Shown piece by piece: positions 1-39,884 of a stretch of DNA of 39,884 nucleotides (its first letter is position 1; every line of letters starts with the position of its first letter). The position numbers and the translations under genes are program-made. The stretch is from positions 1-39,884 of the forward strand of contig VAXZ01000114.1 in assembly GCA_005885035.1 (NCBI GenBank). The letters run 5' to 3'. The DNA comes from Actinomycetota bacterium (GTDB taxonomy: Bacteria > Actinomycetota > UBA4738 > HRBIN12). The notes below the pieces were generated by a model that was not told where the DNA came from, ran no database searches, and worked only from the letters and a program-made list of their open reading frames with translations.

Positions 1-69
1 CCGACGGGATTCGAACCCGCGACCCCCAGGACCACAACCTGGTGCTCTAACCAGCTGAGCTACGGCCAC
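1..69 (-). tRNA. tRNA-His (anticodon GTG), 3' acceptor end truncated by window start
   Basis: Reverse complement gtggccgtagctcagctggttagagcaccaggttgtggtcctgggggtcgcgggttcgaatcccgtcgg; anticodon loop TTGTGGT between CCAGG/CCTGG; canonical T-loop GGTTCGAATCC. Confidence 0.93.
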
Positions 70-225
70 CATGCGCGACGGGGAAGCGTCATCACGATAC
101 CAACGCGAACGCCGCCCAGGTTGCGGCTCGCGTCGGCGTATGGCACCATCAGGCTAGTTATTGAACGGCCGTTCAAATCGGGCCGGACGGGGTCCGGATG
201 GCCGTCCCGCGAGGAGGCGGGCAGC

Positions 226-1458
226 ATGGCTGCCGATCGATCGATCGAGTTCGACTTCGACAGGATCGACGGGTTGATCGCCGAAGAGGAGGCAGCCCTC
301 GAGCCGAAGCACAAGGCGTCCATCGCCTACCGGACGGTCGCCGAGCGCTACGTCGCCGGCGGCGTCGCCTCCAGCTGGCAGGATTCCCGACCCCACGCGA
401 TCTTCATCGATCACGGACGGGGGGATCGGATCTACGACATCGACGGCAACGAGTACATCGATTTCCATCTGGGCTACGGCGCCATGGTGGTTGGGCACGC
501 ACACCCCTTGATCGTGGATGCGATCGAGAAAGCCGCTCACGGCGGGACGCACTTCGCCCAGCCGACGAAGGACCTGGGCGTGATCGGGGAGAACCTCGCG
601 GATCGCTTCAAACTGCCGCTCTGGCGCTTCGCGAACTCCGGAACCGAAACGACGCTCGAGGCTATCCGCCTGATGCGGGCGAACACGGGCCGCGACATGC
701 TCATCAAGATCGAGGGGAGCTATCACGGGCACCACGACTCGATCATGTTCAGCGTCGGTCCCGACCGCTCGCAGATCGGGCCGCGCGAGCACCCGATCAC
801 CGTCCCGCAGGCGATGGGCATCCCGCAGGCCTTCGCCGATCTCGTGCGCGTCGTGCCGTTTAACGACCTGGTCGAGGCGCGTCGCGCGTTCGAGGAGAAC
901 CCGGGGAAGATCGCCGGCATGATCGTCGAACCGGCCATGATGAACTGCGGCGTGATCCTCCCGGAGGCTGGCTATCTCGAGGGGCTCAAGGAGCTCTGCC
1001 ACGAGCACGGCGCCTACCTCTTCAGGCCCGTCATCGAGGCCGAGTACGACATGGCCGGCACCTTCAACGGGAACCCGCTCACCATGGCGGCGACGCGCAC
1101 GACCCTCACCGAAGTGCTCACGCCCGATGTCTACGAGCAGTTCAACCGGGTCGACAAGGCGATGAAGGACGGGCTGACCTCCGTCGCAGAGCGCTACCGT
1201 CTCCCGTGCTACGTGACGGGCGTCGGGGCGAAGGGATCCGTGATCTATTCGAAGCAGCGGGTCCGGGAATACCGCGACGCGGTCGGCATCGACGAGCGGA
1301 TCAGCTACCTCGCGTGGCTGTTCCAGCAGAACCGCGGCGTGTTCAAGTCCCCATGGACCACGCAGGAGACGTGGACGCTCTCGGTCTTCCACACCGAGGA
1401 TGACGCGGCACGCTACGTGGCGAACTTCGAGGAGTTCGCGGCCGCCGTGGCCTCGTGA
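226..1458 (+). CDS. Class-III aminotransferase / glutamate-1-semialdehyde aminomutase-like protein, internally shortened (lacks PLP-lysine segment)
   Basis: GTHFAQPT, NSGTETTLEAIRLMRA, GSYHGHHD and GTFNGNPLTMAA motifs; ATG at 226 preceded by gaggagg; 48 residues missing relative to the paralog at 2396..3772. Confidence 0.85.
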   Translation: MAADRSIEFDFDRIDGLIAEEEAALEPKHKASIAYRTVAERYVAGGVASSWQDSRPHAIFIDHGRGDRIYDIDGNEYIDFHLGYGAMVVGHAHPLIVDAIEKAAHGGTHFAQPTKDLGVIGENLADRFKLPLWRFANSGTETTLEAIRLMRANTGRDMLIKIEGSYHGHHDSIMFSVGPDRSQIGPREHPITVPQAMGIPQAFADLVRVVPFNDLVEARRAFEENPGKIAGMIVEPAMMNCGVILPEAGYLEGLKELCHEHGAYLFRPVIEAEYDMAGTFNGNPLTMAATRTTLTEVLTPDVYEQFNRVDKAMKDGLTSVAERYRLPCYVTGVGAKGSVIYSKQRVREYRDAVGIDERISYLAWLFQQNRGVFKSPWTTQETWTLSVFHTEDDAARYVANFEEFAAAVAS

Positions 1459-2399
1459 GCGCGTTTGCGGCAACGCCGGCTCCACACGAGACTAACCGGA
1501 TGATCGACATCGCCGCTCCGATGGAGCTTCCCCTGCCCGATGGCCGGGTCGTCAACGTCTACGTCGACGGCCCCGAAGACGGGACGCCGCTCATCTCGCA
1601 CCACGGGACGCCAGGGGCCGGGGTACCGATGCCGTCGTTCGTTCGAGCCGCCGCCGAGCGCGGGCTCCGTTGGGTTTCCTACAGCCGTCCGGGGTACGGC
1701 GAGTCGACGCGGGCGGGGGGCCGCGCCGTCGCGGACTGCGTCCGCGACGTCGCGGCGATCGCCGACCACCTGGGCGCCGATCGATTCTTCACGTCGGGAG
1801 GGTCCGGTGGAGGGCCGCACACGCTCGCGTGTGCGGCTCTGCTCCCGGATCGGGTTCGGGGCTGTGCGGCGATCGCCTGCCCCGCCCCGTGGGGCGCCGA
1901 GGGGCTCGACTGGCTCGCGGGCCAGGGTCCCGAGAACCTCGAGGAGTTCGGCGCGGCCCTCGAAGGACCGGAGGCCCTCGAGACGTACCTCGTGCGGGAG
2001 TCGGGTCCGCTCGGCGCCGTGAGCGACCCGGACGAGATGATCAAGGCGCTCGGGGAAGGACTGTTGCCCGACGTCGACCGCGCGGCGATCAGCGGCGAGT
2101 ACGCGACCACGCTGATCGCATCCATGAAGCGCGCGGTCATGAAGGGCGTCTGGGGATGGTTCGACGACGACATGGCCTTCCTGCATGACTGGGGCTTCTC
2201 GCTCGATGCGATCGAGGTCCCCGTAGCGCTCTGGCAGGGCAGGCTGGACAAGATGGTCCCGTTCGCGCACGGCGAGTGGATGGCGTCCCACGTTCCGAAC
2301 GCGCGTCCCCACCTGCTCGAGGATCAGGGCCATCTCTCGATCGCGGTCGGCTCGTTCCCGCTGATCCTGGACGACCTCCTGGGGCATGCGCTCCCGTGA
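1455..2399 (+). CDS. Alpha/beta hydrolase fold protein
   Basis: HHGTPGAG oxyanion region, nucleophile elbow GGSGGG, C-terminal GHLSI; GTG start overlaps upstream TGA (alternative ATG at 1500). Confidence 0.85.
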   Translation: MSAFAATPAPHETNRMIDIAAPMELPLPDGRVVNVYVDGPEDGTPLISHHGTPGAGVPMPSFVRAAAERGLRWVSYSRPGYGESTRAGGRAVADCVRDVAAIADHLGADRFFTSGGSGGGPHTLACAALLPDRVRGCAAIACPAPWGAEGLDWLAGQGPENLEEFGAALEGPEALETYLVRESGPLGAVSDPDEMIKALGEGLLPDVDRAAISGEYATTLIASMKRAVMKGVWGWFDDDMAFLHDWGFSLDAIEVPVALWQGRLDKMVPFAHGEWMASHVPNARPHLLEDQGHLSIAVGSFPLILDDLLGHALP

Positions 2400-3772
2400 G
2401 CACCGGGACCGACGTCGTCGAGATCGACCTCGCGCTCGTCGAGGAGCTGACGAAGCGTGAGATCGCGGCGCTCGACGAGAAGCACGTTCGGAGCCTCGCG
2501 TACCGCGAGGAGGCGAAGACCCACCTGCCGGGCGGCGTGTCGTCGTCGTGGCAGACGTGGCCGCCGCATCCGATCTACGTCGCGCGCGGTCGGGGGTCCC
2601 ACGTGTGGGACATCGATGGGAACGAGTACGTCGACTACCACAACGGCTACGGCGTCATGGTGATGGGTCATGCGCACCCGAAGATCGTCGAGGCCGTCCA
2701 CCGTCGCGTCGAGCTCGGGACGCACTTCGCCCAGCCGACCGAGGACGCGCTCGTCGTCGCGGAGGAGCTCGAGGCGAGGTACCGGCTCCCGTACTGGCGC
2801 TTCGGCAACTCGGGGACCGAGTCGACGCTCGACGCGGTCCGGATCATGCGTGCGCTCACGGGTCGGAACCTGATCATGAAGATCGAGGGGTCGTACCACG
2901 GCCACCACGACTCGTTGATGGTCAGCGTCTTCCCGCCGAGGGACAAGGCCGGCCCGCGGGACCATCCAGTACCGGTCCCGCAGACGCTGGGGATGCCCGA
3001 GGGTGTTGCCGAGCAGGTCGTCGTGGTGCCCTTCAACGACGCCGACGCCTCGGCGAAGGCCTTCGCAGAGCACGACGGGCGGATCGCCGGGATGATCGTG
3101 GAGCCCGTGATGACGAACTGCGGCGTGGTCCTGCCGGATCCGGGCTACCTCGCGCGGCTCAGGGAGATCTGTCACGCGAACGGGGCGCTCCTCGCCTTCG
3201 ACGAGGTGAAGACCGGGTTCACGGTCGCGTGGGGCGGGGCCGTGGAGGCCTTCGACGTCGTGCCCGACATCGTGTGTCTGGCGAAGGCGCTCGGCGGCGG
3301 GCTCCCGTGCGGCGCGATCGGCGGCACCGAGGACGCGATGTCGATGATCATCGACGGCTCGCTCGAACAGGTCGGCACGTTCAACGGCAACCCCCTCACG
3401 ATGGCAGCCGCGAGAGCGAACCTGACCGAGGTCCTCACGAAGGACGCCTACGACGAACTCGACCGGATCCGAGCCGTGTTCCAAGGATGCGACGACGTGA
3501 TCGCGGAGTTCCGGCTGCCGGCGTCGATGAAGCTCCTCGGCGCAAAGGGTTCGATCGATTGGCACACCGAGCCGATCCACGAGTATCGAGACCTCTGGGA
3601 CATCGATGACCGGATCCCTCAGCTCGCGTGGCTCTGGCAGCTGAACCGGGGCGTGTTCAAGTCGCCCGGATCGAAATGGGAGTCGTGGACGTCGTCGATC
3701 GTGCACACCAACGACGACGTCCAGCGATACGTCGACAATTTCCAGGAGATGGCGGACGCCATCACGGCATAG
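2396..3772 (+). CDS. Class-III aminotransferase / glutamate-1-semialdehyde 2,1-aminomutase-like protein (full length)
   Basis: FDEVKTGF (PLP Asp), CLAKALGGGLP (PLP Lys), GTFNGNPLTMAAA; GTG start overlaps the hydrolase stop. Confidence 0.88.
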   Translation: MSTGTDVVEIDLALVEELTKREIAALDEKHVRSLAYREEAKTHLPGGVSSSWQTWPPHPIYVARGRGSHVWDIDGNEYVDYHNGYGVMVMGHAHPKIVEAVHRRVELGTHFAQPTEDALVVAEELEARYRLPYWRFGNSGTESTLDAVRIMRALTGRNLIMKIEGSYHGHHDSLMVSVFPPRDKAGPRDHPVPVPQTLGMPEGVAEQVVVVPFNDADASAKAFAEHDGRIAGMIVEPVMTNCGVVLPDPGYLARLREICHANGALLAFDEVKTGFTVAWGGAVEAFDVVPDIVCLAKALGGGLPCGAIGGTEDAMSMIIDGSLEQVGTFNGNPLTMAAARANLTEVLTKDAYDELDRIRAVFQGCDDVIAEFRLPASMKLLGAKGSIDWHTEPIHEYRDLWDIDDRIPQLAWLWQLNRGVFKSPGSKWESWTSSIVHTNDDVQRYVDNFQEMADAITA

Positions 3773-3785
3773 CCGCGACCGCCGT

Positions 3786-3810
3786 GCTACGCCCGCTTGG
3801 GCGGGGTAGC
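3786..3810 (+). terminator. GC-rich hairpin between aminotransferase and transporter (possible terminator or leader structure)
   Basis: gctac-g-cccgc-ttgg-gcggg-gtagc; no U tract. Confidence 0.3.
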
Positions 3811-3824
3811 CTCCGCGTGGGGCG

Positions 3825-4947
3825 ATGAGCGAGACCGAGGACCTGGAGGCTGAAGCCGCGGTGGAGAGGGCCGCGCCCGCCGACGGGTCGATGCCGCCGT
3901 GGCTCCCGGAAGCCATCAAGATGGCCGGCAAACGGCTCGGGTTCGCATTGTTCGCCGCCGGGATCTCGATCCTCGTCTTCCTCTACCTCGTCGACCAGCT
4001 CAGCAGCTTCCTCACGATGATCGGGATCGCCCTGTTCCTCTCGTTCGCGCTGGAGCCGGCGGTCGACTACCTCGCCACGCGTGGATGGAAGCGAGGGGCC
4101 GCCACCGGACTGATGCCCGCTCGGCATCAAGCTCTCGACCGACCAGCTGATCCAGAAGCTGCAGGAGAACGCGCAACAGGTGATCAGCTCCGCGACGAAC
4201 GTCGCCGGGACGGTCTTCGGGATCGCGAGCTCGTTGATCGGGGGTCTGTTCCGCTGGGCGACGATCGGCTTGTTCACCTTCTACTTCGTGGCGCAGGGAC
4301 CGCAGTTCCGTCGCGCGTTGCTGTCACGGATGCGTCCCGAACGGCAGGCTCGCGTCTTGTTCGTGTGGGAACAGGCGATCCAGCAGACGGGCGGCTACTT
4401 CTATTCGCGTCTCCTGCTCGCCGTGATCAACGGCTCGGGCATGTACCTGACCTTGCGGTTAACCAACGTCCCGTTCGCGGCGCCGCTCGCGATCTTCGAG
4501 GGCCTCGTCGCGGAGTTCATCCCGATCGTGGGGACCTACATCGGCGGCGCCGTGCCGATCCTGGTCGCCTTCCTGGCTGCCGCGACTAGCCTGGCCTCCC
4601 CGGCAGCGGGCCTCTGGGCGGTCGGGTACGTCCTCGTCTACCAGCAGATCGAGAACTACATCCTCAGTCCGCGGATCACCGCGAAGACCATGTCGCTGCA
4701 TCCGGCGGTCGCGTTCGCGGCGGCCCTGATCGGCGGAGCGCTCGGTGGGTTGTTCATGGCGTTCCTCGCCTTGCCGGTCGCGGGGGTGATCCAAGCGTCG
4801 GTGAAGGAATGGTCGAAGAGCTACGACGTGGTGGGCGACGTCTTGACGGCGCCGAAACCGGTTCCGGTTCGTGAACACTTGCTGATGCGTGTGCGAAGTC
4901 GGTTCCGGTCGAGGACCGTTCCGCCCGGCGACGGCTCGGACCGTTGA
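3825..4947 (+). pseudogene. AI-2E family transporter, disrupted by internal deletion/frameshift near 4100-4125
   Basis: N-terminal part in one frame (...SFALEPAVDYLATRGWKRGAATGL); C-terminal part in another frame starts ...LGIKLSTDQLIQKLQENAQQVISSATNVAGTVFGIASS and continues with QQIENYILSPRI...LHPAVAFAAALIGGALGG. Confidence 0.8.
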
Positions 4948-4950
4948 GCG

Positions 4951-5418
4951 TCAGATCCGCGGCGCCGGCATCTGGGGATTGTCGCGGGCCCGGTCCAACG
5001 CCTGGATCGCTTCGTCGGGCAGGCCCTGCGCCGCCGCGGTCGCGCGGAGCATGTCGAAGTACCGCTCGGTCGGCCGGACGAAGGTTTCCTGGGACTCGAC
5101 CGCGAACGTCCGTGCTCGCACGACCCCCTCCGGCCCGGCGATGTCGACGTCGAGGACCCGATCCTGCTCGGGGGTACCCCGATTGATGGGCTCCAGATGG
5201 TCCAGCTCGACATCCTCGAGCTCCCACAGGACGCCCCAGACGCTCGAGCGAGCGTCCGGGACGGCGTTGGCGGCGCCACCGCCCCACGCCCTGCTGTTCA
5301 CGTTGAACACGAGCCGGTAGCCGTCCAACCGGCCGGGGCCGACCAGGCGAGCACCCGGGATCGAGCCGGTCATCTTCTCGGCATTCATGCGGTCGCCGTA
5401 GGCGAAGTAGAAGGCCAT
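4951..5418 (-). CDS. Gamma-glutamylcyclotransferase-like (AIG2/GGCT) family protein
   Basis: N-terminal YFAYGDRMN (canonical YFAYGSNM), [16 protein letters not shown]. Confidence 0.75.
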
Positions 5419-5500
5419 CGGTGGATGCTACGCCGTCGGATCCTCGCATGTGCCCGTTCGCCATCGGCGGGCACCGCACCCGGTCGGTAGACTCCGGCGC

Positions 5501-5995
5501 ATGGACGGTCCCCTCGTCGGCGTCATCATGGGCTCGCGGTCGGACTGGGACACGATGCAACACGCCGTCGAAACGCTGGAGGACCTGGGGATCTCCTGCG
5601 AGACACGCGTCCTTTCGGCCCACCGGACGCCCGACGCGGCGGCCGAATATGCCAAGACGGCGGAGCGACGGGGGCTCCAGGTCGTGATCGCCGGCGCCGG
5701 AGGCGCCGCCCACCTGGCCGGTGCGATGGCCGCGCAGACCCATCTTCCGGTCCTCGGGGTCCCGATCGAGTCGCATGCGCTTCGGGGGATGGACTCCCTG
5801 CTGTCGACGGTGCAGATGCCGGCGGGGATCCCCGTCGGGACCCTCGCGATCGGCCGGGCCGGGGCCGTCAACGCCGCTCTGCTGGCAGCCTCCGTGCTGG
5901 CGCTCCAGGACGAGAAGCTTCGCGATCGCTTGCTGCATCTGCGGATGTCGCAGTCGCAGAGCGTGTTGGAGCATCCGGACCCCGCCGCCAACTGA
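5501..5995 (+). CDS. purE: 5-(carboxyamino)imidazole ribonucleotide mutase
   Basis: [48 protein letters not shown] at 5501. Confidence 0.95.
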
Positions 5996-6063
5996 GCCTC
6001 GACCGGGAGCGACCGAGGCGGAAGGTCGGTTGCGACACCCGCCGGTCGGAGCATCAGGGGTCC

Positions 6064-6384
6064 TTGCGGGCCAATCTTCTTCAGGTCTGGGGGCCGCTCG
6101 CCGATGCCTCGGTCGTGGCGTATCTGACCTGTCCCGACTGCATGATGCCGAGCCCGGTCGGCGACGATGCGATCGCCTACCGGTGCCATTCGTGCTTCAC
6201 CGAGGTCGTGTTCGAATCGTGCGGCGGATGCGGCTTCCGCCAATCGATCCCGTCCCGCTGGCACACCGCGTACACGTGCGGCAAGTGTGGCGCGAAGTGC
6301 CTGATCCCACGGCGCCGGCTCTATTCGACATCCACGAAGGCGTTCGGGGTCCAGGGCTACGGACACACGTATCCCAAGTTCTGA
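6064..6384 (+). CDS. Small cysteine-rich zinc-ribbon-like protein of unknown function
   Basis: 106 aa with paired cysteines: CPDC, CHSC, CGGCG, CGKCGAKC. Confidence 0.6.
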   Translation: MRANLLQVWGPLADASVVAYLTCPDCMMPSPVGDDAIAYRCHSCFTEVVFESCGGCGFRQSIPSRWHTAYTCGKCGAKCLIPRRRLYSTSTKAFGVQGYGHTYPKF

Positions 6385-6481
6385 CGCATCCGACCTATCC
6401 CGAAGGTCGCCCGTTCCTCCGGCCGATGCCCCCCTCCGCATCCGCCGCTATCCTCCGAAGCTCCCCGGAACCCTCGGACGT

Positions 6482-8575
6482 GTGGTGATGATGCGAGCGA
6501 AGATCGTGGCCTGCCTGGCGATACTGGGCGCGACCCTGGTCGCGAACCCGGCGCGCGCCACCGCAGCCGATCCCCGGTTCCTGGCCGCATCGGTCCAGAG
6601 TGGGGGCTCGGTGCCCGTGGCGACCGCGATCGGTGATGTCAGCGGGGACGGCCTGCGGGACCTCATCGTCGCCAACGGTTCGGGGGGCACCTCGGCGACC
6701 GACGACACAGTCTTCGTCTTCGAACAGGACCCGACCCATCACACGCTCCCATCGAGCCCATCGTTCTCGGTGACCCCGAGTGCGGCGAGCAACCACTACA
6801 AGGTGGCTGTCGGAGATCTGAACGGCGATGCGGCCGGGGACCTGGCGGTCGGCATCCCCGGCGTGGGGATCGACGTGTTCCTGGGGAACGGCACGGATCT
6901 GCCATCGTCGCCGGACGTGACGATCGGCGCGCCGAAGCTGGTCGACCTGGCGGTCGGCGACCTGAACGGAGACCACCTGGACGACCTCGTCTCCACCGAG
7001 ACGGCGAGCTCCTACGACGTGGTCCTGCGATCGCAGATCCCCGTCCTCGGAGGGTTCACGTCGGCGACGGTCCTGGCGCACAACGTGCCCACTTCCGGGC
7101 TGTCCCTCGGCGATGTCAACGATGACGGTGCGACCGACTTCGCCCTCGATGGTCCCTACGACGCCCCCACCGCTCCCGCGGTCTACCTCCAGGACGCGGG
7201 GCTGCACACGTTCGCCGAACACGATGTGACGCTTTCCACGGACGTGACCAGGTTGTTCCTCGCCGACGTGAACCACGACGGCTCTTCCGACGTCGTCGCG
7301 GCCGAGGTCGGGGGAACCCTCGGCTGGGCGATCGGCAACGGCGACGGCACGTTCGGGACCTTCTCCTCCGTGGAAGCGCCGCAGTTCTCGGCCAAGGAGG
7401 TCGGTGACCTGAACGGCGATGGGCACGACGACGTGGCCGCGTTGTCCGCGGATGGGACCCTTCGCCTTTACGTCCAGCAGGACGGCGGCGGGCTCGGCGC
7501 GCCATGCTCGTTCCCGGCGCCCGACGCGTCGGGGGACGATGCCGCGACGTCGATCGGAGATCTGACCGGGGACGGCGCCGCCGAGATCGCCGCCGCCGAG
7601 GGCGGCGGCGATCTCGGCGGCGCCACGGTCTTCCGGCAGCTCACCGGCGCACAGAAGCTGGCTACCGCGCTCAGCCTCGCGCCATCGGCGTCGTCGATCC
7701 TCTACGGGGCCACGGTCACGTTGACCGGTGCTCTAACCAACCCAGAAGGGGGATGTCTCCGCACCGGTTCGGTGAAGATCTACCGATCGGGGCCGGTGGG
7801 CGGGACGGCTGTGGTCGCCACGGTGCCGCTCGCCGCCGACCTCACGTTCACTGCCGACGTGACCCCGCCCTCGGGCGGGACCTACACGTACCGGGCGACG
7901 TGGGCAGGGGACGAGACCCATGTCCCCGCGACCAGCTCCAACGTCGAGATCGACGTCGCGAAGACCCCGACGTCGCTCGGTCTACGCACAAGTAGCGGAA
8001 CCGTCGTGTTCGGCAACTCCCTCACACTCACGGCGACCCTCCACGGGGTGACCAACACCCCCAAGGTCCGATTCTTCCGGATCATCGGCGCCACCAAGAC
8101 CCTGATCGGGGCGGTCAACGTCGACGCCTTTGGGGTGGCGACGCTGAAGGTCACCCCCAGCCGAATCGGGTCGTACCAAGCTGTGTTCCCCGGCGGGGCC
8201 GGCACGCTCCCGAGCACGAGCCCGAAGCGTTCGGTCGATGTTCGCGTCGTCGTCGTCGGTTCGATGGTGAGGTACGTCGATCGTCGCAGCGGCACCGCGA
8301 TCTACAACTGCTGCAAGTCCTTCTACCACTTCTTCGTGAAACCCAAGATCCCGGGCGGAACGGTCCGGGTCGCGGTCCAGTACCTCGCTGGGGGAACATG
8401 GCACAAGCTGCCCTCGTCGGTGGACACGTTCACGCTCGGCAGCGACGGGACGGACACGATCTTCCTGCACGTCGCGGGTGGCAAGGGATACACGTTCCGG
8501 GTCCGCTCGTACTTCGCTTCGGACGGCGCTCACCTAGGCGCATGGTCGTCGTACGTGCGGTTCCGGTTCCGCTGA
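6482..8575 (+). CDS. Secreted FG-GAP/VCBS repeat protein with Ig-like (Big_3-type) domains
   Basis: Signal peptide-like N terminus (MMRAKIVACLAILGATLVANPARATA); repeated GDLNGD..DL motifs; C-terminal Ig-like repeats (TLTGALTNPEG..., TLTATLHGVTNTP...). Confidence 0.85.
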   Translation: MVMMRAKIVACLAILGATLVANPARATAADPRFLAASVQSGGSVPVATAIGDVSGDGLRDLIVANGSGGTSATDDTVFVFEQDPTHHTLPSSPSFSVTPSAASNHYKVAVGDLNGDAAGDLAVGIPGVGIDVFLGNGTDLPSSPDVTIGAPKLVDLAVGDLNGDHLDDLVSTETASSYDVVLRSQIPVLGGFTSATVLAHNVPTSGLSLGDVNDDGATDFALDGPYDAPTAPAVYLQDAGLHTFAEHDVTLSTDVTRLFLADVNHDGSSDVVAAEVGGTLGWAIGNGDGTFGTFSSVEAPQFSAKEVGDLNGDGHDDVAALSADGTLRLYVQQDGGGLGAPCSFPAPDASGDDAATSIGDLTGDGAAEIAAAEGGGDLGGATVFRQLTGAQKLATALSLAPSASSILYGATVTLTGALTNPEGGCLRTGSVKIYRSGPVGGTAVVATVPLAADLTFTADVTPPSGGTYTYRATWAGDETHVPATSSNVEIDVAKTPTSLGLRTSSGTVVFGNSLTLTATLHGVTNTPKVRFFRIIGATKTLIGAVNVDAFGVATLKVTPSRIGSYQAVFPGGAGTLPSTSPKRSVDVRVVVVGSMVRYVDRRSGTAIYNCCKSFYHFFVKPKIPGGTVRVAVQYLAGGTWHKLPSSVDTFTLGSDGTDTIFLHVAGGKGYTFRVRSYFASDGAHLGAWSSYVRFRFR
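7574..7624. repeat. Perfect 24-bp inverted repeat, 3-nt loop
   Basis: ggcgccgccgagatcgccgccgcc-gag-ggcggcggcgatctcggcggcgcc; arms are exact reverse complements. Confidence 0.95.
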
Positions 8576-8784
8576 GTGCATGGTGAGTCCAGGACGGGGA
8601 GGCCGATCCCGAGACGACCAGTCGCACGGTAGGACCTGACGTGGAAGGACGTCCCGATACACGTCGGCACGATGTCGCGAGAATGCCCGGGGATCTCTGA
8701 GGAGTGCGTCGGGTCCGGAGCGTCCCGAACCCTTCGGGTCGAGTCTCGCCATGAGGGCTCGGCGGTCGGCGTCGTTCATCTCGA

Positions 8785-8820
8785 CGCCTTGACCGAACTC
8801 GGCGCCTTGACCGAACTCGG
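8785..8820. repeat. 18-bp tandem duplication (2 exact copies)
   Basis: cgccttgaccgaactcgg x2, just downstream of the STAS gene. Confidence 0.9.
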
Positions 8821-8822
8821 CG

Positions 8823-9191
8823 CTACGCGGATCGGAGCAGGGGCGCGATATGGACGCCGCGGAAAGTCTCCGCCCCGATCAACATCAACACCTTGAGGAC
8901 CATCGGCGAGGGCGTTTCAAGGACAACGCTTCCTCGGCCAGCGATGATGCCGCCGACGACCCCGATCGCATGGCCGCCGGCGACGTCCATGAATGTCAGC
9001 TCGCGCAGATCCAGCGTGATGGTCCCGCCTCGGTTGATCGCCTGCCGAAGACTGTTGAACAGGTCGTCGACGTTCCCCATGTCGAGTTCGCCGACGAGCG
9101 CGAAATGCCCGTCCGCGCCGAGGTGCCTGACGTCGAACGCCCCATCTCGTCTGACCTCGAAAGACCCGTTCGGGGGCATGGCGTCCTCCAT
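8823..9191 (-). CDS. STAS-domain protein (anti-sigma factor antagonist-like)
   Basis: LVGELDMGNVDDL..., TITLDLRELTFMDVAGGHAIGVV..., LETPSPMVLKVLMLIGAETF. Confidence 0.8.
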   Translation of the reverse strand: MEDAMPPNGSFEVRRDGAFDVRHLGADGHFALVGELDMGNVDDLFNSLRQAINRGGTITLDLRELTFMDVAGGHAIGVVGGIIAGRGSVVLETPSPMVLKVLMLIGAETFRGVHIAPLLRSA

Positions 9192-9360
9192 GAAGAGCGT
9201 GAGCGGCAGCGGTATACAGCGGCCGAAGGACGGTGTCGGTCAACTACCGGACGTAGCCGCTGACGAAGTTCGCCAATAACTCCGTCGAACTCTGCGGCCA
9301 CCAGTACGGCTTGCAGATCCGGGTCCGACGTCTCGAAGGCGGGGAACCGCTCGCCAGCGG

Positions 9361-10074
9361 TCAGGAGAAGGGCGAGAGGAGCTGCTCGTATTCCGATCGA
9401 ACGACCGCGTAACACTCGCACGAGGCTTCCTCGAGGCCTGATCGGTCGAGGATGGTGACCTGTCCCCGGTGATATTTGATCAGGCCTGCGGCCTGGAGCG
9501 TGCCAGCGGCGACGGAGACCGACGGGCGGGTGACGCCCAGCATGTCGGCCAGGAACTCCTGCGTGAGCTGGAACTCGTCGCCGTCCGCTCGGTCGTGGGA
9601 TTCGAGGAGCCATTTCGCGGTTCGTTGCTGGATCTCATGGACGCCGTTGCACGCCACGGCCTGTGCGATCTGGGCGAAGAGCGCTTGCATGTACGCCATC
9701 ATGATGTCGCGCATCTTCCCGTCGCCATCGACGAAAGCCCGGAATGAGTCCACGCCGAGCGACAGCATCTCCCCAGGGACCTGGGACATCGCCTGCCCGT
9801 TGTTCAGTACCCCACCTCCGAGGAAGGCATGGACCCCGACCATCCCCTCCTTGCCGACGGTCGCGGTCTCGATCGCCCTGCCGTCCGCGAGCGGCGTCAT
9901 CAGAGAGACCACGCCGGACGTCGGGAAGTGAACCTTCCGCATCGGCTGGCCCGCGGCCTGCAGCACATCGTGGGGCGTGATGGGTCCCCGGTCCATCATC
10001 GAGACCAGGTCGGACCGTTCATCGTGGGGTAGCAGATCGAGCAACCGGTTGCGCGGGCGCGCCGCTTCGGCCAT
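9361..10074 (-). CDS. Crp/Fnr-family transcriptional regulator
   Basis: Cyclic-nucleotide-like N-terminal domain (HFPTSGVVSLMTPLADGRAIETATVGKEGMVG) and HTH (LTQEFLADMLGVTRPSVSVAAGTLQAAGLIKYHRGQVTILD). Confidence 0.9.
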   Translation of the reverse strand: MAEAARPRNRLLDLLPHDERSDLVSMMDRGPITPHDVLQAAGQPMRKVHFPTSGVVSLMTPLADGRAIETATVGKEGMVGVHAFLGGGVLNNGQAMSQVPGEMLSLGVDSFRAFVDGDGKMRDIMMAYMQALFAQIAQAVACNGVHEIQQRTAKWLLESHDRADGDEFQLTQEFLADMLGVTRPSVSVAAGTLQAAGLIKYHRGQVTILDRSGLEEASCECYAVVRSEYEQLLSPFS

Positions 10075-10694
10075 CGCCTTCTCCCTTCGGCAGGGGCGCG
10101 TATCGGGGTCCGGGGCCGAAGAGGCGACTGGCGAAGCCCGTCAGGAGGGCCGGGAACACCGGCAAACGTCCGGTGAGTTCCTTGGATCGAGTCTACTCGT
10201 CCGTCGAGCTCCGATGCGTTGGCTACGCCGCCCTTCATCGTTCTTCGCCCAAACGCTCGGGTACCACGGCCATCCGCGCCCTCAAAGGCGTCTCCACGAA
10301 CGTCTGCGGCCACCAGTACCCATGCCGAGCGGCAGACGCGCAGACCTTCGCGCTTCCGATCCCGCCGCTCATCGTCGGGAAGGAGGCCAGGGCCCCACCC
10401 ATCGGACCCTAGCCTGGATCGCTGAGTCCGGACCCTCGAGCTGCGTGGACCGATCGGGCGGTTGCATCCGGATGTCGCGACGCCGGGCGTAGCAGAACCT
10501 TCCGACCGGGAGCAAGGCCCGGGAGCCTCGCGCGGAAGAGACGAGCCAGAAGGGGATCGAACGCGACTCGCGCTGATGGTTGTCCGTCCGGGCCCGATAG
10601 ACCGCCAAACTTCGTCGTTCGGTCAGCTACCGGTCCGACGCCACCGACCGGCGGCCATATACGGTCCGTCGTCGGATCTTCCAGGGGGTAGGGG

Positions 10695-10871
10695 ATGCCC
10701 GTGGATAGCACGGGGATCAGCGGGTTGTTCGAAGTCGGCCGTCACGCCGCCGCATGCGGAACCGCCGTCATCGTCCGGACGCCCTCACCGCCGGTCCTCA
10801 GGGTCTTGGAGATCGTGCGGGCCGATCGGTTCGCCGGGATAGGGATCGAGATCCCTCCGTCTGCTGCCTGA
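10695..10871 (+). pseudogene. Truncated STAS-domain fragment (C-terminal half)
   Basis: Manual translation MPVDSTGISGLFEVGRHAAACGTAVIVRTPSPPVLRVLEIVRADRFAGIGIEIPPSAA*; resembles the C-terminal half of the STAS protein at 8823..9191 (TPSPxVLxVL); in-frame TAG lies two codons upstream of the ATG. Confidence 0.6.
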
Positions 10872-10962
10872 CAGACGTCGCCCCGCGGTTGGACAACGAT
10901 CGTGGTCGGTTCCTCGGGTCCCTTGGTTCCCGTCGGGGACACCGAGGACCACGTACCACCTT

Positions 10963-10999
10963 CGGGGCGGCCCGGCCTTCGAGCGGAAGGGCCGCCCCG
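10963..10999. repeat. Strong GC-rich inverted repeat (11-bp perfect stem)
   Basis: cggggcggccc ... gggccgccccg; second hairpin just upstream at 10921-10947. Confidence 0.7.
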
Positions 11000-11291
11000 T
11001 CCATATCCCCCGGACGAGCGTGCCAGTGAGCCGCACCCTCATCGTGAGGGCGGGTCTAAGCAGCCCTCGGGCTCGGGGGCGCGAACGACGCGCGAAACAA
11101 GTACCTCTCCGTTCGCCCGCCTGGTTCGCCCTCCACAACCCGGCGCCCCCGGCCGGGATCTGGGTTACGAAACGCACCGGCTCTCCATCGGATCCAGGGC
11201 GATGCGCCCTCGTTCACCCCAGTAGACATTCACTGTTGCGCGAGCGAAGGTTGGCCGCTGCCTGACGTGGCAGCTCAGAAGGAGGAGAGTC

Positions 11292-11402
11292 ATGAGCGAT
11301 CCGATGCCGCCGCCCGAACCGGAAGAGCCGCCTCAGCCCGAGCAGCCGCAGGCGATGGAGTCGGCTATGCGGCCCGAGGACGCCGATACTCCCGAAGCGT
11401 AG
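11292..11402 (+). CDS. 36-aa proline-rich acidic small protein (untracked small ORF)
   Basis: Strong SD agaaggaggag directly upstream of ATG; translation MSDPMPPPEPEEPPQPEQPQAMESAMRPEDADTPEA*. Confidence 0.5.
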   Translation: MSDPMPPPEPEEPPQPEQPQAMESAMRPEDADTPEA

Positions 11403-11608
11403 TTCTGGAGGACGGTCAGTTTTCCACGACTGGGCCAGCCGCCCCGGTCGTGGGTGAACCATGTGCTCAGTCCGGCCGTGGATCGCATCGTGTCAGCTAT
11501 CATTCGCCGGATCAGATCGAACATCCCTTGCGATCTCCCGCACCCGCCGCGTCGCAAGCAAGCTGAGGACACTCGGGATCGAGATCGTGGATGGTTCAAG
11601 GTAGCCGT

Positions 11609-11636
11609 TGACAACCGTGTTGTTGCCCGGTTGTCA
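11609..11636. repeat. 9-bp perfect inverted repeat, 10-nt loop
   Basis: tgacaaccg-tgttgttgcc-cggttgtca. Confidence 0.65.
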
Positions 11637-11825
11637 GGGGACGCAGATGATCTCAGTGAGAGTCTCGCCGTGAGCTTGCGGGACGGCAGAGGATCCCACC
11701 AGTGTCCCTGTTCACGGCACCCACAGGCTCAGCCCTCTCGAGGGCTTCGGGGGGCTGGTTTGCAGGAGCGTCACAGGCTGCAGGTCGTCTGCCGGGTCTT
11801 CTTCGTTTCCGCAGGTGAGAAGAAG

Positions 11826-11900
11826 CGCGCCGGGCAGGATTCGAACCTGCGGCCTGAGGATTAGAAGTCCCCCGCTCTATCCGGACTGAGCTACCGGCGC
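11826..11900 (-). tRNA. tRNA-Arg (anticodon TCT)
   Basis: Reverse complement gcgccggtagctcagtccggatagagcgggggacttctaatcctcaggccgcaggttcgaatcctgcccggcgc; loop CTTCTAA; GCGCCGG/CCGGCGC acceptor. Confidence 0.93.
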
Positions 11901-11917
11901 CACCGGGAGGGTACCCC

Positions 11918-11991
<74 letters not shown>

Positions 11992-12026
11992 AGGAGGCCA
12001 AGCATAGCCGCCCCTACACTCGAACG

Positions 12027-12884
12027 ATGCGCGTCGGGTTCACGCTCGTGGACGTCTTCACGGACGTCCCGTTCGCGGGGAACCAGCTCTGCGTCGTCCC
12101 CGAGCCCCCGGATGACCTCGGCAGCGCGACGATGCAGGTCCTCGCGAGGGAGATCGGCTTCTCCGAGACCACCTACGTGACGGCGGTCCGCGAAAGCGGT
12201 TACGACGTCCGGATCTTCACGCCGGTCTCCGAGCTCCGGTTCGCGGGGCATCCGACGCTGGGCACGGCGTTCACCCTCGTGCGACTCGGGGTCGTTCCCG
12301 CGAGCGTGGTCCAGACCAGCACGGCGGGTGATGTGCCGGTCGAGGTCGATCTGGGAGCGGGAGCCGCGACGATGCGGCAGCTACCGGCCGAGTTCGGCGA
12401 ACCGTTCGACGATCGCGGCGCGGTCGCGCGGGCGGCGGGTGTCGAAGCCGACGACCTCGGCCCCGGCCCGATCGCCCCCGTGAGCACGGGGATCATCCAC
12501 CTGATGGTTCCCGTCGTGGGGGAGGACGCGTTGCGCCGCGCGTCTCGGGACGATCGAGGGTGCGTGACCGTCTGCGAGCGAGCGGGCGTCGAATCGCTCT
12601 ATCTGTTCGCGGTCCGGGGCCGCGGCGACGTGATGGCGCGGATGTTCGATCGCTCGGCCGAGATCGGCGAGGACGCGGCCACAGGATCGGCGGCCGGTCC
12701 CCTCGGCGCGTACCTCTCGGAGCACGACGCTGGCGGGATGCCCGGGCATGTGACGATCGCACAAGGGGAGATGATCGGTCGGCCGTCGTTCATCGAGGTC
12801 GACGTCGCCCGTCATGACGCGGGCTGGGTCGCCTTCGTCGGGGGAGGGGTGCAGATCGTCGGCGAAGGGTCGTTCGAGCTCTAG
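12027..12884 (+). CDS. PhzF family phenazine biosynthesis-like isomerase/epimerase
   Basis: LVDVFTDVPFAGNQLCVV, FSETTYV, RIFTPVSELRFAGHPTLGTA, GSAAGPLGAYL. Confidence 0.9.
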   Translation: MRVGFTLVDVFTDVPFAGNQLCVVPEPPDDLGSATMQVLAREIGFSETTYVTAVRESGYDVRIFTPVSELRFAGHPTLGTAFTLVRLGVVPASVVQTSTAGDVPVEVDLGAGAATMRQLPAEFGEPFDDRGAVARAAGVEADDLGPGPIAPVSTGIIHLMVPVVGEDALRRASRDDRGCVTVCERAGVESLYLFAVRGRGDVMARMFDRSAEIGEDAATGSAAGPLGAYLSEHDAGGMPGHVTIAQGEMIGRPSFIEVDVARHDAGWVAFVGGGVQIVGEGSFEL

Positions 12885-13285
12885 ACAGCGGACGCGTTGC
12901 ACGTCATGTGCGGCTCGCTCACCGTATCGCTCCCGTCGGCCTGGACGCGCACGGAGAGATCGCGGGTCTGCCCTTCCAAGAGACTGACGGGCTTCACGAG
13001 CTGGCCGTCGTCGAACGTCGCGCTCGTGCCCGGAGCGGCGTTGAGTTCGCAGGTCGCGTACAGGGGTCCATGCCCGTTGTTGGCGACGATGAAGGTGTAG
13101 CAGACGGGGGCGTGGCTCCCGACCGGGCAGGCGGTGTGCTGGGGACCGCTGATGTCGATCGGGGGCCCTGTCGTCTCCGAGCGCGTGGCGAGGAGGAGGA
13201 ACAGGCTCGCGCCGGCGAGCAGGCCCACCGCCAGCAAGGCGATCGCGACGTAATATCCGGGCGAAGGTCGCGCATCTCCCGCCAT
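12881..13285 (-). CDS. Membrane-anchored hypothetical protein with extracytoplasmic domain
   Basis: MAGDARPSPGYYVAIALLAVGLLAGASLFLLLATR... one TM segment, cysteines in C-terminal domain; coding signal limited to 134 aa (upstream ORF extension is tRNA antisense). Confidence 0.65.
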   Translation of the reverse strand: MAGDARPSPGYYVAIALLAVGLLAGASLFLLLATRSETTGPPIDISGPQHTACPVGSHAPVCYTFIVANNGHGPLYATCELNAAPGTSATFDDGQLVKPVSLLEGQTRDLSVRVQADGSDTVSEPHMTCNASAV

Positions 13286-13333
13286 GGAAGGAGCGTACCC
13301 TTCGCTCCCCTCGACCGGTAGGCTGCGTGTTCG

Positions 13334-13407
13334 CGGGGCGTAGCGCAGCCTGGTAGCGCGCGTGCTTTGGGAGCACGAGGTCGCGGGTTCGAATCCCGCC
13401 GCCCCGA
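13334..13407 (+). tRNA. tRNA-Pro (anticodon TGG)
   Basis: cggggcgtagcgcagcctggtagcgcgcgtgctttgggagcacgaggtcgcgggttcgaatcccgccgccccga; loop CTTTGGGAG. Confidence 0.95.
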
Positions 13408-13419
13408 CCGCGAGCGCGA

Positions 13420-13731
13420 TCACCCGGCGAGGACGCGTGCGGTCGCCGTCACGGCTGCTGCGATGATCACCACCAGCAGCACGGGCGCGCGGAACCGGAT
13501 CGCGACGGCGGCGGCTCCGACGCCCAGCACGCGTCCGTCGAGCACCAGCCGCTGACCGCTCGCGAACGTGCCGATCGCGACGAGCGCGGCCAGCAACGCA
13601 GGCGCCAGCAAGCCGACGACCCCGGTGAATCGGTCGGGGAGCGGTTTGCCTCCCAAGAGCACCGGGCCGGTCGCCTTCAGCGCGAGGGTCCCGACGCCGG
13701 ACACGATCACGACGTTCCACACGTCGCTCAT
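13420..13731 (-). CDS. azlD: Branched-chain amino acid exporter small subunit AzlD-like
   Basis: About 103 aa, four hydrophobic segments (VSGVGTLALKATGPVLLGGKPLP...); ATGA overlap with AzlC. Confidence 0.8.
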   Translation of the reverse strand: MSDVWNVVIVSGVGTLALKATGPVLLGGKPLPDRFTGVVGLLAPALLAALVAIGTFASGQRLVLDGRVLGVGAAAVAIRFRAPVLLVVIIAAAVTATARVLAG

Positions 13732-14441
13732 CGGCGTCTCCGAAGACCGATGACACAGGCGGCCCCAGCGGCGACGATCGGGACCCCCGCGGGTGTGAAC
13801 GGCGTGAGGACGAGGGCGATCGCCGCACCGATGAGCGCGGCGATCGCCGGTGGCGGGGCTCCGATCCGGAGCCCCGCCACCTCCGTGACGCGCTCGCGCG
13901 TTCGGAGCTGAGGCATCAGCAGCGCGAGGAACAGCGCCGGGAAGGCGGCGTCCAACCCGAGCCGGGCGGGATCGCCGATCACGTTGCCGAAGAGCACGCC
14001 ACCGAGCGTCCCGAGGATCCACGCGATCCAGAGCCCCATCCCCGCGGCCAGCAGTACGCGCGGGTTCCATCGGCCGGTGCCCTCGGCCGCGATCACCCAG
14101 GACTCGTCGACCGTAAGGTGCGCATGCAGGAGGCGAGACCAGAAGCCGCCTTCCAGCCACGGCGCGACGGTCACGCCGATCGGCAGGTACCGAGCGTTGA
14201 GCATCAGGGCCGACAGAGCGGCGGTCGCCGCCGCGCCGCCGGCTTGGAGGACCGAGGCGGCCGCGAACTGCGCCGATCCCGCGAACGTGGTCGCCGACAT
14301 CACGACAGGCGCGACCCCGCCCATACCCGCCGCCCGAGCGAGGACCCCGTACGACAGTCCGAACCCGAAGACCGCGACCGCCATCGGGACGACCGCCACC
14401 GCGCCCTCCCGGAAGCCGCGATCGCCCGAGGTCTCCGCCAT
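13728..14441 (-). CDS. azlC: AzlC family branched-chain amino acid permease
   Basis: FGLSYGVLARAAG, SATTFAGSAQFAAAS, LNARYLPIGVTVAPWLEG, DESWVIA. Confidence 0.88.
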   Translation of the reverse strand: MAETSGDRGFREGAVAVVPMAVAVFGFGLSYGVLARAAGMGGVAPVVMSATTFAGSAQFAAASVLQAGGAAATAALSALMLNARYLPIGVTVAPWLEGGFWSRLLHAHLTVDESWVIAAEGTGRWNPRVLLAAGMGLWIAWILGTLGGVLFGNVIGDPARLGLDAAFPALFLALLMPQLRTRERVTEVAGLRIGAPPPAIAALIGAAIALVLTPFTPAGVPIVAAGAACVIGLRRRR

Positions 14442-14482
14442 CCGCCGATGCTATCGACGGTCGCTCGTACCCTGGTGGCGCC

Positions 14483-14944
14483 ATGAGGGTTCGGTCGAGT
14501 TGCCCGGAGCTTCCCGTCGAGCGCGTCCGTCGCGCCCTGGCCGGACTGCCCGACGCCCACCGGTACGCGATCGAGGTCAAGCCGCTCCGCTACCGGCAGC
14601 GGCCGCACCTGTCCGCCTGGACGGACTTCTCGGTGCGGACGATCACCCTGCAGGTCCCCGAGCCGTTCCTTCCGTTCGGCGAGGTCGTTCCTTACGGGGC
14701 ACGGCGCCGGCCGGGCAAGGGCCTGAAGTTCATCTGGCTGACCGAAGGCGTCACCTTCCGGACCGAGCGAGAGGTCCTCCGGTTCCTGTACCTGCATGAA
14801 TGGATGCACTGGTACCTGCGAGAGCGGCTCGGCAAGAAGTCGGCCGCGGAGACCGCGTGCGACCGGTTCGCACTCGGGAACTATCGACGGCGTGTCGTGA
14901 CGCAGGACGACGCCGAGGCGGCGCTCATCCGCCGACCGGTGTAA
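14483..14944 (+). CDS. Small putative zincin (HExxH) protein of unknown function
   Basis: LRFLYLHEWMHWYLRERLGKKSAAETACDRFAL. Confidence 0.65.
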   Translation: MRVRSSCPELPVERVRRALAGLPDAHRYAIEVKPLRYRQRPHLSAWTDFSVRTITLQVPEPFLPFGEVVPYGARRRPGKGLKFIWLTEGVTFRTEREVLRFLYLHEWMHWYLRERLGKKSAAETACDRFALGNYRRRVVTQDDAEAALIRRPV

Positions 14945-15602
14945 CGGTTCCCGCGGCTCCGATCGCGCTCTGGAGCAGCACGCCGAAGTGATCCACGCGC
15001 ATCCGTTGGCGTTCGGGTTGGTTCCGCCAACGGTGGAAGAGGCCGGGATCGAGCTCCTCGGTCACGAGCGCGTCCTGGATCGATCCCGAGAGCCAATCCA
15101 CCAGGGACACGATCGTCTCCAGGTCGACGTCCGTGCGGACCTCACCTCGCCCCTGTCCCCATTCGACGAACTCGAGCGTTCCGTACGGATCCTCGCTCAC
15201 GAGCCACCGGTTGATGTCGCGCCGGAGCTCGAGGTCGGTGCTGTAGTTGCCGATCAGGACCACGCGGTAGGGGATGCGGTCCTCTTCGACGTAATGCTCC
15301 GTCCGATCCAACCAGTAGCGCACGACCGCGAAGAACCCCGCCGCCTGGATCTCGTCCGGAGCGTCGAGCCACGTGGGGAGCGCGGCGACGGCGCGCTTGT
15401 AGCACGCGAGGAACAGGCCGGCCTTCGAACCGTAGTGCTGGAAGATCGAGCCTTTCGCGATCCCGAGCTCGATAGCCATGTCCTCGATCCGCGCGCCCTG
15501 CAGGCCCTCCTCGGCGAAATGCCGCATCGCGCAGCCGACGATGAGCTCCCGCTTCGCCTCGGCGCGGGGACTGCGCTTGCGCGTGACCGCGTCAGGCCTC
15601 AT
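14925..15602 (-). CDS. TetR/AcrR family transcriptional regulator
   Basis: IVGCAMRHFAEEGLQGARIEDMAIELGIAKGSIFQHYGSKAGLFLACY HTH. Confidence 0.9.
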   Translation of the reverse strand: MRPDAVTRKRSPRAEAKRELIVGCAMRHFAEEGLQGARIEDMAIELGIAKGSIFQHYGSKAGLFLACYKRAVAALPTWLDAPDEIQAAGFFAVVRYWLDRTEHYVEEDRIPYRVVLIGNYSTDLELRRDINRWLVSEDPYGTLEFVEWGQGRGEVRTDVDLETIVSLVDWLSGSIQDALVTEELDPGLFHRWRNQPERQRMRVDHFGVLLQSAIGAAGTVTPVGG

Positions 15603-16737
15603 GCGCGGCCGTCGACGACGCAACGTCGGCGAGCGTGTCGTCGACCCTCGCGAGACCCTTCATCGTGTATTCGATGTCGTAGCCGAACCCGAAGCGGATC
15701 CCCTTCTTGAGACCGAACATCGCACCGGGCACGAGCAGCACGCTCTGCTCCGTTCGGATCCGCTCCACGAGTGCCGACGATCGGACCGGGAGGTCGTAGC
15801 CGACGTACGCGATCGCGCCCGCGACGGGTCGCACGTAGCGGAAGTAAGGATGGGCCTCGACCCATGCCTCGAGCCGGGGGACGTTCGCACGCACGATCGA
15901 CCGCGTCCGAGCGAGAACGGTCTCGCGGACGTCGGGCCGCATCGTGACCCCGGCCAGCCGGTCGCCCACGATCCCCGGGGTGAGCGTCGTGTAGTCGTGG
16001 CGTGCCCAGATCTTCGCGATCGTATCCTCGGGCGCCACGGCCCACCCGACGCGCAGCCCCGGCATCGCGAAGGCCTTCGACAACCCCGACGTGACGACCA
16101 CCTTGTCGTAGCGTCCCCAGAACGTCGGCGAGGCGACGTCGGTCTCCAGCTCGGCGCCGCGGTAGATCTCGTCGGCGACGATCCAGGCGCCCGCCCGGGC
16201 GGCGACGTCGATCACGGCCTGCATCTCGCCCTCGGTGAGGACAGCCCCGGTCGGGTTGTTCGGGTTACACACCATGATCACGGACGTTCGCTTACCGACG
16301 GCCCGGTCGAGGCCCTCGACGTCCAGTGACCACCGCCCGCCGCGGAGCTTCAGCTTGAAGGTGTCGACGCCATCGCCGAAGAACGGACCGAGCCCGAGAC
16401 CCTGGCAGTAGTTGGGGAGCATGAAGGCGAGCCGGTCGCGGGGTCCCAGGAGGGACCAGAGCGAGAGCAGGTTGGCCTCGGATCCGCCGTTCATGAGCGT
16501 GACGTTCTCCGGCGCGCATCCCGGGTACCACTGGGCGATGTTCGCGCGGGTCTCGTACGACCCTTCGGACAACGGATAGCCGAGGGCCTGCTGGAGGAAG
16601 AACTCGGGGTCGGCATCCGGCCCCAACAGCTCACGGATCGTCAGCGGCGTGACGCCGGATTCCGAAAGGTCGTAGTCGACGAGGTGCCAGTAGAGCGACT
16701 GGTAGCGCTCCATCTCGAAGGCGTCGATGTGCGTCAT
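15592..16737 (-). CDS. Class I/II PLP-dependent aminotransferase
   Basis: NGGSEANLLSLWSLL, CNPNNPTGAVL, ADEIYRGAEL, SGLSKAFAMPGLRVGW. Confidence 0.9.
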   Translation of the reverse strand: MTHIDAFEMERYQSLYWHLVDYDLSESGVTPLTIRELLGPDADPEFFLQQALGYPLSEGSYETRANIAQWYPGCAPENVTLMNGGSEANLLSLWSLLGPRDRLAFMLPNYCQGLGLGPFFGDGVDTFKLKLRGGRWSLDVEGLDRAVGKRTSVIMVCNPNNPTGAVLTEGEMQAVIDVAARAGAWIVADEIYRGAELETDVASPTFWGRYDKVVVTSGLSKAFAMPGLRVGWAVAPEDTIAKIWARHDYTTLTPGIVGDRLAGVTMRPDVRETVLARTRSIVRANVPRLEAWVEAHPYFRYVRPVAGAIAYVGYDLPVRSSALVERIRTEQSVLLVPGAMFGLKKGIRFGFGYDIEYTMKGLARVDDTLADVASSTAAHEA

Positions 16738-16822
16738 GGGGTGACGCTAGCGCGACCGGTCAGGGCCGCCAAGTCCGGCCGGGTTGACCCGAGGGCTCGC
16801 GGCGCGCGAGGCTCCTGCAGCG

Positions 16823-17773
16823 ATGACGCCCAGCGTTCGGATCCTGCGGGAAGACGACGTCCGTGCCGCGCTCCCGATGCCGGCCTGCATCGATGCGGTC
16901 GAGGCCTCGTTCGTCGCGTACTCCGGCGGCTCGGCCGAGCTCCCGGACGTGATCCATCTCAACGTTCCCGAGGCCCGGGGCGAGATCCACGTCAAGGCGG
17001 GGCATCTGCACGGCGCTTCGGCCTACGCGGTGAAGGTGTCGAGCGGTTTCTCCGGCGTCGACCCGCCGGCGCTCGACGGGCTGGTGATGGTCTTCGACGG
17101 GAGGACCGGCGCACCCGTCGCGTTCTTGCTTGACGGTGGGTTCGTGACGGACCAGCGGACCGGGGCGGCCGGCGGGGTCGCGGCACGATGGTTGGCGCCG
17201 GAGCGCGTGGACGTCGTGGCCGTGATCGGCACCGGCGTCCAAGCGCGAAAGCAGGTCGAAGCGCTCCGGGTCATCCGGCCAGAGGTGCGCGAGATCCGGG
17301 TTTGGGGCCGCGACCCCGAGCGGGCGGCGCGCGCGGCCTCCGACGTCGGCGGCATCGTGACCGCCACCGTCGCGGAGGCTGCGCGCGCCGCCGACGTCGT
17401 CATCACCTGTACGGCCTCGCGGGAGCCGATCCTCATGGCCGACCACGTGCATCCGGGCGCCCACGTGACGGCCGTGGGGTCGGACGGGACGGGCAAGCAG
17501 GAGCTCGATCCCGAGCTGCTCCGAGCTGCCGACCTGGTCGTGGTCGACGCGCTCGAGCAGAGCCTCCGGCTGGGCGAGCTGCAACACGCACCCGAGCTGG
17601 CGGATCGCGCGGTCGAGCTCGGGAGGATCTGCGCGGGGACGGAGCCCGGGCGGACGGACGGCGATCAGCTGACGGTGATCGACCTCACTGGGGTCGGCGT
17701 GCAGGACGTCGCGGCAGCGAACGCCGTGCTGGCGAACGTCCCGGCCGATGCGGGCGAGTGGTTCCGGCTCTGA
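16823..17773 (+). CDS. Ornithine cyclodeaminase / mu-crystallin family protein
   Basis: KVSSGF, VFDGRTGAPVAFLLDGGFVTDQRTGAAGG, VIGTGVQARKQVEAL, ITCTASREPIL, VGSDGTGKQELD. Confidence 0.92.
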   Translation: MTPSVRILREDDVRAALPMPACIDAVEASFVAYSGGSAELPDVIHLNVPEARGEIHVKAGHLHGASAYAVKVSSGFSGVDPPALDGLVMVFDGRTGAPVAFLLDGGFVTDQRTGAAGGVAARWLAPERVDVVAVIGTGVQARKQVEALRVIRPEVREIRVWGRDPERAARAASDVGGIVTATVAEAARAADVVITCTASREPILMADHVHPGAHVTAVGSDGTGKQELDPELLRAADLVVVDALEQSLRLGELQHAPELADRAVELGRICAGTEPGRTDGDQLTVIDLTGVGVQDVAAANAVLANVPADAGEWFRL

Positions 17774-17775
17774 GG

Positions 17776-18543
17776 TCACGGGCCAGCGAGCCGCGCCAAA
17801 AGCGCGTCATGCAGGAGCCCGTTGGTCGCGAGCATGCTCCGCTCATGCCCGAGCGGTCCGCCCTCGAAGGTCGTGCACCGGCCGCCCGCCTCCTCGACCA
17901 CGACCTGGGGCGCTGCCAGGTCCCATGTTGCCAGCCGGGGCTCCAGCATCGCTTCGGCCGAGCCTCGCGCCACAAGCATGTGCGCCCAGAAGTCGCCGAA
18001 CCCGCGCGGACGCCAGCAGTCGGCGATCAAGGCTTGCGTCGCAGCGGAATAGGGCCCCGCGAGCAGGGTATCGAGCTCCTGGAACAGCATGTGAGCGTCC
18101 CCGACCTCGGCGACGTCGCTCACGCGGATCGGGGTGCCGTTCAACGTCGCACCCTCGCCTCGGACCGCGACGTACCGCTCACCCAGCGCGGGGGCGTTGA
18201 CGACACCGAGGACGCCCTGGCCGTCGATCTGCAGCGCGATCAGCGTCGCCCACACCTGCACGCCGCGGGCGAAGTTCGCGGTCCCGTCGATCGGGTCCAC
18301 GATCCACACCCGTCCCGACGGATCGTGGGTCCCTCCCTCCTCCTCGCCGAGGATCGCGTCGTCGGGGAAGGCCGCCTCGATCTGTTCGCGGAGCATCCGC
18401 TCGACCGACGTATCCGCCTGCGTCACGAGGGTCATGTCCGCCTTGTGGCGGACCTCGAGACCGTCGCCGCGGAATAACCCCATCGCGATCTCGGCGGCGC
18501 GGTCGGCCCATCCGATCGCTGAGGCTCGCTCGTGCTCGAACAC
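17776..18543 (-). CDS. Inositol monophosphatase family protein (histidinol-phosphatase HisN-like)
   Basis: DMTLVTQADTSVE, ILGEEEG, VWIVDPIDGTANFARG, TWDLAAPQVVVEEAGG. Confidence 0.88.
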   Translation of the reverse strand: MFEHERASAIGWADRAAEIAMGLFRGDGLEVRHKADMTLVTQADTSVERMLREQIEAAFPDDAILGEEEGGTHDPSGRVWIVDPIDGTANFARGVQVWATLIALQIDGQGVLGVVNAPALGERYVAVRGEGATLNGTPIRVSDVAEVGDAHMLFQELDTLLAGPYSAATQALIADCWRPRGFGDFWAHMLVARGSAEAMLEPRLATWDLAAPQVVVEEAGGRCTTFEGGPLGHERSMLATNGLLHDALLARLAGP

Positions 18544-18560
18544 CCGGCGCAGCCTACCTG

Positions 18561-18583
18561 CAGGTCACAACGGTCGTGACCTG
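18561..18583. promoter_or_regulatory. 8-7-8 perfect inverted repeat upstream of tig (candidate operator)
   Basis: caggtcac-aacggtc-gtgacctg, about 28 bp before the tig ATG. Confidence 0.45.
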
Positions 18584-18610
18584 GGATCTCCGGTAGCCTT
18601 GGTCACGGCC

Positions 18611-19966
18611 ATGCAGACGACCGTCGAACGCACCGCGGAGCACACCGTGAAGCTCACGATCGAGGTGCCGTCCGACCAGTTCGACAAGGATCTCGACAAG
18701 ACCTACCGCGCGATAGCCCGTGAGGTGAAGATCCCCGGGTTCCGTCCCGGCAAGGCGCCCAAGCCCATCATCGACGCGCAGGTCGGCCACGACGTGGTCC
18801 TCGAGGAATTCGTCAACGCTTCCGTGCCAACGTATTTCCGAACAGCGGTCAGCGACGAAGATCTTGCTCCGATCGGTGACCCCGAGGTCGATGTGGAACA
18901 GCTGGAGCCCGGCAAACCCTTCATCTTCACCGCCATCGTCGAGGTCCGTCCGCGCCTCGAGCTGAGCGAAGACGACTACAAGGGCGTCCACGCTACGAGG
19001 CCGTCCACGGAGGTCTCCGATGAAGAGGTCGACTCGTGGATCGAACGGTTGCGTCGACAGTTCGCCGAGCTCGAGCCCGTCGAGCGTGCCGCGCTCGACG
19101 GCGACTTCGTGACCGTGAACATCACGGTCACGAAGGGCGGCACCGAGGTCGAGCGTCTCACGCGTGAGGACTACCTCTACGCGATCGGCTCGGGGGAGTT
19201 CGGGGCGCGTCTGGACGCTGAGCTGAGCGGCACGAAGCCCGGCGACATCCTTCGCTTCGACGACACGCTCGAGGCCGACCGGGTCGGGGAGGATCTCGCG
19301 GGCCTCGCCTCGTTCCAGGTGCTCGTGAAAGACGTCAAGGCGCTGAAGCTTCCGGATACTGACGACGCCTTCGCGAAGACGGCGTCGGAGTTCGACACGA
19401 TGGACGCGCTCCGCGCCGACCTCCGTGAGAAGGTCCGTGAGGTGAAGGAGCGCGAGGTCGAAGGCGTGATCCGCGACCGGGTCCTCCAAGCCATGGTGGA
19501 CACCGTGGACGTGGATCTCCCCGACTCCTTGATCGAAGACGAGACCACGCACCGGGTGCATCATGCGGAGGAGAACGCCGGCAGGTACGGGCTCACGCTC
19601 GATCAGATGCTCGAGATCCAGGGGTGGGACCGCGACCGGCTCCACGACGACAGCAGGGACCATGCCGTCCGCGCGATCAAGGCCGACCTCGTGCTCGAGG
19701 CCGTCGCCCGGTCCGAGGGGATCGAGGTGACGGCGGACGAGCTGGGCGCCGAGATCGGCTCCCTCGCACAGGCATACGACCGCGACCCGAAGGAGCTGGC
19801 CAAACAGCTCGACCGGACCGGCCAGATCGTCACGCTGGCCGGGGATATCATCCGTACGAAGGCGCTCGACATCCTCGTCCGAGACGCCGATATCGCCGAC
19901 GAGAGCCCCGAGGCTGTGAACGCGACGCCCGCGGAACCAGCCGAGGAGCCGAAGGAGACCGACTGA
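18611..19966 (+). CDS. tig: Trigger factor
   Basis: KLTIEVP...[41 protein letters not shown]; position upstream of clpP-clpX. Confidence 0.95.
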
Positions 19967-20604
19967 TGGAGCCCATACAGGATTACCTCGTACCGGTGGT
20001 GGTCGAGCAGACCAGCCGCGGGGAACGCTCGTTCGACATCTACTCGCGCTTGCTGAAGGACCGGATCGTCTTCCTGGGGACACCGATCGACGACGCCGTC
20101 GGGAACCTCATCATGGCGCAGCTGCTCCACCTGGAGTCCGAGGATCCGGACAAGGACATCAACCTGTACATCAACTCTCCGGGTGGTGACGTGAGCGCGT
20201 TGCTCGCGATCTACGACACGATGCAGTACATCAAGCCGGATGTGAGCACCATCGTGATGGGTCTCGCGGCGTCCGCAGCCGCGGTGCTCGCACTCGCCGG
20301 CTCGAAGGGCAAGCGCTTCGCGTTGCCGAACGCGCGGATCCTGCTCCACCAGCCGCACGGTGGGGCGCAGGGCCAGGCGGTCGACATCGAGATCCAGGCG
20401 CGAGAGATGATCCGTCTCCGCAAGCTCCTCGACAGCCTGATCGCGAAGCACACGGGTCAGCCGCTCGAGAAGGTCGAGAAGGACACGGACCGCGACTTCA
20501 TCCTCACCGCGGATGAGGCGCTCGAGTACGGCATCCTCGACGAGATCATCACGCGCCGAGGGATCACACCGGAGTTAGCAGCAACGAGCCCCAACGGGGC
20601 GTAA
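19966..20604 (+). CDS. clpP: ATP-dependent Clp protease proteolytic subunit
   Basis: [86 protein letters not shown] overlap with tig. Confidence 0.97.
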
Positions 20605-20614
20605 TATCCGCGCC

Positions 20615-20639
20615 ACGACCGGGCTGATGGCTCGGTCGT
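20615..20639. promoter_or_regulatory. Intergenic hairpin between clpP and clpX
   Basis: acgaccgggct-gat-ggctcggtcgt, 11 bp including 2 G.U wobbles. Confidence 0.45.
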
Positions 20640-20658
20640 TCGTTCGGAGAGGAAGCCG

Positions 20659-21933
<1,275 letters not shown>

Positions 21934-21960
21934 CAGGCACCGACGAAGAGGGGGCTGTTG

Positions 21961-22530
21961 ATGGAGCAGATGGAAGCGCGCAGCGGAACCGGTCCCATGG
22001 TCGATTTCCCTTGGTGGGTCTTCCTGATCACCGGTATCGCATGGATGATCATCGCGGTCATCGTCCTCCGGTTCCAAACGGACCCTCTGACCTCGGTCGC
22101 GACCGTCGGATTCCTGATCGGCGCGCTGTTCGTGTTCGCCACGATCAATGAGTTCGTCACGGCCAGTATGGTCGACGAGTGGAGGTGGCTGCACTGGCTC
22201 ATGGGGCTCCTGTTCTTGCTCGGTGCGCTGTACGGCTTCGTCCGCCCGTACGACACGTTCTTCGCCCTCGCCTCGGTGCTCGGGTTCTTGCTGGTTTTCA
22301 TGGGGACGCTGGAGATCATCCGGGCCACGATGTCTCGGGACGTGAACCCGCTCTGGGGACTCGGGCTCGTGACCGGGATCCTCTTGCTGTTGCTGGGCAT
22401 CTGGGCGTCGCAGCGCTACTACCCGGCGCGGGCCCAGTTGATCCTCGTCTGGGTGGGGTTCATGGCGCTGTTCCGCGGGATCGGTCAGATCGTGTTGGCC
22501 TTCGGGGTCCGCCGGGAGCTTCGCGCGTAA
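21961..22530 (+). CDS. HdeD/DUF308-type membrane protein
   Basis: About 189 aa with six hydrophobic segments; WWVFLITGIAWMIIAVIVLRF, GIWASQRYYPARAQLILVWVGFMALFRGIGQIVLAF. Confidence 0.8.
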   Translation: MEQMEARSGTGPMVDFPWWVFLITGIAWMIIAVIVLRFQTDPLTSVATVGFLIGALFVFATINEFVTASMVDEWRWLHWLMGLLFLLGALYGFVRPYDTFFALASVLGFLLVFMGTLEIIRATMSRDVNPLWGLGLVTGILLLLLGIWASQRYYPARAQLILVWVGFMALFRGIGQIVLAFGVRRELRA

Positions 22531-22535
22531 GCGCC

Positions 22536-25500
22536 TCAGGTCCGGTCAAGGACCTGGCGGGCGACCGCCAGGTCCTTGGTGGCGTGGAGCCCCTCGAACG
22601 TCGCGACCGCAGGCTCGATGATCGCTCGAGCCTCGTCCCCGCGACCTTGGCGTCCCAGTGCGCCGGCGAGATCGACCTCGGTGAGGGCGCGCTCCCACGG
22701 CGTCCCGAGGCGGTCGAACCGTTCGATCGCCGCTCGGAGCGAAGCTTCGGCGCGGGCGTCGTCGCCTGCGGCGGACGCCGCCCGCCCCTCCAGACGATCG
22801 GCGAACGCGAAGACGCTCTGCGCGTCGGTCTTCTCCGCGTGCGTGCGCATGCCCTCGACGCGCGCGCCGACACCATCCCAGGCGTCGGTCGCGGCGACGA
22901 GCTCGCTCTCGGCCTCGAGCGCGTCGCCCTTGTGGACCGCCCAGTTGGTGGGTCGCTCCAACGAGCGAGCCCGCGCGAGATCCCCGGTCCGAACGATGTA
23001 TCGCAGCAGGAAGGGGTAGAGCCTGCCGGACGTCGTGCGCTCGAGGGTGGAGAGAAGGCCCGACAGTCGGTCGCTCTCGACGACATCGCCTCGGGCGTCG
23101 TGGATCAGCGCCGCCGTCCCGAACGCGTGCGCCGCGAAGTACGGCGGCTCATCACGACGATCGTCCAGCAGCTCGCGGAGGAGCCGGAACTCCTCCAGCG
23201 CGGCGTCCCACGACCCGAGGCGGCAGAACGTCACGCACCGCCATGCACGGACATGGATCTCGACGTTGGGGCCCCTCCCGGCGACCGCTGCGAGGCCTTG
23301 ATCGCTGACCTCCAGGGCTCGCGGGTAGCGCCCGGTCTCGTAATACCCCCACGAGCCCATGCCGTAGAAGTCACCGATCTCGACGACGTCGGTGACCCCG
23401 CCCATGATCGCCGCGCGCTCGTGCCAGAGCGAGATCGCTTCCCGGTAGTTCCCGACCGAGGACCAAGCGCCTTGCGCGTTATCGAGCGCGAACGAGGCCA
23501 GGTCAGGTCTTCCGAGCCGGATCGCGATCCCGGCGGCTTCCCTGCCCGCGTTCGCGAACGACCCGAGCTGGTCGTCCGTCAGCGTTTCATCGGGGAAGGC
23601 GAACGGCCACGAGGCGCGGAGCCCGAGCACCCGAACCCGCTCTTCGCTATCACCCTCAGGGAGGTTCGTCGCGGCAAGATCCAACATCGCGCGGACGTCC
23701 GCTTCGGGTGGGGTCCCCCCACGCATCGAGCCGGGCCAACGGACCGCGATCTCGGACGCCCGGGCGGCCAGGTAGGCAACGCGCCGAGCGTCCGGCGGCC
23801 GGGCTGCGTCACGCACGAGCGCAGCTTCGCGGAAGTACCGCCACGCGAGGTCACCGGTGAAGGCGACCAGGAACGCTTCCCCGAGTGACTCCAGCGCGTC
23901 CGTCCGCTCCAGATCGCCGGAGGCCAACACGAGCGCGTCTTCGGCCAGGCGGGCGGCCTTGCGCGGCACCAGTCGGAGACGAGCGGTCGCCGACGCGCGA
24001 AGCAACCACCGGACGGCCGCCGAGCGGAGGTCGTCGTTCGGCTCGCCGCCCGTTTCCCCGGAGAGTCCGACCGCCGTCGCGTAGTGATAGGCCAATAGCT
24101 CCGCGAACTCACCGGCGCGCTCCCCGGCCGTCCGTTCGAGCCACGCGGCCACGTTCGAATGCGCGTCGGCGCGATCTCGGCGGGGGAGCGATTCGTACGC
24201 GACGTCGCGCGTCAGCACGTGCTTGAAGATGTACTCGCGCTGGCCGGACAACGTCGAGCCCGCTCGCGACGAGACCAGCTCGCGTTCCTCCAATCGACGC
24301 AAGGCGTCGCTCGCGTCGGCCCCTGACACGTCGGTCAGTTCGGTGATCGGGCCCGTCCAGAACACGCGGCCTACCACGGAGGCCGCCTGCAGCAGTCGCT
24401 TGTCACCTGCATCCAGAAGATCGATGCGTGAGGCGAGGACCGCTTGCACCGTGTCGGGGATCTCCACGTCTTCGATCCCCGAGGTGGCTCTCCAGCGATC
24501 CGCCTCGTGCCGGAGGAGACCGCCGTCGATCAGCCGTCGGACGATCTCCTCGAGGAAGAACGGGTTCCCCTCTGCCCGTTCGAGGATCCTCCCATGGACC
24601 GACGAGGGGAGGTCGTCGACGGTCAGCAGCAGCCGCACCAGTCGCTCAGCCTCGTCGCTCGAGAGCGGGTCCAAGGCCAGGGAGGACATGTTCCTGCGTC
24701 CCCCGCCCCAGCTAGGTCGTTTCGCCGTGAGGTCCGGGCGCGACGGGCACAGGAAGAGCACCGGGCCTTCGACCTGTTCCGCCAGTTCGTCGAGCAGATC
24801 GAGCAAGACGGGGTCGGCCCAGTGGATGTCCTCGATCACCACGGTGACAGGCCCCGAGAGGGAAAGGGCCGTGAAGAACGAGCGCCACGCGGCGTGGAGC
24901 TCATCACGAACCTCGCGTGGCCCCGCGTCGGCGAAGGACACCTCGGGATCTTCGAGCCCCACCGTGTACGCGAGGGCGGCCGTCGAGCGGGTGGGGTCGG
25001 TCGCGACCTCCTGGGTCAGGAGGTCGCGACCGGTCTTCCGGACCTTCTCGACGGCGAGCTCAGGTGGATCAGAGTCGAGGATCCCCGCGTGACCCTTCAG
25101 GATCTCGGCGAGCGGCCAGTACGTGATGCCGTCGCCATAGGGCAGGCACCGGCCACGCAGGACGAGCGGGGGCGGCTCCCTCGCCTCGGCCCACGCGAGG
25201 AACTCGCCGGTGAGCCGCGACTTCCCGACGCCCGCGTCACCGTAGAGCGTTACGAGATGCGGCCGACGTTCAGCGACCACCCGCTCGTACACGCTCCGCA
25301 GCACCTCGAACTCGGTGTTGCGCCCCACCATGGGCGCGGAGAGACCGGGGACCCCCCGCGATCCGAGGCCCGTCTCCTCGACCAGTCGGAAGGCCCGTAC
25401 CCGATCGCGTTTGCCCTTCAGCTCGTGGAGCCCTCGATCGTCGAACGAGAAGCCCCGGACTGCGTCGGCGGTCCGTTGTGAGACGAAGATCGTTCCCGGG

Positions 25501-26090
25501 TCCGCGACACCCTGCAGCCTGGCGGCCGCGTTCACCGCGTCACCGGTCACCATCGCCTCACCAGGTCCGGGGCTCGTGGCCGCCAGGACCTCGCCGGTGT
25601 TCACCCCGACACGGATCTGGAGCGTCACGTCGTGCCTTCGCTCGAGGTCACTGTTCAGTTCCTCGAGGCGACGCATCATGCGGAGGGCGGCCCGGAGCGC
25701 GCGCTCGGGATCGTCCTCGTGTGCGGCCGGCACGCCGAACGCCGCCATCACCGCGTCGCCGATGAACTTCTCGACCGTTCCGCCCTCCGCTTCGATCTCC
25801 TCGCGCATCGCGCTGCCGTACGACTGCATCACCTCCCGGAAGCGCTCAGGATCGAGCCGTTCGCCGAGCGCCGTCGATCCCGTGACATCGGCGAACAGGA
25901 CCGTCACGACCTTCCGTTCTTGGCCGGCGTTCGGCAGGGTGGTCGGCGACCCGCACGAGGGACAGAAGCGGGCATCCTCGGGCAGCGGGGAGCCGCAGGT
26001 GAGGCACGCGGTCATGAGCGGACTGCCGCACGCCGCGCAGAAGCGAGCACCGGCAGCGTTCTCGGACCCGCACGCGAGGCACGCTGACAC
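22536..26090 (-). CDS. Large regulator: N-terminal double zinc ribbon, class III adenylate/guanylate cyclase domain, AAA ATPase, C-terminal TPR-like region
   Basis: CLACGSENAAGARFCAACG / CLTCGSPLPEDARFCPSCG; VTVLFADVTGSTALGE, VEKFIGDAVMAAFG, GDAVNAAARLQ; LYGDAGVGKSRLTGEFLAW; 1184 aa. Confidence 0.9.
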   Translation of the reverse strand: MSACLACGSENAAGARFCAACGSPLMTACLTCGSPLPEDARFCPSCGSPTTLPNAGQERKVVTVLFADVTGSTALGERLDPERFREVMQSYGSAMREEIEAEGGTVEKFIGDAVMAAFGVPAAHEDDPERALRAALRMMRRLEELNSDLERRHDVTLQIRVGVNTGEVLAATSPGPGEAMVTGDAVNAAARLQGVADPGTIFVSQRTADAVRGFSFDDRGLHELKGKRDRVRAFRLVEETGLGSRGVPGLSAPMVGRNTEFEVLRSVYERVVAERRPHLVTLYGDAGVGKSRLTGEFLAWAEAREPPPLVLRGRCLPYGDGITYWPLAEILKGHAGILDSDPPELAVEKVRKTGRDLLTQEVATDPTRSTAALAYTVGLEDPEVSFADAGPREVRDELHAAWRSFFTALSLSGPVTVVIEDIHWADPVLLDLLDELAEQVEGPVLFLCPSRPDLTAKRPSWGGGRRNMSSLALDPLSSDEAERLVRLLLTVDDLPSSVHGRILERAEGNPFFLEEIVRRLIDGGLLRHEADRWRATSGIEDVEIPDTVQAVLASRIDLLDAGDKRLLQAASVVGRVFWTGPITELTDVSGADASDALRRLEERELVSSRAGSTLSGQREYIFKHVLTRDVAYESLPRRDRADAHSNVAAWLERTAGERAGEFAELLAYHYATAVGLSGETGGEPNDDLRSAAVRWLLRASATARLRLVPRKAARLAEDALVLASGDLERTDALESLGEAFLVAFTGDLAWRYFREAALVRDAARPPDARRVAYLAARASEIAVRWPGSMRGGTPPEADVRAMLDLAATNLPEGDSEERVRVLGLRASWPFAFPDETLTDDQLGSFANAGREAAGIAIRLGRPDLASFALDNAQGAWSSVGNYREAISLWHERAAIMGGVTDVVEIGDFYGMGSWGYYETGRYPRALEVSDQGLAAVAGRGPNVEIHVRAWRCVTFCRLGSWDAALEEFRLLRELLDDRRDEPPYFAAHAFGTAALIHDARGDVVESDRLSGLLSTLERTTSGRLYPFLLRYIVRTGDLARARSLERPTNWAVHKGDALEAESELVAATDAWDGVGARVEGMRTHAEKTDAQSVFAFADRLEGRAASAAGDDARAEASLRAAIERFDRLGTPWERALTEVDLAGALGRQGRGDEARAIIEPAVATFEGLHATKDLAVARQVLDRT
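22537..22578. repeat. Overlapping, mutually exclusive hairpins at the cyclase 3' end (14-bp perfect inverted repeat)
   Basis: caggtcc-ggtcaa-ggacctg (22537-22556) and caaggacctggcgg-gcga-ccgccaggtccttg (22547-22578). Confidence 0.7.
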
Positions 26091-26140
26091 GGGCGGAGTC
26101 TATGGCGGTGGTCCCTCCGCTGCTCGCTACACCCGCCCGC

Positions 26141-28681
26141 ATGCAGGTTCCGGAGAAGCCGTCGCTCGACGGCCTGGAAGCGAAGTGGGGGGAGTGGTGG
26201 GAGACCGCCGGCACCTACCGCTTCGACCGGTCGAGGACGCGCGACCAGATCTTCGCGATCGACACCCCACCACCGACCGTGAGCGGCAGCCTCCACGTCG
26301 GACACGTCATGTCGTACACCCATACCGACCTCGTCGCTCGGTTCCAACGGATGCGGGGCAAGGAGGTCTTCTACCCGATCGGGTGGGATGACAACGGCCT
26401 CGCGACGGAGCGGCGAGTGCAGAACTACTTCGGCGTTCGCTGCGACCCGTCGCTCCCGTACGATCCCGCTTTCGACATCGCCTCGTTGGAGCGGCCGGAT
26501 GAAGACGAGCCGGTCGCCGTCAGCCGTCGCAACTTCATCGACCTATGCGACCGGCTCACCGTGGAGGATGAGAAGGCGTTCGAGGACCTGTTCCGCCGGG
26601 CGGGTTGGTCGGTCGACTGGAATCACTCCTACACGACGATCGGCGAGCGCTCCCGCCGCGTCTCCCAGCGGGCGTTCTTGCATCTCGTTGCCAAGGGCGT
26701 CGCGTACACGGCGGAAGCCCCCACGATGTGGGACGTCGACTTCAACACGGCGGTCGCGCAGGCGGAGATCGAGGATCGCGAGCAAGACGGCCTCTACCAC
26801 CGCATCGCGTTCGATCGCGAGGACGGTGCGACCGTGGAGGTCGAGACCTCTCGGCCCGAGCTACTGCCGGCCTGTGTAGCGCTGGTCGCGCACCCTGGGG
26901 ACGCACGCTACGCGACCCTCACGGGCACGACCGTCCTCACGCCGATGTTCCGTGTGCCGGTGCCCGTGTTCACGCACGAGCTCGCGGATCCCGAGAAGGG
27001 CACGGGGATCGCGATGGTCTGCACGTTCGGCGATCTCACCGACGTCACCTGGTGGCGCGAGCTCGACTTGCCCCTGCGCGTCGTGGTCGAGAAGGACGGC
27101 ACCATCGGCGCCCGCACCTTCGGTGGACCGGGATGGGAGTCTCGCGATCCAGTTTCCGCGAACGCCGCGATGAACCGGCTCGCCGGACGCACGGTCAAAC
27201 GGGCGCGTGGCGAGTCCGTCGAGATGCTTCGGGAGGCGGGCTCGCTCCTCGGTGAGCCGCAACCGATCCGACACGCCGTGAAGTTCTACGAGAAGGGGGA
27301 ACGACCGCTCGAGATCATCACCAGCCGTCAGTGGTTCGTACCGATCCTCCGTTTCCAGGACCGGCTGATCGCGCGCGGCGAGGAGCTTTCGTGGCATCCC
27401 GCGCACATGGGGACCCGCTATCGCTCCTGGGTGGAGAACCTGAACCAGGACTGGTGCATCAGCCGCCAACGGTTCTTCGGGGTCCCGTTCCCCGTGTGGT
27501 TCCGGCTGGACGAACAAGGGCTCCCTCGCTACGAAGATCCGATGTACGTCGATGAAGCCGCGCTCCCGATCGACCCCCAGGAGGGCGTCCCGCCGGGGTT
27601 CACGTCGGAACAGCGCGGCATCCCGGGCGGCTTCATCGGTGACCCGGACGTGATGGACACGTGGGCGACGTCTTCGCTGACACCGCAGATCGCCACTCTG
27701 TGGGGGGAGGATCCCGACCTGTTCGGCCGGCTGTTCCCGATGGATCTTCGTCCGCAGGCCCACGACATCATCCGGACCTGGCTCTTCTACACCGTCTTCC
27801 GTTCGGAGATCGAGCACGGGTCGTTGCCGTGGACGAACGCTGCGATCAGCGGGTTCGTGCTCGATCCGGACCGCAAGAAGATGTCGAAGTCCAAAGGCAA
27901 CGTGGTCGTGCCGACGGAGGTCTTCGAGCGGCACTCGGCCGACGCGGTCCGGTACTGGGCCGGCCGGGCCCGCCTGGGGATCGATGCCGCCTTCGACGAG
28001 AAGCAGATGAAGGACGGACGTCGCCTGGCGATCAAGGTGCTGAACGCGTCGAAGTTCACGCTCGGGATGGAGGCGGAGAGCACGAGCATCATCGAGCCCC
28101 TCGATCTGGCGATGCTCGCGTCGCTCCGAGCGACGGTCGATGCCGCCACCGATGCGCTCGACACGTACGAGCATGCGAAGGCGCTCGATGTCACCGAGCG
28201 GTTCTTCTGGGGGTTCACCGACGATTACCTCGAGCTCGTGAAGCAACGCGCCTACGGAGTACGCGGGGCGGAGGCCGCCGGCTCGGCGGTCGGGGCGCTC
28301 CGCGCCGCACTGGATGTCCTCCTCCGCGCGTTCGCACCCTTCCTCCCGTACGCGACCGAGGAGGTCTGGTCCTGGTGGCGCGAGGGCTCCGTGCACCGGA
28401 GCCCGTGGCCCGTGCCGGCCGACCTTCCGGACGGCGGCGATCCCGAGGTCTACGCGATCGCAGCGGAAGTCCTTACGGCGGTCCGCAGGAAGAAGGCGCT
28501 CGCCAAGCTGTCGCTCCGTGCCCCCGTGCGGCGCGTCCTCGTCCGCGACACGCGCGAACGGCTGGCGAAGCTGGTGCCGGCCGAGGCCGACCTGCATGAG
28601 GCGGGGAACATCGAGAAGATCGAGTCGATCGACTCGGACGAAGCATCGATCGAGGTCGAACTCGATACCGACGGATCGTGA
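26141..28681 (+). CDS. valS: Valyl-tRNA synthetase (alternative ATG at 26102)
   Basis: PPPTVSGSLHVGHVMSYTHTD, GWDDNGLATERRVQNYFGVRCDP, KKMSKSKGNVV. Confidence 0.95.
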   Translation: MQVPEKPSLDGLEAKWGEWWETAGTYRFDRSRTRDQIFAIDTPPPTVSGSLHVGHVMSYTHTDLVARFQRMRGKEVFYPIGWDDNGLATERRVQNYFGVRCDPSLPYDPAFDIASLERPDEDEPVAVSRRNFIDLCDRLTVEDEKAFEDLFRRAGWSVDWNHSYTTIGERSRRVSQRAFLHLVAKGVAYTAEAPTMWDVDFNTAVAQAEIEDREQDGLYHRIAFDREDGATVEVETSRPELLPACVALVAHPGDARYATLTGTTVLTPMFRVPVPVFTHELADPEKGTGIAMVCTFGDLTDVTWWRELDLPLRVVVEKDGTIGARTFGGPGWESRDPVSANAAMNRLAGRTVKRARGESVEMLREAGSLLGEPQPIRHAVKFYEKGERPLEIITSRQWFVPILRFQDRLIARGEELSWHPAHMGTRYRSWVENLNQDWCISRQRFFGVPFPVWFRLDEQGLPRYEDPMYVDEAALPIDPQEGVPPGFTSEQRGIPGGFIGDPDVMDTWATSSLTPQIATLWGEDPDLFGRLFPMDLRPQAHDIIRTWLFYTVFRSEIEHGSLPWTNAAISGFVLDPDRKKMSKSKGNVVVPTEVFERHSADAVRYWAGRARLGIDAAFDEKQMKDGRRLAIKVLNASKFTLGMEAESTSIIEPLDLAMLASLRATVDAATDALDTYEHAKALDVTERFFWGFTDDYLELVKQRAYGVRGAEAAGSAVGALRAALDVLLRAFAPFLPYATEEVWSWWREGSVHRSPWPVPADLPDGGDPEVYAIAAEVLTAVRRKKALAKLSLRAPVRRVLVRDTRERLAKLVPAEADLHEAGNIEKIESIDSDEASIEVELDTDGS

Positions 28682-29961
28682 TGCGGTTCGCGGAGGCCCT
28701 CAGGCGACTGAACGCTCGCCAACCCGAGCACATGCCGGGCCCTTCGTTGGAGCGGATCCGGGAGATCGCCGCGCTGCTCGATCAACCGCAACTGACGTAT
28801 CCCTCCATCCACGTCACGGGGACCAACGGTAAAACCACGGCGGCCCGGGTCGCGGCGTCGGTCGCGTGCGCGCACGGGATCACCGTCGGCCTGTACACGT
28901 CGCCCCACTTGCTGTCGGTCACCGAGCGCTTCTGGGTCTGCGGGCAGGACATCAGCGAAGAGGAGTTCGCCCAGGAGTGGGAGCATCTCGACCCGTTCCT
29001 CCAGCTGGTCGATGGCCGGGGGTCCGGCGAGGTCACGTACTTCGAGGCCGTCACCGCTCTCGCGTACCTCTGGTTCGCCGACAAGCCCGTCGGGCTCGGG
29101 GTGTTCGAGGTCGGGATGGGTGGGACGTGGGATGCGACCAACCTCGTGGACGGCGAGGTCGCGGTCATCACTCCGATCGGGATGGACCACGTCGCCGAGC
29201 TGGGCCCGACGCTCGAGGACATCGCGCGGGAGAAGGCGGGGATCCTCAAGCCCGGTGCGACCGCCGTGTTCCGCGAGCAGGAGCCGGAAGCCGCAGCCGT
29301 GTTGGCGGGGCGTGGTGCCGAGGTCGGCAGCACGCCCCGCTGGGGGGGCGAGGACTGGGAAGTCGAGGAACGACTGCTCGCCGTCGGCGGGCAGGCGTTC
29401 CGCCTCCGAGGGCTCCATGCGACGTACGAGGACCTCTACCTGCCGCTGTTCGGTGACTACGCCGTGCACAACACGGCGGCCGGGATCGTCGCCGTGGAGG
29501 CGTTGACCGGCCAGCCGCTGCACGAGGAGACGTTGCGCGAGGGCCTAGCCGCGGTGCAGAGCCCCGGGCGGCTCGAGATCGTGGCGCTCCAGCCCTCGGT
29601 GATCCTGGATGGTGCGCACAACCCTGCGGGTGCGGCCGCGCTCGCCAAGGCGATGCGCGAGTCCTTCCGGTGGGAGCGCCTCCACCTCGTGCTCGCCATC
29701 AGCGCGAACAAGGATCTCGCGGGCATCTGCGCCCCGCTCGCACCGCTCGCCGACGAGGCGTACGTCGCCAGGAACGAGAGCGTGCGGAGCGCCGACCCGG
29801 CCGACGTGGCCGACGCGCTGGGTCGTCCGGCCGCGTCGTTCGGCTCGGTGGCCGCGGCGCTCGCCGCCGCACGAGCCGCGGCCGACCCTCGCGACATCGT
29901 GCTCGTGACCGGGTCCCTGTTCACCGTCGCAGACGCCAAGCGAGCGCTGGCCGCGCGATGA
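28681..29961 (+). CDS. folC: Folylpolyglutamate synthase / dihydrofolate synthase
   Basis: VTGTNGKTTAARV, YTSPHLLSVTERF, GLGVFEVGMGGTWDATN, LDGAHNPAGA; TGATG overlap with valS. Confidence 0.93.
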   Translation: MRFAEALRRLNARQPEHMPGPSLERIREIAALLDQPQLTYPSIHVTGTNGKTTAARVAASVACAHGITVGLYTSPHLLSVTERFWVCGQDISEEEFAQEWEHLDPFLQLVDGRGSGEVTYFEAVTALAYLWFADKPVGLGVFEVGMGGTWDATNLVDGEVAVITPIGMDHVAELGPTLEDIAREKAGILKPGATAVFREQEPEAAAVLAGRGAEVGSTPRWGGEDWEVEERLLAVGGQAFRLRGLHATYEDLYLPLFGDYAVHNTAAGIVAVEALTGQPLHEETLREGLAAVQSPGRLEIVALQPSVILDGAHNPAGAAALAKAMRESFRWERLHLVLAISANKDLAGICAPLAPLADEAYVARNESVRSADPADVADALGRPAASFGSVAAALAAARAAADPRDIVLVTGSLFTVADAKRALAAR

Positions 29962-29984
29962 GCGGCCGCTAGACTGACGCGACC

Positions 29985-30392
29985 ATGGCCATCGAGTCGA
30001 CCCTCCTGATCGTGAAACCGGACGGCGTTCGCCGCGGTCTGGTCGGCGAGATCCTGCGACGGGCCGAGGCGAAGGGCCTCACGATCGATGCGCTCGAGCT
30101 CCGCGTGATCGAGCGAGCGACCGCCGAAGAGCATTACGGCGAGCACCGCGACAAGCCGTTCTTCAGCGAGCTCGTCGACTTCATCATCGGCGGACCGGTC
30201 GTGGTCGGGAAGCTCTCGGGCGAGTCCGCGATCACGTGCTGGCGCACGCTGATGGGCCCGACCGATCCCGTGGACGCGCCGCCGGGCTCGATCCGCGGGG
30301 ACTACGCCACCGTGATCGGCGAGAACATCGTGCATGGGTCGGACTCGCCGGAGTCCGCAGCGCGAGAGCTGAAGCTCTTCTTCGGCGGCTGA
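29985..30392 (+). CDS. ndk: Nucleoside diphosphate kinase
   Basis: [48 protein letters not shown]. Confidence 0.96.
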
Positions 30393-30397
30393 GCCGT

Positions 30398-32020
30398 TTG
30401 AGCGGACTCGAGGAAGCGTTCGAGCGGATCGGCCGCGCCGCGGAGCTCGATCTTCCGCTGACGCATGCGCCGGGGCTCGCGCTCGCCGTCACCGACGGCA
30501 CCGACACGCTCGGCGCGGTCGTCCGGGGGTTCGCCGACGTCGCCGCCGGCCGTCCGATCAGGGTCGACACGCGCTTCCAGATCGGATCGATCTCGAAGTC
30601 GTTCGCGGCCCTTTGCCTCCTGCAGGAAGAGGCGAGGGGGACGGTCGCGTTCGACGTGTCGGTGAACGAGCTCCTCCCGTGGCTCGAGCTGCCTGAGCCG
30701 TTCGGTCCGATCACGCTCCATCACCTCCTGACCCATACCAGCGGGCTCATGACCGGGATCGAGCACGGACCGTGGGGGAAGGCCGATGCCCTGCGCGCGC
30801 GCTCGTACCCTCCGACCTTCGCGCCCGGCGACCGCTTCTCGTACTCGAACCTCGGCTACAAGTTGGTCGGACACGTGCTGGAGCGGGTCACCGGGATGCC
30901 CGTGCATGCGCTGCTCCAACAGCGCATCCTCGGCCCGCTCGGGATGACCCGGTCCGTCGGCGCGATCCTCGAGGAGGATCGCGCCGACGCTGCCATCGGG
31001 TACGAGCCGCTCCTGTCGGACCGGCCTCCCCACCTTCAGAGCCAGCTCGCACCCGCCCTCTGGCAGGTCTCGAACGTCGCCGACGGGTCGATCGTGTCGA
31101 CGGTTGCGGACCTCTGCGCGTACGCCCGGGTCGTCCTCGCGGGTGGGCGCGGGCCCGCGGGAGTGCTGCTCGAGCCCGATGGGTTCGAACGGTGGATCGG
31201 GCCGCACGCGGACGCCGGGGAGCCAGGCACGCGCTATGGATACGGGTGGAACGTCGTCAACCTCGACGGCCGGAGCTCGATCCGCCATACCGGCGGCACG
31301 CTGGGGTTCGAGTCGCTGCTCGCGATCTGGCCCGACGAAGGTCTGGCGGTCGCACTGTGTCTGAACGGGTACGGGATGCGGGACGCGCTCGGCTCGTACG
31401 CGCTGAGCGCCGTTGCCGCCGCGGTGGGCGCGCGGCCGCTTCACGATCCCGTCCAGCCGGAGCCACCGGAGCGGATCGCCGACGCCGACTCCATCGCCGG
31501 ACGCTTCGACGGCGGCGATCGCACGATCGAGCTGGACGCGGCCGACGGCGGGCTGGTGCTTCGATCCGGTCCGTTGGCGGTCCGACTCGAGCGATGGCCC
31601 GACGATGCCGACATCTTCGCCGTGCCCCATCCGGCCTTCGACCGGCACTTGCTCCGGGTCGTTCGTGACCAGACCGGAGCGGTGCTCGGGGTAAGCCATG
31701 GTCCCCGGTGGTACGGCCGGGAGGACGCCCTCCTCGACGAGGAGCCGCCGGTGACGCCTGGGTGGGACGCGTTCACCGGTCTCTACCGGTCGGACGCGCC
31801 GTGGGTGCGAGTGGTCACGGTCTACGAACGACGCGGATCGCTCTTCGCGGCCTGGCCCGCGAGCGGCGAGGAGTACGAGCTGTCCCCCCTCCCGCAGGGC
31901 TGGTTCGCCGTCGGGGACCCCGCGCTCCCGCGCCGAGCCCGGTTCCTCGACATGGTCGAGGGTCGCGCGCAGACATTGGACTACAACGGGGCCATCCTGA
32001 CGCGCTCGTTCGAGGGCTGA
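30398..32020 (+). CDS. Serine hydrolase, beta-lactamase/PBP class C family (TTG start)
   Basis: SISKSFAALCL (SxxK), HHLLTHTSGL, FSYSNLGYKL (YxN), RHTGGTLGFESL (HTG). Confidence 0.9.
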   Translation: MSGLEEAFERIGRAAELDLPLTHAPGLALAVTDGTDTLGAVVRGFADVAAGRPIRVDTRFQIGSISKSFAALCLLQEEARGTVAFDVSVNELLPWLELPEPFGPITLHHLLTHTSGLMTGIEHGPWGKADALRARSYPPTFAPGDRFSYSNLGYKLVGHVLERVTGMPVHALLQQRILGPLGMTRSVGAILEEDRADAAIGYEPLLSDRPPHLQSQLAPALWQVSNVADGSIVSTVADLCAYARVVLAGGRGPAGVLLEPDGFERWIGPHADAGEPGTRYGYGWNVVNLDGRSSIRHTGGTLGFESLLAIWPDEGLAVALCLNGYGMRDALGSYALSAVAAAVGARPLHDPVQPEPPERIADADSIAGRFDGGDRTIELDAADGGLVLRSGPLAVRLERWPDDADIFAVPHPAFDRHLLRVVRDQTGAVLGVSHGPRWYGREDALLDEEPPVTPGWDAFTGLYRSDAPWVRVVTVYERRGSLFAAWPASGEEYELSPLPQGWFAVGDPALPRRARFLDMVEGRAQTLDYNGAILTRSFEG

Positions 32021-32031
32021 CCGGGCCCGGT
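32020..32031. terminator. 12-bp perfect palindrome between convergent genes (possible bidirectional terminator element)
   Basis: accgggcccggt between the serine hydrolase stop and the fabF stop. Confidence 0.3.
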
Positions 32032-32038
32032 GGGCCGA

Positions 32039-33277
32039 TCAGCCCATCGCTCGGAACGCGACGCACGCGTTCTGGCCGCCGAACCCGAAGGAGTTCGAGA
32101 GCGCGAGTGTGACCTCCATCGTCCGCGCCTCGTTCGGGACGACGTCGAGGTCGCAGTCCGGGTCCGGGGTCGAATAGTGGATCGTGGGGGGGATCAAGCC
32201 GTCTGTGATGGCCAGCGCGCAGACCGCGCCTTCGACGGCGCCGGCAGCCCCGAGCATGTGGCCGGTCATCGACTTCGTCGATGACACGGCCACCCGGTGG
32301 GCGACGTCCTCGCCCAGAGCCGCCTTGATCGCCACCGTCTCGGCTGCGTCGTTCAGCGGGGTCGAGGTCCCGTGGGCGTTGATATAGGACACGTCCTCGG
32401 GTGCTGCGCCGGCGTCGCGGAGGGCCCAGCGCATCGCGAGCGTCGCGCCCCCTCCCTTGGGATCGGGTGCCGTGATGTGATACGCGTCGTCCGACGCCCC
32501 GTACCCCGCCACCTCGCAGTAGACGCGCGCCCCCCGAGCCGCCGCGTGCTCCTCGGACTCGAGGATCAACGTCGCCGCCCCCTCCGAGAGCACGAATCCG
32601 TTGCGTCCGGCGTCGAAGGGACGTGACGCTGTCTCCGGATCGGGGTTCTTGGTCAGCGCGGTCATCTGCGCGAACGCGGCGACCGTCAACGGAACGGTGG
32701 CCGCCTCGGAGCCGCCGACCACGCAGAGGTCGAGGTATCCATCGCGGATCAGACGCATCCCTTCACCGATCGCGTTGTTCGATGACGCGCACGCGGAGAG
32801 CGTGGCCATGTTGTGTCCGGTGAGCCCGTACCGCATCGCGATATGCCCGGCGGCGGCGTTCGCCATGAGCATCGGGACCATGAAGGGGGATACCCGCCCC
32901 GCTCCCTTCTCGAGCAGGACGGAATGCTGTGTGAGCAGGGTCTGGATCCCGCCGATCCCGGTCCCGTAGATGCAGCCGCCACGCTCGGAGACGATCTCCG
33001 GCGCGGCCGCGTCCGCCCACGCGAGCGAGGCCGATGCCAGCGCGAAGTGGACGTACCGGTCGGTGCGGCGGGCTTCCTTCGTGTCGAGGTATGCGGATGG
33101 ATCGAACCCGTCCACCTCGCCCGCCACCTTGACCGACAGGTCGTCGGTCGGGAACTGCGTGATCCGGCGGACGCCGTTTCGGCCCGAGGTCATGCCCTTC
33201 CAGAAGTCGTCCACGCCGGTTCCTACCGGCGTGACGGGCCCGATCCCCGTGACGACGACTCGCGTACGTTGGCTCAT
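32039..33277 (-). CDS. fabF: Beta-ketoacyl-ACP synthase II
   Basis: VVVTGIGPVTPVGTG, TLSACASSNNAIGEG, INAHGTSTPLND, STKSMTGHMLGAAGAVE, NSFGFGGQNA. Confidence 0.95.
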   Translation of the reverse strand: MSQRTRVVVTGIGPVTPVGTGVDDFWKGMTSGRNGVRRITQFPTDDLSVKVAGEVDGFDPSAYLDTKEARRTDRYVHFALASASLAWADAAAPEIVSERGGCIYGTGIGGIQTLLTQHSVLLEKGAGRVSPFMVPMLMANAAAGHIAMRYGLTGHNMATLSACASSNNAIGEGMRLIRDGYLDLCVVGGSEAATVPLTVAAFAQMTALTKNPDPETASRPFDAGRNGFVLSEGAATLILESEEHAAARGARVYCEVAGYGASDDAYHITAPDPKGGGATLAMRWALRDAGAAPEDVSYINAHGTSTPLNDAAETVAIKAALGEDVAHRVAVSSTKSMTGHMLGAAGAVEGAVCALAITDGLIPPTIHYSTPDPDCDLDVVPNEARTMEVTLALSNSFGFGGQNACVAFRAMG

Positions 33278-33299
33278 GGTTCGTTCGCGCCCTCCGCGC

Positions 33300-33551
33300 T
33301 CAGCTGACGCCGAGCTTGGTCGCGACGAGGTCGATCGCTTGGCCGACCGTCTTCACCGATTCCATCTCTTCCTCAGGGATCTCGATGCTCCACTCTTCTT
33401 CGAGTGCGAGCACGGCCTCCACGAGGTCGAGCGAATCGGCGTTCAGGTCTTCCTGGAACCGGGCGTCGGGGACGACTTGCACCTCGTCCACCGCGAGTTG
33501 CTCGGCGAGCACCTTCTTCACCCGGGTTTCGATCTCCGCACGATCGGTCAT
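33300..33551 (-). CDS. acpP: Acyl carrier protein
   Basis: 83 aa; [29 protein letters not shown] phosphopantetheine site. Confidence 0.95.
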
Positions 33552-33608
33552 CGGTACCGTTCCTCCTGGTTCTCGGGCTGCGTCGGTCGTGGCCGGTCAG
33601 CCTATCCG

Positions 33609-34346
33609 TTAGGCGGTCAACCCGCCGTCGACGGGGATTACCGTGCCGTTCACGTACGAGGCCTCCTCGGACATCAGGAACCGCACCACGGCCGCCACCT
33701 CTTCGAAACGAGCGGCGCGGTGGAGCGGTGTCTGGTCGATGTAATAGGCGCGCATCTCGTCCGTGAGGTGCGACGTCATGTCGGTGTCGAGCAACCCCGG
33801 GCACAGCGCGTTGACGGTGACGCCTTTGGACGCCATCTCGCGTGCGAGGGACTTCGTGAGTCCGACGAGGCCCGACTTGGTGGCCGCGTAGACCGTCTGG
33901 CCGGCGTTGCCGTGGATCGCGACCGCGCTCGACATGTTGACGATCCGTCCCCACTTCTCGCGCAGCATCCCGCGGAGCGCCGCCTGCGAACACAGGAACG
34001 AGCCGCGGAGGTTCGTCGCCATCGTCTGCTCGTAGACATCCAACGGGTACTTGATCAACAAGCCGTCGCGCGACATCCCGGCGTTGTTCACCAGCCCGGT
34101 CACGTTCCCGACCTCGTCGGTCACGCGGCGGAAGGCTTCGTGGACGCTGGCTCCATCGGTCACGTCGAGGGCGACCGCCAGGCCCTGCGTCCCAGCAGCC
34201 GAGAGCGCCTCCATCGTTTCCTTCGCGTCTTTCTCGCTCGATCGGTACCCGATCGCGACGGTCCAACCCGCCTCCGCGAGCGCGATCGCGCACGCGCGGC
34301 CTATCCCACGCGAACCGCCGGTGACGACCGCGATCCTCGCCGTCAC
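33609..34346 (-). CDS. fabG: 3-oxoacyl-ACP reductase
   Basis: VTGGSRGIGRA, LVNNAGMSRD, YAATKSGLVGLTKSLA, VNALCPGLLDTDM; GTGA overlap with fabH. Confidence 0.93.
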   Translation of the reverse strand: MTARIAVVTGGSRGIGRACAIALAEAGWTVAIGYRSSEKDAKETMEALSAAGTQGLAVALDVTDGASVHEAFRRVTDEVGNVTGLVNNAGMSRDGLLIKYPLDVYEQTMATNLRGSFLCSQAALRGMLREKWGRIVNMSSAVAIHGNAGQTVYAATKSGLVGLTKSLAREMASKGVTVNALCPGLLDTDMTSHLTDEMRAYYIDQTPLHRAARFEEVAAVVRFLMSEEASYVNGTVIPVDGGLTA

Positions 34347-35350
34347 GCCGCGACCCCGGGCATGGTCCAGCGCATCGCCGTCGCGCCCCAGGTTAGTCCC
34401 GCGCCGAACGAGGTGAAGAGCACGAGGTCGCCTTCCTTCATGCGACCGGCGCGGTAGGCTCGGTCGAGCGCGATCGGGATGGACGCGGCGCTCGTATTGC
34501 CGACCTCGGCAACGTCCACGACCGCGCGCTCGAGCGGGATCCCCAGTCGTTCGGCCACGGCAACCATGATGCGTGCGTTCGCCTGATGCGGGATCAGCAG
34601 GTCGACGTCCTCCGGGGTGTGTCCGTTCTTCTCGAGGACCTCCCGACATGCCGCCGCCATCTCGGTCACCGCGCGCTTGAACACCTCACGGCCGTTCGGC
34701 ATCCAGATGTCGTGACGTGACGCGGCAACGGTCTGGGCGGATGCCGGTTCGCGCGAGCCTCCGGCCGGCACCAGCAGGATCTCGGCGGCGGTACCGTCCG
34801 CGCCCAGCACGGTCCCTTCGATCCCCGGCCGATCGTTCGCCTGGATCACCGTCGCGCCGGCGCCGTCGCCGAACAGCACGCACGTCTGCCGATCGGTGAA
34901 GTCGAGGATCCTGCTGAACACCTCGGCGCCGATCAGCAGGATCGTGTCGGCCATCCCGGCTTCGACGAAAGCCGTTGCGGCGGCCAGGCCGTAGGAGAAG
35001 CCCGCGCACGCGGCGTTCACGTCGAACGCCGGGCACGAGAGCTCGAGCTTCTCCTGGACCCAGACCGCGGTCGCCGGGAACGGCGTGTCCCCGGTCACGC
35101 TCGCGCACACGATCATGTCGAGCTGCTCCGCCGGGACCCCGGCCGTTCGCAGCGCGATCCGTGCTGCGTCGACGGCGAGGTCCGAGGTCACGACGCCGTC
35201 GTCGGCGAAATGGCGCGCTTCGATGCCGGTGCGGCTGCGGATCCACTCGTCGGTCGTGTCGATCTTTGCCTCGAACCACGTGTTGGGGACGAGGCGGGGA
35301 GGGAGCGACGAGCCAACGCCGGTGATGGTGGCGTGTCTGCTCACGGCCAC
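34343..35350 (-). CDS. fabH: Beta-ketoacyl-ACP synthase III
   Basis: DTTDEWIRSRTGI, NAACAGFSYGL, LLIPHQANARI, GNTSAASIPIAL, SFGAGLTWGA. Confidence 0.96.
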   Translation of the reverse strand: MAVSRHATITGVGSSLPPRLVPNTWFEAKIDTTDEWIRSRTGIEARHFADDGVVTSDLAVDAARIALRTAGVPAEQLDMIVCASVTGDTPFPATAVWVQEKLELSCPAFDVNAACAGFSYGLAAATAFVEAGMADTILLIGAEVFSRILDFTDRQTCVLFGDGAGATVIQANDRPGIEGTVLGADGTAAEILLVPAGGSREPASAQTVAASRHDIWMPNGREVFKRAVTEMAAACREVLEKNGHTPEDVDLLIPHQANARIMVAVAERLGIPLERAVVDVAEVGNTSAASIPIALDRAYRAGRMKEGDLVLFTSFGAGLTWGATAMRWTMPGVAA

Positions 35351-35387
35351 CGAGGATATCGGAAGGCCTGCACGGTGGCTCCCGCGA

Positions 35388-36305
35388 TCAGGTGGCCGCG
35401 ATGGCCCTCCGGGCGGCTTCGGGCGAGCCGGCCGCGGCTGCTCGCACCGACCCGTCGATGCGTTTCATCAGCTTGGTGAGGACCTCGCCGGGTCCCACCT
35501 CGATGAACGTCGTCGCTCCGGCCCCCGCGAGCGAACGGATGCCGGTGTCCCATCGGACCGGCGACACCAGCTGAAGCGAGACGAGCTCTCGTAAGCGTCC
35601 AGCGTCGGTGACGAGCTCGCCGGTGACGTTCTCGGCGATCGACATCCGCGGAGCGCGGATCTCGATCGCGTCGAGCGCCTCGCTCAGGGCCGGCAGGGCC
35701 GGCCGCATCAGTTCGCTATGGAACGCTCCGGCGACCCCCAGCCGGACGGCTCGGACCTTCCGTTCGGCCGCGAGCGCCTCGAGCCGTTCGATCGCCGGGA
35801 TCGAGCCGCTCGCCACGACCTGCACGGGGGAGTTCTCGTTCGCGACCACGAGGACGCCGTCCCGGCGGACCTGGTCGCAGAGCTGCTCGGCATCGGCGGA
35901 GCCGATGCCGAGCAGCGCCGTCATCCCACCGGGTTGCTCTTCGCCCGCTCGCTGCATCGCAAGGCCGCGGATAACCACGAGCTCCAGCGCGTCGCGGAGC
36001 GACATCGAGCCAGCCGCGACCAGGGCGGCGAACTCCCCGAGCGAATGTCCCGCGACCCCGTCGGGATCGTCCGCCCCTTCGCGCCGCATCACCTCGAACG
36101 CTGCGACGTCACACGCCAGCAACGCCGGCTGGAGGAACTCCGTCGTCGCGAGGGCGGCTTCGTCGTGACACCCGAGAACGACGTCCCGCCCCATCGCCTC
36201 CGATGCTTCATCGAGCACCGCCCGTCCGGCCGGGTCGGACGCCCACGGGTCAGCCATCCCGAGGAACTGCGACCCCTGCCCCGGAAACAAGACGGCGTAC
36301 GACAC
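35388..36305 (-). CDS. fabD: Malonyl-CoA:ACP malonyltransferase (GTG start)
   Basis: VLFPGQGSQFLGM, GHSLGEFAALVAAG, AMQRAGEEQPGGMTALLG, VAGAFHSELM, EVGPGEVLTKLMKR. Confidence 0.94.
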   Translation of the reverse strand: MSYAVLFPGQGSQFLGMADPWASDPAGRAVLDEASEAMGRDVVLGCHDEAALATTEFLQPALLACDVAAFEVMRREGADDPDGVAGHSLGEFAALVAAGSMSLRDALELVVIRGLAMQRAGEEQPGGMTALLGIGSADAEQLCDQVRRDGVLVVANENSPVQVVASGSIPAIERLEALAAERKVRAVRLGVAGAFHSELMRPALPALSEALDAIEIRAPRMSIAENVTGELVTDAGRLRELVSLQLVSPVRWDTGIRSLAGAGATTFIEVGPGEVLTKLMKRIDGSVRAAAAGSPEAARRAIAAT

Positions 36306-36320
36306 AGCGAGCAGCGTAAC

Positions 36321-36383
36321 GGGAGGGCCGCGGGTCGCGCGCCTTACGGTGCCGATAGGGAGGGCTGCGGGTTGCGCGCCTGA
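36321..36383. promoter_or_regulatory. Pair of 26-bp imperfect direct repeats (37-bp period) between divergent fabD and mreB
   Basis: gggagggccgcgggtcgcgcgcctta and gggagggctgcgggttgcgcgcctga, 23/26 identical. Confidence 0.5.
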
Positions 36384-36525
36384 CGACGCGCCGCGAGCGG
36401 GGTTGCGTCGACGCGCGAGCGGTGCCGATCGCGGCGACGGCGCCAGCGCGACCCGCAGCCCGACCTGTGGCACCCCGATGGTTTCCCCTCCCCCCGGTTG
36501 CCAGGCTCTGTCCATGTCCTGTTGA

Positions 36526-37632
36526 ATGAGCCCCGCGCAAAAACCCATGGCCGAAAGGGTTCAGCATTCGTCTTCTCCCACGTCCCGTTCCCAGGGGACG
36601 GAGGGGGTTCTCGGGTTCCTTGGTCGCGATATGGCGGTCGACCTCGGGACCGCGAACACGCTCGTCTACGTTCGCGGTCGCGGGGTGGTTCTGAACGAGC
36701 CGTCCGTCGTGGCCATCAACACGCTCACCGGCGCCATCCTGGCCGTAGGCGCCGAAGCCAAGCGGATGATCGGGCGCACCCCGAGCCATATCCAGGCCGT
36801 CCGTCCGCTGAAGGACGGCGTGATCGCCGACTTCGACGTCACGGAGAAGATGCTGCGCTACTTCATCCAGCGCGTGCACAAGCGTCGGTTGCTGGCGAAA
36901 CCGCGTGTGGTCGTCTGCGTCCCGTCGGGGATCACCGGCGTCGAGCAACGAGCGGTCGAGGAAGCGACGATCGCCGCGGGAAGCCGGCGTGCCTACATCA
37001 TCGAGGAGCCGATGGCGGCGGCGATCGGCGCCGGGCTCCCGATCCACGAGCCGACCGGGAACATGGTCGTCGACATCGGCGGTGGGACGACCGAGGTCGC
37101 GGTCATCTCGCTTGGCGGCATCGTCACGTCGACGAGCATCCGGATCGGGGGAGACGAGCTGGACGAAGCGATCATCCAGCACGTCAAGAAGGAATACTCG
37201 CTCTTGCTTGGCGAACGTACGTCCGAAGCGATCAAGCTCGCGATCGCGTCGGTCTTCCCCACACCGGACGAGTTGGTCGCCGAGATCAAGGGACGCGACC
37301 TCGTGTCGGGTCTGCCGAAGACCATCACGATCAGCGCGGAGGAGGTCCGCCGAGCGATCGAGGAACCCGTGAACGCCATCATCGACGCGATCAAGACGAC
37401 CCTCGACCGGACGCCACCGGAGCTCGCGGCGGACATCATGGATCGCGGGATCGTCCTCACGGGCGGTGGGGCGCTCCTCCGCGGTCTGGACAAGCGGCTC
37501 CGCCATGAGACCGGGATGCCGGTTCGGATCTCCGACACGCCGCTGCAGGCCGTGGTGCTCGGCTCGGGGAAGTGCCTCGAAGAGTTCGAGGTCCTCCAGC
37601 GCGTCCTGGTGAGCCCGAGCAGCCGGCGGTAG
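36526..37632 (+). CDS. mreB: Rod shape-determining protein MreB
   Basis: DMAVDLGTANTLVYVRGRGVVLNEPSVVA, PLKDGVIADFDVTEKML, EEPMAAAIGAGLPIHEPTGNMVVDIGGGTTEVAVIS. Confidence 0.98.
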   Translation: MSPAQKPMAERVQHSSSPTSRSQGTEGVLGFLGRDMAVDLGTANTLVYVRGRGVVLNEPSVVAINTLTGAILAVGAEAKRMIGRTPSHIQAVRPLKDGVIADFDVTEKMLRYFIQRVHKRRLLAKPRVVVCVPSGITGVEQRAVEEATIAAGSRRAYIIEEPMAAAIGAGLPIHEPTGNMVVDIGGGTTEVAVISLGGIVTSTSIRIGGDELDEAIIQHVKKEYSLLLGERTSEAIKLAIASVFPTPDELVAEIKGRDLVSGLPKTITISAEEVRRAIEEPVNAIIDAIKTTLDRTPPELAADIMDRGIVLTGGGALLRGLDKRLRHETGMPVRISDTPLQAVVLGSGKCLEEFEVLQRVLVSPSSRR

Positions 37633-37638
37633 ACCGGC

Positions 37639-38523
37639 GTGGTCACGCGCTCACGTCCCCGCAGCACGCGGCTGCTCGTCATCGCGCTGGTTTCTGTGTC
37701 GCTCGCGATCATCACGCTCGACTATCGGGAAGGAGACGCGGGCCCGCTGGCCGAGGCGGGTCGCTGGACCCAAACCGCGATGGCTCCTCTGCAGCAGGGT
37801 GTCTCAACGGTCACGCGCCCCGTCGGGGACTTCTTCTCCGGGCTCGCGCACCTGCCTTCGCTCGAGCGTGACAACGTCGATCTGCGTGCGAAGGTCGCGG
37901 ACCTCCAGACGCAGATCGCCGGCGCAGGGGACATCCAGGACCGGCTCCGAACGCTCGAGGACCTGCTCGGGCTGAAGCGGACCCTCGACCCGGCCGGCGT
38001 CCCCGCCGTGGTGATCGGCAACGGGGTCTCGAACTTCGAGTGGATGATCACCATCAGTGCGGGATCGGACGACGGCGTGGCGGTCGGCCAACCGGTCGTC
38101 GCCGGGTCGGCGACGTCACCACGTCTGGTGGGCCGAGTCGTCTCTGTCACGCCGGTCTCCTCCGACGTGCAGCTCCTGATCGATCAGAACTTCGCGGTCG
38201 CGGGACGCCTCAGCACGACCCGGGCGACGGGACTCGTCCGGGGCCGGGGTGAGCAGGACCCCACGATGGATGGCATCCCTCAGGACACCCAGATCGCTCT
38301 CAACGGCGTTCAGCCCGTCCAGGTCTTCACCGTGAGCTACGAGATCAACGGTCAGCATGGCCGGTACCCTCCGGGCATCTTGATCGGCGAGGTCTCGAGC
38401 GTGATCCAGAGCTCCAACGCGCTCGAGACCGCCGTCACCCTTCGACCCGCGGTGGACTTCTCAGCGCTCGAGTACGTCCTCGTCTACAAGACCGATCAGG
38501 GCCAGGGAGGCTCGACGGGGTGA
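37639..38523 (+). CDS. mreC: Rod shape-determining protein MreC
   Basis: N-terminal TM and coiled coil (LERDNVDLRAKVADLQTQI), ITISAGSDDGVAVGQPVV, GRVVSVTPVSSDVQLLID. Confidence 0.93.
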   Translation: MVTRSRPRSTRLLVIALVSVSLAIITLDYREGDAGPLAEAGRWTQTAMAPLQQGVSTVTRPVGDFFSGLAHLPSLERDNVDLRAKVADLQTQIAGAGDIQDRLRTLEDLLGLKRTLDPAGVPAVVIGNGVSNFEWMITISAGSDDGVAVGQPVVAGSATSPRLVGRVVSVTPVSSDVQLLIDQNFAVAGRLSTTRATGLVRGRGEQDPTMDGIPQDTQIALNGVQPVQVFTVSYEINGQHGRYPPGILIGEVSSVIQSSNALETAVTLRPAVDFSALEYVLVYKTDQGQGGSTG

Positions 38524-39029
38524 TCCGCAGGATCCTCGCGATCGCCGCGGTCATGGTGACGGCCCTGCTCGTGCAGTCGACCGTCTTCGGACAGCTCCGC
38601 CTGCTGGGCGTTCGTCCGGAGCTGCTCTACCTCTTGACGATCGCGATCGCGTTGCTCGAAGGACCGAACGAAGGCGCGACCGTCGGGTTCGCGAGCGGCT
38701 TGGCGCAAGACTTCCTGATGAATCAACCGAAAGGGCTGACCGCGCTCACGCTCACGCTCCTCGGCTACTCGGTCGGGATGTTCCGTCAGTTCATCGTGTC
38801 GCCCTCGCCGCTGGTGCCAACGATCGTCGTGGCGGTCGGAACGGCCGCCGGCGTGGCGTTCTACGAGGTCGTATCGGTCCTGCTCGGGAACTTCCATGAG
38901 CAAGTGACCTACGGCGTCCGGGTTGCCCTGCTGACGGCGCTGTACAACGCCGTCCTCACACCCATCCTCTACCCGGTCCTGCGACGCATCACCGAGGGGT
39001 CCCGACCTCGAAGGGTGGTGCGGTTCTAG
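38520..39029 (+). CDS. mreD: Rod shape-determining protein MreD
   Basis: 169-aa polytopic protein (RPELLYLLTIAIALLEGPNEGATVGFASGLAQDFL); GTGA overlap with mreC. Confidence 0.9.
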   Translation: MIRRILAIAAVMVTALLVQSTVFGQLRLLGVRPELLYLLTIAIALLEGPNEGATVGFASGLAQDFLMNQPKGLTALTLTLLGYSVGMFRQFIVSPSPLVPTIVVAVGTAAGVAFYEVVSVLLGNFHEQVTYGVRVALLTALYNAVLTPILYPVLRRITEGSRPRRVVRF

Positions 39030-39884
39030 ATGGACAAGATGTCGTCGAGGATCAAAGTGCTTGCCCTGCTGGTGGCTCTGATGTTCGTCGCGCTCTCCAC
39101 CCGTCTCTGGTTCCTCCAGGTCCTGGCCACGACCCAGTTCCAGCGGGACGCCCGAGCCAACAGCGTCCGGTTCGTCTACACGGAACCCTTGCGTGGCCTG
39201 ATGTACGACGATCGGGGACGCCCGCTGGTCGAGAACCAGGAGAGCCTCGAGGTCCGCGTGAACCGTGACGCCATGGGGGATCAGGCCGAGGCCGTCGTCT
39301 ACCGGTTGGCGCGCCTCCTGAACGTCCCGGTCCGGGTACTCGTGGCTCGGCTGCACGACAAGCGGTACTACTCGTTCCAGCCGATCCCGGTCGCGGAGTT
39401 CGTGCAACCGCGCGTTCGTGACTACATCGCCGAGTACCAGGAACTGTTCCCTGGCGTCGACGTGGTCCCAACATCGGTGCGCGCGTATCCGCAAGGACGC
39501 ACCGCAGCGCACATCTTGGGATACCTCGGCCCCATCTTCGCCAACGAGTACGACAAACTGAAGAACAAGGGGTACCAACAGTCCGACGTGATCGGGCGTT
39601 CGGGTCTCGAGCAGGTGTACGAGCGGTACCTCCGTGGCACCCAAGGGATCCAGAAGTTCATCGTGAACTCGAACGGAGAGACGATCCGCGCCCTCGGGGT
39701 GAAGGACCCGACTGCCGGCGACGACCTCCATCTCACGATCGATCTCCGGATCCAGCGAGCGGCCGAACGACAGCTTCGGGAGGGACTCGTCCGGGCACGG
39801 GCTGGGACGGATTCGAACCACCGGTCGCTGCAGGCGAACGCTGGGGCGGTGATCGTGATGGACGCGCAGACCGGGGCGATCAAG
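39030..39884 (+). CDS. mrdA: Penicillin-binding protein 2 (N-terminal part; runs off window)
   Basis: Manual translation MDKMSSRIKVLALLVALMFVALSTRLWFLQV...EPLRGLMYDDRGRPLVEN...YPQGRTAAHILGYLG...GRSGLEQVYERYLRGTQG...LTIDLRIQRAAE; no stop before the window end. Confidence 0.93.
   Translation, partial: MDKMSSRIKVLALLVALMFVALSTRLWFLQVLATTQFQRDARANSVRFVYTEPLRGLMYDDRGRPLVENQESLEVRVNRDAMGDQAEAVVYRLARLLNVPVRVLVARLHDKRYYSFQPIPVAEFVQPRVRDYIAEYQELFPGVDVVPTSVRAYPQGRTAAHILGYLGPIFANEYDKLKNKGYQQSDVIGRSGLEQVYERYLRGTQGIQKFIVNSNGETIRALGVKDPTAGDDLHLTIDLRIQRAAERQLREGLVRARAGTDSNHRSLQANAGAVIVMDAQTGAIK

Follow-up and report, generated by a model that had tools for sequence, protein, structure and literature searches.

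The 144-nucleotide deletion that removes the PLP-binding core from a class-III aminotransferase gene in the draft genome studied here (G000) is very probably an artefact of scaffolding or assembly. Judging from comparison with related genomes, the organism probably has an intact gene that encodes an ordinary full-length aminotransferase. This gene, which we call AT1 (copy 1, 226-1458), is followed by a paralog, AT2 (copy 2, 2396-3772), within the window, which is the whole stretch of 39,884 nucleotides that was analysed. We compared G000 with two genomes of the same genus, G001 and G002, and with a family set of 16 further genomes; 13 AT1 orthologs were alignable across the site. For the genome-wide comparison, about 650 kb of G000 (from sampled contigs) was set against about 764 kb of G002, and about 220 kb could be aligned. 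The features discussed are collected in Table 1.

As assembled, the AT1 frame runs from an ATG at 226 to a TGA at 1456-1458, encodes 410 amino acids and is open throughout. Exactly 48 codons are gone between GCCTACCTC and TTCAGGCCC, at 1018-1020. On the two sides of this gap AT1 is 55% and 51% identical to AT2, and it is 94% and 96% identical to one of its same-genus orthologs and 92% and 94% identical to the other. Read from the G001 ortholog, the absent block holds the motifs FDEVKTG and CLAKAIGGG, and with them both the PLP-binding Asp and the Schiff-base Lys. AT1 as assembled therefore lacks both catalytic residues, which are present in AT2 and in all 13 orthologs. The in-frame loss described in an earlier note on this DNA is thus borne out by alignment with AT2 and with the same-genus orthologs, as is its statement that the frame stays open to its own stop and is coupled to the next gene, since the TGA shares bases with the GTG at 1455 that starts the alpha/beta hydrolase gene. 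That note had also described a stretch of 12 residues, FRPVIEAEYDMA, standing where AT2 has 60. The stretch is there, but it is no substitute for the 60 residues: in the closest orthologs it follows the missing block as part of the native sequence. Because G001 carries exactly LFRPVIEAEYDMA at that place, the change in AT1 is a pure loss, with no replacement.

Table 1. Features of the window and genes of G000 affected by blunt losses
Feature	Position	Strand	Observation	Basis
AT1, class-III aminotransferase (PF00202) gene	226..1458	+	lacks 48 codons as assembled	ORF, profile matches, 13 intact family orthologs
Blunt join in AT1	1018..1020	.	144 nt of G001 and G002 absent; at most 3 shared bases (CTC)	genome alignment
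Alpha/beta hydrolase gene (PF00561)	1455..2399	+	between the two aminotransferase genes	ORF, profile match
AT2, class-III aminotransferase	2396..3772	+	full length, with FDEVKTG and CLAKALGGG	ORF, profile match, alignment
AI-2E-family transporter gene	3825..4947	+	split into two frames in the assembly	two ORFs; intact G002 ortholog L133:9565-10794 matches PF01594
Second blunt join	4114..4117	.	125 nt of G001 and G002 absent, which puts the AI-2E gene out of frame	genome alignment
nusB (NusB)	L296:8758 (G000:C135)		92 nt blunt loss, frameshift	bases present in G001 and G002
Sensor histidine kinase gene			109 nt blunt loss	profile match of G002 frame
MFS transporter gene			106 nt blunt loss	profile match of G002 frame
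Molybdopterin-cofactor dehydrogenase subunit gene			109 nt blunt loss	profile match of G002 frame
PAC2-family protein gene			119 nt blunt loss	profile match of G002 frame
Amino-acid oxidase gene			135 nt blunt loss, in frame	profile match of G002 frame

Both proteins exceed the gathering cut-off of the PF00202 profile (30.5 bits), AT2 with 201.7 bits and AT1 with 143.6 bits in two stretches. By sequence, AT1 and AT2 are closest to the glutamate-1-semialdehyde aminomutase group, yet they fall under the curated cut-offs for hemL, with 254.3 bits for AT1 and 351.6 bits for AT2 against the TIGR00713 equivalog cut-off of 527.3 bits. Like the members of this group, the AT1 orthologs and AT2 are full-length and carry DEVKTG and AKA.GGG; AT1 as assembled differs from them in having no catalytic block. 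The two genes adjoin each other in most family genomes, and by sequence they are, in the relatives, an ordinary tandem pair of paralogs that both look catalytically complete. The tandem arrangement (window 226-3772; L039, L041 and L043-L047 in the relatives) is kept across the family, sometimes with the hydrolase gene between the two. The window also contains about 3.1 kb (8683-11824) for which G002 has no counterpart in its collinear stretch (C30:54531-54541).

One reading put forward in the earlier note was that AT1 could be a pseudoenzyme subunit for AT2; in such a dimer AT2 would supply the whole PLP site. As a conserved feature this is already refuted by the ortholog comparison. The short form, which the note had proposed to look for in close genomes, is absent from all 13 family orthologs, and the intact segment with its Asp and Lys is present in every one of them, both same-genus genomes included; among the matches listed, G000 alone matches across the AT1 site without a break. 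Since it occurs in no other family genome, the short form is, on these alignments, not conserved in the family. The neighbouring positions of AT1 and AT2 in most family genomes do leave room for the intact proteins to function as a pair, but a functional pseudoenzyme is, on this evidence, very unlikely. The lost block presumably comprises central strands of the large domain (fold type I), and from what is generally known of this fold a folded subunit would hardly be possible after its loss. The narrower proposal, that a real in-frame deletion removed the PLP site in this strain and that the remnant still partners AT2, is likewise extremely improbable. We found nothing apt in the literature on pseudoenzyme class-III aminotransferases. 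In G000, which is only 87% complete, a second, intact copy of AT1 was not found elsewhere.

It is a separate question whether a recent in-frame deletion, in the strain or in part of the population, has inactivated AT1. The open frame and the coupling of its stop to the next gene both fit a real deletion. The dN/dS analysis suggested in the earlier note gave about 0.08 between G000 and G001, which indicates purifying selection, and residues unique to each branch number eight for G000, six for G001 and 17 for G002. Neither measure gives any sign of relaxed selection or acceleration of AT1 on the G000 branch, though a low dN/dS would be equally expected if the lesion were very recent. A real deletion has against it that no direct repeats are found at the ends of the join; deletion by way of such repeats was considered and rejected, the ends sharing at most three bases.

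A real deletion in AT1 would also have to share the window with a second such loss, at a join about 3.1 kb downstream that likewise has no repeat at its ends. The AI-2E-family transporter gene that this join interrupts is intact in both G001 and G002, and its break is probably an assembly error of the same kind as the AT1 join, to judge from the alignments. Because two blunt losses of similar size lay so close together in the window, we checked for further cases genome-wide.

This comparison revealed 15 blunt losses of 74-144 nt in G000 relative to G002 in the roughly 220 kb aligned (mean 115, sd 19), against none of 70-200 nt in the reverse direction (sign test, 6e-5). Nine of them are also visible against G001, and they are therefore losses in G000 rather than gains in G002. 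Their sizes fall into the three classes modulo 3 in a chance-like way (4/5/6), four of the 15 being divisible by three. Fourteen of the losses fall inside frames of G002 that are free of stops. The genes affected were identified by profile matches of the intact G002 frame, and at a few loss sites frames overlap on both strands, which makes the gene assignment uncertain there. The junctions have almost no sequence in common. We also considered whether GC-rich or strongly folding stretches had dropped out in sequencing, and rejected this candidate, since the lost segments match random G002 segments both in GC content (0.68) and in folding energy per base. G001 has blunt losses of its own, of 90-164 nt, six of them in 122 kb (L300:2263, L300:20123, L302:3867, L305:2085, L307:5695 and L166:5441), and one of these falls in a gene for a PASTA-domain protein kinase. 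For AT1, the consequence is that a real deletion would have to be set beside 14 similar losses that are indifferent to frame and gene and include one in nusB; losses that occur across the genome in this way are what an artefact would be expected to leave.

An artefact of scaffolding would also be expected to bias the marked gaps by the same amount. Runs of N in G000 range from 4 to 204 bases, with runs as small as 4 and 8 among them. Three gaps could be sized; C147, C162 and C153 were left out because the relatives are non-collinear there. In C16, 128 Ns stand for a true gap of 252 nt (a deficit of 124 nt), and in C35, 21 Ns stand for 135 nt (a deficit of 114 nt), with G001 and G002 concordant in both cases. 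In C20, 204 Ns stand for 342 nt, a deficit of 138 nt that was read from G002 only, at 71-72% identity. In these three gaps the deficits equal the blunt losses in size, and the 144 nt of AT1 lie at the upper end of this range. Since the deficits and the losses agree, it is most likely that the scaffolder set its gap estimates about 115 nt too low. That marked gaps are undersized by the same length also speaks against a real deletion in AT1, which we consider unlikely. The possibility of an assembly error, named in the earlier note beside the biological readings, is by comparison strongly supported by the frame-blind losses of 74-144 nt and the undersized N-gaps.

We propose that an artefact of this kind could arise as follows. 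Two contigs would flank a short unassembled gap, and read pairs would place them adjacent to each other. If the scaffolder then underestimated the gap by about 115-140 nt, its estimate would be zero or less, and the ends would be concatenated without Ns. A single process that underestimates gaps by about 115 nt would thus leave too few Ns in long gaps and none in gaps shorter than the bias, and the open frame across the AT1 join would be a one-in-three chance. Going by the genome-wide pattern and the N-gaps, the scaffolding step was most probably the cause of the AT1 join in particular. Chen et al. (2020, PMC7111523) documented local assembly errors in short-read metagenome assemblies, together with their effect on protein-coding genes, and suspect them to be especially prominent with IDBA-UD. 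The joins in G000 resemble the published errors in that the consensus at a contig join is probably unlike that of the organism and in that incorrect protein-coding genes enter public records. They differ in pattern: what that paper reports is consensus without support and Ns in the wrong place, whereas gaps undersized by about 115 nt, with short ones left without Ns, are what we infer from our own comparison.

These results call for caution, as short scaffold gaps in short-read drafts can be closed with no N to mark them, and roughly a third of such closures would leave an open frame that mimics the clean loss of a domain. Setting marked gaps against the corresponding stretches of relatives, as in the present analysis, can reveal a size bias of this kind without recourse to reads. 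Joins of this kind occur in G000 roughly once every 15 kb, and wherever this genome shows an in-frame loss or a split gene on the scale of about 75-145 nt, it should be distrusted.
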